NCBI RefSeq assembly: GCF_900167935.1
Contig: NZ_FUYL01000002.1
Span: 360,985-424,984, forward strand
Direction of reading: 5' to 3'
Source: Maribacter arcticus
Lineage (GTDB): Bacteria > Bacteroidota > Bacteroidia > Flavobacteriales > Flavobacteriaceae
Length of the DNA stretch: 64,000 nucleotides
Shown: positions 1 through 64,000 of the stretch, piece by piece
How positions within the stretch are numbered: the stretch's first letter is position 1
Layout of the letters: each line of letters starts with the position of its first letter
Notes under the pieces: model-generated
What the model was told of the DNA's origin: nothing
The model's database searches: none
What the model saw: only the letters and a program-made list of their open reading frames with translations
Made by a program: the position numbers and the translations under genes

Positions 1-76
1 ACCATAGCATAAGTAGGTTAAGTTCATGGTAAGATTTGGGGAAAAGACGGGGCTATGCTCCGTCTTTTTATTTTAC
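1..76 (+). ncRNA. Putative small RNA, tandem copy 1 (5' edge at window start)
   Basis: First of three near-identical units. A conserved 5' part of about 40 bases (starting CCATAGCATAAGTAGGTTAA) is followed by a GC-rich hairpin (arms GACGGGG and CTCCGTC, extended by A/T pairs) and a T-rich tail, as in an intrinsic terminator. ACCAT and ATGGT near the two ends of the 5' part could form a short stem. No long reading frame is present. Its promoter would lie outside the window. Function unknown; the sRNA reading rests on copies 2 and 3, which have promoter-like boxes at a fixed distance. Confidence 0.55.
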
Positions 77-161
77 GTCTAATTAGCTTCCTTTTACCTA
101 AAAAAAATTTAGAAGCAACCATAATGTATTACAACCATTGTTCAGGAAGTTCAACGGAAAG

Positions 162-194
162 CTTGCTATAAAACATCAACTACCTATATATTTG
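162..194 (+). promoter_or_regulatory. Promoter for small RNA copy 2
   Basis: CTTG at 162-165, a 21-base spacer, and TATATTTG at 187-194 fit the Bacteroidota primary-sigma consensus TTTG-N19-21-TAnnTTTG. The conserved RNA unit starts six bases after the -7 box, where transcription would be expected to begin. Confidence 0.6.
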
Positions 195-198
195 GAAG

Positions 199-276
199 AC
201 CATAGCATAAGTAGGTTAAGTTCATGGTAAGATTTGGGGAAAAAGACGGGGCTATGCTCCGTCTTTTTATTTTATA
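199..276 (+). ncRNA. Putative small RNA, tandem copy 2
   Basis: Almost identical to copy 1 over the full unit, with one extra A before the terminator stem. The promoter at 162-194 places the expected start at the first conserved base. The hairpin plus T tract at about 240-272 gives a predicted transcript of about 75 bases. The loop CTATG of the terminator is complementary to CATAG at the 5' end, so an alternative fold or pseudoknot is possible. Sequence between copies is not conserved, so selection appears to act on the unit itself. It could belong to a known Bacteroidota RNA family; an Rfam search would decide. Confidence 0.6.
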
Positions 277-328
277 CCAATCGGGTTATCTACCTACTCA
301 TAAGCTATCCAAATAACCACCTGAAATT

Positions 329-359
329 CAACTTTTACTAAATAAAAGTTGTTTTTTTT
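329..359 (+). terminator. Additional intrinsic terminator between small RNA copies 2 and 3
   Basis: Nine-base perfect stem (CAACTTTTA / TAAAAGTTG) with a five-base loop, followed by eight T residues. It lies downstream of the terminator of copy 2 and could be a back-up or end a separate short transcript covering about 277-359. Confidence 0.65.
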
Positions 360-393
360 CTTAAAATTTCTTTTTTTATTTACTCAATACCAG

Positions 394-401
394 TAATTTA
401 G
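394..401 (+). promoter_or_regulatory. -7-like box of small RNA copy 3
   Basis: TAATTTAG matches TAnnTTTG at seven of eight positions. It ends six bases before the conserved unit, the same distance as in copy 2. The -33 element is unclear in the T-rich stretch around 367-378. Confidence 0.4.
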
Positions 402-406
402 TCCCG

Positions 407-485
407 CCATAGCATAAGTAGGTTAAGTTTATGGTAAGATTTGGGACGAAAAGGGTGGAGACTTCTCCGCCCTTTTCTATTTTAA
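407..485 (+). ncRNA. Putative small RNA, tandem copy 3 (variant terminator stem)
   Basis: The 5' part matches copies 1 and 2 with essentially one change (C to T before ATGG) up to about 445. The terminator hairpin is then a different sequence: about 13 pairs, arms starting GAAAAGGGTGG and ending CCGCCCTTTTC. The primary sequence changed but the hairpin function is kept, which argues for a transcribed, terminated RNA rather than a passive DNA repeat. Confidence 0.58.
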
Positions 486-487
486 GC

Positions 488-523
488 CAAAAAAAACCAC
501 CTAAGATTATTTCTTAAGCGGTT
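488..523 (-). terminator. Terminator of sodA
   Basis: On the minus strand a 13-pair stem (AAACCGCTTAAGA / TCTTAGGTGGTTT with G-T pairs) and a five-base loop are followed by a T tract, 37 bases after the sodA stop codon. It faces the terminator of the third small RNA. Confidence 0.75.
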
Positions 524-559
524 TCTTACAAAGTCCATAAGGCACTTGCCTTCTATAGA

Positions 560-1168
560 TTATTTATTACTAGCGTAAAGTTTTGACACTTCATCCCAAT
601 TAATGATATTGAAAAATGCTTCAATATAATCAGGTCTTCTATTTTGATAATTTAGGTAGTAAGCATGTTCCCATACATCTAAACCTAAAATAGGGTGACC
701 ACCACAACCTACACCAGGCATAAGTGAGTTATCTTGATTAGGTGTAGAACATACTTCTACTTTACCACCTTTATGAACACACAACCATGCCCAACCAGAA
801 CCAAATCTAGTTCCGGCTGCAGAAGTGAACTTATCCTTAAAAGCATCAAAAGAACCAAAAGCACTATCAATAGCCTTAGCCAATTCGCCACTTGGCTTAC
901 CTCCGCCATTTGGTGACAAAATTGTCCAGAATAAAGAATGATTATAAAAACCTCCACCGTTATTTCTAACAGCTCCATTGTTCATATCTAAACCAGTTAA
1001 AATATCTTCAATTGATTTTCCTTCAAGATCAGTACCTTCGATAGCGGCATTTAACTTAGCAGTATATCCGTTATGATGTTTTGTATGATGTATTTCCATT
1101 GTCCTTGCATCAATATGAGGCTCAAGAGCATCATATGCGTAAGGCAAATTCGGTAGTTGAAAAGCCAT
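560..1168 (-). CDS. sodA: Superoxide dismutase, Mn/Fe family
   Basis: 202 residues, full length for the Mn/Fe superoxide dismutase family, which turns superoxide into oxygen and hydrogen peroxide in the cytoplasm. Metal ligands are visible as His27, His77 (in YNHS), Asp164 and His168 (in DVWEH). The active-site glutamine appears as Gln145 in the C-terminal domain (PNQDNS), with glycines around position 71-73, the arrangement typical of Mn-type enzymes. Metal preference is inferred, and a cambialistic enzyme is possible. The start ATG gives the usual [10 protein letters not shown] opening. Single-gene unit with its own terminator downstream. Confidence 0.95.
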
Positions 1169-1287
1169 AATTTGTTTGTTTTTAAATTAATATTAATTGT
1201 CTTTCAAAGTTACGAGTTTTAACATTTATATTCATCTAATAATTTGTTAAGAACTGTATAGGAATCCTTAATTTGCAGTAAAAATAA

Positions 1288-4200
1288 GTGTCTAGTAATT
1301 CTTTTACCATATATAATGCTTCAGCAGGATCCGGCAAAACCTATGCCCTTGCTAAAGTATACTTGAAAATTATACTAGCATCTCCTCAAAATTTTAGAAA
1401 AATATTAGCTATAACATTTACCAATAAAGCTGTGAATGAGATGAAGCATCGTATTTTAAATAGCCTTTACGAGTTTTCCACAACCACATCTGCTAAAGAA
1501 GCTTCTCCCTTATTTAATGATATTATTAATGAGACCCTGTTTACCTTTGAAGACCTACCCTCTTTAAGCAAACTTAGATTAAAACAAATACTACACAACT
1601 ACGCATTTTTTGATATTTCTACCATTGATAAATTTACACATAGGCTTATAAGAACCTTTGCGAAGGACTTAAAAATTCCGCAAAATTTTGAAGTCGTATT
1701 AGATGTTGATTTGCTATTACAAGAGGCTGTTGAAAGAGTCATTGGAAAAGCAGGTGAAGACCCTGAATTTACCAAAGTGCTTTTAGATTTTGCTCTTGAA
1801 AAAATAGAAGATGATAGAAGTTGGGATATTGGCTTTGACCTATTAAAAATCGGTAAGCTTATATTCGATGAAAACAACGCAGAGCATCTTAAGCACTTAA
1901 AGGATGTAGAAATTGGAGATTTCTTAAAACTTAAAGATAAAAATCAAGATATAATTAGGAAAAATAAATTTGAAATAATAGAGAATGCTGATTCAATTTT
2001 AGACCTATTTTCCAACAATAACCTTGAATTTACCGATTTTACCGGCGGCTATTTTCCAAAATTAATTTTGAAAATTTCTAGAGGTGAATTTATTACCAAC
2101 TTTTCTGCAGCATGGAATCAGAATTTTGATACTTCAAAACCTTATAATAAATCTACCCCCGATAATATTAAGTCAATTATTGATAGTTTACATTCTGAAT
2201 TCAGTCGATTATTAAAAGAAATAAAGTCAACTATTCAAAAAACAAGTTATCTACAAAATATTAATAGAAACATTGTTCCTTTTGCATTATTAAACGCCAT
2301 TCAAAAAGAATTAAAAATTATTCAAGAAGAAAAAGACCAGCTATCTATATCTGAATTCAACACCTTGATTGCCAAGGAGATTAAAGATCAGCCAGCACCA
2401 TTTATTTATGAACGACTAGGTGAAAAATACAAGCACTATTTTATAGATGAATTTCAAGACACTTCGCAGATGCAATGGGAAAACCTTATTCCATTAATCG
2501 GTAATGCCATGGAAGGCGAAGATGAACTTGGTGATACAGGATCATTATTCTTGGTAGGCGACCCTAAACAAGCCATCTATAGATGGCGTGGTGGCAAGGC
2601 TGAACAATTTATTGAATTAGCAACACAACAGAAGCACCCGTTCACCATAGAATCTGAGCTTGTAACCCTGCCCAAAAACTACAGAAGCTACGCTGAAATC
2701 ATAAATTTCAACAATAGCTTTTTTCAAAGTATTAGTCCGTTTTTAGAAAACACAATGTATCAAGAGTTTTTTAAAATTGGCAATCAGCAAGAAGTAAACC
2801 AAAAAGATGGTGGGTATGTCAACCTATTATTATTAGAAGAAGAGAGTGACGAGCAATATGCTTTAGAAACCTTAACAGCTATCAACAAATGCTTATTACA
2901 AGGGTATACCTATAGTGATATCTGTATTATTATAAGAAAAAAGAAACACGGCTTATTACTAGCCAATTTTCTGATGCAAAATAAAATACCCGTAGTTTCT
3001 TCAGATTCTTTATTATTAAGTGGTAGCCCTAAAGCCATTTTTCTGGTTCAATTAATACGATACATGGTTCAGCCAACTGAGCTAGAGATTCAATTTGAAA
3101 TACTAAATTTTTTATCAGAAGAAAAAGAAGATAGGCACGCATATATTTTTGAAAATTTAAACCACCTCGACACCCACTTATTTGAGGAATATGGCTTTGA
3201 TGCCTCAAAATTGAGACAGGCCTCGGTTTTTGACGGCCTAGCTTATGCAATTAAAATCTTTAACCTCATTCCTAATTCAGACGCACATCTTTCTGCATTT
3301 ATGGATTTAGTTTTTGATGTTGAGCAAAAATATGGTTCAGATATGCAATCGTTTTTGGACTATTGGGATAAAAAAGGAAATTCGTCAAGTATAAGTACTC
3401 CAGAAAATTTAGATTCTGTACAGATTATGACCATTCATAAATCCAAAGGATTGGAATTTCCTGTGGTCATATTCCCGTACGCCAATTCTAATGTATTTGA
3501 AGAAATTGATCCGAAATTATGGCTTCCGGTAGATAAAGAAGAATTTCTTGGGTTTTCAGAAGTATTGATTAATAAAAAACAAGAAGTACGAGAGTATGGT
3601 GAGTTTGAATCACTGCTATACGACCTTGATCATCAAAAACTACAGCTAGACACTTTTAATCTATTATATGTAGTACTCACAAGAGCGGTAAATGCATTAT
3701 TCATTATAAGTTCAAATAATCTTGATAAAAAAGGTGACCATAATCCAAACTATTATTCAGGCTTGTTTATTCATTTTTTAAAGAACAAAGGCTTATACAC
3801 ACAAGGCAAATTGGAATATGATTTTGGTGAACTAAAAAGTGTTGAAACAAAACGCACCCCAAACATTATTCAAAAAAATGTACCTTATATATACACCAAC
3901 AAAGATCGACCTGATTTCAAAATTTTAGCTTTAGCCGGTGTTTTATGGGATGAAGGTTTAGACATTGCTATTAATCAAGGTAATGTGATTCATACGATAT
4001 TAGGAGCTATTTACACAACGGCTGATTTAGAAAGAGCTCTTCAAATGGCCATTCAAAAAGGTTTCATTAAAGAGCAGGAAAAGGAAGAAATAAAAGCAAT
4101 CGTTAAAAGCGTTATTTATCATCAAGATTTAAGTCATTTTTACGAAACTGGTTTTGAAGTTTTAAACGAACGAGATATATTAATGGCTAATGGCACCATA

Positions 4201-4389
4201 CAAAGACCAGACAGGGTTGTTCTTAAAGGGAACCACGCTACCATAATTGATTACAAAACGGGTGAACGTAATGCTAAATATCGCAATCAATTGAATACCT
4301 ATGCCGAAAACTTTTCAAATATGGGCTATATAATTGACCACAAAATCATTGTGTATATTAATACAGAAATACAATTAGAATATATATAA
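1288..4389 (+). CDS. UvrD/RecB-type helicase-nuclease (AddA-like)
   Basis: 1033 residues beginning at a GTG codon. Superfamily 1 helicase motifs are in order: Walker A ASAGSGKT at 11-18, DEFQD at 387-391, [14 protein letters not shown] from 423, HKSKGLEF at 717-724, and a LYVVLTRA motif further on. A RecB-like nuclease motif (PDRVV 974-978, DYK 988-990) ends the protein. It would act with the AddB-like protein at 7112-9853 in processing double-strand breaks for recombination. kbl starts two bases after its stop, so they are probably co-transcribed. Exact orthology to AddA is inferred. Confidence 0.87.
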
Positions 4390-4391
4390 AT

Positions 4392-5585
4392 ATGTACGGA
4401 AAAATAAAAGAACACTTACAGCAAGAAATTGAATCCATTAAAAATGATGGCCTTTTTAAGGAAGAAAGAATAATAGTTTCGCCACAAGATGCAGTTATTA
4501 AAATTAACACAGGGCAAGAGGTTATTAACTTTTGCGCCAATAACTACTTAGGGCTTTCATCTCATCCAGATGTTATTCAAGCAGCTAAAGATGCTATGGA
4601 CACCCATGGTTTTGGAATGTCTTCAGTAAGATTTATTTGTGGCACACAGGATATTCACAAAACCCTTGAGGAAAAAATAGCTCATTTCTACGAAACAGAA
4701 GACACTATATTATATGCAGCGGCATTTGATGCAAATGGAGGTGTTTTTGAGCCATTACTATCTGCTGAAGATGCAATAATTTCAGACTCTTTAAACCATG
4801 CTTCTATAATAGATGGTGTACGATTATGTAAAGCTAAACGATATCGATATGCAAATAGTGATATGAATGACCTTGAGGAGCAACTTAAGAAAGCAAATGA
4901 AGACGGAGCTAGATTTAAAATCATCGTAACTGACGGTGTATTCTCTATGGATGGTATTGTAGCCCCTTTAGATAAAATCTGTGATTTAGCCGATAAGTAC
5001 GACGCATTAGTAATGATAGATGAATGCCATGCAGCAGGTTTTATTGGTGATAAAGGAAAAGGCACCTTAGAAGAAAAAGGTGTTATGGGTAGAATAGACA
5101 TTATAACCGGCACCTTAGGCAAGGCATTAGGTGGGGCGATGGGTGGTTACACCACTGGTAAAAAAGAAATCATTACGCTACTGAGACAACGTTCTAGACC
5201 GTATTTATTTTCAAACTCTTTGGCCCCAGCTATAGTTGGAGCATCTATTAAGGTGTTTGATATGTTAGAAAACGATACTTCTTTACGCGATAAACTACAA
5301 GAAAATACAGAATACTTTAAAAAAGGAATTAAAAAAGCAGGCTTCGATATCGTCGATGGAGACTCAGCAATAGTTCCTGTAATGCTTTATGATGCCAAAT
5401 TATCACAACAAATGGCAAATAAGTTACTTGAAAGAGGCATATATGTTATCGGTTTTTTCTATCCTGTAGTACCAAAAGGGAAAGCACGAATAAGAGTTCA
5501 ACTATCAGCAGCCCATTCAAAGGCGCATATAGACACAGCGATTAAGGCCTTTACTGAAGTTGGCAAAGAACTGAAAATCGTTTAA
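4392..5585 (+). CDS. kbl: Glycine C-acetyltransferase (2-amino-3-ketobutyrate CoA ligase)
   Basis: 397 residues, the usual length for this fold-type I pyridoxal-phosphate enzyme. It joins glycine and acetyl-CoA to 2-amino-3-oxobutyrate, the reverse reaction serving threonine breakdown. Visible features are [10 protein letters not shown] near the N terminus, DECHAAGF carrying the PLP-contacting Asp and His, and GTLGKALGG with the Schiff-base lysine at 244. The related enzyme 8-amino-7-oxononanoate synthase is less likely because of the close Kbl-type match throughout. It follows the helicase gene by two bases. Confidence 0.92.
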
Positions 5586-5632
5586 ATGCGCTTTTTAATC
5601 TATTAAATGCGTTAAAAAAATAGGAAATTGAT

Positions 5633-5663
5633 TTTGTTAATAATATTTAACAAGTTACATTTG
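5633..5663 (+). promoter_or_regulatory. Promoter of the ompA-family gene
   Basis: TTTG at 5633-5636, a 19-base spacer, and TACATTTG at 5656-5663 match the Bacteroidota consensus exactly. The expected transcript starts near 5670, leaving a leader of about 28 bases before the ATG at 5698. This is the best promoter match in the window, in keeping with a highly expressed envelope protein. Confidence 0.8.
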
Positions 5664-5697
5664 TAGCTAATAAACACTTAAACTTAAAAATTTGAAA

Positions 5698-7041
5698 ATG
5701 AAACATCTTAGCAAATTAATGGTTGCTGCCCTACTTGTCGTAGGTATCAACAGCATACAAGCGCAAGACGAGAATAATCCTTGGCAAGTACAGTTCGGGG
5801 TTAATGCCGTTGACGTATATCCTACTGGGGATGTAAGTTCTTTTGGTAATGAATTCGTTAATGTGAACGATCACTGGAATATTTTACCTTCTATCTCTTA
5901 TGTAGGAGTTTCGAAGAGTGTTGGTGACGGCTTCTCTATTGGAGCAAGAGGATCTCTTAACAAAATCAGCAAATTAGGTGATGTTAGCGTTGATGATTTC
6001 TCTTATTATGCTTTAGATGGTACAATAAAATATGATTTAATCAAAAGAACTACTGTTATTGATCCTTTTATTGAGATTGGTGGTGGTTATACTTGGGTTG
6101 ATGAAATCGGAGCTGGAACTGTAAATGGTGGTCTTGGACTTAACATTTGGTTTACAGAGAACTTAGGTCTTACATTACAATCTTCTTACAAGCATGCTTT
6201 TGAAGATTACGGTGTAAAACATTTCCAACACTTAGCTGGTATTTCAGTTAAATTTGGTGGTACTGATACTGATGGTGATGGTATCTACGATAAAGATGAT
6301 GCTTGTCCAGAAGTTGCTGGTCTTGAAGCATTCAACGGTTGTCCTGATGCTGATGGCGATGGAATTGAAGATAGCAAAGATGCTTGTCCTAACGAAGCTG
6401 GTTCTAAAGAAATGAACGGTTGTCCTGATGCTGATGGCGATGGTGTAGCTGATAAAGATGATGCTTGTCCTAACGAAGCTGGTCTTCCTGCTTTAGCTGG
6501 TTGTCCTGATGCTGATGGCGATGGTGTAGCTGATAAAGATGATGCTTGTCCTTCTGAAGCTGGTCCTGCTGAAAACAAAGGTTGTCCTTGGGCTGATGCT
6601 GATGGTGACGGTGTACTTGACAAAGATGATCAATGTCCTGATGTTGCTGGTACAGTAGCTAACGCTGGTTGTCCTGAAGTAACTGAAGAAGTTCAAAAAC
6701 AATTGAACGATTACGCTAGAACTATCTTATTTGATACTGGTAAATCTTCAATCAAAGCTGAATCTACTTCTGTAATGGTTGACATTATCACTATTCTTAA
6801 AGAATACCCTAACGCTAAGTTTACTGTTGAAGGTCATACTGACAGCGTAGGTAGCGAAAAATTAAATCAAAGTCTTTCTGAGTCAAGAGCTCTTTCTGTA
6901 AAAGAATTCTTAGTTGACAAAGGAATAGAAGAGTTTAGATTATCTGCAGTTGGTTATGGTGAATCTAAGCCAATGGCTACCAATAACACAAGAGCTGGTA
7001 GAACTCAAAACAGAAGGGTAGAAATCAACTTAGTAAAATAA
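5698..7041 (+). CDS. OmpA-family outer-membrane protein with thrombospondin type 3 repeats
   Basis: 447 residues from the ATG at 5698; an upstream in-frame TTG at 5692 would add two residues and is less likely. A signal peptide (about 1-20) ends at QAQDE. An N-terminal beta-barrel-like region of about 165 residues follows, then five calcium-binding type 3 repeats of the form DxDGDGxxDKDDxCP, and a C-terminal OmpA peptidoglycan-binding domain ([26 protein letters not shown]). It anchors the outer membrane to the cell wall. Strong promoter upstream and terminator downstream make it a unit of its own. Confidence 0.93.
6337..6579 (+). repeat. Three 81-base tandem repeats inside ompA
   Basis: Units begin at 6337, 6418 and 6499, each opening GGTTGTCCTGATGCTGATGG (in the third, A/G-poor variation starts later), and each encodes 27 residues. 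A diverged fourth unit begins at 6580. Near-identity at DNA level, not only protein level, suggests recent duplication or gene conversion. Confidence 0.8.
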
Positions 7042-7067
7042 GTTAGAATAACCTAAGTGTTTTTAAT

Positions 7068-7100
7068 AAAAAAAAGCTCCGCTATATGCGGAGCTTTTTT
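7068..7100 (+). terminator. Terminator of ompA
   Basis: Thirteen-pair stem with core GCTCCGC / GCGGAGC, flanked by A6 and T6, loop TATAT. The next gene starts only 12 bases further on. Confidence 0.9.
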
Positions 7101-7111
7101 ATTTTTACTAT

Positions 7112-9853
7112 ATGCAGAGCTTTATAGAAGACGTAATCAGAGATGTAATAAGTAAAAACCCAGACACTGGTAAAGTTATTTATATTTTACCCAGTAAACG
7201 TGCCGGTGTATTTCTAAAAAAAATACTTTCCAAAACAATTTCAAAAACCGTTCTTGCACCTGAAATTTATAGCATTGAAGACTTTATTGAAAAAGTTTCC
7301 AACTTAGTTTCTGCAAATACCACCACACAACTCTTTGAACTTTACAACGCCTATTTAAGCGTTGGTGATTATGAAAAAGAATCGTTTGATTCATTTCTAA
7401 AATGGGGCCAAATATTATTACAAGATTTTAATGAAGTAGATAGGTATTTAGTCGATGCATCCACACTATATAAAAACATAGAGGCCATACAAGAAGTAAA
7501 TCATTGGTCTCTGAATGCAGAAAAATCGGAGATGATTGAAAATTATCTTCATTTCTGGAGATATTTAGAAGAAATCTATAATCAATTCAATGCCAACTTA
7601 ACAAAACAAGGTATAGGTCATCAAGGGCTTATATACAGAACTTCTGTAGTACAATTACCTAGCTACATAGCTCAAATTACCAAGAAGCATATTTTCCTTG
7701 GCTTCAATGCCTTAAACAGTGCTGAAAGCATCCTCATTCAAACTATTCTCGAAAAAACAGATGCAACTATTTATTGGGACATAGACCCCTACTTCTTACA
7801 AGACACAATTCATGATGCTGGTTATTTTATAAGACACTATCAAAATACTTGGAACGTACTTAAAGGTAAAACTCTTAACGGACTAACCAATCACTATAAT
7901 ACTAAGAAACATATTGAAATAATTGGTGTTCCAAAGAACATATCACAGGTAAATTATGTAGGTAATTTACTTTACCAAATTCAGAATGAACATCCAGAAT
8001 CTCTCAGTAATGCCGCTATAGTATTAGGTAATGAAGAATTATTAAACCCGCTATTAAATTCAATTCCTGATAATATTTCGGCTACCAATATTACTATGGG
8101 CCAAAAACTAGAATCAACACCATTAGCTAGTTTTTTTACGAATCTAATAGACTTTCATGAGCAAAAAACAGAGAAAGGGTGGTTTTACAAAAACCTTTTA
8201 AACTTACTCACGCATTCTTATGCTGTATTACTTTTTGATGCAAATAAAGTTTCAGCCGAAGCATTAATAACCAAAATAAAAACAAATAACTGGTCGTATA
8301 TCTCGAGTTTACAAATTGAAGAGTTAATACCAACAAATGCTACCGTATCATTATTGTTCAAGGATACTAATAACAATCCGAATTACTTAATTGATAACTT
8401 CCTAGTACTTGTTCAATCGATTAGAACAATAGAAATAGTAAAAGAAAATGCGCTATTACTAGAACAGCTTTATAAATTTTATACGCTATTTAATCAGCTA
8501 AAAGATTTATGTGCTACTTTTTCTTATATAAATAATCTCAAAAGTTTCAAGCATCTATTTAAACAACTCTTAAGTACCGAAACCTTAGACTTTCAAGGTA
8601 ACCCAATAGAAGGCATTCAAATTATGGGAATGTTAGAAAGTAGACTACTCAATTTTGAGACTGTTATCATAACCTCAGTTAACGAAGGTGTATTACCTTC
8701 AGGTAAATCTAATAATTCATTCATCCCATTCGACCTTAAAATTAAAAATGGTCTACCTACATATAAAGAAAAAGACGCGGTTTATACCTACCATTTCTAC
8801 AGATTACTACAAAGAGCCAAGAACGTATATATTTTATACAATACGGAACCTGATGCTTTAGAGGGTGGCGAAAAAAGCAGACTGATTACACAACTTCTTA
8901 CTGATGAAAATAGAACAGATATTACAGAGTATATTGCTACTCCTCAAATACAAACAGTTACCAAAAAAAATGAAACCATTTTTAAAACAAAAAGTTTAGT
9001 TTCATTAATTCAAGAGAAGGCTAAAAAAGGTTTTTCACCTAGTTCTTTAAGCAACTATATTAGAAACCCTATAGATTTTTACAAACAGAACCTACTGAAT
9101 ATTAACGATGTTTTACAAGTTGAGGAAACCCTTGCTCCCAATACTTTTGGCACCATTGTTCATGACAGCTTAGAAGAACTTTATACTCCATTAGTTGGAA
9201 TCAACCTTACCGTTGAGCTTTTAAATGGCATTAAAAAAAATATACCACGAATTGTTTCACTTAACTTTGAAAAGACTTACAAAGAGGGGAATATAAGCTC
9301 TGGTAAAAATTATATTTCATTTCACGTTATCCTTAAATACATTCAAACATTTATTGATGCTGAAATAGCAGTCATTGCTGATCATGAAATAAAAATTATC
9401 GCTTTAGAACAATCATTAGAAGTTCCTCTTATAATAAAAGGACTTGATTTTCCAATTAAGTTAAAAGGTAAACTAGATCGTGTAGATGAGTTTGATGGTA
9501 TTACCCGTATCATAGATTACAAAACAGGAAAGGTAGAAAGAAGGAATGTAGAAATAATGGACTGGGAAATATTATCTGAGGAGTATCAGTACAGTAAAGC
9601 CTTTCAGCTACTTTGTTACGGATTGATGTTTTTTAAAACATATAATAAAGAGAACTTATCAATACAAGCTGGAATTATCTCGTTAAAAAATTTCGCGGAA
9701 GGTACATTGCTTTTTGCTCAAAAAGAATCTGCCCGAGGAGTCAAAAATCACATTATAGACGCTAATGTGATTCATGATTTCGAGCAGATACTTGGTCAAT
9801 TGATTACAGAAATTTGTAATTCTGAAATTCCGTTTACAGAGAAAGAGGTCTAA
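7112..9853 (+). CDS. PD-(D/E)XK nuclease family protein (AddB-like)
   Basis: 913 residues. The N terminus (VIYILPSKRAGVFLKK) resembles the inactivated helicase start of AddB proteins. The C-terminal nuclease domain shows LDRVDEFDG (Asp789) and IIDYKTG (Asp802, Lys804), the metal-binding and catalytic residues of this family. It probably partners the AddA-like protein encoded 2.7 kb upstream. It starts directly after the ompA terminator, so transcription needs read-through or a promoter hidden in the terminator region. It converges with the next gene, leaving two bases between stops. Confidence 0.82.
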   Translation: MQSFIEDVIRDVISKNPDTGKVIYILPSKRAGVFLKKILSKTISKTVLAPEIYSIEDFIEKVSNLVSANTTTQLFELYNAYLSVGDYEKESFDSFLKWGQILLQDFNEVDRYLVDASTLYKNIEAIQEVNHWSLNAEKSEMIENYLHFWRYLEEIYNQFNANLTKQGIGHQGLIYRTSVVQLPSYIAQITKKHIFLGFNALNSAESILIQTILEKTDATIYWDIDPYFLQDTIHDAGYFIRHYQNTWNVLKGKTLNGLTNHYNTKKHIEIIGVPKNISQVNYVGNLLYQIQNEHPESLSNAAIVLGNEELLNPLLNSIPDNISATNITMGQKLESTPLASFFTNLIDFHEQKTEKGWFYKNLLNLLTHSYAVLLFDANKVSAEALITKIKTNNWSYISSLQIEELIPTNATVSLLFKDTNNNPNYLIDNFLVLVQSIRTIEIVKENALLLEQLYKFYTLFNQLKDLCATFSYINNLKSFKHLFKQLLSTETLDFQGNPIEGIQIMGMLESRLLNFETVIITSVNEGVLPSGKSNNSFIPFDLKIKNGLPTYKEKDAVYTYHFYRLLQRAKNVYILYNTEPDALEGGEKSRLITQLLTDENRTDITEYIATPQIQTVTKKNETIFKTKSLVSLIQEKAKKGFSPSSLSNYIRNPIDFYKQNLLNINDVLQVEETLAPNTFGTIVHDSLEELYTPLVGINLTVELLNGIKKNIPRIVSLNFEKTYKEGNISSGKNYISFHVILKYIQTFIDAEIAVIADHEIKIIALEQSLEVPLIIKGLDFPIKLKGKLDRVDEFDGITRIIDYKTGKVERRNVEIMDWEILSEEYQYSKAFQLLCYGLMFFKTYNKENLSIQAGIISLKNFAEGTLLFAQKESARGVKNHIIDANVIHDFEQILGQLITEICNSEIPFTEKEV

Positions 9854-9855
9854 CT

Positions 9856-10566
9856 TTATTTTTTATCAGGTCGTGTAGGCCTCATCTCTATCTTACTTGG
9901 TAATGTTCTTTCGTTCATTTTCAATAAATCTACCACCAATTGTCCGATATCTTCTGGTTGAATTTTCCATGCATCAGTTTCATCTGGCTCATGATTATTA
10001 AAATGTGTCGCTACAGACCCGGGCATTATTGTAGACACCTTAATATCATATTTTCTTAAGTCTAACATAGCTGCTTGGGTAAAGCCAACTACCCCAAATT
10101 TAGATGCATTATAACCAGCTCCGTTTGCAAAAAAATTAGTGCCCGCTAAACTCGCCAACGTTATATAATATCCCTTAGATTTTTTTAAAGCTTCAACAGA
10201 GGCTTTAAGGGAGTGAAAAACACCACTTAAGTTGGTATCTATCATTTGGTGCCATTCCTCATCTGTCATCTCATCAATTGGCGCAAAGTTACCTACACCG
10301 GCATTTGCCAAAACAACATCTACCTGACCCCATTTCTCCATAATTTTAGAAATGGCATTTTTTTCATCTGCCATTTTAGCTACATCAGAAACAATTCCCA
10401 ACACAGACACATTGTTGAAATCTTTTAAGGCTTCATCTACACTTTTTTGAGACCGTCCACTTATGGCTACTTTCATACCCTGACTCAATAATGCCTGAGC
10501 AACACCAAAACCAATACCTTTGGTGCCTCCGGTGATATAAGCCACTTTATTTTTTAAATCTTTCAT
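9856..10566 (-). CDS. Short-chain dehydrogenase/reductase
   Basis: 236 residues, a classical SDR. TGGTKGIG (12-19) binds the nicotinamide cofactor, NAG at 88-90 supports the fold, and Ser139, Tyr152 and Lys156 (YNASK) form the catalytic set. Substrate cannot be read from sequence. It is divergent from the sugar porter, with 117 bases between. That region holds a 13-base inverted repeat (AATCAA-T-TTGATT, about 10639-10651) that could be an operator. The C terminus is polar without a targeting signal, so the protein is cytosolic. Confidence 0.88.
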   Translation of the reverse strand: MKDLKNKVAYITGGTKGIGFGVAQALLSQGMKVAISGRSQKSVDEALKDFNNVSVLGIVSDVAKMADEKNAISKIMEKWGQVDVVLANAGVGNFAPIDEMTDEEWHQMIDTNLSGVFHSLKASVEALKKSKGYYITLASLAGTNFFANGAGYNASKFGVVGFTQAAMLDLRKYDIKVSTIMPGSVATHFNNHEPDETDAWKIQPEDIGQLVVDLLKMNERTLPSKIEMRPTRPDKK

Positions 10567-10683
10567 TGTTGTATTTTTAATTATACATACAAGTTACCAT
10601 TTATAGTATTTTATTGTTGTCGAATAAGAACAAGAATTAATCAATTTGATTGATTATATTTAACATTAACATAAATTTTAGAA

Positions 10684-12006
10684 ATGAACAGAATATTAGT
10701 TTGGTCTATCACTGTAGCGTTAGCAGGTTTTTTATTTGGTTTTGATACCGTAGTAATATCCGGTGCAGATAAACAATTACAAGCATTGTGGCACAGTTCT
10801 GATTCATTTCATGGTTGGGTAGTAATTTCTGGGGCTTTATGGGGTACCGTTCTTGGTGCTTTATTTGCCGGAATACCAACCAATAAATACGGTAGAAAAA
10901 ATACACTAATTTGGATAGGGGTCCTTTTTAGTATTTCTGCTATAGGTTCTGCTTTATCTAATGACCCAATCACCTTTGCTATCTTTAGATTTATTGGTGG
11001 TATTGGTGTAGGGGTATCTACCATCGCAGCACCTGCATATATTTCTGAAATTTCACCTGCTGACAAGAGAGGTAAACTAGTAGGTTTTTATCAATTCAGT
11101 TTAGTATTCGGTATTCTTATTGCCTTTCTTTCTAATTATATGCTTAGCGGATTAGGTGAAAATGCATGGCGTTGGATGGTTGGAGTTGAAGGTATTCCTG
11201 CTATTATTTATACTGTATTTGTCCTTACCGTTCCAAAGAGCCCAAGATGGTTAATAACCCAAGGGAGAATTGATGAAGCGAAAAAAGTATTATTACTTAT
11301 CGACCCAAACCAAGATGTAAATGAGGCTGTATCTCTAATACAGCAAGACGATAAAAACAACGTTACCGGTGAATCTATATTCATGAAAAAATATCGATTC
11401 CCCTTAATCCTAGCATTTTCTATTGCATTCTTTAATCAGCTATCTGGAATAAACGCATTCTTATACTATGCTCCACGTATTTTTGAAGAAGCTGGTTTAG
11501 GAGAAAGTACTGCCCTTTTAAGCAGTGTAGGTATTGGTGTAACCAATATGTTGTTTACATTATTAGGTATTAATTTAATTGACCGATTAGGCCGTAAACA
11601 ATTAATGTATATTGGCTCTATAGGCTATATTATTTCACTATCTCTTGTTGCGTGCGCTTTCTTTTTTGAGTGGCAAGGAATGGCTGTGCCAATCTTCTTA
11701 TTCTTATTTATAGCGGCTCATGCTATCGGACAAGGAAGTGTTATTTGGGTATTTATATCTGAAATATTTCCTAATCATTTACGCGGAAGCGGACAAGCTT
11801 TTGGATGCTCTGTACACTGGATTTTGGCTGCGGCCATACCAGCTGCTGTGCCGTTCTTATTTTCTACGATAGGCGCAGGCACCGTATTCTTATTCTTTGC
11901 CTTTATGATGGTGCTACAACTACTCTGGGTGCATTTTATGATGCCAGAAACAAAAGGTGTGTCTTTAGAGGAGCTAAGTAAAAAATTAATCAAGGAAAAG
12001 GCCTAA
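10684..12006 (+). CDS. Sugar porter family MFS transporter
   Basis: 440 residues with about 12 membrane segments. Family motifs are present: GFDTVVISG in helix 1, KYGRKN between helices 2 and 3, PESPRW-like PKSPRW after helix 6, QLSGINAFLYYAP in helix 7, DRLGRK, and PETKGVSLEEL at the C terminus. These mark sugar:proton symporters such as XylE or GalP. The exact sugar is unknown. The gene stands alone, and an oxidoreductase is divergent from it. Confidence 0.92.
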   Translation: MNRILVWSITVALAGFLFGFDTVVISGADKQLQALWHSSDSFHGWVVISGALWGTVLGALFAGIPTNKYGRKNTLIWIGVLFSISAIGSALSNDPITFAIFRFIGGIGVGVSTIAAPAYISEISPADKRGKLVGFYQFSLVFGILIAFLSNYMLSGLGENAWRWMVGVEGIPAIIYTVFVLTVPKSPRWLITQGRIDEAKKVLLLIDPNQDVNEAVSLIQQDDKNNVTGESIFMKKYRFPLILAFSIAFFNQLSGINAFLYYAPRIFEEAGLGESTALLSSVGIGVTNMLFTLLGINLIDRLGRKQLMYIGSIGYIISLSLVACAFFFEWQGMAVPIFLFLFIAAHAIGQGSVIWVFISEIFPNHLRGSGQAFGCSVHWILAAAIPAAVPFLFSTIGAGTVFLFFAFMMVLQLLWVHFMMPETKGVSLEELSKKLIKEKA

Positions 12007-12098
12007 AAATTTTATATCAAGGAGCTTAGAACTTTAGTGAATCATTTAGAAGACTATTGGGATTATGACAAACGTAAGCGGAGCAAACTGGAGTTGTA

Positions 12099-13031
12099 AT
12101 GAAGCCAAAGAATAAGCACAATCACAATGATTTAGGATTGGATACTAAAACGGTAGCCGAAGGTTACCGCGCACTAAATAAGGATGGCACCTTTAATGTA
12201 CGGAAACAAAATGTATCCTTTCTGGAACAACTTAATATCTTTCATTCCTTGGTCTCTATGTCTTGGTTGAAATTTTTGACCGTCCTTGCTCTAGGCTATT
12301 TTACCATCAATATTGTATTCGCGAGTCTATATTTGATTATTGGCATGGAGCATCTAACCGGAATCCATGGAACAACTCCACTTGACCAATTTACAGAAGC
12401 TTTTTTCTTTAGCGCACAAACCATCACCACCTTAGGATACGGCCAAGTTGCACCATTGAATTTGGCAGCCAATATGGTGGCAGCCACTGAATCCCTATTA
12501 GGCCTTTTATTATTTGCTTTGGCTACGGGTTTAATGTATGGTAGGTTTTCAAAACCCTATGCCACTATAAAATATAGTACCCATGCCGTAATAGCGCCGT
12601 ATCAGGAAATAAATGGTTTCATGTTCCGTGTAGTCAATCCTAAAAACAACCAGTTATTGGAAGTTGAAGTTTCCGTCACCCTTTCTTTAAAACGGGATAC
12701 TACAGACCTCAGGGATTTTCATTTGTTGGAATTGGAGCGCACCAAAGTGGTGTTTTTTCCTACCATGTGGACCATAGTTCATCCTATAACACCATCAAGT
12801 CCGTTATACGGACTTTCTGCCTCAGAAGTATTGATAAAAGACGCAGAATTTATTGTGATGATAAAGGCATTTGACGAATCCTTTTCCCAAACCGTGTATT
12901 CACGGTCTTCCTATAAAGCCCAAGAAATAAAATGGGGCGAAAAATTCACCTATTTAACCAAGCGTTATGGCACAGGGGTTTCCATAGATATCAGTAGTAT
13001 TGATGATACCCATACCGCTGATCTCAATTAA
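12099..13031 (+). CDS. Inward-rectifier potassium channel (KirBac type)
   Basis: 310 residues, normal for bacterial Kir channels. TM1 lies at about 57-81, the pore helix and selectivity filter TLGYG at 111-115, and TM2 at about 124-147. A cytoplasmic immunoglobulin-like beta domain follows (FMFRVVNPKNN, then FFPTMWTIVHPI and SPLYGLS, typical of the Kir C domain). It conducts K+ across the inner membrane. The start ATG overlaps the stop of a short open stretch (TAATG). First gene of the higher-GC segment. Confidence 0.92.
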   Translation: MKPKNKHNHNDLGLDTKTVAEGYRALNKDGTFNVRKQNVSFLEQLNIFHSLVSMSWLKFLTVLALGYFTINIVFASLYLIIGMEHLTGIHGTTPLDQFTEAFFFSAQTITTLGYGQVAPLNLAANMVAATESLLGLLLFALATGLMYGRFSKPYATIKYSTHAVIAPYQEINGFMFRVVNPKNNQLLEVEVSVTLSLKRDTTDLRDFHLLELERTKVVFFPTMWTIVHPITPSSPLYGLSASEVLIKDAEFIVMIKAFDESFSQTVYSRSSYKAQEIKWGEKFTYLTKRYGTGVSIDISSIDDTHTADLN

Positions 13032-13122
13032 GTCCTGAAAATTTTCTAAAGTGTTCCGTGTAAGAATAAACAAGACCCTAAAGTAAACGAATAGCTATGC
13101 CTTACTAAGCATACCTACGTTA

Positions 13123-14212
13123 CTAGTTTATTTTAACGCGATAGGTTATTCTAGGATTAATTATGACATCGGTAACACCATTGATTGTTGCCATGACAGG
13201 AACTCTAGCAGATACACAACCATTTTCCGATGCTTCTACATAAAAAGTGGTGGTTGCACTTATGCTGGGTGTCATAAAGGTAAATCCTGTGCCCAAGCTA
13301 GATCCTCCCGAAGCATTTGAAAACCAATTGAGTACACCTGAAGAGGCCATAGCGTTTAAAAGAACGGTACCAGAACCATTTCTTGAACCTGGAGTTGTAC
13401 TTGTTATTTGCGGTGTAGCCAAAACTATTGCCGTTACGGATTTAGTATTTGTATTTCCTGCGGAGTCCGTAATCGTTACCGTATAGGTATAATCCCCTTG
13501 AGCAAGACCCGAAACGGTTGCATCAGAAGTTGTAGCGGTAAATCCGTTAGGCCCGGTCCATAGAAAAGATGCGCCTGTAGCACCCGTACCGGATGGATTT
13601 GCATACAAATTCAAGATTTCACCTTCGCAAATTGGACTATCTGAGGTGGGCGAAACCGACAAAGAACCCCCGGATTCATTTAAATCCGTGAAATCATATT
13701 GAGCTCCTGCACCCCCGTTACAGGTAGAATAAACAGTGGCCCCTATAATCAATCTTTTTGAAGCACTACACGGTCTATCCGTTGCAAGTTCTCCCCCAGG
13801 ATTAATCTGGAATGAAGCTCCTGCCGGAAGCGATAAACTTACATTGGAAATCCATTCTGCATGCCCCCCCATTTGCAATAGTAACAAGTTGTGTATTAAG
13901 GCTTGATGTTCCACTTACATAAAAATTATCCAAGGCCGCCGTACCGTCGCCTATAAGTATAGAATTTATGGTATTTAAAATAGTGGAAGAAATAGAGACT
14001 GAATTACCGCCAATAATAAAGACGTCATTAGTGCCAGTAAGCTGGCCAGGATACGATGTTGCCGCACCCCAAGTGGTGCCATTATAGGTCTCCCAAATAC
14101 CAACACTTGTCCAGTTTCCAGAAGCTATCGATCTAAAATCCCCGGCTTGTTGGGCGTTTAAAACCGCTGCCCCAAAGATAAAAATTGTAATTAAGGTTAT
14201 ATATGCTTTCAT
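13123..14212 (-). pseudogene. Secreted Ig/PKD-like repeat protein, frameshifted in a G7 tract
   Basis: The N-terminal frame starts at 14212 with a signal peptide (MKAYITLITIFIFGAAVLNAQ) and runs to a C7 run on the plus strand at 13864-13870, then is lost. The second frame continues with GGHAEWISNVSLSLPAG and Ig-like modules to 13123. Six instead of seven G would join them into one protein of about 362 residues (IANGG followed by HAEW). Contents suggest a cell-surface or secreted protein with SprB-like or PKD-like domains. The C terminus (ITYRVKIN) is of a kind I associate with Flavobacteriaceae surface proteins. Sequencing error, phase variation and true decay are all possible. Confidence 0.75.
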
Positions 14213-14422
14213 TGGTAAATAGCATTCTTTTCGTTGCTATAAAACTATGATTATTCCTACAATGACCAGAATATATGTTGTGTAATGTATTTAAACTGTT
14301 GACTAAAAAATACACCTATTCCAATACCCTAAAAAGAGTGTATTTTACCGAGAAATTAAATGGTATCTCAAATCTAGGGCAACTTTTTATTATGGTAACC
14401 TTTCCCAGTTGTATTGAGGTTA

Positions 14423-16636
14423 CTATTTTTTATGTATTCGTATCGGCAAATCATACACTCGAGTGCCGCATGCCCTATAAACTGCATTCGCAATTGCAGC
14501 ACTAGTTGGGGGCATAGGAACTTCCCCAGCACCTGATACAGGCTCGTTTGGGCGGTCAATTATAGCCACTTCTACCTCCGGAATTTCTGAATGACGTAAA
14601 ATAGGATATGTTATCCAATCTGTACTGGTCACTTCATGGGGGTTGAAAGTCACCTGCTCTTTTAATGTCCAGCTAGCCGCTTGGATCATGCCGCCTTCGG
14701 TTTGATTGATGATACCATCCAAATTGATTACTTCCCCCACATCAACAGCTGCCCATAGTTTCAAAACCCGAACTTTACCATTTTCCTTATCCACAGACAC
14801 ATGAGCAGCAACTGCGGCATAGGCATCTGTGTTTTTGTATCTCATAAAGGCAAAGCCAATTCCCTCACCATCTTTACTTTTTAACGAAGCGGTCAATTCC
14901 ATTACTTTTTTAATAACTGCAATGCCCCTATCGTCATCCAAATGTTCCAAACGAAATTCCAAGGGATCTTTTCCTGCTTTCTCCGCCAATTCATCCATAA
15001 ATGACTCCACAGCAAAAATATTCGCAAAGGATCCTAAACTACGCAAAGAGGAAACTCTTAACGGGCCATCATAATAATGTGCCTTCAGCATTAAGTGCGG
15101 AATGCGGTAATATGGATCCGCGTTTCTATGACCCCCGGCTAAAAATCCTCGAGATTTCATTTGAAAAGGTTTTTCTAAATACCGGGCAGCCAATATAGTC
15201 CCCGCGTCACTATTAGGCCGTGTACTGTGCGAGTCTGTCCATACCTCTGATTTCCATGAATTTATTCTTCCATTCCTGTCCAGACTTGCCGCTAAATCAA
15301 TAATCATTGCCGGGCCATAAGGATCCCAAGATTGTTCATCATGTCTGGACCATTGTACTCTCACATGTCTTTTTGGATACTCTATTGCCAAAAGTGCTGC
15401 ATCGGTCGCAGCATCATCCGCTGTGCTATGGCCATAACATCCGGCCCCGGGAACACTAATTATATGGATCTTGTCAAGATCCATTTCTAGCATTGATGCT
15501 AATGCATCTCTCAAAGGATATATGCCCTGACTATGAGACCATACCTGTAATACCTCCCCATTGAACATTGCTATGGCACAAGCCGGCCCCATAGAACCAT
15601 GCATAAGGTAAGGTTTGGTATAGGTAGATTTAATTATTTGCGTATGTATTGTTTCCGTTTCAAAATCACCTTCGTTCCTAATCGTCTCTGGCTTATTGGC
15701 AATCTTTTTAATACGGGTAAACAAATTTTCTGTTTCGGGAAAAGGCGCAACGGTTGTCCACTGGGTATGCTTTTTAAGGTGCTTTTCGGCCTTTATGGCT
15801 TGATATTCCCTTTGGGCAATGACCCCTACAAAACTACCTAGGACCACTATTTTAAGCACCCCGGATACCTCCGCTTTTAATCCTGACGCATTAATTTGTA
15901 CTAGTTTGGATTCATATCCAGTGGGCCGAACTACCCTAGCATGCACCATATCTGGGAAACGTAAGTCCTGAATATAGGTAGCTTCCGCCTGAACCATTTT
16001 TTCAATATCCGGTCTTGGGATAGCTTTTCCAACATAACGGTATTCGGTCTTCTTTTTAAGTTGGATGGGGGTAGTTATTTCTCTTTCAAGTTGAACGCCT
16101 TCAAGAATTTCGGGGAATGTAAGGTACTTATTGCTGCCCCTTACCTTTACACGGCCATTATACAGTAAGAGTTCATCTACCTTGATGTCAAGCTTTTTAC
16201 TTGCGAGTTCCAGTAGTTCCATGCGAGCCGTGGCAGCGGCATAGCGAACGGACATCGCGCTGTTTTGAATCGACGCACTAGCGCCCGTGTAACCTTCATT
16301 AGGGGTAACCCCGGTCTCCGCTAGGTGGATTTCAACCTTATCCAAATCCATATCCAGCTCTTCTGCCGCCACCTGACGGATGGCTATTCGAATACCCTGT
16401 CCTAATTCTACCTTTCCCGATAATACACGAATATTGCCATCCTCCAGTACCTGTAACCAAGCATTCACATGGTTTTCCCTTCTCATACTACCCGGAAGGG
16501 TATCATTGTATGGAACTCTTTCCGCCATTATCTGGTCTTCTTCACCCAAACAACTGCTGAACAACGTAAAACCAATACTTACATAACCTAGGTCTTTGAA
16601 AAACCTTCTTCTAGATTCACTTGGAAAATTTGTCAT
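14423..16636 (-). CDS. Molybdopterin-binding subunit of an aldehyde/isoquinoline-type hydroxylase (IorB-like)
   Basis: 737 residues, xanthine-oxidase family large subunit. The N terminus SRRRFFKDLG followed by a hydrophobic stretch looks like a twin-arginine signal, and LFSSC could be a lipobox, so the enzyme is probably exported and perhaps lipid-anchored. Cofactor motifs include GQGIRIAIRQV, GASAS and GSMGPACAIA. The C-terminal SGAGEVPMPP carries the catalytic glutamate. With the 2Fe-2S subunit encoded just upstream it would hydroxylate an aldehyde or N-heterocycle; the substrate is unknown. No FAD subunit is nearby, as in the isoquinoline oxidoreductase type. Confidence 0.88.
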   Translation of the reverse strand: MTNFPSESRRRFFKDLGYVSIGFTLFSSCLGEEDQIMAERVPYNDTLPGSMRRENHVNAWLQVLEDGNIRVLSGKVELGQGIRIAIRQVAAEELDMDLDKVEIHLAETGVTPNEGYTGASASIQNSAMSVRYAAATARMELLELASKKLDIKVDELLLYNGRVKVRGSNKYLTFPEILEGVQLEREITTPIQLKKKTEYRYVGKAIPRPDIEKMVQAEATYIQDLRFPDMVHARVVRPTGYESKLVQINASGLKAEVSGVLKIVVLGSFVGVIAQREYQAIKAEKHLKKHTQWTTVAPFPETENLFTRIKKIANKPETIRNEGDFETETIHTQIIKSTYTKPYLMHGSMGPACAIAMFNGEVLQVWSHSQGIYPLRDALASMLEMDLDKIHIISVPGAGCYGHSTADDAATDAALLAIEYPKRHVRVQWSRHDEQSWDPYGPAMIIDLAASLDRNGRINSWKSEVWTDSHSTRPNSDAGTILAARYLEKPFQMKSRGFLAGGHRNADPYYRIPHLMLKAHYYDGPLRVSSLRSLGSFANIFAVESFMDELAEKAGKDPLEFRLEHLDDDRGIAVIKKVMELTASLKSKDGEGIGFAFMRYKNTDAYAAVAAHVSVDKENGKVRVLKLWAAVDVGEVINLDGIINQTEGGMIQAASWTLKEQVTFNPHEVTSTDWITYPILRHSEIPEVEVAIIDRPNEPVSGAGEVPMPPTSAAIANAVYRACGTRVYDLPIRIHKK

Positions 16637-16642
16637 TCATGA

Positions 16643-17110
16643 TTATTTAAAAGAGTTTGCAGCGATTTTGACGGCACGCACAATTCTGCTATGAGCACCA
16701 CAACGGCATAAGTTTAGCTCCAAGGCTTTTTTTATCTCCAATTCGTTGGGACTTGGATTTTTGTTCAACAAACCTACAGCTGCCATCACCATACCATTTA
16801 AACAATACCCACACTGCGCGGCTTGTTCCTTCACAAAAGCCTCCTGAACCGCATGCAGTTTACCGGTAGTTCCTGTAAGACCTTCCAAAGTGGTGATTTT
16901 AGATTGCCCAATACTGGAAACAGGCAACATACATGTTGTGGTAGCACGGCCATTTATCAACACCATACACGATCCGCACTGCGCTAGGCCACACCCAAAC
17001 TTAGGGCCATTGAGCTCAAGGTAATCCCTTAGGACATACAATAACGGTGTATCGGTGTCTGTATCTACGCTTTTTTGAATATTATTGATGTTCAGGTTAT
17101 AGTTAGGCAT
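16643..17110 (-). CDS. 2Fe-2S subunit of the molybdenum hydroxylase (IorA-like)
   Basis: 155 residues, full length. Cys40, Cys45, Cys48 and Cys60 bind a plant-type 2Fe-2S cluster. A second set (CGYC and CRC in the C-terminal helical domain) binds the cluster nearest the molybdenum. It passes electrons from the large subunit encoded six bases downstream, so the two form an operon. It lacks its own export signal and would be carried with the Tat-exported partner. The 167-base upstream region holds a 12-base palindrome GTTGAATTCAAC at 17210-17221. Confidence 0.93.
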   Translation of the reverse strand: MPNYNLNINNIQKSVDTDTDTPLLYVLRDYLELNGPKFGCGLAQCGSCMVLINGRATTTCMLPVSSIGQSKITTLEGLTGTTGKLHAVQEAFVKEQAAQCGYCLNGMVMAAVGLLNKNPSPNELEIKKALELNLCRCGAHSRIVRAVKIAANSFK

Positions 17111-17277
17111 AAGCAGATAGTTTGTCCCCTAATATAATTAAAGTGTTCTGAAATACGAATGGACAAAAACAAAACGTCCTTTAAAGATACATCTAGTGAC
17201 ATGTATGTTGTTGAATTCAACTAATGACAAAAGAGGCAATTAACGCCAAAATTTTAGAAATAAACCCAATTATTGCG

Positions 17278-18495
17278 CTATACAATTTTAGCGGGATTTA
17301 CCATTGAATTATTCAAAGGTAACGTGAATTTGAAATCACTTCCTTTTCCTACCTGACTTTCGACCCAAATGTTCCCGCCCAGCTTTTCCACAATTTCTTT
17401 GCAAAGGAATAATCCAAAGCCAGACCCTTTTTCATTGGCCGTACCAAGAGAGGAAATATTTGAAGATATACCAAATAGCTTTTTACGTGTTTCTTCTGCT
17501 ATCCCGATCCCATTATCTGAAATCGTAATTTCTACTTGATTTTGTTTTGAAGCAACGTAAACCTGTATTTTACCTCCTGGTTTTGTGAATTTGATTGCAT
17601 TTGAAATAAGATTCCGTAAAATTGTTTTGAACATTTCCTCATCCAGATACATTTCAATATCATCTGATTTAACCTTCTTTAAAGTAATATCCTTAGTTTT
17701 TGCAATGGAATTTGATTGTTCCAAGACTTCATGGATCATAGATGTCAGCCCTATTTTTTTTGATGTATAATTTACCTGTCCCGTTTGCGATTTTGCCCAA
17801 CGTAATAAATTATCAAGTAAGGTAAGAGCGCTTTTGGCCGTTGCATTAATCATATCCAAATACTGGTCAGCGCCTTCGACATCAACCTCCTTCGTGTTTT
17901 CAATTAAAAGTTCCGATAATGACAAAATATTAATAAATGGTCCCCTTAAATCATGACCGATTATAGAAAATAGTTTGTCTTTGGTAACATTTAGTTCTCT
18001 AAATTGAGCCTCGCTTTCCTTTAAGGCCAATTCTGCTTTTTTATAGTCGGTAATATCACGAATTACCCCAACAAGAAACTTTTCCCCATTAGAATCTATA
18101 AACCGCGACTTGCGGGTAGAAATTATTAAGGTTTCGCCTCCTCTTACGGTAAGTGACTCCTCATTTATATTTTCCAATCCATCGGAAAGGATCTGCTGAT
18201 CTATTTTTAAAAAACTTTCCCGCTCCTCAGGGGAAACATCCTTGGCAAGCGTTTTGCCAATTATATTGGCCCGTGGAAGATTAAAAAGTTCACAAAAAGC
18301 ATCGTTGACAATGAGTAACCTACTTTGGTCATCTTTTACAAAAACAGCATCCCCCATATTATTAAGGATAGTTTGGGTATGGTTTTCTATTTCTTCCTTG
18401 TTTTGAAATGAAGAATGTAATCGCAAAATTTCATTTTGCATCTTTAGTTCAACAATTTGTTCTTCTAATTCCTGAAGAGTCGATTTATCCCGCAT
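17278..18495 (-). CDS. PAS-domain sensor histidine kinase
   Basis: 405 residues, cytosolic with no membrane segment. Order: N-terminal coiled coil (about 5-35), PAS domain (about 42-150, ending in a PAC-like GVIRDITDYKKAE), HisKA dimerisation helix with phospho-acceptor His181 in IIGHDLRGP, then an HATPase domain (NLISNAIKF, DNGIGI, GSGFGLFLCKEIV). It senses an internal signal and phosphorylates a response regulator. No regulator gene is adjacent, so its partner is elsewhere. It lies beside the molybdenum hydroxylase and may or may not control it. Confidence 0.92.
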   Translation of the reverse strand: MRDKSTLQELEEQIVELKMQNEILRLHSSFQNKEEIENHTQTILNNMGDAVFVKDDQSRLLIVNDAFCELFNLPRANIIGKTLAKDVSPEERESFLKIDQQILSDGLENINEESLTVRGGETLIISTRKSRFIDSNGEKFLVGVIRDITDYKKAELALKESEAQFRELNVTKDKLFSIIGHDLRGPFINILSLSELLIENTKEVDVEGADQYLDMINATAKSALTLLDNLLRWAKSQTGQVNYTSKKIGLTSMIHEVLEQSNSIAKTKDITLKKVKSDDIEMYLDEEMFKTILRNLISNAIKFTKPGGKIQVYVASKQNQVEITISDNGIGIAEETRKKLFGISSNISSLGTANEKGSGFGLFLCKEIVEKLGGNIWVESQVGKGSDFKFTLPLNNSMVNPAKIV

Positions 18496-18940
18496 TTTTA
18501 AACATCCTTTTTAACTAAATAGAAAAATATCAGTTCATTGAAAACCAAATATACCAGATAAATGTATGAATGTTATATATTTTGTTTCAATGGTAATACA
18601 TTGATTTTAAGTGATGCATCATGGAAAACTGATTTTCCTAAAAATGGTTGCTTAAGTCATATTTGAAACCATGGATGCTAGTATCTATAAAAGGGTTAAA
18701 TTCTTGTTCTTTTATTGATGCTCTCCTTACTACAACCATTATTAGGTATATGGTTCCGTACTACACTATAAGGTTAAAGTGCATACTTAATTTTGTTGTT
18801 TTTAAGAAAGCAGTGAGTAATCTTTGGAAAGGATCTAACTTGAATAACATCAAATTTGATGTTACCCCTATTTTGCCTGCAAAAATTGTACAAATGAAAA
18901 AAGCTTCAAAAGTCAAAAACTCTTGAAGCCCTATATAATA
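18496..18940. other. Intergenic region between histidine kinase and tRNA-Ala
   Basis: No convincing gene. A minus-strand TATATTTG box (18546-18553) could serve the kinase gene, though no clear -33 element accompanies it. A small inverted repeat CATCAAATTTGATG sits at about 18848-18861, and the tRNA terminator is at 18897-18930. A 92-codon open frame here has atypical composition for a protein and is not called. Confidence 0.5.
18897..18930 (-). terminator. Terminator of tRNA-Ala
   Basis: On the minus strand GCTTCAA ... TTGAAGC with a loop of about 13 bases is followed by TTTTTT, starting about 10 bases after the encoded CCA end. Confidence 0.7.
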
Positions 18941-19017
18941 TGGTGGAGAATACCGGATTCGAACCGGTGACCTCTTGCCTGCCAGGCAAGCGCTCTAGCC
19001 AACTGAGCTAATCCCCC
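18941..19017 (-). tRNA. tRNA-Ala (anticodon GGC)
   Basis: 77 bases including the encoded CCA. The acceptor stem GGGGGAT pairs with ATTCTCC and includes the G3-U70 pair that identifies alanine tRNAs. The D arm has TAGCTCAGTTGG. The anticodon stem is CTTGC/GCAAG with loop CTGGCAG, giving anticodon GGC (reads GCC and GCT). The T arm has GGTTCGAATCC. It has its own promoter and terminator. Confidence 0.97.
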
Positions 19018-19033
19018 GCTTTTTAGAGTGGAT

Positions 19034-19064
19034 CAAAGGAAATACATTTTAGCATCGTATCAAA
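19034..19064 (-). promoter_or_regulatory. Promoter of tRNA-Ala
   Basis: On the minus strand TTTG (plus-strand 19061-19064), a 19-base spacer, then TTCCTTTG (19034-19041), seven of eight matches to TAnnTTTG. It lies between the stop of the USP gene and the tRNA. Confidence 0.65.
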
Positions 19065-19071
19065 GTACTAC

Positions 19072-19869
19072 TTAATCTTTCTTTACACTTAGCACTAATA
19101 CTGGTATGGGCGCATAGAATTCAGATTTAGAAATTGTACTCTTCTCCCATAACTTCTTGAAAAAGCCACGTTTTCTTCTAAATACACATAACAAATCTGG
19201 GTGTTCTGCTTGAAAGTGCTCTAAAACACCATGGTACGTCGTTGGGTTTTCGGTAAATGTCAACTGAGAACTGATATCCATTAAAGCCGTATTTATCTTT
19301 AAGTCATCGTCTGAATATCCCGGTGTTTTCACCATTAAAAGATTCACCTTCGACTTGTGCTTATTCTTAATTTCAATTAATGGATCAAGAATTCTCTTTC
19401 TCTTAAGTATACCCGATTTAAAAGCTACCAAAATAGTACTGAATGCCTTATACGTTGTTCCTTTCGGCACTATCAATGTAGGTATATTGGTCTCTTTAAT
19501 AATTGCCCCAGAGGTTTGTCCTAAATAATACTCTTCTTGAATATCATTACTTCTTGGCGCTAAAATAATTAGATCAAGACCTATTTCTTTATCAATTTCT
19601 TTTAGTCCGTCTTTTAGCTCACCATTAAAGCTTGCAATTTTTATAGATACTTGTTTTGTGTTAACTTTTCCTATAATTTCTTTCAATCGTTCTTTTCCAC
19701 TGTCAGCGATTTTTTGAGTTACATTGGTTAACGTACCCGTTTTTCCGGTTACGTTGAAAACCTCCATTACATAAATTTCCGAACCAAAGGCTTCTGCAAA
19801 ATCTACTGCATATTGTAATGTTTCGGTCGCATTTGTGGAGGTCCCTATTGGAACAAGAATATTCATCAT
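19072..19869 (-). CDS. Universal stress protein, two tandem domains
   Basis: 265 residues with two USP folds. The first opens MMNILVPIGTSTNA and ends GQTSGAIIKETNIPTLIVP. The second opens FSTILVAFKSG and ends PIPVLVLSV. The classic ATP-binding G-x2-G-x9-G(S/T) motif is only partly kept in domain 1 and absent in domain 2. It is probably cytosolic and involved in stress tolerance; no specific partner can be named. It is divergent from the GNAT gene, with a perfect 16-base palindrome between them. Confidence 0.9.
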   Translation of the reverse strand: MMNILVPIGTSTNATETLQYAVDFAEAFGSEIYVMEVFNVTGKTGTLTNVTQKIADSGKERLKEIIGKVNTKQVSIKIASFNGELKDGLKEIDKEIGLDLIILAPRSNDIQEEYYLGQTSGAIIKETNIPTLIVPKGTTYKAFSTILVAFKSGILKRKRILDPLIEIKNKHKSKVNLLMVKTPGYSDDDLKINTALMDISSQLTFTENPTTYHGVLEHFQAEHPDLLCVFRRKRGFFKKLWEKSTISKSEFYAPIPVLVLSVKKD

Positions 19870-19901
19870 GATAAAAATTGTTGATTATTACTCTAAATTT
19901 A

Positions 19902-19917
19902 CGATTTATATAAATCG
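19902..19917. promoter_or_regulatory. Perfect 16-base palindrome, possible operator
   Basis: CGATTTATATAAATCG is an exact inverted repeat in the 53-base gap between divergent genes, five bases before the GNAT start codon. A dimeric repressor site is possible; an AT-rich chance palindrome is the alternative. Confidence 0.3.
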
Positions 19918-19922
19918 CTTTT

Positions 19923-20423
19923 ATGATTCAACTGGCAAAGATATCTCAAATACCTGAAATATTAACCATTACCGATGCTTGTAGATTAGCCATGGAAGCA
20001 AATGGTATTCACCAATGGACAACAGAATATCCGTCTAAAAAAGCATTTGAAAATGATATTGAACGCAATGAACTTTATGTGCTTCATCAGTATAATGACA
20101 TCGTAGGATGCATTGTCGTTTCGCTTTTTATGGACGAGGAGTATCGTTCGATAGACTGGTTAACAGAAAACGACAAGAATTACTACATTCATCGTTTAGG
20201 GGTACATCCTAAATATCAAGGGCAGGGCTTCGCACAACGCTTAATGGATTTCGGAGAAAACTTTGCCAGAGAAAACAATGCCCTCTCCGTGAGGTTAGAT
20301 ACCTTTAGCCAAAATAAGCGAAATCAGAAATTTTACGAGCAACGTGGTTATACCAGATTGGGAGATATCTTTTTTCCAAAGCAAAGCGAACATCCTTTTC
20401 ATTGCTATGAACTCGTATTATAG
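19923..20423 (+). CDS. GNAT family N-acetyltransferase
   Basis: 166 residues, one acetyltransferase domain. The acetyl-CoA pyrophosphate loop is visible as HPKYQGQGFAQRLM (Q/R-x-x-G-x-G/A type), and the C-terminal NQKFYEQRGYTRLG is typical. It transfers an acetyl group to a small-molecule or protein amine that cannot be predicted. The MATE gene follows after 12 bases and is probably co-transcribed. Confidence 0.88.
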   Translation: MIQLAKISQIPEILTITDACRLAMEANGIHQWTTEYPSKKAFENDIERNELYVLHQYNDIVGCIVVSLFMDEEYRSIDWLTENDKNYYIHRLGVHPKYQGQGFAQRLMDFGENFARENNALSVRLDTFSQNKRNQKFYEQRGYTRLGDIFFPKQSEHPFHCYELVL

Positions 20424-20435
20424 AAACCCTATTTT

Positions 20436-21770
20436 TTGAAAACTTACGTTAATTTTAAATCTATAAATGCATTAGCTATACCAGCTACAATCGCAGGTAT
20501 CGCAGAACCTCTGCTATCGATAACCGATACGGCTATTGTAGGTAATATACCCGTAGACGGACTAGAATCTCTCGCAGCCGCAGGTATTGTTGGTTCATTT
20601 CTTTCAATGCTTATTTGGATTCTTGGTCAAACACGAAGTGCCATATCTGCTATTATCTCACAGTATTTAGGCGCCGGTAAATTAGATGAGGTAAAAACCT
20701 TACCCGCTCAAGCCATATACTTAAATCTAGCGTTAAGCATTCTCCTTTTACTTTCTACCATTTTTGTCATTAAAGAGATTTTCGAACTACTAAATGCATC
20801 AGGAAAAATATTAGAGTATTGCATCAGCTATTACTCCATACGAGTATGGGGTTTTCCTTTAACCCTCTTTGTTTTTGCAGTTATGGGTATTTTTAGAGGT
20901 TTACAGAATACGTATTGGCCCATGGTAATTGCCATTACGGGAGCTTTACTAAATGTAGTTTTCGATTTCGCATTCGTATATGGCATTGAAGGTGTACTTG
21001 AACCTATGTATTTAGAAGGCGCAGCTTGGGCGAGTCTTCTCGCCCAAGCTGTTATGGCACTAATGGCCTTCTACCTACTCTTGACCAAGACAGATATTAG
21101 TTTAAAGCTCAAATTTCCTTTACATCCAGAATTAGGGAGATTGGTTATTATGAGCCTTAATCTTTTTGTTAGGGCAATTGCATTGAACACAGCCTTAATA
21201 TTAGCAGTAAGGGAGGCGGCCGCATTAGGCGATAAATATATTGGCGCACATACCATCGCCATAAATCTTTGGCTATTTTCCGCATTTTTTATTGATGGTT
21301 ATGGCGCAGCTGGCAATATTATGGGGGGTCGATTATTGGGTGAAAAAAACTATGCCGGACTGTGGTTATTGGCTAAAAAGATTACCACTTATGGACTATA
21401 TGTAAGCGTTTTTATTATGGTGATGGCCACCATTTTCTACAAACCTTTGGGTAGTCTATTTTCTAACGAAAGTGTGGTACTCTCTGCATTTTACAGTATT
21501 TTTTATATCATAATTCTTGGGTTACCTACCAATAGTATCGCTTTTGTTCTAGACGGAGTGTTTAAAGGTCTTGGTGAAATGAAGTATTTACGAAATACTT
21601 TGTTGGTGGCTACTTTTTTAGGTTTTGTTCCTATACTTTTTTTGGGAAAGTATTTAAACTGGGGACTTACTGGTATTTGGCTGTCGTTTACCGTTTGGAT
21701 GTTAATAAGAGGTGGTGCTTTAGTGTGGAAGTTTAGAAGAAAATTTAAACCTTTATTGCAAAATCAGTAA
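20436..21770 (+). CDS. MATE family efflux transporter
   Basis: 444 residues with about 12 membrane helices in two halves, a sodium- or proton-driven exporter of drugs or metabolites. The start is TTG at 20436 (MKTYVNFKSINALAIPATIAG), and no closer ATG keeps the first helix. Family features include ITDTAIVGNIP in helix 1 and AINLWLFSAFFIDGYGAAGN in the second half. Closest in character to DinF-type members, though this is inferred. It follows the acetyltransferase by 12 bases. Confidence 0.9.
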   Translation: MKTYVNFKSINALAIPATIAGIAEPLLSITDTAIVGNIPVDGLESLAAAGIVGSFLSMLIWILGQTRSAISAIISQYLGAGKLDEVKTLPAQAIYLNLALSILLLLSTIFVIKEIFELLNASGKILEYCISYYSIRVWGFPLTLFVFAVMGIFRGLQNTYWPMVIAITGALLNVVFDFAFVYGIEGVLEPMYLEGAAWASLLAQAVMALMAFYLLLTKTDISLKLKFPLHPELGRLVIMSLNLFVRAIALNTALILAVREAAALGDKYIGAHTIAINLWLFSAFFIDGYGAAGNIMGGRLLGEKNYAGLWLLAKKITTYGLYVSVFIMVMATIFYKPLGSLFSNESVVLSAFYSIFYIIILGLPTNSIAFVLDGVFKGLGEMKYLRNTLLVATFLGFVPILFLGKYLNWGLTGIWLSFTVWMLIRGGALVWKFRRKFKPLLQNQ

Positions 21771-21791
21771 TTTTGAATTAAACAAAATGCT

Positions 21792-22559
21792 ATGGGTACA
21801 TCAAGAAAAAATGGAAGTTTATACACTCGAATAGATGGTAAGGTAGCCCACGTAGAATTTGGCCACCCAGCAAGCAATTCGTTTGTAGCAGATTTATTGC
21901 TGCGACTTACAAATACTATAAATGAGCTATCTGAAAATGAGGGTGTATCGGTTATCCTGTTAAAATCTGAAGGTGAAAAAGCATTCTGTGCAGGCGCTTC
22001 TTTCGATGAGTTGTTAGCCGTTTCGAACTTAGAAGAGGGCAAAGCTTTTTTTAGTGGTTTTGCTCATGTCATAAACGCTATGCGTAAATGCAAGAAAGTA
22101 ATTGTTGGCCGTGTACATGGTAAATCCGTTGGCGGAGGCGTTGGTCTTGCCGCTGCTTGTGACTATGTTTATTCTAATGTTGATGCATCTATTAAACTTT
22201 CTGAACTAAGCATTGGTATTGCTCCATTGGTCATAGCACCTGCTGTTCAACGAAAAATCGGCACTGCTGCATTAGCAGAATTATCACTTGCCCCTACCGA
22301 GTGGAAAAGTGCTTATTGGGCACAAGAAAAAGGCTTGTTTTCAAAAGTGTATGAATCTGTTCAGGAGATGGATAAGGAATTGGACTTCTTTATTCATAAG
22401 CTAGCAAGTTATAATGCTGATGCATTAACCGAATGGAAGAAAGTTTTGTGGGAAGGTACCGACCATTGGGATGTATTATTGACAGATCGTGCAGCCATAA
22501 CGGGAAAATTAGCCCTTTCTGACTTTACGCGCAATGCCTTGTCAAAATTCAAAAAATAA
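21792..22559 (+). CDS. Enoyl-CoA hydratase/isomerase (crotonase) family protein
   Basis: 255 residues. The crotonase fold shows FCAGASFDEL (oxyanion-hole and CoA loop) and GKSVGGGVGLAAACDYVY, then LSELSIGIAP, where one catalytic glutamate is expected. A specific substrate such as methylglutaconyl-CoA is plausible given family members of this kind, but is not provable here. It follows the MATE gene by 21 bases on the same strand. Confidence 0.87.
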   Translation: MGTSRKNGSLYTRIDGKVAHVEFGHPASNSFVADLLLRLTNTINELSENEGVSVILLKSEGEKAFCAGASFDELLAVSNLEEGKAFFSGFAHVINAMRKCKKVIVGRVHGKSVGGGVGLAAACDYVYSNVDASIKLSELSIGIAPLVIAPAVQRKIGTAALAELSLAPTEWKSAYWAQEKGLFSKVYESVQEMDKELDFFIHKLASYNADALTEWKKVLWEGTDHWDVLLTDRAAITGKLALSDFTRNALSKFKK

Positions 22560-22603
22560 ACAATAACTGAAACAACCGCTCGTTTTGTTTCTAAATCATT
22601 ATT

Positions 22604-22717
22604 ATGGAATTCTTTCAATTTTTAAACGGTAACCTTGTTTTTCCAGTTCTTGCGCTATCTGTATTAGTCATCTATTTTGTAAATAAAGTACGCACAAAAA
22701 GAAAGTATAAAAGGTAA
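22604..22717 (+). CDS. Possible 37-residue single-span membrane peptide
   Basis: ATG to TAA reading frame of 37 codons. Polar start (MEFFQFLNGN), a hydrophobic span of about 17 residues, then a strongly basic tail (NKVRTKRKYKR), the positive-inside pattern of a small inner-membrane protein. It lies 44 bases after the crotonase gene on the same strand. No homologue is recognised, and a chance frame cannot be excluded. Confidence 0.45.
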   Translation: MEFFQFLNGNLVFPVLALSVLVIYFVNKVRTKRKYKR

Positions 22718-22767
22718 ATCGTACGCATGTTTTATCGCATTATGTATCTTCAATAAAAGATGTGATT

Positions 22768-23196
22768 ATGTTTCGATTTCTTACGATGGTATATATGGCA
22801 TTTTTTATTCTAGCCTGTTCCAAGGACAATGAAAAAAGTAAAGAAAATTGTGGTGTAAATACTGTATGCACTCAAAATTATGTAACTATAGGCGTAACGA
22901 TTGAAGATACTTCTAGTGTTAAAATTGTTCTTGATAGTTATAAGGTAATCGATATTACAACTAAGGAAGATTTGACCATTCCTTACAGTAGAGAAGAATT
23001 TGAAAATTACCGCGATACTGGCTATTATCCAATTTTTAGCGACGCCTATCGGGTTCAATATCAGAATTCAAAAGTGACCATTTCTTTTATTGGATACATT
23101 TCAGATAATGAAGTGGTAACAGAAGAGTTCATTGTCGGTGCAGACTGCTGCCACGTAAGCTTATTCTCTGGAAATACCAAGATTGTTTTAGATTGA
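22768..23196 (+). CDS. Hypothetical lipoprotein
   Basis: 142 residues from the ATG at 22768; a GTG two codons earlier is possible. Signal peptide with lipobox FILAC, cysteine at about position 17, followed by SKDNEKS as in Bacteroidota surface lipoproteins. The mature part is a short beta-rich domain with several cysteines, including GVNTVCTQ and DCCHV. No known function; probably attached to the outer or inner membrane. Confidence 0.75.
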   Translation: MFRFLTMVYMAFFILACSKDNEKSKENCGVNTVCTQNYVTIGVTIEDTSSVKIVLDSYKVIDITTKEDLTIPYSREEFENYRDTGYYPIFSDAYRVQYQNSKVTISFIGYISDNEVVTEEFIVGADCCHVSLFSGNTKIVLD

Positions 23197-23228
23197 TTTC
23201 TTCCATATAAATCCTTTTAAAGTTTCCC

Positions 23229-23236
23229 TACCTTTG
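23229..23236 (+). promoter_or_regulatory. -7 box of queD
   Basis: TACCTTTG matches TAnnTTTG exactly, 17 bases before the ATG. No good TTTG lies at the right distance upstream, so strength is uncertain. Confidence 0.5.
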
Positions 23237-23253
23237 CCGTATAATTAAATGCT

Positions 23254-23703
23254 ATGGGCAACATTCGTATTACCAAACAGTTCAATTTCGAAACAGGTCA
23301 CGCACTTTATGGCTATGATGGAAAATGTAGAAATGTACATGGCCATAGCTATAAACTATCTGTAACGGTTATTGGACGACCAATTACGGATACTTCTCAT
23401 GTAAAATTAGGAATGGTCATTGATTTCGGCGATTTAAAAAAAATCGTGAAGGAAGATATCGTAGACAAATTCGACCATGCTACTGTCTTTAACAAAAATA
23501 CACCGCATGTTGAGTTGGCAAAAGAATTAACAGATAGAGGCCATAATGTAATCTTAGCTGACTACCAGCCAACAAGTGAGAATATGGTTATTGATTTTGC
23601 CGCAAAAATAAAGTCAAGACTTCCAAAAAACATTTCATTATTTTCTCTTAAACTTCAAGAAACAGATACCTCTTTTGCAGAATGGTATGCCAGTGATAAT
23701 TAA
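23254..23703 (+). CDS. queD: 6-carboxy-tetrahydropterin synthase / 6-pyruvoyl-tetrahydropterin synthase family
   Basis: 149 residues. Zinc ligands His16, His29 and His31 and the catalytic Cys25 form the C-x3-H-x-H motif of QueD-like enzymes. FDHATVFN and the final glutamate-containing LQETDTSFAEW complete the active site. It converts dihydroneopterin triphosphate to 6-carboxytetrahydropterin in queuosine (or a related pterin) synthesis. The lpxH gene lies just beyond the broken nuclease gene on the same strand. Confidence 0.88.
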   Translation: MGNIRITKQFNFETGHALYGYDGKCRNVHGHSYKLSVTVIGRPITDTSHVKLGMVIDFGDLKKIVKEDIVDKFDHATVFNKNTPHVELAKELTDRGHNVILADYQPTSENMVIDFAAKIKSRLPKNISLFSLKLQETDTSFAEWYASDN

Positions 23704-23786
23704 GTTTATCTAAATTTAACGGCAAACATCGTTTTTATCTACAAATATTGTATTATTTTAAGGCTAATGCCCTAATATACAACAAC

Positions 23787-24772
23787 ATGGTAAATCATCA
23801 TGTTTACTGGTGGAATCTTGAAAACTTGTTTGATATCGAAAATTCACCCCGTAGAAGTGAATTTTTAAATGACCATTTAGGTGTTGAACTTAAGGGATGG
23901 GATTCAGTTATTCTAGACAAAAAAATAGTCAATCTTACCTCGATAATATTCAAATTCAATAATAATAATGGTCCTGATATTTTAGGCGTCTGTGAAGTAG
24001 AAAACGAACATGTTATTAAACTTCTGATTGCTGCCATGAATATGTCACTAAACAAGAATTATGGCCTTGTAATTTCAGAAGGGGATGATAAGCGAGGTAT
24101 TGACACCGCTCTAATATATGACAATGCTAAATATGTCCCTGAGCAAGATACCTTTAACCTTAGGGTTATAAAACGAAACACCACCAGAGATTTATTTCAA
24201 GTACATATAAATACTACTACAGGTAATAAGCTCATCTGTATACTAAATCACTGGCCATCTCGCTCAGGTGGTGAACTAACAAGTGAACCATTCAGAATTA
24301 TGGTTGCCGAAAACCTCTCCTATTGGATTGAAAGAATATATGAGGAGCAGGGAGAAGATGCTTCTATAGTTTTAATGGGTGATTTTAACGACAATCCTTC
24401 TAACAAATCTATCACGGAGTACCTTTTATCAATAAATAATAGGGCTTTAGTGAAAAGTAATAGAGTTCGATTAAAATACTTTTATAACGTTATGCACCGG
24501 TTTTAGATACACAGATAGGTACTTTTGTATTCGGAAATGAGTATAATATACTTGACCAATTTATGATTTCAAAAAGTATTTTATTTAAAAAAACATCGTT
24601 ACCCTTTAAGTTGAGCACGGTTTCTGTTATAGATTATCCTGAGCTTACTTCAGGCTCGTATAAGAAGCCGGTAAAGTTTGGCAGGCCTAATTCCTCTACT
24701 TTTAATCTAAAAGGGTATAGCGACCATCTACCCATAAAAATAATACTTATAGAAAAAGATTTAACCGCTTAA
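23787..24772 (+). pseudogene. Endonuclease/exonuclease/phosphatase family gene with one-base deletion
   Basis: Frame one (from ATG 23787; a TTG at 23748 is also open) encodes WNLENLFD, GVCEVEN, a central SRSGG and GDFNDNPSN, then stops at 24506. The neighbouring frame is open from 24488 and continues with PVLDTQIGTFVFG, LDQFMISK and the final SDHLPI motif to 24772. One missing base within 24488-24503 explains both; restored length would be about 328 residues. All catalytic motifs of the DNase I-like metal-dependent hydrolase fold are present across the two pieces. Either a sequencing error or recent inactivation. Confidence 0.82.
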
Positions 24773-24857
24773 ATTTATATTCAAACAGAAGCGATATCGT
24801 ATTTAGAACTCTATTCCGCCGCTAAACGCAAAACAGTTTTTATATATTTACATCCTA

Positions 24858-25622
24858 ATGACGAACATTGAACTTCCGAAAGGGAAAAAAGTATATTTTG
24901 CTAGCGACAACCACCTAGGCGCACCTACTATGAAAGAAAGTAGGCTTAGAGAATTGAAATTCGTTAGTTGGTTAGATTCTATTAAGTCTGATGCAGGTGT
25001 TATTTTTCTAATGGGCGACCTATTCGACTTTTGGTTCGAATATAAAACGGTAATTCCTAAAGGGTTTACAAGAACACTGGGCAAATTAGCGGAACTTTCT
25101 GATTCAGGAATCTCTCTTTTTTATTTTGTAGGTAATCATGACCTATGGATGAATGGCTACTTCGAGGATGAACTTAATATTCCTGTTTATCACAAACCTC
25201 AGCAATATAACATTAATGGCACTTCCTTTTTTATAGGCCATGGTGATGGGCTCGGACCTGATGATAAAGGCTATAAACGAATGAAGAAGGTATTTACCAA
25301 TCCTGTTGCTAAATGGTTCTTTCGATGGTTACATCCAGATATTGGGGTACGTTTAGCCCAATACTTCTCTGTAAAGAATAAATTGATTTCTGGTGATGAT
25401 GATGCCAAATATTTAGGAGATGATAAAGAATGGCTTGTTCAATACGCTCATCGTAAATTAGAGAAAAATCATTACAACCATTTTATATTTGGTCATAGAC
25501 ACCTTCCATTAGAGATAGAATTGAACGATACATCAAAGTATACTAATTTGGGAGATTGGGTCAATTTCTACACCTACGCAGAATTTGACGGAGAAGAACT
25601 TTCTTTAAAAGAATTTAAATAA
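24858..25622 (+). CDS. lpxH: UDP-2,3-diacylglucosamine diphosphatase
   Basis: 254 residues, calcineurin-like metallophosphoesterase. Motifs: SDNHLG (Asp17, His19), MGDLFDFWFEY, GNHD, GHGDGLG and the terminal GHRH. It hydrolyses UDP-2,3-diacylglucosamine to lipid X in lipid A synthesis at the inner-membrane surface. The helical insert and the FDFWFEY segment fit LpxH rather than a generic phosphatase. The leader is very short, with a TATATTTA box at about 24843. Confidence 0.9.
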   Translation: MTNIELPKGKKVYFASDNHLGAPTMKESRLRELKFVSWLDSIKSDAGVIFLMGDLFDFWFEYKTVIPKGFTRTLGKLAELSDSGISLFYFVGNHDLWMNGYFEDELNIPVYHKPQQYNINGTSFFIGHGDGLGPDDKGYKRMKKVFTNPVAKWFFRWLHPDIGVRLAQYFSVKNKLISGDDDAKYLGDDKEWLVQYAHRKLEKNHYNHFIFGHRHLPLEIELNDTSKYTNLGDWVNFYTYAEFDGEELSLKEFK

Positions 25623-25789
25623 TCAATTCCTTTTTTTCTAATTCTCGTTAAAATATGTTATAATCCTTTTCTTACAACATATATTTTAGAGTTCACATCA
25701 ATAGTTTTATAAAACTAGTACTTCATTATATCTTTACAGTGTTGTTAAGTTTAAATATTGATTCCCAAATCTTAAGTGTAACCTACAGT

Positions 25790-25819
25790 AAAAAAGAGCC
25801 CTAATTAGGGCTCTTTTTT
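25790..25819. terminator. Bidirectional terminator between lpxH and the MFS gene
   Basis: Near-perfect palindrome: stem AAAAAGAGCCC / GGGCTCTTTTT with T tract on both strands. It serves the convergent MFS gene (stop 20 bases away) and probably lpxH. Confidence 0.85.
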
Positions 25820-25838
25820 ATGATAAATATTGAAATAC

Positions 25839-27101
25839 CTAGCTTTCATGCTCTTCAACATCTTTTTGCAAATCTAGTTTTCTAAAACCAGGTGAAACAA
25901 TTGCCGTAAGACCAACAGTTAGTAAGGTCATCGTACCTCCAAATACAACTGCAGTTACCGTACCCATCAACTTAGCGGTTACTCCACTTTCAAACGCTCC
26001 TAGTTCATTAGATGAACCAACGAACATTGAGTTTACCGAAGCAACACGTCCTCGCATATTATCAGGAGTCTTTAATTGTAATATTGTTTGTCGTATAATC
26101 ATAGATACACCATCAACGGCACCACTTAAAAACAATGCAATTACAGATAACCAGAAATAGGTAGATAGGCCAAAGACAATCATACAAATACCAAAACCAA
26201 ATACTGCAAATAATAATTTTTTACCCGCATTTTTATGTAGCGGAAAACGAGTAGAACCTAACATTGTAATTGCCGCACCCACCGCAGGTGCCGCTCTTAA
26301 TACACCGAAACCTTCTGACCCTACATGTAAAATATCTTGTGCGAAAATTGGTAATAAAGCAACAGCGCCACCAAATAATACCGCAATCATGTCTAAGGTT
26401 AATGCTCCTAATATAGCACGTGTTTTAAAAACAAAATTTAGTCCTTCTTTTAAGCTTTGAAAAACCGGTTCCCCTATTTTAGGATTTAGAATTGGCTTTT
26501 TTGAAATTTTAAAAAGGGCCGCTAAAGCTATTAATGAAAAACCAAATATGATACACATTGACCAATGTACTCCTATAAAACTAATTGAAAAACCAGCCAA
26601 AGCAGGACCAAGCACTGAAGCCAATTGCCATGTAGTACTGCTCCAAGTAGCGGCATTTGGGTATGTTTTTTTAGGAACAATTAAAGCTATTAATGAAAAA
26701 ATAGTGGGACCTAAAAAGGCACGAACCAAACCACCTAAAAACACCAATGCATAAATTCCGTACAATATCACCTTTGTTTCATAGGTTTCTATAACCGAGG
26801 GCAAACTCAATATAAACAAACCGAAACTTATTACTGAAAAGCCTAAAATACATTTCATTAAAAGGTTCCGTTTTTCTTTTTGATCTACAATATGACCTGC
26901 AAATAGCGCCATACTCACGGCTGGTATAACTTCCATTAAACCAATAATACCTAATGACAAAGGGTCTTTAGTCATAGAATACACTTGCCATTCTATGACA
27001 ATAAACTGCATTGACCAAGCAAATACCATTGCAAAGCGAACTAAAAGAAAAATATTGAATTCCTTATATCTTAAGGCTGCATAAGGGTCATTTACGTTCA
27101 T
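25839..27101 (-). CDS. MFS transporter (EntS/MFS_3-like)
   Basis: 420 residues with about 12 membrane segments. Features include FAGHIVDQKEKRNLL between helices 2 and 3 (MFS signature region), GPTIFSLIALIVPK, and the MRGRVASVNSMFVGSSNELGAFESG stretch typical of EntS-like exporters. Substrate unknown; a siderophore or drug exporter is possible. A TATCTTTG box on the minus strand at 27124-27131 gives a leader of about 16 bases. Confidence 0.88.
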   Translation of the reverse strand: MNVNDPYAALRYKEFNIFLLVRFAMVFAWSMQFIVIEWQVYSMTKDPLSLGIIGLMEVIPAVSMALFAGHIVDQKEKRNLLMKCILGFSVISFGLFILSLPSVIETYETKVILYGIYALVFLGGLVRAFLGPTIFSLIALIVPKKTYPNAATWSSTTWQLASVLGPALAGFSISFIGVHWSMCIIFGFSLIALAALFKISKKPILNPKIGEPVFQSLKEGLNFVFKTRAILGALTLDMIAVLFGGAVALLPIFAQDILHVGSEGFGVLRAAPAVGAAITMLGSTRFPLHKNAGKKLLFAVFGFGICMIVFGLSTYFWLSVIALFLSGAVDGVSMIIRQTILQLKTPDNMRGRVASVNSMFVGSSNELGAFESGVTAKLMGTVTAVVFGGTMTLLTVGLTAIVSPGFRKLDLQKDVEEHES

Positions 27102-27123
27102 ATGTAAATAGCTAAATAAAGGG

Positions 27124-27131
27124 CAAAGATA
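27124..27131 (-). promoter_or_regulatory. -7 box of the MFS gene
   Basis: Minus-strand TATCTTTG, exact match to TAnnTTTG, 22 bases before the start codon; the -33 element is not clear. Confidence 0.5.
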
Positions 27132-27215
27132 TTTAATAAATAACCTGCCGTTTCATGATAGTGAAACTTATTGTTGCTTTATAAAAATTAAAAAGTGCTA
27201 TGTAATTTTCATCAC

Positions 27216-27578
27216 TTAATCAATCCCCATTTCATCAAAAAAAGAATCTAACTGTAATTTAAACAGTGTACCCTTTATTAAATCTTTAATTTCTACTACT
27301 TCTTGAAAACTTACTGCAAAGGTTATTTGATGCGCTGGCGAATTTAAAAGCAATGATCTACATTCCCCTTTTACTTTACAGTCTTCACATAAATTACCCT
27401 TACCACTCTGCAAAGTTTCATTTATGCATTTTGAAAAATATTGAATCTCGGTAGGTGTTAGCAACAATCCAATATCTCTAAAAATCAATTGAACTTTATT
27501 AGTTTTTTGGGTCTTATCTTGTTTCCACTGAAACGCTATACCAAAGTCATTTTGATAAATAGGACTAATCTCATTCAT
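27216..27578 (-). CDS. Conserved hypothetical protein
   Basis: 120 residues, no signal or membrane segment. Three cysteines in LCEDCKVKGEC could bind a metal. The protein resembles small Bacteroidota DUF proteins (possibly DUF6686, from memory and not checked). It lies on the minus strand between the MFS gene and the VOC gene, 62 bases from the latter. No function proposed. Confidence 0.65.
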   Translation of the reverse strand: MNEISPIYQNDFGIAFQWKQDKTQKTNKVQLIFRDIGLLLTPTEIQYFSKCINETLQSGKGNLCEDCKVKGECRSLLLNSPAHQITFAVSFQEVVEIKDLIKGTLFKLQLDSFFDEMGID

Positions 27579-27640
27579 AACTATCTAACTATTTCATATA
27601 AATATATGAATCTTATTTAGAATAATTATAAATAGCGTGT

Positions 27641-28027
27641 TTAAATTGTGATTTCTATTTGATTACCTTCTGGGTCTAGAATAACACTTTCGTAATACCC
27701 ATCACCCGTTGTTCTTGGTTCACCTGAAATGGTGTACCCTTTGAATCTTAATTGCTCAGTCAAAGAATTTACCTTTTCTATTGTTCCTACTGAAATAGCC
27801 ATATGAACATAACCTGTAGATATTACTTCAGAATTGGAAGGTGTATTTATGGATGGTTTATGCATGATTTCTAACCTTGCCCCTTCTTTAAAACTTAAAA
27901 AATAAGATGAAAACTTCTTTATAGGATTAACATATTTTTCCCCTGAAACTGCATTAAAATAAGTTTCATAAAAAGACCGCATTATTTCTAAATCGATAAC
28001 CCAAATAGCAATATGCTCTATCTTCAT
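27641..28027 (-). CDS. VOC-fold (glyoxalase/bleomycin-resistance) protein
   Basis: 128 residues from the ATG at 28027, which overlaps the recJ stop in an ATGA junction; a start further upstream at 28072 would run into recJ and is rejected. Two beta-alpha-beta-beta-beta modules: MKIEHIAIWVIDLEIMRSFYE and GYVHMAISVG, ending DPEGNQIEIT. Expected to bind a metal through His5, Glu and the terminal glutamate. Activity could be lyase, dioxygenase or resistance binding. Translationally coupled to recJ. Confidence 0.87.
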   Translation of the reverse strand: MKIEHIAIWVIDLEIMRSFYETYFNAVSGEKYVNPIKKFSSYFLSFKEGARLEIMHKPSINTPSNSEVISTGYVHMAISVGTIEKVNSLTEQLRFKGYTISGEPRTTGDGYYESVILDPEGNQIEITI

Positions 28028-29712
28028 TTTATATCCTTTAGTTTTAGTTGAAGACTTACATTTCCCTGCCATTCGTTCTCATCAAGTGAAAAAACTGCAC
28101 TAAATGATTTTCTACTCGTCACTAAAGATAGTTTTTCGCCCATATTAAAACCGATACCATCAATTTTATAGCTGTCTTGCTGTACCACAGAAATTTTTAA
28201 ATGTGCGGCATTTGCGCCCACCCCTTTGGCATAGCCAGTATCTTTTATATTTTCAGCCATAAATACAGGCGACATATTACCAGGACCAAATGGTGCGAAC
28301 TGCTTTAATATTCGCATTAACTTAGGGGTAATATCTTTTAATTCTATTTCCGTATCAATAGTGATCTCAGGTATAAGTAATTGTGGGTCTATGCTTTCTT
28401 TGACCACCTTCTCAAACTGATGCTTGAAATTTAGATACTGCTCTTCAAGCATAGTAAGACCAGCTGCATATTTATGTCCTCCAAACTGTTCTATGTAATC
28501 AGCGCATCCTTCTAAAGCGTTATACACATCAAAACCTTTTACAGAACGAGCCGATGCTGCCAATTTTTTTCCGCTTTTTGTAAAAACCAATGTAGGTCTA
28601 TAATATGTTTCAATAAGCCTAGATGCTACAATACCTATTACCCCTTTATGCCAAGTATCTTTATAAACAACAGTAGTGAAGCCTTCTTCTTCATCATTTT
28701 CTTGAATCTGAACCAATGCTTCTTGTGTAATTTCTTGATCTAGCCCTCTTCTATCAGTGTTGAATTTTTCTATTTCTGAAGCGAATTTCATCGCTTGGTC
28801 CATACTAGTTTCTGTCAATAAATTTACCGCATGTTGACCATGTTTCATTCTACCTGCAGCATTAATTCTAGGCGCAATTATAAATACAACGTCTGTAATA
28901 GTAAGCTCCTTTTTATTAAGCTGATCTATGATTGCCTTAAAACCGATTCTAGGTTGTTGATTGATAACCTGTAGGCCATAATAAGCCAGAATTCGATTCT
29001 CCCCGGTTATTGGAACTATATCCGCTCCAATTGCAGTAGCCACTAAATCAAGGTAATACACTAAATCATCAATTGTTTCACCTCGGCGTGAGCCTAATGC
29101 TTGAATTAGCTTAAAACCGACACCGCAACCACATAATTCATCGTAAGGATATGAACAATCTTCACGTTTAGGGTCTAAAACAGCTACAGCATTGGGTAAT
29201 ATTGTACCAGGTCTATGGTGGTCACAAATAATAAAATCGATATCCTTTTCTTTTGCATAGGCAACCTTATCAATAGCCTTAACTCCACAGTCTAAAGCCA
29301 CAATCAATGAGAATCCATTATCCTCGGCAAAATCTATTCCTTTAAAGGAAACCCCATAACCCTCATCATAACGATCTGGAATATAAGTAGCTACATTAGG
29401 GTAATAACTTAAAAGGTATGACGACAACAAGGCAACTGCGGTAGTACCATCAACATCATAATCACCAAAAACCAAAATATTTTCACCATTATCGATGGCT
29501 TCTTCAATTCTCTTTACGGCAATATCCATATCCTTCATTAAAAAAGGATCATGAAGCTCGCTTAACTGTGGTCTAAAGAATGATTTTGCCCCTTCGAACG
29601 TTGTAATTCCACGTTGCAAAAGCAGTTGCGCTACCAAATCATCTACCTGAAGTGCATTGGCCAGAACGTCAATGTCTTCTTGCTTAGGTTTAGGTTTTAT
29701 TGTCCAACGCAT
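28024..29712 (-). CDS. recJ: Single-stranded-DNA-specific exonuclease RecJ
   Basis: 562 residues. DHH-family motifs: DYDVDG at 84-89, a DCG motif near 141, and DHH at 164-166, followed by the DHHA1 region with GGHKYAAG and the C-terminal OB domain. It degrades single-stranded DNA 5' to 3' during recombination and mismatch repair. The start codon is followed by RWTIKPKP, usual for flavobacterial RecJ. The VOC gene overlaps its stop. Confidence 0.95.
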   Translation of the reverse strand: MRWTIKPKPKQEDIDVLANALQVDDLVAQLLLQRGITTFEGAKSFFRPQLSELHDPFLMKDMDIAVKRIEEAIDNGENILVFGDYDVDGTTAVALLSSYLLSYYPNVATYIPDRYDEGYGVSFKGIDFAEDNGFSLIVALDCGVKAIDKVAYAKEKDIDFIICDHHRPGTILPNAVAVLDPKREDCSYPYDELCGCGVGFKLIQALGSRRGETIDDLVYYLDLVATAIGADIVPITGENRILAYYGLQVINQQPRIGFKAIIDQLNKKELTITDVVFIIAPRINAAGRMKHGQHAVNLLTETSMDQAMKFASEIEKFNTDRRGLDQEITQEALVQIQENDEEEGFTTVVYKDTWHKGVIGIVASRLIETYYRPTLVFTKSGKKLAASARSVKGFDVYNALEGCADYIEQFGGHKYAAGLTMLEEQYLNFKHQFEKVVKESIDPQLLIPEITIDTEIELKDITPKLMRILKQFAPFGPGNMSPVFMAENIKDTGYAKGVGANAAHLKISVVQQDSYKIDGIGFNMGEKLSLVTSRKSFSAVFSLDENEWQGNVSLQLKLKDIK

Positions 29713-29724
29713 GAGTTTTTACTA

Positions 29725-30172
29725 TTCAAGTGTCAAGTTCAAAAATCAAGTTCAAAATCAAGAAAGAACTCAACCTCAAACTTTACTTTTTGTTTTTGAT
29801 AATTGTTGCTATAATTCTAATTAATTGTTCCAATTCATCTAATAATTCAACTCTTCTTGAAGCATTACCATAATCGACTTTAGATAATATTTTAAGATTA
29901 ACCCTTGACTCCTTAAACTCCTTTAAAGATATGGAAGCCTTATTTATATAATCCTTATCCGTATTTGCTCCTTGTGCTTCGCCAAAATTCAAAGCTGAGC
30001 TACCTGTAGAGCGTAACAATTGATTTCCATACTATTGACCGGTTAAATCAGAAGGTAAGTATTTACAGAAAAGAACAGCAGTGGCAGCAAAATTGACCAA
30101 TCTATCTTCTAAATCAAATTTCTTGTCCATCCGTTATTTTTTGAACTTGAGCTTGACTCTTGTATTTGAACT
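29725..30172. repeat. Imperfect inverted repeats flanking the S23-type gene
   Basis: Left arm (about 29725-29775) carries GTCAAGTTCAAAAATCAAG on the plus strand. The right arm (about 30136-30172), read on the minus strand, carries CTCAAGTTCAAAAAATAAC plus further TTCAA-type repeats. The arms bracket the broken four-helix-bundle gene, between recJ and the OsmC gene. The pattern suggests a small inserted element. Confidence 0.45.
29783..30130 (-). pseudogene. Four-helix-bundle (S23/IVS-type) protein with in-frame stop
   Basis: From the ATG at 30130 the frame reads MDKKFDLEDRLVNFAATAVL and LPSDLTGQ, then TAG at codon 33 (30032-30034), then YGNQLLRSTGSSALNFGEAQ and the rest to 29783. Without the stop it is a typical protein of about 115 residues related to those encoded in 23S rRNA intervening sequences and scattered in Bacteroidota genomes. 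Only one base separates it from an intact frame. A shorter product could start after the stop (Met near 30019). Function of the family is unknown. Confidence 0.8.
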
Positions 30173-30601
30173 TTAGCCTTTATGAAAAACAGTTTTTATG
30201 TCTAATTCAGCAAATTTTCTGAACATTTCCATAACGCCACAGTATTTTTCTACTGATAAATCAACTGCTCTCTGAAGTTTTTTCTCATTTAGATTACTAC
30301 CATGAAAATGATATTCTAGAACTACTTTATCATAAAACTTAGGATGCTCATCTGTAAGGTTTGCAATAGTTTCGATTTGAAAATCATCCACTTCAAGTTT
30401 CATTTTCTTAATCAAAGCAGCTACATCCAAACCTGAACACCCTGCTAGTGCGGATAGCATTAGTGCCTTCGGTCTATATCCACTACCATTTCCGCCATCT
30501 TCTTTGGCAATATCGATTTTTAAAGAGTGTCCTGATGGATTATTACTTTCAAAGGCCATATTGCCTAGCCATTTCGTGGTGATATGATTTGTTGTGCTCA
30601 T
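30173..30601 (-). CDS. OsmC family peroxiredoxin-like protein
   Basis: 142 residues from the ATG at 30601. A start nine codons earlier (30628) overlaps the promoter -7 box and is rejected. Reactive cysteines Cys55 (LAGCSGLD) and Cys121 (EKYCGVM) are both present. The family reduces organic hydroperoxides in the cytoplasm. It is divergent from the AhpD-like gene at 30726, another peroxide-defence candidate. Confidence 0.9.
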   Translation of the reverse strand: MSTTNHITTKWLGNMAFESNNPSGHSLKIDIAKEDGGNGSGYRPKALMLSALAGCSGLDVAALIKKMKLEVDDFQIETIANLTDEHPKFYDKVVLEYHFHGSNLNEKKLQRAVDLSVEKYCGVMEMFRKFAELDIKTVFHKG

Positions 30602-30625
30602 AATTTTTTGTTTCTTGTAAGGATA

Positions 30626-30633
30626 CAAAAATA
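30626..30633 (-). promoter_or_regulatory. -7 box of the OsmC-family gene
   Basis: Minus-strand TATTTTTG matches TAnnTTTG exactly and lies 25 bases before the ATG at 30601. It overlaps the alternative start at 30628, which decides for the shorter protein. No clear -33 element. Confidence 0.5.
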
Positions 30634-30725
30634 CGATAATCTAGGCTGTCATTTTGAGCATCAAAGCAATCATTAACAACAGTATCTAGATTAATCACAA
30701 TCTAATAAGCACTAAAAAAATACCT

Positions 30726-31328
30726 ATGGCATTAGTAACTCCACTTGACCCAAATCATGATCCAGAAACGAAAGAATTGGCGGCTTTTTTCAATGAAACC
30801 CTTGGTTTCTGCCCTAATTCTGTATTAACCATGCAGCACAGACCTGCTATTTCAAAAGCCTTTATTAACCTCAACAAAGCGGTGATGGCGAATGAAGGAC
30901 GCGTAACATCTGCTTTAAAAAGAATGATTGCATGGGTGAGCAGTAATGCTACAGGTTGTCGATACTGCCAAGCACATGCCATTCGTGCTGCAGAACGTTA
31001 TGGTGCAGAACAAGAGCAATTGGATAATATTTGGGAATACAGAACCCACGCTGCATTTTCTGAAGCTGAACGTGCCGCATTAGATTTTTCTTTGCAAGCC
31101 TCTCAAGTACCAAATGGCGTAGATGCTGAAATAAAAGAACGACTTTATAACTACTGGAATGAAGGTGAAATAGTAGAAATGTTAGGTGTTATTTCTCTCT
31201 TTGGATACCTTAATCGTTGGAACGATTCTATGGGAACTTCTATTGAAACCGGAGCTGTCGATAGTGCCGACCAATACCTAGGCAAGCACGGCTGGGAGAA
31301 AGGAAAACATGATGGATCTGTTTATTAA
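30726..31328 (+). CDS. Carboxymuconolactone decarboxylase / AhpD-like peroxidase-related protein
   Basis: 200 residues. The redox motif CRYCQAH (Cys78, Cys81, His84) within the all-helical AhpD fold suggests alkylhydroperoxidase or a related thiol-based activity. The protein continues to a C-terminal tail (GKHGWEKGKHDGS) seen in peroxidase-related family members. It starts 125 bases from the divergent OsmC gene. After its stop a hairpin (GCGCC/GGCGC, about 31367-31397) lacks a T tract, so is not called a terminator. Confidence 0.85.
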   Translation: MALVTPLDPNHDPETKELAAFFNETLGFCPNSVLTMQHRPAISKAFINLNKAVMANEGRVTSALKRMIAWVSSNATGCRYCQAHAIRAAERYGAEQEQLDNIWEYRTHAAFSEAERAALDFSLQASQVPNGVDAEIKERLYNYWNEGEIVEMLGVISLFGYLNRWNDSMGTSIETGAVDSADQYLGKHGWEKGKHDGSVY

Positions 31329-31409
31329 TTGATGGTTTTAGGTTGTTGAAAATTTAAAAATTCGTTATTGTGCGCCGGATAGTAATCGGGCGCTCAATGT
31401 CGATTTACT

Positions 31410-31979
31410 TTATAAAATCTCAGCTACCAAATCTTGTAACACCTCAACAATATCTTCCTCAAACCACGGATTCTTTCTGCGCCAAAAGTGATTTACTGGA
31501 GATGGATGTGGTAAAAGAAAAAACTTAGGTAAGTATTCTTCATAATGCATTATATTTTCTGTCAAGTTCTTTTTAGATAATTTTCCCAAATATTGGTCTT
31601 GTGAATATTTACCTATTAATAGAATCAGCTTTACATTTTCAAATTGTTCCCATACTTTAGAATGCCATAACGGTGCACACTCTTTTCTTGGTGGCAAATC
31701 ACCTGTTTTTGCTTTCCCAGGATAACAGAAACCCATTGGTAATACTGCAAAATTATCTGGGTTATAAAAGACTTCTTCATTGACCCCCAACCATTCTCTT
31801 AATTTTTTACCGCTAGGATCATCCCAAGCTTTATTTTCAACATGGGCTTTTCTACCTGGCGCCTGACTTACTAGGATTATTTTTGACTTTATTGAACCAG
31901 AAATTATTGGTCGCGGTTTTAATGGCAAATGAGCCTTGCACACTTCACATCCTCTTATTTCGGTTAATAAATTTTCCAT
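31410..31979 (-). CDS. Uracil-DNA glycosylase family protein
   Basis: 189 residues. Motif A-like VSQAPGRKAH and motif B-like LPHPSPVNHFW mark the uracil-DNA glycosylase superfamily, and the CEVC pair near the N terminus occurs in some single-domain Bacteroidota members. It removes uracil or a related base from DNA. It lies four bases downstream of the DUF819 gene on the same strand. Precise substrate class (family 4, 5 or another) is not resolved. Confidence 0.85.
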   Translation of the reverse strand: MENLLTEIRGCEVCKAHLPLKPRPIISGSIKSKIILVSQAPGRKAHVENKAWDDPSGKKLREWLGVNEEVFYNPDNFAVLPMGFCYPGKAKTGDLPPRKECAPLWHSKVWEQFENVKLILLIGKYSQDQYLGKLSKKNLTENIMHYEEYLPKFFLLPHPSPVNHFWRRKNPWFEEDIVEVLQDLVAEIL

Positions 31980-31983
31980 TGCG

Positions 31984-33111
31984 TTAGGTTACAAAATACT
32001 TCAACATCCAAATGGTCAACATTCCCCAAAATGTTCCTGTCGCCATGCTTAAAATAGCCAAAACAATAGCATGTGGCATCCATTTTAAATTATAGGCTGC
32101 CGTTACAGCTGGCGCCGTTGCTATTCCACCAACATTCGCCATGCTTGCAATTGGCACCCATGCCATATTAACATTTAAGAGTTTGGCAATAAGTATCATA
32201 AACAAAAAGTGGCCAACCAACCAAACTACCAAAAATCCAAGAAAAGGCACGTTAAAACCAAGCGTTGCTATTTGCAGTTTTAATCCTAAAACAGCCATAA
32301 CCACAATAATTAGTATTCCACCTGCCTTTAAGGCGAATTTGTAATTCCATTGTTTTATAAAATTACTGATTGCCAAGCCTAAAAAGGATAACAGTACTAC
32401 TTTCACAACAAAACCTTCTATTAAATAATTACAAAGAATTACTATTCCTAATAAGATAGCTACACTTACCAACGGATTTAATCTAACACCTTTCTCAACC
32501 CGAATATCTTCTGGAATAGCAACATCGGTAATTTTAAACCATGTATTAAGTTTGTCGCTTTTTTTTATGCTTTGAAACATTAGAATGGTCCAAACATTCA
32601 CCAGAATATTATCCATCACTAAAACGGTAAGGAATATATTCTCAGGGCATTCTACCAATTCTTTTAAGACTAACTGACTGGTACTGCCCCCAATCCAACT
32701 TCCTACAATAGGCGGAATGCCCATCCAATACCCATCACTAATTATAATTTCAGACACCAATTCGGTCTCAGAAAAAAGAAATAAAAGTACTATAGGGAAT
32801 ACTGCTATGAACAATGATCCCGATGCAAAAACCAATAAGGGTTTTAATCCAATCGCTTTTAGCTGAGTAAGCGATAAACTACTCATCACAGCAATTATAG
32901 CTAAGGGGATAAAATAATTTTTACTGAAATCATGAATACTCGCCTGTGAATAATCGGCATTTAATGCAAAGGAAATAATAGCAGGAATAATGTAGGCCAA
33001 AAGGATGGCAGGCACCCAATCAAAAATAGATTTTATGTGTCTATTCTCCCATCGGTCTAAAAAATATACAGCTATGACGGTGATTGTGGCTATTACCCAT
33101 GGTGCTATCAT
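31984..33111 (-). CDS. DUF819 family membrane protein
   Basis: 375 residues with about ten hydrophobic helices. Conserved stretches include IVGSWIGGSTSQLV and ASMANVGGIATAPAVTAAYN, the two glycine-rich repeats of this family, whose members resemble transporters of the sodium-glutamate/citrate fold. Substrate unknown. It sits between the HopJ and glycosylase genes on the same strand. Confidence 0.88.
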   Translation of the reverse strand: MIAPWVIATITVIAVYFLDRWENRHIKSIFDWVPAILLAYIIPAIISFALNADYSQASIHDFSKNYFIPLAIIAVMSSLSLTQLKAIGLKPLLVFASGSLFIAVFPIVLLFLFSETELVSEIIISDGYWMGIPPIVGSWIGGSTSQLVLKELVECPENIFLTVLVMDNILVNVWTILMFQSIKKSDKLNTWFKITDVAIPEDIRVEKGVRLNPLVSVAILLGIVILCNYLIEGFVVKVVLLSFLGLAISNFIKQWNYKFALKAGGILIIVVMAVLGLKLQIATLGFNVPFLGFLVVWLVGHFLFMILIAKLLNVNMAWVPIASMANVGGIATAPAVTAAYNLKWMPHAIVLAILSMATGTFWGMLTIWMLKYFVT

Positions 33112-33148
33112 GGTAACAATTTAAGGTATTTTTAATCCTATCCTGAAA

Positions 33149-33487
33149 TTATTTTAAAGGCTTTCCTTCAAAAGTTAAGCCTTCAAATCCTGTTTTCATG
33201 AAATTCCTGATATTCTGATGACCTTCGCCGTATGGTTCTTGAAGTACCTCAATAAAATAATAAGAGCCAAAGCAAGCCAATGTTTCCTGTTTTGTGAATC
33301 CTACTTTATTAGCAAAAGCAAATATTTTACATGAACCGGAATTTTGACCCGCTTCATTGGTTAAATCGCCATTTGAAAATGCCGTAGGCGTAAAAGTGTA
33401 ATTAGATTCAATTACCGCCATAGTATCGGAAAAAGTTATATCCGTCGGACTAGTGCCTACTATTTTCTTGAACTCTGTTAATGTCAT
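33149..33487 (-). CDS. HopJ family protein
   Basis: 112 residues of the HopJ family, named after a plant-pathogen effector but common in free-living bacteria. Visible hallmarks: FSDTMAVIESNYTFTPTAF, then GSCKIFAFA and CFGSYYFIEVL. No secretion signal or type III system is apparent here, so an effector role is unlikely and the function is unknown. It starts two bases after the rsmI stop, so they are co-transcribed. Confidence 0.9.
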   Translation of the reverse strand: MTLTEFKKIVGTSPTDITFSDTMAVIESNYTFTPTAFSNGDLTNEAGQNSGSCKIFAFANKVGFTKQETLACFGSYYFIEVLQEPYGEGHQNIRNFMKTGFEGLTFEGKPLK

Positions 33488-33489
33488 TA

Positions 33490-34164
33490 TTATTTGTTTT
33501 TCCCCCCAACAACGATTACAATTTCTCCTTTAGGTGGTTTCTCTGTGAAATGTTTTAAAACTTCTTCAGCTGAACCACGAACGGTTTCTTCATAAAGCTT
33601 GGTCAATTCCCTAGAAACGGAAATAGGTCTATCAGCTCCAAAATATTCAACAAAATTTGCAAGCGTCTTCAATAATTTATGAGGGGATTCATAGAAAATT
33701 ATGGTTCGTGATTCTTCCGCTAAAAACTTCAGGCGAGTCTGTCTACCCTTTTTAACAGGTAAAAATCCTTCAAAAACAAACTTATCGTTTGGCAACCCGC
33801 TATTAACCAATGCTGGTACAAATGCCGTAGCGCCCGGTAAACAATCTACCTCAATATCATTTTCTACACAGGCACGAGTCAATAAAAAGCCAGGGTCTGA
33901 TATAGCAGGTGTGCCAGCATCAGAAATCAATGCAATATTCTCCCCGTTTTTTAATCTACCTACTAAATAATCGACCATATTATGCTCATTATGCATATGG
34001 TGACTTTTCATAGGTGTACCAATTTCGAAATGATGCAATAATTTACCACTAGTACGAGTATCCTCGGCTAGAATTAAATCAACCTCTTTAAGTATACGAA
34101 TAGCCCTAATGGTCATATCCTCTAAATTGCCTATCGGAGTCGGAACTAAATAAAGTTTTCCCAT
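33490..34164 (-). CDS. rsmI: 16S rRNA (cytidine-1402-2'-O)-methyltransferase
   Basis: 224 residues. The start MGKLYLVPTPIGNLEDMTIRA, then AEDTRTSGKLL and SDAGTPAISDPG, are family signatures, with GATAFVPALVNSG and FYESPHKL following. It 2'-O-methylates C1402 of 16S rRNA using S-adenosylmethionine. It is shorter than E. coli RsmI (286), as is usual in Bacteroidota. It heads the rsmI-hopJ unit. Confidence 0.94.
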   Translation of the reverse strand: MGKLYLVPTPIGNLEDMTIRAIRILKEVDLILAEDTRTSGKLLHHFEIGTPMKSHHMHNEHNMVDYLVGRLKNGENIALISDAGTPAISDPGFLLTRACVENDIEVDCLPGATAFVPALVNSGLPNDKFVFEGFLPVKKGRQTRLKFLAEESRTIIFYESPHKLLKTLANFVEYFGADRPISVSRELTKLYEETVRGSAEEVLKHFTEKPPKGEIVIVVGGKNK

Positions 34165-34318
34165 GTGTTTCTAAAGTAAACAATCTCGGGGCAAGCCCAA
34201 GATATTCGTAACCAAACGACTTAAACATAGCAAGGCAAACCTCAGTTCATTTAAATCTCGATTATCGAGTAAAAACCCAATACAAGTGGCTGGGTGAGTA
34301 ATTCAATTATTGTTATTA

Positions 34319-35008
34319 TTAAGCAAATCTACGGGCGACCAATTCAATAAATCGTTCTTCATATTGCTCTTTACCAACCCAATTATTATAGTCTGGTTTT
34401 ACCATATTCTTAATGAAAGAAATAGAACGTTCCTCAGAATCGATTGTATTTAATTGAGATAACACTCGGTTATAATCTTCCATACTACTATTGAACAAAT
34501 GCTTAACAAATGCCAAACGATCATTAAGATCAACCTTCACGTTTTTTTTTGCCAAACGGTCATTTAAAGATTTGGGCGATGCTTCACTCTTCCTTAAATC
34601 CTCATTCGAAGGCATAAAAAGTTCCATGTCATTTTTCATATAGTTAGGTTTGGACATAAACTCAGCCAAAACATCTTCTAACTCTTCATTATTTGGCATT
34701 TCAGAAACCATATCCTTAATAGTATCCATGCCAGGTATCATAATATCTTCATCGTGCGGGTTATTCTCTGGTACTGACTTATTAGAATCTAAAACCGCGT
34801 TCGCCAATTCTTCGAACTTAGCGGCAATAGCATTTTTAGAAACATCTACTTCCATGTCGTTAAGTTCCAGTTCAATAAACCTTAGCACAGCCAATTTTTC
34901 GTAAAGATTTTTAGACAATTCATATAGACCCGCTATATCATCTAGATTATCTGCAGTTAGAATTTCTGTGGACAACTTCCTCAACTCCTTTTTCAACTTA
35001 TTTTTCAT
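34319..35008 (-). CDS. Conserved hypothetical protein (Flavobacteriia type)
   Basis: 229 residues, acidic, helical, without signal or membrane segment. Likely arrangement: N-terminal helices (about 1-75), a disordered acidic middle (EDIMIPGMD, MPNNEELEDVLAEF) and a C-terminal helical domain (LNDRLAFVKHLFN to ELVARRFA). Divergent from tdk with 104 bases between. I believe it is common next to tdk in this group but cannot check. Function unknown. Confidence 0.72.
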   Translation of the reverse strand: MKNKLKKELRKLSTEILTADNLDDIAGLYELSKNLYEKLAVLRFIELELNDMEVDVSKNAIAAKFEELANAVLDSNKSVPENNPHDEDIMIPGMDTIKDMVSEMPNNEELEDVLAEFMSKPNYMKNDMELFMPSNEDLRKSEASPKSLNDRLAKKNVKVDLNDRLAFVKHLFNSSMEDYNRVLSQLNTIDSEERSISFIKNMVKPDYNNWVGKEQYEERFIELVARRFA

Positions 35009-35112
35009 CTCACAATTTTTTATGTCAAGACCAAGAAGGCGTCTTTTTTTAATAACTTTATCATTCTAAAATAATAAACGAAAAACCCCTTATTTTCGTC
35101 TAAAATTACAAA

Positions 35113-35748
35113 ATGTTTCTTGAAAACACAGTGAATCCTAAAGAACAATTCGGGTGGATAGAAGTCATTGCCGGGTCTATGTTTTCTGGAAAGACAGAAG
35201 AACTGATTCGAAGACTAAAACGTGCCCAGTTCGCCAAATTAAAGGTTGAAATCTTTAAACCTATGGTAGATACTCGTTATGACAATGAAATGGTAGTTTC
35301 ACATGACGCCAATGAAATACGTTCTACGCCTGTACCTGCCGCAGCGAACATTAGAATACTTGCAGATACTTGCGATGTAATCGGTATTGATGAAGCGCAG
35401 TTCTTTGATGATGAAATAGTTACCGTTTGTAATGATTTAGCCAATAAAGGCGTTCGAGTTATCGTTGCCGGTCTTGATATGGATTTTAAAGGAAAGCCAT
35501 TTGGCCCAATGCCAGCACTAATGGCAACGGCCGAATATGTAACTAAAGTACATGCCATTTGTACACGAACAGGTAATTTAGCCAATTATAGTTTTCGAAA
35601 ATCTAGCAATGACAAACTGGTTATGTTAGGTGAGGTAAATGAATATGAACCCTTAAGTCGTGGCGCATATTATAAAGCAATGCTAAAAGAAAAGGTGAAA
35701 ACCATGGATGTTAAATCTGAGGAAATAGATGGTATCAAAAAGAAATGA
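35113..35748 (+). CDS. tdk: Thymidine kinase, type II
   Basis: 211 residues. P-loop GSMFSGKT at 21-28, then DEAQFFDD (Walker B and catalytic glutamate) and the lasso segment with CTRTGNLANYSFR, where only part of the usual zinc cysteines is seen. It phosphorylates thymidine to TMP in nucleotide salvage. The C-terminal 20 bases overlap alr, indicating translational coupling. Confidence 0.93.
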   Translation: MFLENTVNPKEQFGWIEVIAGSMFSGKTEELIRRLKRAQFAKLKVEIFKPMVDTRYDNEMVVSHDANEIRSTPVPAAANIRILADTCDVIGIDEAQFFDDEIVTVCNDLANKGVRVIVAGLDMDFKGKPFGPMPALMATAEYVTKVHAICTRTGNLANYSFRKSSNDKLVMLGEVNEYEPLSRGAYYKAMLKEKVKTMDVKSEEIDGIKKK

Positions 35749-36856
35749 AACAACTAAAACGAGAGAAACAGTTTTAGAAATTGACCTAAAAGCACTACAG
35801 CATAATTACGAATATTTACGTTCAAAAATAAAGCCAGAAACTAAGTTTTTAGCCGTTGTAAAAGCGTATGCTTATGGTAGTGATTCGCAAGCCATTTCTT
35901 TACACTTACAAAACTTGGGTGTTGATTATTTTGCTGTTGCTTATGCTAACGAAGGTGTTCATTTAAGAGAAGCGGGGGTCACTGCACCTATTTTAGTGCT
36001 TCACCCACAAAAGGTTCATTTTGAAATTTTAATTGAACATAGCCTTGAGCCGAGTATCTATTCAAAATCTATCTTATCAGATTTTATCTTAACGGCCCAA
36101 GAACTAGGTGTTAAAAATTATCCTATACATTTAAAGTTTAATACCGGACTCAATAGATTAGGTTTATCTGCGAAAGAGTTACCAGAAATTTCAGAACTCA
36201 TTAATAAACAAGATGCCGTTAAGGTTGTTGCTATTTTATCTCATTTAGCCGCTACAGAAGATAGTGATGAAACTGAATTTACAAACTTGCAACTAAAACG
36301 TTTTGAGGCTATATGTAAAGATGCAGACGCCACTTTTAACACCAAACTTTTAAAACATGTTCTCAATACATCTGGAATTATAAATTACCCTCAAGCGCAA
36401 TATGACATGGTAAGAAGCGGAATTGGTTTATATGGCTACGGAAACCAACCAGATGTAGATACTCATTTAATACCTGTGGCAACCTTAAAAACTATAATTG
36501 CACAAAAACATAGTATCCCAGCTGGGGAATCTGTGGGGTATAACCGTAAGTATACCTCGAATTCAGAAATCATTACAGCGACTTTGCCTTTGGGTCATGC
36601 AGACGGAATAGGTCGAGAATACGGCCATGGAAAAACCTTTGTTAGTGTTCATGGCCAACTTGCCCCAATAATTGGAAATGTTTGTATGGATATGATTATG
36701 ATTGATGTAACGAATATTGAATGCTCTGAAGGGGATGAAGTAATTATATTCGGAAAAGAATTACCTGCTTCAGAATTCTCCCAGACCGCTAATACTATTT
36801 CATATGAGTTAATCACTGGACTGTCGCAGCGCATAAAACGGTTAATCCTAGATTGA
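35729..36856 (+). CDS. alr: Alanine racemase
   Basis: 375 residues. The PLP lysine is Lys45 in VVKAYAYG, and the catalytic tyrosine lies in ESVGYNRKYT. Other hallmarks are FNTGLNRLG and NVCMDMIMID. It makes D-alanine for peptidoglycan. The gene overlaps the end of tdk by 20 bases. Some flavobacterial alr genes are fused to murF; here the enzyme is stand-alone. Confidence 0.93.
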   Translation: MVSKRNETTKTRETVLEIDLKALQHNYEYLRSKIKPETKFLAVVKAYAYGSDSQAISLHLQNLGVDYFAVAYANEGVHLREAGVTAPILVLHPQKVHFEILIEHSLEPSIYSKSILSDFILTAQELGVKNYPIHLKFNTGLNRLGLSAKELPEISELINKQDAVKVVAILSHLAATEDSDETEFTNLQLKRFEAICKDADATFNTKLLKHVLNTSGIINYPQAQYDMVRSGIGLYGYGNQPDVDTHLIPVATLKTIIAQKHSIPAGESVGYNRKYTSNSEIITATLPLGHADGIGREYGHGKTFVSVHGQLAPIIGNVCMDMIMIDVTNIECSEGDEVIIFGKELPASEFSQTANTISYELITGLSQRIKRLILD

Positions 36857-36940
36857 ATTTATTAACATTTTTTTAAGGTTTGAAAAATTTTAGTAAATTG
36901 CCATACTATATTAATAACCATTAACTTAAATTAAGTAAAC

Positions 36941-37348
36941 ATGTTAAAAGAATTCAAGAATTTTATTATGACGGGTAACGTCATTGATTTTGCTGTAGCA
37001 GTTATTTTAGCCGGTGCAGTAGGATTAGTAGTGAACGGATTTGTTGCTGACATCATTATGCCAGTTGTAGGTCACTTTGCGGGTGGAATTGATTTTTCAC
37101 AAATGAAAATTGTATTAGACGAAGCTGTAGTTGGCGCTGATGGTGCTGTTACGACTCCTGAAAATGCTATCCGTTGGGGAGCATGGGTGAATACCATTGT
37201 TAACCTTATCATTGTTGGATTTGTAATGTTCATGATTGTTAAAGCTTACAACAAAACAAAAACTCCACCAGCTCCAGTAGAAGAGGCTCCAAAAGGGCCA
37301 ACTGCTGAAGAACTTTTGGTAGAAATTCGTGATGCTTTAAAAAAGTAA
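36941..37348 (+). CDS. mscL: Large-conductance mechanosensitive channel
   Basis: 135 residues, full length. An amphipathic N-terminal helix (LKEFKNFIMTGNVIDFAVAVI) is followed by TM1, a periplasmic loop (about 45-75), TM2 (WVNTIVNLIIVGFVMFMIV) and the C-terminal charged bundle EELLVEIRDALKK. It opens under membrane tension and releases solutes upon osmotic down-shock. Single-gene unit with a downstream terminator. Confidence 0.96.
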   Translation: MLKEFKNFIMTGNVIDFAVAVILAGAVGLVVNGFVADIIMPVVGHFAGGIDFSQMKIVLDEAVVGADGAVTTPENAIRWGAWVNTIVNLIIVGFVMFMIVKAYNKTKTPPAPVEEAPKGPTAEELLVEIRDALKK

Positions 37349-37407
37349 TCAGAAAATAACTCCTTGATTTTTTTCAAGGTACCGTTGCACTGCAACTGAT
37401 ATTCATT

Positions 37408-37453
37408 AAAACCGTCAACTTTGTTACGCTAACATTGTTGGCGGTTCTTTTTT
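37408..37453 (+). terminator. Terminator of mscL
   Basis: Ten-pair stem AACCGTCAAC / GTTGGCGGTT around a 17-base loop, followed by CTTTTTT. Confidence 0.7.
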
Positions 37454-37546
37454 GAGTTCTACCCAAACACCCTATTTTATTTGTTAATATTTTAATTGTT
37501 ACAAATTAAACATTTTGTTATATTTTGATTATTCTTTATTCTTTTC

Positions 37547-37577
37547 CTTGTGCAGATTATAGTAATGGTTATTTTTG
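37547..37577 (+). promoter_or_regulatory. Promoter of asd
   Basis: CTTG at 37547-37550, a 19-base spacer, and TATTTTTG at 37570-37577, an exact -7 match. The expected start is near 37584, leaving about 19 bases before the ATG. Confidence 0.65.
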
Positions 37578-37602
37578 CCGCTTAATTGTAATGAACTAAC
37601 AA

Positions 37603-38592
37603 ATGAAAGTAGCTGTTGTAGGTGCCACAGGCATGGTAGGCGAAGTAATGTTGAAAGTATTGGCAGAACGTAATTTTCCGATAACGGAACTATTGTTGGT
37701 TGCTTCTGAACGTTCCGTTGGTAAAAAAATGATCTTTAAAGGTAAAGAACATACCGTAATTGGGTTGGCAGATGCTGTAGCTGCAAGACCAAATATTGCA
37801 ATCTTTTCTGCAGGTGGCGACACGTCTTTAGAATGGGCTCCAAAATTTGCTGAAGTAGGCACAACGGTAGTAGATAATTCTTCTGCCTGGAGAATGGACC
37901 CCACCAAAAAATTAGTGGTTCCTGAAATAAACGCTCATGAACTTACCGCAAATGATAAAATAATCGCTAACCCAAATTGCTCTACAATACAATTGGTAAT
38001 GGCCTTATATCCATTGCACAAAAAATATAAAATGAAACGTGTTGTTGTTTCAACCTATCAGTCTGTTTCAGGTACTGGAGTGAAAGCTGTAAAACAACTC
38101 GAAAATGAAATCGCAGGCATACAAGGTGAAATGGCCTATCCTTACCCAATTGGCAGAAATGCTTTGCCTCATTGTGATGTGTTCATGGAAAATGGCTATA
38201 CAAAAGAAGAGATGAAACTAGCACGCGAGCCACAAAAAATATTAGATGACCGTACATTCTCAATTAGTGCCACTGCCGTTCGTATACCAACTTCCGGTGG
38301 ACATTCAGAATCTGTAAACGTTGAATTTGAAAATGACTTTGAGCTAAATGAAGTACGTCGACTTTTAAACGAAATGCCTGGTGTAACGGTTCAAGATAAC
38401 CCAGATACAAACACCTACCCAATGCCTATATACGCACATGATAAAGATGAAGTTTTTGTAGGCCGTATACGTAGAGATGAAACACAACGAAATACATTAA
38501 ACATGTGGATAGTTGCCGATAACTTAAGAAAAGGTGCCGCTACGAATGCTGTACAAATTTCAGAATACTTAGTCGAAAAAGGACTAGTTTAA
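37603..38592 (+). CDS. asd: Aspartate-semialdehyde dehydrogenase
   Basis: 329 residues. Nucleotide-binding GATGMVGE at the N terminus, catalytic Cys126 in NPNCSTIQ, and the His in RIPTSGGHSE. It reduces aspartyl phosphate to aspartate semialdehyde with NADPH, on the path to lysine, threonine, methionine and diaminopimelate. Own promoter and terminator. Confidence 0.96.
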   Translation: MKVAVVGATGMVGEVMLKVLAERNFPITELLLVASERSVGKKMIFKGKEHTVIGLADAVAARPNIAIFSAGGDTSLEWAPKFAEVGTTVVDNSSAWRMDPTKKLVVPEINAHELTANDKIIANPNCSTIQLVMALYPLHKKYKMKRVVVSTYQSVSGTGVKAVKQLENEIAGIQGEMAYPYPIGRNALPHCDVFMENGYTKEEMKLAREPQKILDDRTFSISATAVRIPTSGGHSESVNVEFENDFELNEVRRLLNEMPGVTVQDNPDTNTYPMPIYAHDKDEVFVGRIRRDETQRNTLNMWIVADNLRKGAATNAVQISEYLVEKGLV

Positions 38593-38611
38593 ATCACATT
38601 TAAAGAACGTT

Positions 38612-38648
38612 AAAACCTTCAAAACTTATCTGTTTTGAAGGTTTTTTT
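38612..38648 (+). terminator. Terminator of asd
   Basis: Stem AAAACCTTCAAAAC / GTTTTGAAGG with a six-base loop and a T7 tail. It excludes the in-frame TTG at 38635 as a start for the next gene. Confidence 0.85.
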
Positions 38649-38676
38649 ATGGTATTTTAGTCAAAAACTGCTACTA

Positions 38677-40833
38677 ATGAAAAAATTATTGCCTGGCTTA
38701 TTGGCCATTATCCTAATCTCTTCATGTAAAAATGAATCTAAACCCGAACCTATTATTGTGAATTACCCCAAAACAAACAAAGTTGATACCATAGACACTT
38801 ATTTTGGAACAGAAGTTAAAGATGCCTACCGTTGGTTAGAGGATGATAGAAGTACAGAAACAGAAGCTTGGGTTAAAGACCAAAATAAGACCACTTTTGG
38901 TTATTTAGAAAAAATACCTTTTCGAAAAGATTTAAAGAATAGGCTTGAAAAATTATGGAATTATGAAAAACTAGGTTCTCCCCGAAAAAGAGGAGACTAC
39001 ACCTATTTCTATAAAAATGATGGGTTACAAAACCAATATGTCGTCTATAGAGCAAAAGGTAATGAAGAGCCAGAAGTATTTCTAGACCCTAATACTTTTT
39101 CAGAAGATGGCACAACCTCCTTAGCTGGCTTAACATTTACCAAAGACGGCTCATTAGCTGCCTATCTTATCTCAGAAGGTGGTAGCGACTGGCGTAAAGC
39201 GATTGTACTTAACGCCGAAACCAAGGAAATTATGGAAGATACCTTGGTAGATATAAAATTCAGCGGAATTTCATGGCGAGGTAATGATGGTTTTTATTAT
39301 TCTAGTTATGATAAACCAAAAGGTAGTGAGCTTTCTGCAAAGACAGATCAACATAAGTTGTACTACCACAAATTAGGAACTCTTCAAAAAACAGATGCTC
39401 TTGTTTATGGAGGAACTCCCTTAGAAAAACATCGATATGTTGGCGGTAGTGTTACAGAAGATAATAAATATTTAGTGATTAGCGCATCGATTTCTACGTC
39501 GGGAAACAAGCTATTTATACAAGATCTCGAAGACCCAAATGGTCTGCTTATTCCCGTAGTTGAAGACACAAAATCAGATAATTATGTAATAGACAATGTT
39601 GGGTCAAAACTGTATATAGTTACCGATAGAAATGCTCCCAACAAAAAGATAGTTACTGTTGATGCCAAAAATCCGGAGTCAGAGCATTGGGTAGGTTTTA
39701 TTCCTGAAACAGATAATGTGCTTAGTCCGAATATCGGTGGCGGTTACTTTTTTACCGAATATATGGTTGATGCCATCTCGAAAGTATTTCAATATGATTA
39801 TGAAGGCAAACTGGTGCGTGAGGTTCAATTGCCAGGTTTAGGTTCTGCAAGTGGTTTTGGCGGCGAAAAAGAAGACAAGGAATTCTATTTTTCCTTCACC
39901 AATTATAACACTCCGGGATCCACCTACAAATACGCTATTGAAAGCGGTAAATATGAACTGTATTGGAAACCAGAAATCGATTTCAATCCAGAAGGTTATG
40001 AGTCTAAACAAGTATTTTATCCTTCTAAAGATGGCACTAAAATACCCATGATTATTACTTATAAAAAAGGTGTAGAACTGAATGGTAAAAACCCTACTAT
40101 ATTATATGGTTATGGCGGATTCAATGTTAGCCTTACTCCTTCTTTCAGTATTACCAATGCCGTATGGATGGAACAAGGCGGTGTTTATGCCGTTCCAAAT
40201 TTACGCGGTGGTGGTGAGTATGGTAAAAAATGGCATGATGCGGGTATCAAGACCAAAAAGCAAAACGTATTCGATGATTTTATTGCAGCAGCTGAATATT
40301 TGATTTCGAATAAATATACTTCCAAAGAATACCTCGCTATTAGAGGCGGTTCTAATGGCGGACTATTAGTGGGCGCCGCTATGACCCAAAGACCCGATTT
40401 AATGCAAGTGGCCTTGCCCGCTGTTGGTGTTATGGATATGTTACGCTATCATACATTTACGGCTGGTGCCGGATGGGCGTATGATTATGGTACGGCAGAA
40501 GATGATAAAGAGATGTTCGAATATTTAAAAGGGTATTCCCCTGTTCATAATGTTAAGGCCGGAACCTCTTATCCTGCTACATTAGTAACTACTGGAGATC
40601 ATGATGATCGCGTAGTGCCCGCACATAGTTTTAAATTTGCTGCAGAATTACAAGAAAAACAGGTAGGTGCAAACCCAACCCTAATTCGTATAGAAACCAA
40701 TGCAGGCCATGGTGCCGGAACACCTGTAAGCAAAACAATTGAGCAATATGCCGACATATTTGGCTTTACCCTATTTAATATGGGATATAAAGAATTACCA
40801 AACAAAAGTGTATTAAAAGATTTTAAAGAGTAA
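38677..40833 (+). CDS. Prolyl oligopeptidase (S9A) lipoprotein
   Basis: 718 residues from the ATG at 38677. Lipoprotein signal with lipobox LISSC, then a seven-bladed propeller region (about 90-440) and an alpha/beta-hydrolase domain. Catalytic Ser559 in RGGSNGG, DHDDRV at 641-646 and His678 in NAGHGAG are at positions expected for prolyl endopeptidases. It cleaves short peptides after proline in the periplasm or at the cell surface. Single unit with terminator. Confidence 0.93.
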
Positions 40834-40857
40834 AACCATTTCATTATCAATAAATTA

Positions 40858-40894
40858 TTGAAAAATCCGTTTCAAATAGAAGCGGATTTTTCAA
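40858..40894 (+). terminator. Terminator of the prolyl oligopeptidase gene
   Basis: Sixteen-pair stem (TTGAAAAATCCGTTTC / GAAGCGGATTTTTCAA, one G-T pair) with a five-base loop; the T run lies within the 3' arm. Confidence 0.8.
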
Positions 40895-40918
40895 TTTTGC
40901 AATTCAAAGAATAAATAC

Positions 40919-41908
40919 ATGTTACGAGTAGAAAATCTTTCTTTTTCTTATGATAGGCTTCAAGTTTTAGAATCTATTGATTTAAGGATTCAACGCGGAG
41001 AGCATGTCGCCATAATTGGAGAAAGTGGGTGCGGTAAAAGTACTTTACTTAAACTCCTTTATGGGTTGATGGACTTGGAGCAAGGTGAAATTTACTGGGA
41101 CGATGAGCAAATTCTAGGCCCTGCTTACAACTTAGTACCAGGAGCTCCATTTATGAAATACCTTTCTCAAGATTTTGATTTGATGCCCTTTATTTCCGTT
41201 GCTGAAAATATCAGTCAATACCTATCTGTTTTCTATCCAGAAGAACTTAAGGAAAGAACTCAAGAGCTTCTAGAAATGATTGAGCTTACGGAGTTTGCTG
41301 ACAAAAAGGTAAAAACCCTAAGCGGTGGTCAACAGCAACGAGTTGCCCTTGCGAGGGTTTTGGCTCAAAAACCAGAAGTTTTACTCTTAGATGAACCTTT
41401 CGGGCATATCGACAATTTTCTTAAAAATAGCCTACGACGAAATATTTTCAATTACTTAAAAGAAAATAGAATTACCACCATTGTTGCAACACATGATGTA
41501 AACGATGTATTACCATTTGCTGATCGCGCTGTTGTTTTAAGAGACAAAGAAATAATTGCGAGGGCTAGGCCGATGGAACTTTACAAAAATCCGAAGAGCT
41601 TATATGTGGCATCCCTTTTTGGTGAAGCAAGTTTGATTTCTATAGATGTACTTAAAACCTATGCAAATACGAAACGAAAAATTATCGTGTATACGCATGA
41701 GTTTAGAGTATCACCGTCTTCAGGTTTAAAGGTTACTGTTGAAAAAGCATATCCTATGGGTAGTCACTTTTTAACCGAAAGTAGAAGTACCGATAATGAA
41801 GTCATCTTTTTTAATGCTAACCAACTGCTACCAAAGGGTAAAGAGGTGTTTTTAAACGTGGCTATTGAAACTATCAATCAGCGTATCCAAGAAGCCGATT
41901 CAATCTAA
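40919..41908 (+). CDS. ABC transporter ATP-binding protein (PotA/FbpC-like, no adjacent permease)
   Basis: 329 residues. Walker A GESGCGKST, Q loop, signature LSGGQQQRVALARVLA, Walker B VLLLDEP, and His in VATHDV. A C-terminal domain of about 120 residues may be TOBE-like. It would power import of an ion or polyamine, yet no permease or binding protein is nearby, so its partners lie elsewhere. The start follows the upstream terminator by 25 bases. Confidence 0.87.
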   Translation: MLRVENLSFSYDRLQVLESIDLRIQRGEHVAIIGESGCGKSTLLKLLYGLMDLEQGEIYWDDEQILGPAYNLVPGAPFMKYLSQDFDLMPFISVAENISQYLSVFYPEELKERTQELLEMIELTEFADKKVKTLSGGQQQRVALARVLAQKPEVLLLDEPFGHIDNFLKNSLRRNIFNYLKENRITTIVATHDVNDVLPFADRAVVLRDKEIIARARPMELYKNPKSLYVASLFGEASLISIDVLKTYANTKRKIIVYTHEFRVSPSSGLKVTVEKAYPMGSHFLTESRSTDNEVIFFNANQLLPKGKEVFLNVAIETINQRIQEADSI

Positions 41909-42020
41909 AAAAAGATAAAGCTTACATTAACATTATTGAAAAACAAGTCATCTCTAATACACAGTTTTTCGTTGAAAAGTAGGAACATTTGTTTTTAATT
42001 ACTTTTGTAAAAATCCTATT

Positions 42021-42422
42021 TTGAATCAAGACCAAATTAGTACTGAATTACAGTTTAAGGCTATTAGAAGTAGTGGCCCTGGTGGTCAGCATGCAAATAA
42101 GGTTTCCTCTAAAGTAGAACTCTCTTTTGAATTAAATACTTCTAATGGACTTACCGAACGAGAAAAGAAAAGAATTCAATTAAAACTTGATAGCAAATTA
42201 ACCAATGACAGCGTGTTGATTTTACAATGTGATGAATCACGAAGTCAACACCAAAACAAACAATTGGTAATCAAACGATTTTTTAAATTACTTGAAAAAT
42301 CTTTAATAGTACCAAAGCCTAGAAAAAAAAGCAAACCAACCAGGTCGTCGATTGAAAAAAGATTGAAGGGCAAAAAAATAGCCTCTCTTAAAAAACTGAA
42401 TCGAAGTAAACCAGAGCTTTAA
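42021..42422 (+). CDS. arfB: Alternative ribosome-rescue factor ArfB (peptidyl-tRNA hydrolase)
   Basis: 133 residues beginning at TTG (42021). The catalytic GGQ at 21-23 is in SSGPGGQHANKVSSKVEL, and the basic C-terminal tail enters the empty mRNA channel. It releases peptides from ribosomes stalled without a stop codon. It differs from full release factors by its short length. The stop overlaps that of the convergent FAH-family gene (TTAA at 42419-42422). Confidence 0.92.
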   Translation: MNQDQISTELQFKAIRSSGPGGQHANKVSSKVELSFELNTSNGLTEREKKRIQLKLDSKLTNDSVLILQCDESRSQHQNKQLVIKRFFKLLEKSLIVPKPRKKSKPTRSSIEKRLKGKKIASLKKLNRSKPEL

Positions 42423-43255
42423 CCCACACGGTTTATCAACGTGCCAATGCCATCTATTGAAATAACAACCTCGTCACCAATCTCTAATGTAAAATCGCTT
42501 GACGGTATAATACCTGTGCCGGTCATTAATAAACTACCATTAGGAAACGTACATTCTCTATAAAGGTATTCTACAATATCTACTAGTTTTCGTTTTATTT
42601 GGTCAATACCAATATTTTTTTTAAATACGTTTTTCCCTGCCCTATTGATGGTCAAACTTATTTTAGTGTTCGTTGGCAAGGGTTCGTTGGTTAGCAATAC
42701 ACAAGGGCCTAGTGCAGCACAACCATCATAGGTTTTAGCCTGCGGTAAATACAACGGGTTCTCCCCCTCAATACTTCTAGAACTCATATCGTTACCTATG
42801 GTGTATCCTACAATTTTACCATTAGATGTAATGACTAAGGTTAATTCTGGTTCGGGAACATTCCACGTTGAGTCTTTTCGAATTCGAACAATACCTTCAT
42901 TACCCACCGTACGGTGGGCCGTAGCTTTGAAAAATAATTCTGGACGATCAGCCTCATAAACTTTAGCGTAGAAACTACTTCCCCCAGATTCTTTAGATTC
43001 CTCTTCCCTTCCTAATTTACTATTATAATAAGTGACACCACTTGCCCAAATTTCTTGACTTTGAACAGGAGCTTTTAGTTCGTTTTCTAAAATAGAACTG
43101 GCATCCTTAATTCTATTGCTCTCATTTAGTTTTGACTGGGTATTAGCGATAATGCCATCATCGTTAATAAACTCGTCCCAATTTTCTTGTTCAAGTAGGT
43201 GGAATCTAGATTCATTCTCTATTAGAATTCCACTTTTAGTATTATATACTTTCAT
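42419..43255 (-). CDS. Fumarylacetoacetate hydrolase-family enzyme
   Basis: 278 residues. The FAH C-terminal domain shows PEPELTLVI with metal-binding acidic residues, YTIGNDMSSRSIEG, and LYLPQAKTYDGCAALGP. In this neighbourhood it probably acts as a 2-keto-3-deoxy-sugar-acid dehydratase (2-oxoglutarate-semialdehyde-forming type) or similar. Gene order with a GntP permease and an IlvD/Edd dehydratase supports sugar-acid catabolism, but the substrate is inferred. No semialdehyde dehydrogenase lies nearby. Confidence 0.82.
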   Translation of the reverse strand: MKVYNTKSGILIENESRFHLLEQENWDEFINDDGIIANTQSKLNESNRIKDASSILENELKAPVQSQEIWASGVTYYNSKLGREEESKESGGSSFYAKVYEADRPELFFKATAHRTVGNEGIVRIRKDSTWNVPEPELTLVITSNGKIVGYTIGNDMSSRSIEGENPLYLPQAKTYDGCAALGPCVLLTNEPLPTNTKISLTINRAGKNVFKKNIGIDQIKRKLVDIVEYLYRECTFPNGSLLMTGTGIIPSSDFTLEIGDEVVISIDGIGTLINRVG

Positions 43256-43266
43256 ATTATATGCGT

Positions 43267-44595
43267 TTATGCAAAGATTGAATAAAAGATAAAAACGGTA
43301 ATAGCGCCTGTAAGTCCAAGTAAACCACTTCCCAAACTAAATAATCGATATCCTGTTTTCACATTCATACCGCTCATTTGGGTTACGACCCAAAAGAAAC
43401 TATCGTTGGCATGAGAAACAACGGCTGATCCCGCACCGATTACGATTACAACCAAGGCTTTTTGTATTTCAGAATCAAAACCAAGTGATGACATCATGGG
43501 CATAATGATAGATGCTGTAGTCACTAAAGCCACTGTTGAAGAACCTTGGGCTGTTTTTATAGCTGCCGCCAAAACAAAAGGCAAGAATATACCCATATTA
43601 TATTCAGTTAGGGTTTGTCCTAAAATATCAGCAATACCTGAATTCTGTAAAATTTTTCCAAATATCCCGCCTGCTCCTGTTATCAAAATTATTGATGCGG
43701 CATCCTTAATTGCTTTACCTACCCACCCAGAAGATGATAGCATATCATAATTTAACTTCTTGGGTAATAATAGACATAATAAAATACCAATTAACAAGGA
43801 TATTACCGGCTCTCCTACAAAATTTATGAAGTCTATAAAACCGTTATCCAATCCTGTTCTTGTTGGATTTAAAACTGATTTCAATACAATAAGTACAATC
43901 GGAACAAGAATTGGAATGGAGGATTTAAGCGCTCCTGGAGAATCTTTTATTTCCTTTTCGGCTATTAATACATCTTCAACATCTGGCTCTATATACGTTT
44001 TTGAAGCATATTTCTTCGCGAAAATAATCCCAACAATCAAAGCTACTAAACTAGTGGGAAAACCAAAGGCAATGACCAACCCCAAATCTGCGTCCAATAT
44101 TCCTGCAGCTGCAATGGGCCCAGGTGTTGGTGGCACCATAGTATGAGAAGCCATTAGACCCAAACCTAAGGCTATTGCCGGCCCTGCAATCGATATTTTT
44201 GCTTTCTTAGAAAGGCTTTTGTTCAACGGATGCAACAGCATAAAACCGCTATCTGCAAAAACAGGAATTGACACGATATAACCAATAATACCCATAGCCG
44301 TAGGCACTCTTTTGCTTCCAATAATTTTCAACACCTTCTCTGCTATTGCGAAAGCGCCTCCGGTATTCTCTAAAAATGCCCCTATGATGACTCCAAGAAC
44401 AATTATCAAACCTATTTTTCCCAATGTTCCACCAAAACCTTCATTTATAGATACTATAATATCGGCATAAGGCATGCCAGCAAAAATTCCATATAAAATA
44501 GAAATAATGAAGAGCGCTAAAAAAGCATGTATTTTCAGCTTAGTCGTTAATATGATGATGGCAATAACTGCAATTATTAAATAGAATATTTCCAT
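43267..44595 (-). CDS. Gluconate/sugar-acid:H+ symporter (GntP family)
   Basis: 442 residues with about 12-14 membrane segments. GntP features include PVFADSGFMLL, MASHTMVPPTPGPIAAA and ITTASIIMP-like TTASIIMPM. Family members import gluconate or other sugar acids. It sits between the two catabolic enzymes, four bases downstream of the dehydratase gene and 11 bases upstream of the FAH-family gene, so all three form one operon. Confidence 0.92.
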   Translation of the reverse strand: MEIFYLIIAVIAIIILTTKLKIHAFLALFIISILYGIFAGMPYADIIVSINEGFGGTLGKIGLIIVLGVIIGAFLENTGGAFAIAEKVLKIIGSKRVPTAMGIIGYIVSIPVFADSGFMLLHPLNKSLSKKAKISIAGPAIALGLGLMASHTMVPPTPGPIAAAGILDADLGLVIAFGFPTSLVALIVGIIFAKKYASKTYIEPDVEDVLIAEKEIKDSPGALKSSIPILVPIVLIVLKSVLNPTRTGLDNGFIDFINFVGEPVISLLIGILLCLLLPKKLNYDMLSSSGWVGKAIKDAASIILITGAGGIFGKILQNSGIADILGQTLTEYNMGIFLPFVLAAAIKTAQGSSTVALVTTASIIMPMMSSLGFDSEIQKALVVIVIGAGSAVVSHANDSFFWVVTQMSGMNVKTGYRLFSLGSGLLGLTGAITVFIFYSIFA

Positions 44596-44598
44596 AGT

Positions 44599-46320
44599 TT
44601 AATGTAAATCTCGTTCTACTTTTGACCCTGAACCACCTACAAGGAAATCTAAATCAGCTCCTTTATCGGCTTGTTCTACATGATCAATATACATTTTAAC
44701 ATATCCTCGTTTAGCTAACGGTTCTGGGGCAACCCATTCTTTTTTTCGTTTAATTAACTCTTCTAATTCAACATCAAGATGCAGTGAACGTTTTTCCACA
44801 TTCAATTCTATCATGTCACCATTTTTCACAAATGCTAACGTTCCACCAACCGTAGATTCTGGAGATACATGAAGAATAACCGTTCCCGCAGCTGTTCCGC
44901 TCATTCGCCCATCTGAAATGCGAATAATATCAGTTATTCCTTTTGCTAATAGTTTTTTAGGAAGGTCAACATTACCCACTTCCGGCATTCCTGGATATCC
45001 TTTTGGACCAACACCCTTAAGAACAATCACACTATTCTCATCAATTTCTAAATTTGGGTCGTCAATCCGCTCATGGTAGTCTTCCATACTTTCAAATACA
45101 ACCGCTTCACCACGATGCTTCATCAATTTTGGTGTAGCTGCCGAGGGTTTAATAACGGCTCCATTTTCACATAAATTCCCTTTTAATACGGCAATTCCCG
45201 CTTTTTCCTGAAAAGGATGTTCCAAAGCTGCAATAACATCTCTGTCATAACATACTTCACTTTCGTAATTATCTGTAATTTTCTTACCATTAACAGTAAT
45301 GGTCTCATCATGTAACAATGGTTTCAATTCTTTCATGACCACTGGCAATCCGCCTGCATAAAAGAAGTCTTCCATTAAATATTTTCCAGACGGTTTTAAA
45401 TTTACAAGCAAAGGCACTTTACTGCCTACAATATCAAAATCCTCTAAATTTAATTTCACTCCTATTCTACCTGCAATTGCTGTTAAATGAATTATAAGAT
45501 TTGTTGAGCCACCTACGGCAGCATTGGTTACAATCGAATTCTCAAACGCTTTTCTAGTTAATATTTTAGAAAGTTTTAAATCTTCCTTTACCATTTCTAC
45601 AATTCGCCTTCCAGATAATTGAGCGAATAATTTTTTTCTTGAATCAACTGCAGGTATTGAAGAAAAGCCTGGTAATGTTAACCCTAAAGCTTCACACATA
45701 GTAGCCATAGTTGAAGCGGTACCCATGGTATTGCAATGCCCAATACTTCTAGCAACACAAACTTCTGCTTCTTTAATATCTTCTGCTGAATATCCTCCAA
45801 TCTCTTGGCGCTCTTTTATCATCCAGTTCATAGAACCAGAACCTATCTTCTCTCCTCTAAAACGACCTGTTAACATAGGCCCGCCAGGAACAACAATGGT
45901 AGGTAGATCTACACTACACGCGCCCATTATTGTGGAAGGTGTGGTTTTATCACATCCTGTCAATAAAACGATTCCGTCTAATGGATTGGCGCGAATGGAT
46001 TCTTCTGTATCCATACTCGCTAAATTGCGAAATAACATGGTAGTGGGTTTCATAATAGTCTCGCCTAAAGACATTACTGGAAACTCTAAAGGAAATCCGC
46101 CTGCTTCTAAAATTCCTCTTTTTACAACCTCAGCAAAATCTCGAAGGTGGCCATTACATGGTGTTAGTTCAGACCAGGTATTACAAATTCCTATTACTGG
46201 TTTCCCTTCAAAATAATCATCGGGATATCCTTGATTTCTTAACCAAGATCGGTGAACAAAACCCATTTTATCGTTACCACCAAACCACTCGCTACTTCGT
46301 AATTTTCTTTTCTTATCCAT
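44599..46320 (-). CDS. IlvD/Edd family dehydratase (sugar-acid dehydratase)
   Basis: 573 residues. Hallmarks of the iron-sulfur dehydratase family: NTWSELTPCN, TGCDKTTPS, GHCNTMGTASTM and DGRMSGTAAG. The N terminus RSSEWFGGNDKMGFVHRSW matches the subgroup of pentonate and hexonate dehydratases better than dihydroxy-acid dehydratase (IlvD proper). It would turn an aldonate, such as arabinonate, into a 2-keto-3-deoxy acid. First gene of the operon. Confidence 0.9.
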   Translation of the reverse strand: MDKKRKLRSSEWFGGNDKMGFVHRSWLRNQGYPDDYFEGKPVIGICNTWSELTPCNGHLRDFAEVVKRGILEAGGFPLEFPVMSLGETIMKPTTMLFRNLASMDTEESIRANPLDGIVLLTGCDKTTPSTIMGACSVDLPTIVVPGGPMLTGRFRGEKIGSGSMNWMIKERQEIGGYSAEDIKEAEVCVARSIGHCNTMGTASTMATMCEALGLTLPGFSSIPAVDSRKKLFAQLSGRRIVEMVKEDLKLSKILTRKAFENSIVTNAAVGGSTNLIIHLTAIAGRIGVKLNLEDFDIVGSKVPLLVNLKPSGKYLMEDFFYAGGLPVVMKELKPLLHDETITVNGKKITDNYESEVCYDRDVIAALEHPFQEKAGIAVLKGNLCENGAVIKPSAATPKLMKHRGEAVVFESMEDYHERIDDPNLEIDENSVIVLKGVGPKGYPGMPEVGNVDLPKKLLAKGITDIIRISDGRMSGTAAGTVILHVSPESTVGGTLAFVKNGDMIELNVEKRSLHLDVELEELIKRKKEWVAPEPLAKRGYVKMYIDHVEQADKGADLDFLVGGSGSKVERDLH

Positions 46321-46383
46321 ATTATTAATTAGGCAAAAAAAGATATGCCGGCTTTAAGATAGCCAAATATTTTATACGAAATA

Positions 46384-46854
46384 TTATTGAATTGTTAGTA
46401 TCGTTGAGGTTTTGCCATTAAAATGAAAAGTGTCTCCGATAGCCTTACCGTAAATCAATTTTCCGATTGGAGTAGCGGCAGATATACAATACACAGAATT
46501 GGTCGAATTTTTATACTCTCCTGCAGATATCGCTATATAATATGCGAAGGAATCGGTCATTACCAAGTTTCCCAAACCAACCAATTGGGAGTTCCTGTCT
46601 TTTGGCACTTTAGAAAGAAGTTGTTGTGTTTTTTCTAATTCTGATAATTGCTGACCCAGTTTTTCGCGCTCTAATTGAATCATTGCCCTGCCAGTTTCAT
46701 GCTTATCACCCGCACTACTTTTTGTTTCTGATGTTAGCGCAGTTTCAAGTTCTTTTATCTGCCTCTGTATTCTTCCTAGCCTCTCTGCCACAAATTGCCC
46801 ACAATAATTGTAAGCTTCATTCTTTAAGGTATCGAATTCTTCAATTTTCTTCAA
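46384..46854 (-). CDS. GreA/GreB-like protein
   Basis: 156 residues. An N-terminal coiled coil (about 1-85) and a C-terminal domain (TPIGKLIYGKAIGDTFHF) resemble transcript-cleavage factors GreA/GreB. Whether the acidic tip needed for RNA cleavage is functional cannot be judged; similar Flavobacteria proteins are often misnamed. It overlaps the upstream lipoprotein gene by 14 bases, so translation is probably coupled. Confidence 0.65.
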   Translation of the reverse strand: MKKIEEFDTLKNEAYNYCGQFVAERLGRIQRQIKELETALTSETKSSAGDKHETGRAMIQLEREKLGQQLSELEKTQQLLSKVPKDRNSQLVGLGNLVMTDSFAYYIAISAGEYKNSTNSVYCISAATPIGKLIYGKAIGDTFHFNGKTSTILTIQ

Positions 46855-47452
46855 CGTGGTATAAATCTGCTAATTTATAAATCAAGTAATTTACCATTTG
46901 ATGGTCTGCATCGCCAGATTGTATCATTCTTAGGATAGCACCTTCATTTTCAATTTTAAAATAATCTAAATCACCCGAACGGTCCTCACTAAAAATATTC
47001 CAAGACTTTAGCCCACTCAACATCGCTTTATGAGCTTCATATTTTTTAGTGATTTCATGCTCTTGCTTTTTACTAATTGATATAGACAATTCATCGTCTT
47101 GCAATAATTTATAATCTGCAGAAATACGGGCATCTGCTTTCTCTGCTTCGGTAATTATTTTAAAATATGCCTTTGATACCAGAGCCTGGTACCGGTCTTC
47201 AAAACCAGCTTCTATTTTTGCATCATTGGCTAGTAAAACCTCGTTATCATTACTAGCATATAACGCTTCTGTATTTTCAGTATTGTTTGCACGCAAAGAC
47301 TCTTGCCATGCTTGAGATTTTATCAATTCTTTCCACACTTTAGCATATTCGCGCTGGTAGTGCGTTTGTGACGCACCGCATCCTAAAATGCACATAACCA
47401 CTAACACAGCTAACATTTTACCCGTGGCACTCCTTTGTGTCAATTCTTTCAT
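46841..47452 (-). CDS. Hypothetical lipoprotein
   Basis: 203 residues from the ATG at 47452; a start nine codons earlier would precede a good signal peptide and is less likely. Lipobox ILGC, then a mostly helical domain with many charged residues (QREYAKVWKELIKS, KKQEHEITKKYEAHKA). No known family recognised. It is coupled to the Gre-like gene downstream, which is unexpected for an exported protein. Confidence 0.7.
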   Translation of the reverse strand: MKELTQRSATGKMLAVLVVMCILGCGASQTHYQREYAKVWKELIKSQAWQESLRANNTENTEALYASNDNEVLLANDAKIEAGFEDRYQALVSKAYFKIITEAEKADARISADYKLLQDDELSISISKKQEHEITKKYEAHKAMLSGLKSWNIFSEDRSGDLDYFKIENEGAILRMIQSGDADHQMVNYLIYKLADLYHVEEN

Positions 47453-47622
47453 ATAGTATTCAATGCTATTACAAACCATATTAGTAGTCTACTGTTCTAG
47501 GTAAACCGATACATTAATCCGGGTAATAGATAAGCCAAGGGGATGTACAATTTAAAAATAAAATCAAGAGAATACGTGTCTTTCGGATAAGATTTAAAAA
47601 AACAAGTTAAAAGGAATACAAG

Positions 47623-48744
47623 CTATTTGAAAATACTTGCCAACTGCTTGCCTATTGTTGTCCCTATGGCAATTCCCATACCCCCCAAACGCACTCCACA
47701 AGCCACATTTTCGGTAAGTTGTTTTATAATTGGTTTTTTTTGTTGGCCAACGCCCATAATTCCACTCCAACTATAATCGATTTCAAATTCATTATTAGGC
47801 AGAATAACTGTTTTTAATAATTCTTTAAGTTTGTCTTCAACCAAGTTGGTAGTTCCAAAATCGTAGGTCTCCTCTCTCTTAAAATCTAAATTTCTACCAC
47901 CCCCAAAAAGTACACGATTACCCACATTTCGAAAATAATAATAGCCTTCATCTAAATGGAATGTTCCTTTGATAGATAAATTAGGAATAGGTTTCGTAAT
48001 AAGAACTTGCGCCCTCGCTGGGCTTACTTTTTCTGGAAGCAATTGTGAAGCAAAACCATTTGTGGCTATCAATAGCTTACTGGTTTGAAACTCGAAATCA
48101 TTTGCGCAAATTGTAACCTTGTTGCCAGACTCTTTATACGAATCGACCTTAGTAGCATTTAATATGGTGATTCCTTTTTTCAATGCTAACTGCAACAAGG
48201 ATTTCATCATCTCTCCCGTATTGATTTGACCTTCGTAAACTTGGGAGATATATTCGTTTTTAATACCCTTAAAATGAAATTGGTTTGGTGCGGTTTCAAA
48301 AGCATCCTCCTTAAAAATAGGTCGCAATAAATTATTTATCTCAATTATATTCTTGCGACAATGTTGATAAAGTTCCTCGTCTCTTTCTAAAAAAAGTTCG
48401 TGTCCTCCATGTTTTTCAAAACCAATTGATGAATCTCCTAATAGACTACGTAGCGCCTGAATACCTTTCCATCTATCACTAACTAAATTTACGACCTCTT
48501 GCTCTGAATGTGTTTTTAGGTCGGATAAAATTTCTGAAATACTGCCAAAACAAGCAAACCCTGCATTCTTCGTACTAGCGCCTTGTGGTAAGGTGCCTTT
48601 TTCCAAAACCAATATACGGGCTTGTGGAAAGTTATTTTTTAATTCTATGGCACAGTTTAAACCAACAATGCCGCTGCCGATTATGGTAAAATCAATATTC
48701 GAAAACCAAGATTTGCGCTCCCAGTAGCTAAGGTTCATATTCAA
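47623..48744 (-). CDS. FAD-dependent oxidoreductase (DAO family)
   Basis: 373 residues. FAD-binding GSGIVGLNCAIEL, then LEKGTLPQGASTKNAGFACFG, and the C-terminal GVRLGGMGIAIGT of the D-amino-acid/glycine oxidase family. Cytosolic. Substrate could be an amino acid or N-methyl amine. It begins 13 bases after the polysaccharide deacetylase stop on the same strand. Confidence 0.85.
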   Translation of the reverse strand: MNMNLSYWERKSWFSNIDFTIIGSGIVGLNCAIELKNNFPQARILVLEKGTLPQGASTKNAGFACFGSISEILSDLKTHSEQEVVNLVSDRWKGIQALRSLLGDSSIGFEKHGGHELFLERDEELYQHCRKNIIEINNLLRPIFKEDAFETAPNQFHFKGIKNEYISQVYEGQINTGEMMKSLLQLALKKGITILNATKVDSYKESGNKVTICANDFEFQTSKLLIATNGFASQLLPEKVSPARAQVLITKPIPNLSIKGTFHLDEGYYYFRNVGNRVLFGGGRNLDFKREETYDFGTTNLVEDKLKELLKTVILPNNEFEIDYSWSGIMGVGQQKKPIIKQLTENVACGVRLGGMGIAIGTTIGKQLASIFK

Positions 48745-48757
48745 TTTGTCTTTTAAA

Positions 48758-49732
48758 TTATAATCCTAGTGAATCCATGGCATTTTCTTCATACCTGCTA
48801 TCTTCCGCAGGATATCGAAGTGATTGTTCAAATTTACCAGATTGTTTCGCTAACGACCATATTAAACTTTCACCAGCATATTCTGACTTTGGTTGCTTTT
48901 CAAATACTTCATCTTGATAAGCTTCTTTAGCGTTAATAATGGTCCACCCTTTTTTCTTGAAATCCTTAATTAAATCTCCTAAGAATAAAGCAGATGTTAA
49001 ATTATGATGGAGTAAAAGGGTGTGATTAATATGTCTCTTATTAATTTGATATGAAAGCTTTTCATAATAATTAGCCCTATCTATCAAATGCTGTATATAG
49101 AATTTCTTAAACTTATCTATTTTGGTATTTTCAATGCCAACTGCATTTATACGGTTAATTAAACGTTGATTTATATACCAATCAGATGCATCAATTGTAA
49201 CATATCCATTCTTATAATTGTTATCTATAAGTACGTTTCGGATACTATCTACTTTTGCTTTACTTGCTCCCTCTTTCAAATATGGAAATCGAAACAACTT
49301 GACCCAGTTACTCAGTTTTGAAATAATAGAATCCGTTTGTATTAGTTCGTTTTTAAATAGTTGAACATTGTTTTTTTGAGAATTGAAATTAGGGTGGGTG
49401 AAGGTGTGATTTGCTATATTATGTCCTTTATCATTCCAACTATTCAATAAATTCTGGCCTTTTTTATTTAATTTGTTCTTTCCCGTTACAAAGAACACAG
49501 CTTTTAAATTTTCATTTTCAAGATGCGATAATATCATACTGTTCCATTCCTCAAATTTAATACCAGCTATATCTGATGTAATTCCATCATCGAAAGTAAA
49601 ACTTATTGTTGGTCTTGAAACTCCTACTTCTTTATCTTCTCTAGATGAGATATCTGGCTTTTCAGATGATATATTTTTACATCCAAATAAAAGGACAATT
49701 AGAATAAATGCAATTGGTAGAATTCTTGTCAT
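48758..49732 (-). CDS. Polysaccharide deacetylase family lipoprotein
   Basis: 324 residues. Lipobox LLFGC, then the NodB-homology domain: TFDDG (metal-binding Asp), HTFTHP (metal-binding His pair), RFPY and TLLLHHN. It removes acetyl groups from a cell-surface or periplasmic N-acetylated sugar polymer. The C-terminal part (about 270-324) has no obvious homology. Confidence 0.88.
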   Translation of the reverse strand: MTRILPIAFILIVLLFGCKNISSEKPDISSREDKEVGVSRPTISFTFDDGITSDIAGIKFEEWNSMILSHLENENLKAVFFVTGKNKLNKKGQNLLNSWNDKGHNIANHTFTHPNFNSQKNNVQLFKNELIQTDSIISKLSNWVKLFRFPYLKEGASKAKVDSIRNVLIDNNYKNGYVTIDASDWYINQRLINRINAVGIENTKIDKFKKFYIQHLIDRANYYEKLSYQINKRHINHTLLLHHNLTSALFLGDLIKDFKKKGWTIINAKEAYQDEVFEKQPKSEYAGESLIWSLAKQSGKFEQSLRYPAEDSRYEENAMDSLGL

Positions 49733-49825
49733 TAATATGAATCTATCAGTTTTGATGATACAGTTTGGATTTAAAGATACTTAAACACCTTAAGAGTAAC
49801 ATTGTTTAAGAGACAAGTATAAGAA

Positions 49826-49857
49826 TAAAAAAACTCCAACATTGCTGTTGGAGTTTT
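49826..49857 (-). terminator. Terminator of the fabH-accB-accC operon
   Basis: On the minus strand ACTCCAACA / TGTTGGAGT with loop GCAA and a T7 tract, three bases after the accC stop. Confidence 0.85.
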
Positions 49858-49860
49858 GTG

Positions 49861-51213
49861 TTAATCTTCCTTGGGTGGATTCATTTTCCAATTATTCATA
49901 AAGGCTGTTGTATAATTTCCAGCCAAATAATCTGGATGGTCCATTAACTGCCTATGAAAAGGAATCGTAGTTTTTACACCTTCTATTACAAACTCGTCAA
50001 GTGCACGCTTCATTTTATTGATTGCTTCTTCCCTTGTTTGGGCTGTCGTTATCAACTTTGCAATCATAGAATCATAATTCGGCGGTATACTATACCCACT
50101 ATATACATGCGTATCCATACGAACTCCATGACCTCCTGGTATATGTAAGGTGGTAATCCTACCTGGTGACGGTCTAAAGTTATTATAAGGATCCTCTGCA
50201 TTAATTCTACATTCTATAGAGTGTAGTTTTGGAAGGTAATTTTTACCTGAAATAGGCACACCAGCAGCCACTAAAATTTGCTCACGAATTAAATCGTAAT
50301 CTATTACTTGCTCAGTAATAGGGTGCTCTACTTGAATACGGGTATTCATTTCCATGAAATAGAACTTACGGTGTTTGTCAACCAAAAATTCTATAGTCCC
50401 AGCTCCTTCATACTTAATATACTCTGCAGCCTTAACCGCAGCTTCCCCCATTGCTTCCCGTAATTTATCGGTCATAAATGGCGACGGAGTTTCTTCTGTT
50501 AGTTTTTGATGGCGTCTTTGTATAGAACAATCTCTTTCAGAAAGGTGACATGCTTTCCCATATTGATCACCAACGATTTGAATTTCTATATGCCTTGGCT
50601 CTTCTATCAATTTTTCCATGTACATAGCGCCATTTCCAAAGGCAGCAGTAGCTTCATTAACCGCACTATCAAAAAGCTCTTCCATTTTGTCTTCAGAAAA
50701 TACAGCACGCATACCTTTACCACCGCCACCTGCAGTAGCTTTGATCATTACCGGATAGCCCATTTTCTTAGCTATCTTTTTGGCATCTGCAACATCTTTT
50801 AAAAGACCTTCTGAACCAGGTACGCAAGGTACGCCAGCTTCTTTCATGGTTTGTTTGGCCGTGGCCTTATCTCCCATTTTGTCAATTTGATCCCCAGAAG
50901 CTCCAATAAATTTTATCTCGTGCTCTGCACAAATACGTGAGAACTTCGAATTTTCTGATAGAAAACCATAACCTGGGTGAATGGCATCTGCATTTGTGAT
51001 TTCTGCAGCAGCAATTATATTCGGAATCTTTAAATAGGATTCGCTACTTGCAGCTGGCCCAATACAAACAGCTTCATCTGCAAAACGCACATGCAAGCTT
51101 TCCTCATCGGCCTTACTATAAACAGCAACGGTTTTAATACCCATTTCCTTACAGGTACGAATAACACGTAAAGCGATTTCTCCCCTATTTGCAATCAGTA
51201 TTTTTTTAAACAT
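49861..51213 (-). CDS. accC: Acetyl-CoA carboxylase, biotin carboxylase subunit
   Basis: 450 residues from the ATG at 51213 ([19 protein letters not shown]); longer frames upstream lack homology. ATP-grasp features include [27 protein letters not shown] and NTRIQVEHP. It carboxylates biotin on AccB with ATP and bicarbonate, starting fatty acid synthesis. It follows accB by 85 bases in the operon, and the terminator is directly downstream. Confidence 0.95.
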
Positions 51214-51298
51214 CTTTAAAATTTTAAGTTCTAGGTTCGACATGATTCTTACATACCATTCTAACAATAGTATCTAACAATTACTACTCAAAATTTAG

Positions 51299-51793
51299 TT
51301 AAGAAGGATCTACCAAAAATAATGGTTGATCAAACTCTACTGGTGAAGAATCGTCTACTAATATTTTAACGATAGTTCCTGAAACTTCAGATTCGATATC
51401 ATTGAACAATTTCATCGCTTCAATAACACAAAGTACGTCACCATTACCTATAGTATCACCAACCTCAACAAAAACTGGTTTGTCTGGAGAAGGTTTTCTG
51501 TAGAAAGTACCAATGATAGGTGACTTGATTGTAATATATTTTTCGTCTTCCGACTTCTTTTTTTCAGCTTCAGCAGCGCTATTTATTGCTGCTTGTTGCT
51601 GCTCTGTTTGTGCTGGTGCTGACATTGCTTGCTGCGCCATTGGCATCGTATGCACATAGGTAGGTTCAGAATTACCATTCCCAAGGCTTCCAGTACGGAT
51701 TGTGATTTTAATATCATCCGTCTCCAATTTTACCTCGCTTGCACCAGATTTAGCCACAAACTTGATAAGGCTTTGAATCTCTTTAATATCCAT
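51299..51793 (-). CDS. accB: Acetyl-CoA carboxylase biotin carboxyl carrier protein
   Basis: 164 residues. An N-terminal domain (MDIKEIQSLIKFVAKSG), a Q/A-rich flexible linker (about 53-80), and the biotinyl domain with EAMKL, biotin on Lys128. It carries carboxybiotin between subunits. In operon between fabH and accC. Confidence 0.96.
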   Translation of the reverse strand: MDIKEIQSLIKFVAKSGASEVKLETDDIKITIRTGSLGNGNSEPTYVHTMPMAQQAMSAPAQTEQQQAAINSAAEAEKKKSEDEKYITIKSPIIGTFYRKPSPDKPVFVEVGDTIGNGDVLCVIEAMKLFNDIESEVSGTIVKILVDDSSPVEFDQPLFLVDPS

Positions 51794-51823
51794 ATTTATA
51801 TAAGTTATGTTGGTAGTTGTTCG

Positions 51824-52819
51824 TTAATTATATGCCCATTTTAAATAAATGGAACCCCATGTAAATCCGCCACCAAAGGCAGCAAATACTAAGTTATCTC
51901 CTTTTTTAAGCTGTTTTTCGTAATCAAATAATAAAAGCGGTAATGTTGCAGACGTAGTGTTGCCATAACGCTGAATATTCATCATTACTTTTGAATCATC
52001 TATTCCCATTCTTCTTGCAGTAGCATCAATAATACGTTTGTTTGCTTGATGCGGTACCAGCCACTTAACATCCTTTTCAGTTAAATCATTTCTTGTCATG
52101 ATTTTGGCGGCCACATCTGCCATATTCGAAACTGCAAATTTAAAAACCGTTTTTCCTTCCTGAAAAATAAAATGCTTTCTATTCTGAACACTTTCTATAG
52201 TGGCAGGCATTATAGAGCCACCACCTTCCATGCCTAAAAACTTTCTTCCATTACCATCTGCTCTTAAATATTCGTCTTGCAAACCTAATCCTTCAGTATT
52301 TGGTTCAAAAAGAACAGCACCGGCACCATCCCCAAAAATAATGCAGGTAGTGCGATCGGTATAATCTATAATTGACGACATTTTATCTGCACCAATCAAT
52401 AAAACCTTTTTATAACGACCCGTTTCTATATGACCAGCTACGGCCGACATGCCAAATAAGAAACTTGAACAAGCCGCTAATAAATCATATGCAAATGCAT
52501 TAACCGCTCCAATTTCAGAAGCAACAAAAGCTGCCGTTGAAGCTACCATACTATCTGGAGTTGCAGTCGCGACAATTATCAAATCTATTTCTGCTGCATC
52601 AAGACCTTTCTTTTTCATAAGATCTTGAGCTGCTTTAATCGCTAAATATGATGTGCCCTCCCCTTCTTCTTTCTTTAATACTCTTCTTTCCTTTATACCG
52701 GTTCTTGTGGTAATCCATTCGTCATTGGTATCAACCAAATCCTCAAGCATTTTATTCGTCATTACAAATTGGGGAACATAGCCTCCTACCGCGGTTATAG
52801 CTGCTGTAATTTTGGTCAT
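51824..52819 (-). CDS. fabH: 3-oxoacyl-ACP synthase III
   Basis: 331 residues. Active-site Cys117 in LAACSSF, His in PHQANKRI (about 257) and Asn in YGNTTSA (about 287). It condenses acetyl-CoA or a branched starter with malonyl-ACP. First gene of fabH-accB-accC, after the rpmF terminator; a hairpin in its leader at 52860-52896 may influence expression. Confidence 0.95.
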   Translation of the reverse strand: MTKITAAITAVGGYVPQFVMTNKMLEDLVDTNDEWITTRTGIKERRVLKKEEGEGTSYLAIKAAQDLMKKKGLDAAEIDLIIVATATPDSMVASTAAFVASEIGAVNAFAYDLLAACSSFLFGMSAVAGHIETGRYKKVLLIGADKMSSIIDYTDRTTCIIFGDGAGAVLFEPNTEGLGLQDEYLRADGNGRKFLGMEGGGSIMPATIESVQNRKHFIFQEGKTVFKFAVSNMADVAAKIMTRNDLTEKDVKWLVPHQANKRIIDATARRMGIDDSKVMMNIQRYGNTTSATLPLLLFDYEKQLKKGDNLVFAAFGGGFTWGSIYLKWAYN

Positions 52820-52859
52820 ACTTTATTTGCTTTCTTGTAAAAAACTTAAAAAACGAGTC

Positions 52860-52896
52860 AAAAGTCATGAAAAATAATGATTTTCAGCGACTTTTC
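52860..52896 (-). promoter_or_regulatory. Hairpin in the fabH leader, possible attenuator
   Basis: On the minus strand AAAAGTC-GC-TGAAAA, loop TCATTA, TTTTCA-T-GACTTTT, a two-part stem with a small internal loop, followed six bases later by TTTTTT. It lies about 40 bases before fabH. An attenuator or processing site is possible. Confidence 0.35.
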
Positions 52897-52997
52897 TCTT
52901 AAAGTTATCTGGTATTTGAAAATTTCCCATTATTGAACAAATAACATTTTACTCTTAAGTCATGTGTACGACGAAGAGATAATAAACAAATTGGGCT

Positions 52998-53031
52998 AAA
53001 AAAAACTCCCTACTTCTTACGAAGTGGGAGC
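52998..53031 (-). terminator. Terminator of yceD-rpmF
   Basis: On the minus strand a stem CTCCC-ACTTC / GAAGT-A-GGGAG with loop GTAA, one bulged base and a T8 tract, 22 bases after the rpmF stop. Confidence 0.8.
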
Positions 53032-53052
53032 TATGTATCATTTAAAAAAGTC

Positions 53053-53250
53053 TTAAGCTTCTGCTTCTTCAGTTTTATCAACTAAAACTTGACCTCTATA
53101 GTGTAATTTACCTTCGTGCCAGTGAGCTCTATGGTACAAGTGCATTTCTCCTGTTGAGGAATCCTTGGCCAAAGTAGGTGCTACTGCCTTATAATGTGTT
53201 CTTCTCTTGTCTCTCCTTGTTTTGGAAATTTTTCTTTTAGGATGTGCCAT
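53053..53250 (-). CDS. rpmF: 50S ribosomal protein L32
   Basis: 65 residues. [20 protein letters not shown] is the L32 signature. The zinc-binding cysteines found in some species are absent, which is common in Bacteroidota. It follows yceD by seven bases in the conserved order yceD-rpmF-fabH. Confidence 0.97.
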
Positions 53251-53257
53251 TTAAACC

Positions 53258-53788
53258 TTATTTATCCGTTAATAGTTTCTTTAATTCATCCCAACGGGGA
53301 TCGTTTTCTTCTTTGTTTGATCTTTTCTCTTTTGGTTGAAGCTCTTTTAACCTGTCTAACACTTCAGATTCTAAAGTGCCATCTTCAATACCAGGATGAA
53401 TTCTTTTTTGCGGAACTGCTAATACAAGCATTTCGTACACATACTGTGTAATGTTCAACTCATGTTCACGGTGAGGAAGAATAAGGATTTCAATATCCTC
53501 GTCATTATATTCTTCACCAAATTTAACAACCAAATGCAAACCTGCATCTATTGGTTGATCAAAAGGCTCACTCGTAATGTCGCAATTGACATTTACCGTG
53601 CCTGATGCCTCCATATCAACCTCTAACATCGTACTGGTTTTATTCAGTACAACATCTAAATTGATGTTGGCAGCATTGAACTCATCGTATCCAAAAGAAT
53701 CAAAGAACGTATTATCAATCTGGTAATTAAAGTTGTGTTTTCCTTGCTTCAATCCTGAGAAAGGAATATTAAACTCCTTTTGCTTCAT
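53258..53788 (-). CDS. yceD: YceD (DUF177) family protein, 23S rRNA accumulation
   Basis: 176 residues from the ATG at 53788; a GTG three codons earlier is open but less likely. DUF177 proteins lie next to rpmF and are linked to 23S rRNA processing. Features: EASGTVNVNCDITSEPFDQP and a charged C terminus (EENDPRWDELKKLL). It heads the two-gene unit with a strong promoter upstream. Confidence 0.9.
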   Translation of the reverse strand: MKQKEFNIPFSGLKQGKHNFNYQIDNTFFDSFGYDEFNAANINLDVVLNKTSTMLEVDMEASGTVNVNCDITSEPFDQPIDAGLHLVVKFGEEYNDEDIEILILPHREHELNITQYVYEMLVLAVPQKRIHPGIEDGTLESEVLDRLKELQPKEKRSNKEENDPRWDELKKLLTDK

Positions 53789-53834
53789 CACGTACACACT
53801 TAATTTAACAATATCGACCCATAAAAGGCGGGTG

Positions 53835-53865
53835 CAAAGATACTATTTTTTTAATAAAAGGCAAT
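53835..53865 (-). promoter_or_regulatory. Promoter of yceD-rpmF
   Basis: Minus strand ATTG (plus 53862-53865), a 19-base spacer, TATCTTTG (53835-53842): exact -7 and three of four -33 matches. Expected leader about 40 bases. Confidence 0.75.
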
Positions 53866-53911
53866 AGTTATCAACTATTTATCTTTATAACTTTTTTGGC
53901 TTATAAAAATA

Positions 53912-54964
53912 CTAGCGTTCTCTTTTTAAACGCTGCTTTTTTAAGACATCTTGTGTAAGCTCTTGATACTCGGTTCTGTTCTTGAAAATTTTTAAAGCCA
54001 TAAACACGGCCTCTTTAAACGAACTTTCGTCAGCCACACCCTTTCCTGCAATTTCATATGCAGTACCGTGGTCCGGTGATGTTCTTACCTTATCTAGACC
54101 AGCTGTAAAATTAACACCTTGACCGAAAGAAATTGTTTTAAAAGGAATTAATCCTTGATCATGGTATGCCGCTAAAATAGCATCGAACTTTTTGTATCCA
54201 TCAGAGCCAAAGAAACTATCTGCAGAATATGGTCCGTAGACCAAGTGCCCCATATCCGACATTTCACGAATAACTGGCTTCAAAATTTCATCATCTTCTT
54301 TGCCAATTACTCCATTATCTCCACTATGCGGATTTATACCGAGTAAAGCAATTTTAGGCTTACGAATTCGAAAATCCATCATAAGCGATTTTTCGATGGT
54401 ATTGATTTTGTCGCGAATTAATCTTGGAATTATTGCTGCAGAAACATCCTTTACAGCAACGTGGTCTGTCAGCAACCCTACCTTTAATGTATCAGTAACC
54501 ATGAACATTAAACTTTCTCCTTTAAGTTCTTGCGCCAAATAATCTGTATGCCCAGGAAATTTAAATTCTTCTGATTGAATATTGTTCTTATTGATAGGGG
54601 CAGTAACCAATACATCAATGTCTCCTTTCTTAAGAGCCTCAACAGCTGCTTTTAAAGATTTGATAGCATATGTACCGCCTTCTTCTGTAGATTGCCCAAA
54701 TTCGATTTTAGGAATCTCTTTCCAGACGTTTACGATATTAATTTTATTGTCAATTGCCTTAGAAGCATCTGGCACTCCATTAAATACGATATTAAGTCCC
54801 AATTCCTTCATTTGATAGGAAACGGTTTTATTAGAAGCAAAGATTATAGGTGTGCAAAAATCTAACATTCTACTATCTTCAAATGTTTTCAACGCCACCT
54901 CACAGCCTATTCCATTTAAGTCTCCTATAGAGATGCCTAACCTTATTTTACTATTTTCCTCCAT
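53912..54964 (-). CDS. pdxA: 4-hydroxythreonine-4-phosphate dehydrogenase
   Basis: 350 residues from the ATG at 54964 (MEENSKIRLGISIGDLNGIG). The frame upstream lacks homology and would overlap the ribE start region. Metal-binding histidines: PGHTDYLA, TDHVAVKDV and AYHDQGLIPFK; HSGDNG and SPDHGTAYEIAG further mark the family. It acts in pyridoxal-phosphate synthesis. The usual GDPAGIG is GDLNGIG here. Divergent from ribE. Confidence 0.94.
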   Translation of the reverse strand: MEENSKIRLGISIGDLNGIGCEVALKTFEDSRMLDFCTPIIFASNKTVSYQMKELGLNIVFNGVPDASKAIDNKINIVNVWKEIPKIEFGQSTEEGGTYAIKSLKAAVEALKKGDIDVLVTAPINKNNIQSEEFKFPGHTDYLAQELKGESLMFMVTDTLKVGLLTDHVAVKDVSAAIIPRLIRDKINTIEKSLMMDFRIRKPKIALLGINPHSGDNGVIGKEDDEILKPVIREMSDMGHLVYGPYSADSFFGSDGYKKFDAILAAYHDQGLIPFKTISFGQGVNFTAGLDKVRTSPDHGTAYEIAGKGVADESSFKEAVFMALKIFKNRTEYQELTQDVLKKQRLKRER

Positions 54965-54973
54965 GATAATCTG

Positions 54974-55007
54974 TACCTTTGTACTCAATTTTGAATACCC
55001 AAAATTA
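54974..55007. promoter_or_regulatory. Facing -7-like boxes in the pdxA-ribE intergenic region
   Basis: TACCTTTG on the plus strand at 54974-54981 (toward ribE) and TAATTTTG on the minus strand at 55000-55007 (toward pdxA) both match TAnnTTTG. The -33 elements are not clear for either. The 60-base gap would hold overlapping divergent promoters. Confidence 0.4.
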
Positions 55008-55024
55008 CTTAAATTAAACGACAC

Positions 55025-55612
55025 ATGTTCACTGGAATTATTGAAACGTTAGGTAAGGTAACCTCTCTTGAGGCAAAAGGTGGCAACTTAGATATAACTA
55101 TAGAATCTAACCTTACTTCAGAACTTAAAATAGATCAGAGTGTAGCTCATAATGGCGTTTGTTTGACCGTTGTAAGCTTAACCGACACTACATATACCGT
55201 GACTGCAATTGCAGAAACCTTAAAGAAAACCAATCTTAAAAGTCTAAAAACTAACGACTCTATTAATTTAGAGCGGGCAATGATTTTGGGGTCTAGGCTA
55301 GATGGCCATATCGTACAAGGACATGTAGATCAAACCGGAGAATGTACTGATGTACGCGAAGATAATGGTAGTTGGATATTTTCTTTTACATATGATTCGG
55401 CAACTGGCAACCCTACTATAGAAAAAGGTTCTATTACTATCGACGGCACAAGTTTAACGGTTGTCAATTCTGGCAAGAACACCTTTGAAGTAGCCATTAT
55501 ACCTTATACCTATGAACATACTCGTTTCAACACCTATAAAGTTGGAACCGTTGTCAATTTAGAATTTGATGTAATTGGTAAATATGTGGCAAAATTGATG
55601 GGTAATAAGTAA
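55025..55612 (+). CDS. ribE: Riboflavin synthase, alpha chain
   Basis: 195 residues with two similar barrel domains. MFTGIIETLGKV begins domain 1, and VAHNGVCLTVV and LGSRLDGHIVQGHVD are typical. It dismutates two lumazine molecules to riboflavin. No FMN riboswitch was seen in the short leader. Its stop lies three bases from that of the convergent ATP-grasp-like gene. Confidence 0.95.
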   Translation: MFTGIIETLGKVTSLEAKGGNLDITIESNLTSELKIDQSVAHNGVCLTVVSLTDTTYTVTAIAETLKKTNLKSLKTNDSINLERAMILGSRLDGHIVQGHVDQTGECTDVREDNGSWIFSFTYDSATGNPTIEKGSITIDGTSLTVVNSGKNTFEVAIIPYTYEHTRFNTYKVGTVVNLEFDVIGKYVAKLMGNK

Positions 55613-55615
55613 GAA

Positions 55616-56812
55616 CTACTTTTCAAAGAAACTTATTGAAGAGCCAATCCAAGTTTCATCTACTTGATGAGAAACATTAATCATTTCTCCTTTACTCATT
55701 CGAGTAAGATTTATAACAGGCGTTAACTTATTCTCCTCATCGCTCCAAACATATAGCATACGTAATTCTACTTTTGAGTTTTTAGGCGTATTCGTCTTGA
55801 TCAATGGCGCATATTGAACCTTTTGCTGTAAAATATAATTTTGTTTATCTGATATGACATTGATAGTCTCTTGATTAGGATGTAAATCAACACCCTGACC
55901 TGCAAATGAAAACAAAGGTTTCAAAACAAATTTATTTAAGTCTAAATCGGCCGGAAAATCAGATAAATAATATGATTTCGGAATATTCTTATGCTTCAAC
56001 ATAGGCATAATACATTTCGAAATCATAAAAAACCAATCTGGGTGTGTAACCCATTCCACATCTAAATCATCATTCAGGTTGAAATTAGTTTTTAAGTCTT
56101 TCAGACGTTCCAATTCATCATAAATAACCCTATTGTAAATTCTGTGAATAGGTGTTTTGGTTCCATCTTTCATGTAGAACAATTTTTTTCCTTCCTTCAA
56201 AACTTTAGTCATACAGACAATTTCTATACCTAAGGCTTTTTTGGTCGACCAGAAATCAATTCTTGTTTTTTGCTTTTCAGGAAAAAGTTCCAATAAAATT
56301 ACATTTTCGGGCTTTTCATCACCTAGAATTACCTTCCTTACTTTTTCGGTATAGCTTTGCTTATCTAGGCCATTCAAATAATAATCAAAGCCTTCTTTTG
56401 GCATATTAGGATAATACTGCATAAAAGCCTCTCCTAAAAAAGGTTGATAAAAAAATAATGTAGGGAAAGCCTGTAACTCTATTAATTGAGGAGTGATACC
56501 GCCATTACCATCTTCACAAAGTCCAAAATCTATAGCCAAAAAATGGGGATTACCCATTGGCGCTGGAGACTGAAGTTCTGCAGGAATAAACTTTCTGCGA
56601 ATTTCAGAAAAATCAATTTTCCATAATTGAGAAATAATGGAATCGCAAGCTTCTTCCACTTCTTTTTTGACAGCCTTACTTATAAAAACCGGTGTTTCAG
56701 AAATTCTAAAGGCACTAGGTTCTTTAAAAGTATCTACTATATGCCCTAACAAATTTTTATAGTACACTTCTTTATAAGTGGCATTAAACTCTTCCCTAAT
56801 TTTCGGTATCAT
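55616..56812 (-). CDS. ATP-grasp-like protein of amidoligase cluster
   Basis: 398 residues, no signal peptide. Likely ATP-grasp fold: FVLKPLFSFAGQGV resembles the glycine-rich nucleotide loop (K-P-x-x-x-x-G-x-G), and PQLIELQAFPTLFFYQP carries the glutamate region; RIYNRVIYDEL and INLTRMSKGE are other conserved-looking parts. The order of motifs may be permuted relative to RimK-type ligases. It overlaps the amidotransferase-like gene by four bases (ATGA), so the two are translationally coupled. Proposed role: ATP-dependent ligation of a carboxylate to an amine. Not matched to a named family with certainty. Confidence 0.62.
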   Translation of the reverse strand: MIPKIREEFNATYKEVYYKNLLGHIVDTFKEPSAFRISETPVFISKAVKKEVEEACDSIISQLWKIDFSEIRRKFIPAELQSPAPMGNPHFLAIDFGLCEDGNGGITPQLIELQAFPTLFFYQPFLGEAFMQYYPNMPKEGFDYYLNGLDKQSYTEKVRKVILGDEKPENVILLELFPEKQKTRIDFWSTKKALGIEIVCMTKVLKEGKKLFYMKDGTKTPIHRIYNRVIYDELERLKDLKTNFNLNDDLDVEWVTHPDWFFMISKCIMPMLKHKNIPKSYYLSDFPADLDLNKFVLKPLFSFAGQGVDLHPNQETINVISDKQNYILQQKVQYAPLIKTNTPKNSKVELRMLYVWSDEENKLTPVINLTRMSKGEMINVSHQVDETWIGSSISFFEK

Positions 56813-57645
56813 ACAGTTTGTAGTTTTTGGCTATCGATAGCTTCTGCAGCTAATTTTAAAAAGGTTGGGATTAGGGTTTTATTGGTTTTCCAGATTTTCG
56901 CTTTGTCATCAAGCTGCGTTATCATTTCAAGGTATTTTTTCTTGCCATGTCTTTTTACTATCTGATTCCTTTTTTCTTCCTTTCCAAAATAACGGAGCAT
57001 TCCCTCAGCATCTGCTTCTGGATGAAATTGCACGCCAAATATTTCATTGGAAAAACGAATTGCCATTACTGCACGCTCTAACGGAACATTTGGCCGAATT
57101 TTCTCTCTACACAACACTTTACCATCTAATGTGTCTAATTTCCATTCCTTCGGCCCCACCACTTGATAGTCCCTCGAATCTACCGCATAAAAAGGGTCGT
57201 TCAAATCTTTGAATAAAACCTCCTGTTCACCACTTTTGGTTTTGTAAATCGGAAAAATACCGAATGATGTAGACCTTCTTTTGGTAACCCTTGCCACATC
57301 CCAATGCAGGCAAGCCAATTGAAATGAATGACAGATTAAAAAAGCATGTTTTTTCTGAGCATTAGATAGATTATGGGATAAGATTGAATCTAAAAATTCG
57401 AAATATTTAATTTCCCACTCTGCACCTGTTTTCAAAGGTGAACCTGGCCCGCCAGACGATACAAAAATGTCATATTCATTTAAATCTGGAAGTTCCTGTC
57501 CGTTTCTTACTTCAAAAATATCATACCGGCCCTTAACTCCATCTTGTGTTAAAAATTCACCCATAAGCGTGGTGATGCATCGCATACCTTCGTTGGGTTG
57601 ACCTGCATTCATATCCAATACCGCAATATTATAATTCCCCTTCAT
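56809..57645 (-). CDS. Class I glutamine-amidotransferase-like protein
   Basis: 278 residues. SSGGPGSP matches the oxyanion region, the nucleophile Cys105 lies in LICHSFQ, and FHPEADAEG gives His208 and Glu210, so a full catalytic triad is present. The usual G-x-C-x-G-H/Q context is changed to ICHSFQ. It may supply ammonia from glutamine or hydrolyse a gamma-glutamyl bond. The C-terminal region (about 220-278) is extra to a simple amidotransferase domain. Second-last gene of the five-gene minus-strand cluster. Confidence 0.8.
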   Translation of the reverse strand: MKGNYNIAVLDMNAGQPNEGMRCITTLMGEFLTQDGVKGRYDIFEVRNGQELPDLNEYDIFVSSGGPGSPLKTGAEWEIKYFEFLDSILSHNLSNAQKKHAFLICHSFQLACLHWDVARVTKRRSTSFGIFPIYKTKSGEQEVLFKDLNDPFYAVDSRDYQVVGPKEWKLDTLDGKVLCREKIRPNVPLERAVMAIRFSNEIFGVQFHPEADAEGMLRYFGKEEKRNQIVKRHGKKKYLEMITQLDDKAKIWKTNKTLIPTFLKLAAEAIDSQKLQTV

Positions 57646-57711
57646 TTCATCTAACTAAAAATGGTTCCAAAACAAATGCTATTTTGGAAACGTATATACT
57701 ATTTAACTTTA

Positions 57712-58809
57712 TTAAAGTCCTTTTCTTGTTTGATCTACGATATACTTTGTAACCTCTACCAAATCATTGGTTTCATTAAAAACTTGTAGTTGCCTATCTG
57801 CACCAGTACCTGCTTCCAGTATTTGGTACACATAATTAACTTCAGACCGGCAACCTAACTCGTCAACAACATCGTCTATAAATTCTAACAGTTCACTCAT
57901 AAGCTTAGCGAAAGGAACCTCTTCTTCTTTGCCAAAATCTATCAACTTTGATTCAATACCCCATCGAGCAGCCCGCCATTTATTTTCATTCAATAACAAT
58001 CGTCTATAGTTTTTAAAGTTCTGATTCTTGCGGTTCATCTTGTACAACTTGGCTACCAAACATTGCATTAACGCTGCAATACAGGTTACCTCATCTACAG
58101 TCATTACAACATCGCATATTCTAAATTCAATGGTTGGATAAAAAGGGTGTAATCGTATATCCCACCAAATTTTCTTGCTATTATCCAAACAATTGGTCTT
58201 CACTAAAATATCCACGAACTTATCATACTCAGCCACACTAGCAAAAAAAGGAGGTATGCCTGTTCTTGGAAATTTGTCGAATACTTTACTTCGATATGAT
58301 TTGAAGCCTGTATTACGACCTTCCCAAAAAGGCGAGTTTGTAGATAATGCATATAGGTGTGGCAAAAAATACCGAACCGTGTTCAAAATTTCCAAACCTT
58401 CTTCCCTACTCGGTATGCCTACGTGTACGTGCATGCCAAAAATAAGATTACCCCTAGCTACGTCTGCCATTTCTTGGATAATAGCATCATATCTTGGATT
58501 AGGGGTTATCAATTGTTGATCCCATTTAGAAAATGGGTGCGTTCCAGCAGCTGCAACTTTTAGTCCTTCATCATCTGCTAGTTTAATGACCTGTTGTCTT
58601 AGGTATGAAACCTCATCCCTCACCTGATGAATGTTTTCACAGATATTGGTGCCCATCTCAACCATAGACTGATGCATTTCTTCCTTTATTCGTTCTTGAA
58701 GTAGAACCTTACCATCGTCAATAATTTTCGACATTTGTGAACGTAATCTATACGTATCACTATCTAAAACTTGAAATTCTTCTTCAATACCTAAGGTAAA
58801 TTTATGCAT
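57712..58809 (-). CDS. GCS2-type carboxylate-amine ligase (YbdK family)
   Basis: 365 residues. GIEEEFQ at 7-13, AGTHPFSKW, GMHVHVG and a central REEG region mark the gamma-glutamylcysteine-synthetase type 2 family, which joins glutamate to an amine with ATP. E. coli YbdK is a weak such enzyme of uncertain role. Neighbours include two ATP-grasp-like proteins and an amidotransferase, so it probably makes the first amide bond of a shared product. Cytosolic. Confidence 0.9.
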   Translation of the reverse strand: MHKFTLGIEEEFQVLDSDTYRLRSQMSKIIDDGKVLLQERIKEEMHQSMVEMGTNICENIHQVRDEVSYLRQQVIKLADDEGLKVAAAGTHPFSKWDQQLITPNPRYDAIIQEMADVARGNLIFGMHVHVGIPSREEGLEILNTVRYFLPHLYALSTNSPFWEGRNTGFKSYRSKVFDKFPRTGIPPFFASVAEYDKFVDILVKTNCLDNSKKIWWDIRLHPFYPTIEFRICDVVMTVDEVTCIAALMQCLVAKLYKMNRKNQNFKNYRRLLLNENKWRAARWGIESKLIDFGKEEEVPFAKLMSELLEFIDDVVDELGCRSEVNYVYQILEAGTGADRQLQVFNETNDLVEVTKYIVDQTRKGL

Positions 58810-58850
58810 GTAATTACAGTTGATTCTTAAAGTTATTTGCCACTATTCTA

Positions 58851-59945
58851 CTACTTCTTCGGTTTTGCCGGTGCTTTGGTTTTGGCAGGAGCTTTGGTTT
58901 TGGCAGGAGCTTTCTTCACTGCAGTTTTAACGGCAGTTTTTTTAGCCTCTGCAGCTGTTTTTAAGTTAACCTTACCTACTTTTGGTTTCACCGGAGCTAT
59001 TGAATTTCTTACAAAACCTCCCCATGAAGAATTATTTTGGTTTGGTTTGTGCTCTTTGGCTTTTTCAATAGCATACTTCGCAGAATGTTCAACAATCCAA
59101 TCAAAATTTTCTTGGCCAACCGAATTTATATCGGCATCTGGTGCTGGGTTACAAAAGTCAATTGCATAAGGCACACCATCACGTACTGCAAACTCAACAG
59201 TATTGAAATCATACCCTAAAGCCTGATTTAGTCTCAATGTATAGTCATGTACCGTTTTTAATAGTTTCTTACGAGCTTCGCCAGTTGCTTTAATATCGCT
59301 TACATAACGTTCGTGAAAAGGCTTTCTTGGGTCATATGGCATAATATGTACATACTTCTGCCCTAAACAATAGACTCTAAAGTAATCATCGAAAACAATT
59401 TCTTCCTGTAGCATCATTACTAGCTGCTCAGTCTCTTTATGTGCTTCAAAAAGTTGTTCTGAGTTTTCTACTCTATACACGCTTTTCCATCCGCCACCAT
59501 CGTGAGGTTTCATATAAGCTGGGAAACCAATATAATCGAACATATATTCCCAGTCCAATGGAACTTTAAGATTTCGGAAAGACGTTTCTGAAGTATTATC
59601 AGGTCTAGCATTTGAAGGCAAAAGCACAGTTTTAGGCACTGGTATTCCCATTTCCATTGATAAACAATTATTGAAGAACTTCTCGTCGGCACTCCACCAA
59701 AATGGATTATTAATAACTGCCGTACCCATCAATGATGCATTTTTTAAATACGCACGATAAAATGGTACTTCTTGAGATATTCGGTCAAAAATTACGCTAT
59801 ACCCATAATCAATGCCTTGTTGTACCTTATCTATTTGAACTGCCTCAGCAATAATTTTGCCTTTGCCTAATTCATTAACCTTATCTATAAATGCCCATGG
59901 AAAGGTGTCTTCCATTCCGAATAATATTCCTACTTTTTTTATCAT
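58851..59945 (-). CDS. ATP-grasp ligase with histone-H1-like basic tail
   Basis: 364 residues. An ATP-grasp core (about 1-285) has MKPHDGGGWKSVYRV as the nucleotide loop and EFAVRDGVPYAIDFCNPAPD as the metal-binding region. It is followed by a Lys/Ala/Pro-rich tail of roughly 45 residues, in which KAPAKT-type units recur, encoded by perfect 18-base tandem repeats. The tail could bind nucleic acid or acidic polymers, or be a modification target. Third-last gene of the cluster. Substrate unknown. Confidence 0.82.
   Translation of the reverse strand: MIKKVGILFGMEDTFPWAFIDKVNELGKGKIIAEAVQIDKVQQGIDYGYSVIFDRISQEVPFYRAYLKNASLMGTAVINNPFWWSADEKFFNNCLSMEMGIPVPKTVLLPSNARPDNTSETSFRNLKVPLDWEYMFDYIGFPAYMKPHDGGGWKSVYRVENSEQLFEAHKETEQLVMMLQEEIVFDDYFRVYCLGQKYVHIMPYDPRKPFHERYVSDIKATGEARKKLLKTVHDYTLRLNQALGYDFNTVEFAVRDGVPYAIDFCNPAPDADINSVGQENFDWIVEHSAKYAIEKAKEHKPNQNNSSWGGFVRNSIAPVKPKVGKVNLKTAAEAKKTAVKTAVKKAPAKTKAPAKTKAPAKPKK
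58873..58914 (-). repeat. 18-base tandem repeat in the tail of the ATP-grasp gene
   Basis: GCTTTGGTTTTGGCAGGA occurs twice without mismatch (58873-58890, 58891-58908) on the plus strand, with partial units on both sides. Each unit encodes six tail residues on the minus strand. Confidence 0.85.
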
Positions 59946-60036
59946 TTTATTTTATGTGTTTTAATTTTTTGCCTCCTTTAATATACGATATTTGATTGGT
60001 TTTGGTTTGGACAACACCCAAAATTGAAAGTATATT

Positions 60037-60750
60037 TCAATTGAAGTAGGCGCCTAGATACTCGGGGAACATCATTTTCCACAATGGCCAATCATGGTCC
60101 ATCCATTTTTTCTCATCATACCAATGAGCAATTCCCTTACCTTTTAATATGGCCGACATATTTCTATTTTTATCCAAACAAATATCCCAATCAGAAGTGC
60201 CAAGCACAATTTGCATATGGTCATATTTCCAACCTTCCTCATGTAACATATATTCATCTGGACAGTTATAATAAATTCGCATATCATCAGATTGAGGAGC
60301 CATGGAACGTATGTTAAATGCTGCGCTCATTCCTATATAATGAGAAATCAAATCTGGAAATCTGAACGCTGTATTGGCTGCGTGAAAACCTCCAAAACTA
60401 ACCCCAGACACACCAATACGATGTGTATTACACTCTTTTTGTATATACGGTATTAATTCATTCTTAAGAAACTGCATATACAATTCGTAATTATGAATTT
60501 TGGTGCCAGAATCCATATAATCATCATAGAAAGACATCATATCAATGGTCTCTACATTATATATTTTCACTTTACCTTCATCAATAAAATTCATTACTGA
60601 ACCTACCAAACCGAAATCTGTATTTTGTGTAAATTGACCTCCCGATGAGGGGAACATTAATATCGGATGACCCCAATGACCCGTAACCTCAAGATTAATA
60701 TTTCTATTTAAGGTGTTGGAATAATATTGTATGTGTTCTACTTTCGCCAT
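60037..60750 (-). CDS. Alpha/beta-hydrolase esterase of amidoligase cluster
   Basis: 237 residues. Nucleophile Ser118 in GVSFGG, the oxyanion segment MFPSSGGQ, and a C-terminal HDW containing the catalytic His. It resembles small cytosolic esterases of the enterochelin-esterase/COG4947 type. First gene of the minus-strand cluster, 91 bases ahead of the ATP-grasp gene. It may hydrolyse an ester or amide of the cluster product. Divergent from another esterase at 60874. Confidence 0.85.
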   Translation of the reverse strand: MAKVEHIQYYSNTLNRNINLEVTGHWGHPILMFPSSGGQFTQNTDFGLVGSVMNFIDEGKVKIYNVETIDMMSFYDDYMDSGTKIHNYELYMQFLKNELIPYIQKECNTHRIGVSGVSFGGFHAANTAFRFPDLISHYIGMSAAFNIRSMAPQSDDMRIYYNCPDEYMLHEEGWKYDHMQIVLGTSDWDICLDKNRNMSAILKGKGIAHWYDEKKWMDHDWPLWKMMFPEYLGAYFN

Positions 60751-60873
60751 GTATTAAGATAAATAAAATGTTTAATAATCAACGTTTTAAGGGCGGCAAA
60801 TGTAATTTATTTTGAAATATCACGACATATATTTTTACGGATACTTATACTTGCATTTTTATACTAAGAATAC

Positions 60874-61686
60874 ATGCAGTTTCAACTAGAGACCATTACT
60901 ATTAAAGGAAGTTATTTTTCTATAAACCTAAATCGTTTAGTGCTTTTTCGAGTTGTAGCTCCACAAGATTATTTGAAATCTACTAGCGACTTTTCGGTAT
61001 TACTAATGAATGATGGGCAAGACTTTGAAGCAATGAAACTTGAACATAGCTTATCTCAAGCTTTTTCTTCAAAAATAATGAAGCCTTTTATTTATGTTGG
61101 ACTTTCTTGTAATGAAAATCGTATTCATGAATATGGGACTGCCTCGACTGCAGATTTTAAAGGAAGAGGCGGACAGGCATTAAAATACTCTAAATTCATT
61201 ACTGAAGAATTCGTTCCTTTTCTAAAGCAAGAATTCAAAACTTCTACAGATTTTAATGAATGGGTCTATTGCGGTATGTCTCTCGGTGGTTTATCGGCAT
61301 TCGATATTGTTTACAATCAAAGTTCTCTATTTGGAAAAGTCGGCGTATTTAGCGGATCATTTTGGTGGCGTAAAAAACCTTATGTAAAAAATGACCTAAA
61401 AGACCGTAGTAGAATTGCTCTAGAAGTCGTAAAAAATGGTGCATACGCTGAACATTTGAAATTCTGGTTTCAATGTGGCTCATTAGACGAAACTGCGGAC
61501 CGAAACCACAATGGGATAATCGATGCTATTGAAGACACCTTAGATGTGATAAAGGAGCTTAAAACTAAAGGATACTCTTATCCTGGTGATATAACCTATG
61601 TTCAAGTTGAAGGTGGAAAACACGACCTACCTACTTGGGGAAAGGTATTTCCACAGTTTATCACTTGGGCATTGACCAAAAACTAA
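60874..61686 (+). CDS. Second alpha/beta-hydrolase esterase (Esterase D-like)
   Basis: 270 residues. Ser136 in GMSLGG and a C-terminal GGKHDLPTW with the catalytic His. The stretch DRNHNGIID (209-217) resembles a calcium-binding EF-hand loop. It lacks a signal peptide and appears cytosolic. It is divergent from the first esterase and convergent with the acyltransferase-like gene, whose stop it overlaps by three bases. Probably part of the cluster pathway, inferred from position. Confidence 0.83.
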   Translation: MQFQLETITIKGSYFSINLNRLVLFRVVAPQDYLKSTSDFSVLLMNDGQDFEAMKLEHSLSQAFSSKIMKPFIYVGLSCNENRIHEYGTASTADFKGRGGQALKYSKFITEEFVPFLKQEFKTSTDFNEWVYCGMSLGGLSAFDIVYNQSSLFGKVGVFSGSFWWRKKPYVKNDLKDRSRIALEVVKNGAYAEHLKFWFQCGSLDETADRNHNGIIDAIEDTLDVIKELKTKGYSYPGDITYVQVEGGKHDLPTWGKVFPQFITWALTKN

Positions 61687-62771
61687 ACCTTTATGAATAT
61701 CTTTCTTTGATATAGGAAATAGCCGACGAAGCCATAAAAGGAGACCACACTTAGACCGTACAAGAGAGACGATGTTTCTAGCGCTAGAAAATCATGGACA
61801 TATACTTTTTGAAATAACCACCCATGTAAAGAGGTTTCTCCTACTTTAATTTGACCCATTATTTTACTGATAAAACTAGATAAGAAGTAGATGACAATTG
61901 CATTTGCACCAGCATAACGAAACACAGAACCGAATTCTATTTTCTTTACATCGGTTAAATAATAAATGAGGGCAAGAACGAGGTTCGCCCAGCCGGCGGT
62001 AACCAACACAAAACTACTTGTCCAAAGTGCTTTATTAATTGGAAATACGATATCCCAAATATGGCCGATGATTAATAAACTTCCACCAAGGCCCATCAAT
62101 ATTGTTGCCTTCTTTGCATGTTTAGAGGTGAGTATTAAACCCGTAAAAACACCCAATAGAGCACTTGCAATTGAAGGTATTGTACTCAATAATCCTTCTG
62201 GGTCATAGTCAGCTTTATAATTATGTGAACCGAACACTTGTACATCAAGCCAATTCGCCAAATTATTTGGCGCTCTATCTAAGGTTGACGCAATTCCTTC
62301 TACAGGAACAAATGTCATTAAGAGCCAATAGCCTATTAATAAGATAGCTGTTACCCCAATTAATTTTTTCCAATCAAGATTGATAAATAAAATAGCAGCA
62401 AAGAAAAATACGACCCCTATTCGTTGCAATACACCAGGAAATCGAATGTCCTGAAAATTCTTAAAAAACGGAAAATGGATAATAAAGGCACCAAGAAAAA
62501 CACCTAAGGCAATTAATTTCAAGGTCCTAATTCCTATTTTCTTATATACTTCTGCATTAGCTTTTCTACCCTTATAAGAAAAAGCTATTGAGGTACCTAC
62601 TATAAACAAAAAGAAAGGAAAAACTAAATCTGTTGGTGTATACCCATGCCAATCGGCATGCAGAAATGGACCATAAACATTTGACCATGTTCCTGGTGTA
62701 TTCACTAAAACCATTAGCAAAATAGTTGCTCCTCTAAAAATGTCAACTGATAATATTCTTTCCTTTACCAT
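61683..62771 (-). CDS. Heparan-alpha-glucosaminide N-acetyltransferase-like membrane protein (DUF5009/NagX type)
   Basis: 362 residues with about 10 hydrophobic helices. SVDIFRGATILLMVLVNTPGTW and FFLFIVGTSIAF are signatures of the HGSNAT/YeiB-like acyltransferase fold. It may acylate an amino sugar across the membrane. It starts seven bases after the transporter stop, so the two are probably co-transcribed. Related NagX proteins occur in N-acetylglucosamine utilisation loci; no other such genes are visible here. Confidence 0.82.
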   Translation of the reverse strand: MVKERILSVDIFRGATILLMVLVNTPGTWSNVYGPFLHADWHGYTPTDLVFPFFLFIVGTSIAFSYKGRKANAEVYKKIGIRTLKLIALGVFLGAFIIHFPFFKNFQDIRFPGVLQRIGVVFFFAAILFINLDWKKLIGVTAILLIGYWLLMTFVPVEGIASTLDRAPNNLANWLDVQVFGSHNYKADYDPEGLLSTIPSIASALLGVFTGLILTSKHAKKATILMGLGGSLLIIGHIWDIVFPINKALWTSSFVLVTAGWANLVLALIYYLTDVKKIEFGSVFRYAGANAIVIYFLSSFISKIMGQIKVGETSLHGWLFQKVYVHDFLALETSSLLYGLSVVSFYGFVGYFLYQRKIFIKV

Positions 62772-62778
62772 TATAACT

Positions 62779-64000
62779 TTATAAGAGATTATCTTTTAAT
62801 CGATTCCAAGCTTTTATCAACAGTACTCCAGAAATAACTGAAACAATTGTCAAAACTATAGCTTGTGTGGTTCTGCCATAAATCCAATATCCTGTAGCAA
62901 ACATAATAGAATAAATTAAAACAATACCAATTAGCATTGCAGTAATACCGGCTGGTACACTCCATTTTTCTCCTGTATTCACAATTTCTTCATTCTCAAT
63001 TTCCGCTTTCTTAACCACCTTTCGCCATCCCGGTCCTCCTGGTTGGGTTTTTCTGTAAAATGATCGCAGCGTTGCGTCGCTTTCAGGTGGTGTTAATACC
63101 GTAACCAACATCCAAATTGCCGTTGTAACAACCACTATAAAAGGATAGTTTGCCCATTCTGGAAACACTCCAGTACCAGCGGCAAAAAGAAAGTCGCCTA
63201 AGCTAGTTTTAGCCAAAGAAATAACCAGAATTCCAGAAGCGAACATTGCTGTAATTTCACTCCACGCATTTATTCTCCACCAAAACCAGCGAAGTATAAA
63301 CACCAAACCTGTTCCGGCTCCAAACTGTATCAACAAATCAAATACCTCAAATGCATTCTGTAGGGTAAGCGCAAATAATGCACTCAATACCATAAGAACT
63401 ACGGTAGAAATTCTACCAACGGCCACCATTTGTTTTTCGGTTGCATTGGGATTAATCTGCCTCTTATAAAAATCAAAAACAATATAAGATGAGCCCCAAT
63501 TTAATTGTGTAGATATGGTACTCATATATGCTGCTATCAAAGATGCCAAGACCAATCCTAACAAACCACTTGGTAATTTGGTAAGCATAGCGGAATAGGC
63601 TAAATCATGCCCTAATTTACTTTCCTCAACATTAGGAAAGGCCTCGGCAATACTAGCAATATCAGGATACACTACCAACGATGCTAACGCCACCAAAATC
63701 CATGGCCAAGGTCGTAAGGCATAATGCATGATATTGAAAAAGAATGTTGCTCCTATTGCATGATTTTCGTCTTTTGCCGCTAACATACGTTGTGCTATAT
63801 AACCCCCACCACCTGGCTCTGCACCTGGGTACCAAGAGCTCCACCATTGCACTGCAATTGGAATAATAAACAGCATGATAAGTACTTCCGTATTGTCAAA
63901 ATCGGGTAGAATATTAAGCTTGCCTACTACATTTTCATTAGCCATTAAAGCTTCAATTCCACCAACCTCTGGAATATTCACCAAATAATATGCTGCACCT
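62779..64000 (-). CDS. Sodium:solute symporter family protein, partial (5' end beyond window)
   Basis: The reading frame is open to the right window edge, so the N terminus is missing; at least 406 residues are present. SSS-family features: WSSWYPGAEPGGGGYIAQRM, AYMSTISTQLNWGSSYIVFDFYKR and GAGTGLVFILRWFWWRINAWSE. About 9-10 of the usual 13-15 helices are in view. It probably imports a sugar or another organic solute with sodium. The next gene, on the same strand, is the HGSNAT-like protein. Confidence 0.9.
   Translation of the reverse strand, partial: GAAYYLVNIPEVGGIEALMANENVVGKLNILPDFDNTEVLIMLFIIPIAVQWWSSWYPGAEPGGGGYIAQRMLAAKDENHAIGATFFFNIMHYALRPWPWILVALASLVVYPDIASIAEAFPNVEESKLGHDLAYSAMLTKLPSGLLGLVLASLIAAYMSTISTQLNWGSSYIVFDFYKRQINPNATEKQMVAVGRISTVVLMVLSALFALTLQNAFEVFDLLIQFGAGTGLVFILRWFWWRINAWSEITAMFASGILVISLAKTSLGDFLFAAGTGVFPEWANYPFIVVVTTAIWMLVTVLTPPESDATLRSFYRKTQPGGPGWRKVVKKAEIENEEIVNTGEKWSVPAGITAMLIGIVLIYSIMFATGYWIYGRTTQAIVLTIVSVISGVLLIKAWNRLKDNLL

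Follow-up and report, generated by a model that had tools for sequence, protein, structure and literature searches.

A conserved set of three amide ligases in Maribacter arcticus and other Bacteroidota, possibly for the synthesis of an amine-capped gamma-glutamyl peptide

What compound would be made by a group of six genes of Maribacter arcticus, which code for three amide ligases and hydrolases? We have studied them in a window of 64,000 nucleotides, which is the whole stretch of DNA that was analysed (contig NZ_FUYL01000002.1). The original prediction described five consecutive genes on the minus strand and a divergent esterase gene, and all six open reading frames are confirmed:

60874..61686, plus strand: EstB, second serine hydrolase of 270 aa, divergent from EstA (PF00756)
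60751..60873, no strand: divergent intergenic region of 123 bp between EstA and EstB, a putative promoter by its position in the sequence
60037..60750, minus strand: EstA, serine alpha/beta-hydrolase of the esterase family, 237 aa, first of the five-gene run (PF00756)
58851..59945, minus strand: AG1, ATP-grasp ligase of 364 aa with a RimK/LysX/Ddl fold (predicted structure)
58854..58973, minus strand: C-terminal tail of AG1, residues 325-364, Lys/Ala/Pro-rich and histone-H1-like (sequence and model)
57712..58809, minus strand: GCS2, carboxylate-amine ligase of 365 aa, GCS2/YbdK superfamily (NF010039, PF04107)
56809..57645, minus strand: GAT, class I glutamine-amidotransferase-family protein of 278 aa (PF00117)
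55616..56812, minus strand: AG2, ATP-grasp ligase of 398 aa with a glutathione-synthetase/GspS/YgiC fold (predicted structure)

The overlapping or close junctions which had been described are also found: the GAT and AG2 reading frames overlap by 4 bp, and the other gaps of the run have 41-91 bp (EstA/AG1 91 bp, AG1/GCS2 41 bp, GCS2/GAT 66 bp). The answer that we prefer, with a probability of about 0.45, is that this cassette would make a small gamma-glutamyl-peptide amide non-ribosomally, with an amine cap and built-in turnover.

The neighbourhood was expected to be conserved in other Bacteroidota. We have examined 100 loci, 80 of them chosen as the best AG1 matches and at least two pairs lying on the same contig (L038/L062 and L040/L103). 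The five-gene set is complete in 71, and all 71 have the same order and strand, which is more than chance. The five proteins have mean identities of 50-71% (69 loci). EstB adjoins EstA divergently in 34 of the 35 loci which have both, when EstB is counted above 150 bits. An anti-phage role of the cassette is not supported: the six proteins used as queries gave no match to the PADLOC models at E <=0.001. Carriage by plasmids or phages was also discarded, as AG1, the one protein used as query, is unmatched in the plasmid and phage collections.

The ligases are associated over whole genomes as well. AG1 is found in 134 of 395 genomes sampled from the phylum, AG2 in 114 and GCS2 in 117. AG1 and AG2 appear together in 110 genomes, AG2 and GCS2 in 109, and 105 of the latter also have AG1. 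This co-occurrence is strong by Fisher tests, which ignore relatedness. Scattering of the genes in relatives had been named beforehand as evidence against a pathway; 26 genomes from 8 families do have the three ligases with no two of them neighbouring, and these unlinked ligases still tend to share genomes. The idea of one dedicated pathway with three amide ligases and hydrolases is thus backed by co-occurrence even where linkage is lost. Among the genomes with AG1 and GAT which lack AG2, there are 16 in which a different ATP-grasp protein of about 450 aa adjoins AG1. Its hhalign probability with AG2 is 2.9%, so we treat it as distinct, at most distantly related. Three sets of genomes count against the preferred reading: a strong GCS2 match is absent in 21 of the 134 AG1 genomes, 8 AG1 genomes lack both AG2 and its substitute, and 4 other genomes have AG2 and GCS2 with no AG1 match, also by a profile search which included no positive-control genome.

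The two ATP-grasp proteins are only distantly similar to known families. AG1 matches the Pfam RimK model weakly (1.4e-6, below cut-off) and differs from RimK, LysX, ArgX and Ddl ligases by a score of 27.9 bits with TIGR00768 rimK_fam (cut-off 143.4), by an identity of about 16%, and by its tail, which is H1-like in many members, varies among relatives and has low model confidence. Residues K146, R190, E251, D263 and N266 are conserved. In a comparison of predicted structures AG1 has a RimK-like ATP-grasp fold, with RimK and LysX/ArgX as its nearest neighbours. For AG2 the Pfam model GSP_synth (PF03738) gives 16.3 bits, below its cut-off of 29.3 (E 0.0059); 12 of 20 members match it at E <=0.1. 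By hhalign AG2 is related to GspS/YgiC with a probability of 83% over 79 columns, all within columns 248-331. This weak match to GspS/YgiC counts against our reading. The predicted structure of AG2 matches the GspS/YgiC/glutathione-synthetase fold over its whole length. Residues D95, E112, K266 and K298 are invariant and aligned with those of YgiC and GspS in an alignment with an identity of only 17%, where one Asn of GspS/YgiC is Gln114 in AG2; both points count against our reading as well. These Asp, Glu, Asn and Lys residues of GspS/YgiC are catalytic, for ATP and Mg. The assignment of both proteins as ATP-grasps, weak by sequence, is supported by the agreement of the predicted structures. 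Judged by these models, AG1 (RimK/LysX/Ddl-like) and AG2 (glutathione-synthetase/GspS/YgiC) belong to different classes, a distinction which the original prediction did not make.

The third ligase is a clear family member: GCS2 reaches 546.8 bits with NCBIfam NF010039 (cut-off 371) and 236.9 bits with PF04107 (cut-off 21, E=4e-70). Glutamate as its starting substrate would agree with the family. GAT is above the PF00117 cut-off (26.4 against 22.8 bits), all 20 aligned members match this model, and its Cys105-His208-Glu210 is intact and invariant in these 20. The canonical nucleophile elbow of class I amidotransferases is C-x-G-x-Q; GAT has CHSFQ instead, with Ser107 invariant in 20 of 20. The best solved structure by sequence is a homoserine O-succinyltransferase (2vdj, 6e-4). 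We do not favour a MetA-like acyltransferase, since the Pfam family matched by all 20 members is that of the class I amidotransferases, against weak HTS matches in just 2. Our preference, which is not a result, is that GAT acts as a hydrolase, possibly removing a gamma-glutamyl group as the original prediction suggested. EstA passes PF00756 with 7.5e-9; S118, D189 and H219, which 97% or more of 85 sequences share, are probably its catalytic triad. A divergent relative in locus L044 is without S118 and H219, which counts against our reading. EstB passes PF00756 with 6.7e-20, is weakly enterochelin-esterase-like and has S136 and H250 conserved (37 sequences).

The gene content and order, the co-occurrence, the fold classes of AG1 and AG2 and the conserved residues of catalytic type are established here; the order of steps, the substrates, the product and the roles of the hydrolases we infer. 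GCS2 would start by joining an amino compound to the gamma-carboxylate of glutamate or of an acid resembling it. AG1, with its RimK fold, would then append at least one amino-acid unit via an acyl-phosphate. AG2 would activate the free C-terminal carboxylate of the peptide and couple it with an amine, the likeliest candidates being polyamines and small amino compounds. Finally GAT, as a Cys hydrolase, together with EstA and EstB, may trim, release or recycle the product, in analogy with the amidase domain which acts on glutathionylspermidine. Two points count against this scheme: the AG2-type fold also makes glutathione, where the amine is glycine, and no polyamine-synthesis gene was recognised beside the cassette. 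In one lineage a class III aminotransferase comes after AG2; this family includes ornithine and putrescine aminotransferases. In Chryseobacterium-type loci the cassette is followed by a cyanophycin synthetase (11 loci, on the other strand) and by a cyanophycinase-type peptidase S51 (9 loci). As a clue to the product this link was rejected: cyanophycin synthetase (PF18921) is found in 7 of 40 AG1-positive and 8 of 40 AG1-negative genomes, with no association.

A literature search, which left most subscription journals outside its scope, gave neither the gene set nor an assigned product among the matches listed. The computational survey of amidoligase neighbourhoods mentioned in the original prediction may be that of Iyer et al. 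2009, which reportedly covers ATP-grasp and glutamine-synthetase-like ligases. From GspS and trypanothione synthetase AG2 differs by an identity of 11-14% in structural alignments; the possible hydrolase of the cassette is a separate GATase-family protein, not an amidase domain, and the cassette encodes in addition GCS2 and a RimK-type ligase. From the peptide-spermidine ligases YgiC and YjfC of E. coli AG2 differs by staying under the GSP_synth cut-off and by its gene context, as ygiC adjoins ygiB and tolC. In the fungal E-64 pathway stand-alone ligases (Cp1B and Cp1D) act serially to give a short peptide amide; there the acid building block is another one, the genes are fungal, and it is an adenylating enzyme, instead of the ATP-grasp, which attaches the amine (PMC12568646). 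In our comparison of predicted structures Cp1B has the fold of AG2.

Other explanations have to be weighed. The cassette resembles glutathione synthesis, in which a GCS2-type gamma-glutamylcysteine ligase is combined with a eukaryotic-type glutathione synthetase, by pairing a GCS2-superfamily ligase with an ATP-grasp of glutathione-synthetase fold. The product might be a redox cofactor or low-molecular-weight thiol of the glutathione type: GCS2 would give gamma-Glu-Cys and AG2 or AG1 would add the third residue, with no polyamine. We find this unlikely. Unlike glutathione synthesis, a RimK-type ligase is also present (the 105 of 109 genomes given above), and the bacillithiol gene BshC (PF10079) is found in the genome of the window and in 24 of the 25 genomes sampled from its genus, where AG1 is in just 8; therefore the cassette is not the general thiol system there. 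BshC is also common to the relatives (37 of 40; of the 9 which carry AG1, 8 have it), which does not agree with a glutathione pathway replacing another thiol system. Thioredoxin-like neighbours occur only in L044 and in a single lineage. The stand-alone ligases which are combined in the E-64 and dapdiamide pathways bring to mind a secondary metabolite such as an antibiotic pseudopeptide or a protease inhibitor, a reading which appears rather improbable. Among the recurring neighbour clusters, read by eye, transporter-like genes are limited to single lineages: one resembling a sodium-solute symporter occurs in 5 loci and one resembling an ammonium transporter in 12. No regulator or resistance gene common to several lineages was recognised. 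The frequency of AG1 and the mean identities resemble core metabolism, not a fast-changing natural product.

The same ammonium-transporter-like gene would suit a GAT which is a true glutaminase feeding ammonia to AG2, the product being a primary-amide peptide with no amine cap. So would the match of GAT to the class I model, its place beside AG2 wherever the locus is complete, at a median gap of 7 bp, and its distances, which correlate best with those of AG2 (r 0.94). We give this little credence: GAT is absent in 45 of 114 AG2 genomes, therefore AG2 can function without it; 17 of 86 GAT genomes have no AG2, the elbow is not canonical, and the nearest folds to AG2 take amines or amino acids. 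Even less credible is that AG1 modifies proteins by RimK/TTL-like amino-acid tagging, the other enzymes making or removing the tag; in its favour, the closest folds RimK and LysX/ArgX modify protein C-termini, and a Lys-rich tail is frequent in AG1 itself. One might suspect that unrelated enzymes are clustered loosely for convenience, as the five-gene set near AG1 is incomplete in 29 of 100 loci; contig ends truncate some of these. This is hardly tenable, given that the ligases co-occur genome-wide without linkage and that the alternative ATP-grasp adjoins AG1 where AG2 is absent.

An amine-capped gamma-glutamyl peptide remains our preferred product. About a third of the phylum-wide sample has this co-inherited set of amide ligases, and the resemblance in structure between AG2 and peptide-polyamine ligases narrows "some amide compound" to a concrete prediction which can be tested. 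It is possible, if doubtful, that the fixed trio GCS2/AG1/AG2 makes an unrecognised, phylum-wide class of gamma-glutamyl peptide-amine conjugates, released by a dedicated cysteine hydrolase and serine hydrolases: a counterpart in Bacteroidota of glutathionylspermidine and trypanothione, alongside bacillithiol. If true, a common small molecule of a major phylum would be revealed, and three new stand-alone ligases would become available for making peptide amides.

The original prediction had placed an amide-ligase pathway at this point of the Maribacter arcticus genome, and its six reading frames are all found in the window where it had put them. Five lie on the minus strand with close or overlapping junctions and form a cassette; the second esterase is divergent. 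They are given here in the direction of transcription of the cassette:

60750-60037, minus strand: EstA, serine hydrolase, first of the five
59945-58851, minus strand: AG1, ATP-grasp of RimK fold, second, 91 bp after EstA
58809-57712, minus strand: GCS2, carboxylate-amine ligase of the GCS2/YbdK family, third, 41 bp after AG1
57645-56809, minus strand: GAT, class I amidotransferase-like protein, fourth, 66 bp after GCS2
56812-55616, minus strand: AG2, ATP-grasp of glutathione-synthetase/GspS/YgiC fold, fifth, overlapping GAT by 4 bp
60874-61686, plus strand: EstB, serine hydrolase, divergent

Read by eye, one flank of the cassette has riboflavin-synthase-like and PdxA-like genes and the opposite flank a sodium-solute-symporter-like gene. 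The gene at 61683-62771 matches NagX with 198.5 bits, under the cut-off of 480.

GCS2 passes the cut-offs of NCBIfam NF010039 (546.8 bits, cut-off 371) and Pfam PF04107, GAT that of PF00117 and both esterases that of PF00756. No Pfam or NCBIfam model reaches its cut-off for AG1 or AG2. Conserved residues were sought in sets collected by BLAST (1e-20, 60% coverage), which are biased to close relatives. At least 97% of the sequences keep K146, R190, E251, D263 and N266 in AG1 (101 sequences), C105, H208 and E210 in GAT (79), S118, D189 and H219 in EstA (85), and S136 and H250 in EstB (37). The more distant EstA of locus L044 lacks S118 and H219. Glutaminases have the nucleophile elbow C-x-G-x-Q, whereas the GAT of the window has CHSFQ. 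A peculiarity of AG1 is that it often ends in a Lys/Ala/Pro-rich tail resembling histone H1, as in the window (58854-58973, minus strand) and in AG1 proteins of loci L038-L137. The tail extends at least 15 aa past the conserved core in 49 of 101 aligned sequences, with a maximum of over 130 aa; Lys and Arg exceed 25% in 36 of these 49.

Conservation of the neighbourhood in relatives, on which the prediction could be checked, was assessed in 100 loci: 20 picked for their diversity, and the best 80, from named genomes, of 584 confirmed relatives. At least two pairs among them are one and the same contig (L038/L062 and L040/L103). All five genes are present (over 150 bits each) in 71 of them, always in the same order and strand. 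From EstA to AG2 the genes are separated by medians of 42, 29, 43 and 7 bp (start codons assigned mechanically). EstB is divergent and adjoining in 34 of the 35 loci holding both esterases. Pairwise protein distances correlate with r 0.83-0.94 in 69 loci, GAT/AG2 being the top pair. The other 29 loci have a partial set; nine have AG1 alone, and some are truncated where the contig stops. In the complete genome of Chryseobacterium sp. E1 (L132) EstA, GAT and AG2 are each split in two pieces: they are either decayed genes or sequencing errors.

Throughout the phylum we searched 395 genomes. AG1 was found in 134 (138 matched, four dropped at E 3.8e-5 to 6.9e-4), which may be an undercount, since its query was a single sequence, whereas profiles were used for the others. 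AG2 was found in 114 (115, less one 25-residue fragment), GCS2 in 117 (126 at E up to 1e-100, nine dropped below 390 bits) and GAT in 86 (E up to 1e-30). AG1 and AG2 occur together in 110 genomes (AG1 alone in 24, AG2 alone in 4), AG1 and GCS2 in 113 (21 and 4), AG2 and GCS2 in 109 (5 and 8), AG1 and GAT in 84 (50 and 2), AG2 and GAT in 69 (45 and 17); all three ligases are found in 105. Fisher p is at most 2e-30 for these pairs, by statistics which ignore relatedness. In 46 of the 110 genomes AG1 and AG2 lie on different contigs or with 15 kb or more between them, and no two of the three ligases are close in 26 genomes from eight families, in both cases partly from fragmented assemblies. Co-occurrence, also without linkage, thus identifies GCS2, AG1 and AG2 as the core, to which GAT and the esterases are added in part of the phylum. 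In genome G192 (L158:3370-6557) AG2, GAT and GCS2 lie together, and AG1 was not found by a profile search without a positive control genome.

Sixteen of the 395 genomes have AG1 and GAT without AG2. In each of these a protein of about 450 aa is matched over its full length; it has weak kinship to circularly permuted ATP-grasps (Pfam CP_ATPgrasp_2, 1.8e-5, under the cut-off) and no significant similarity to AG2 in a profile comparison. It adjoins AG1 in all 16 and in 15 has GAT on its other side; the exception is G328, whose GAT match is on another contig. As this ATP-grasp-like protein stands beside AG1 where AG2 is missing, a second dedicated ATP-grasp is present in 126 of the 134 AG1 genomes. 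Seven of the other eight have a divergent AG1 (32-44% identity).

Other neighbours are limited to certain lineages. Chryseobacterium and its kin have a same-strand module upstream of EstA, made up of an esterase (in 22 loci), an M17 aminopeptidase (in 29) and a third ATP-grasp (in 29), for example in the Weeksellaceae-type loci L071:3265-5809 and L077:5716-6927; the aminopeptidase and the third ATP-grasp also adjoin the cassette in Saprospiraceae L117 and Polaribacter L120. No close copy of that ATP-grasp exists in the genome of the window, where the best match has 29% identity over part of the protein. In 12 Dyadobacter/Spirosoma-type loci (L090, L094-L096, L098, L100, L102, L105, L106, L108, L110, L111) the next gene after AG2 encodes a class III aminotransferase. 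Only in the Dyadobacter/Runella-type lineage (e.g. L105, L106, L110) do LuxC-like (a tested match), ferredoxin-like, ammonium-transporter-like and thioredoxin-like genes (read by eye) recur around the cassette. None of these neighbours spans lineages, and they carry little weight for or against any reading. More distant AG2 relatives have a gene context different from that of the window: by eye, from N-termini, they are flanked by amidohydrolase-like genes in L148, L149 and L150, and additionally by ferredoxin-like genes in L148 and L149. In L141:5002-7636 an AG2 relative overlaps a symporter-like frame, and in L139:4637-7240 one forms the C-terminal region of an 867-aa frame, which may be merely a continuous reading frame.

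Among 40 near relatives, 25 of them in the genus and including the window genome, AG1 is found in nine, AG2 in eight and GAT in eight. These are the same genomes except for G024 (64% complete), which has AG1 close to one end of a 6-kb contig. Of the 25 genus members, 8 carry AG1. The NagX-like and riboflavin-synthase-like genes that flank the cassette in the window also flank it in Muriicola L060, Zeaxanthinibacter L062 and Maribacter L061, which makes inheritance with losses likelier than a recent transfer. No AG1 match was found in plasmid or phage collections, and PADLOC matched none of the six proteins. The cassette is probably not the general thiol system of the genus, since the bacillithiol gene BshC is present in 24 of the 25 members with or without it (37 of the 40 overall). 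Cyanophycin synthetase shows no association: it occurs in 7/40 AG1-positive and 8/40 AG1-negative genomes.

The enzyme classes are known; we could find no product assigned to their combination and distribution, nor a published description of the gene set, in the literature covered; a 2009 amidoligase survey may mention the set. Characterised members of the GCS2 family form an amide between an amine and the gamma-carboxylate of glutamate. The nearest fold relatives of AG2 include glutathione synthetase, GspS and YgiC/YjfC, which link an amine or amino acid to a small peptide through the peptide's carboxylate. Taken with a RimK-type AG1, these activities suggest that the three ligases make a short gamma-glutamyl peptide with a capped C-terminus. 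An amine is favoured as the cap, because the two structures closest to AG2 are peptide-polyamine ligases; a glycine-type cap is possible instead. GAT may act as a gamma-glutamyl or amide hydrolase, comparable to PuuD and the plant gamma-glutamyl peptidases, or it may provide the adjacent AG2 with ammonia. EstA and EstB may cleave an ester or amide bond in the product.
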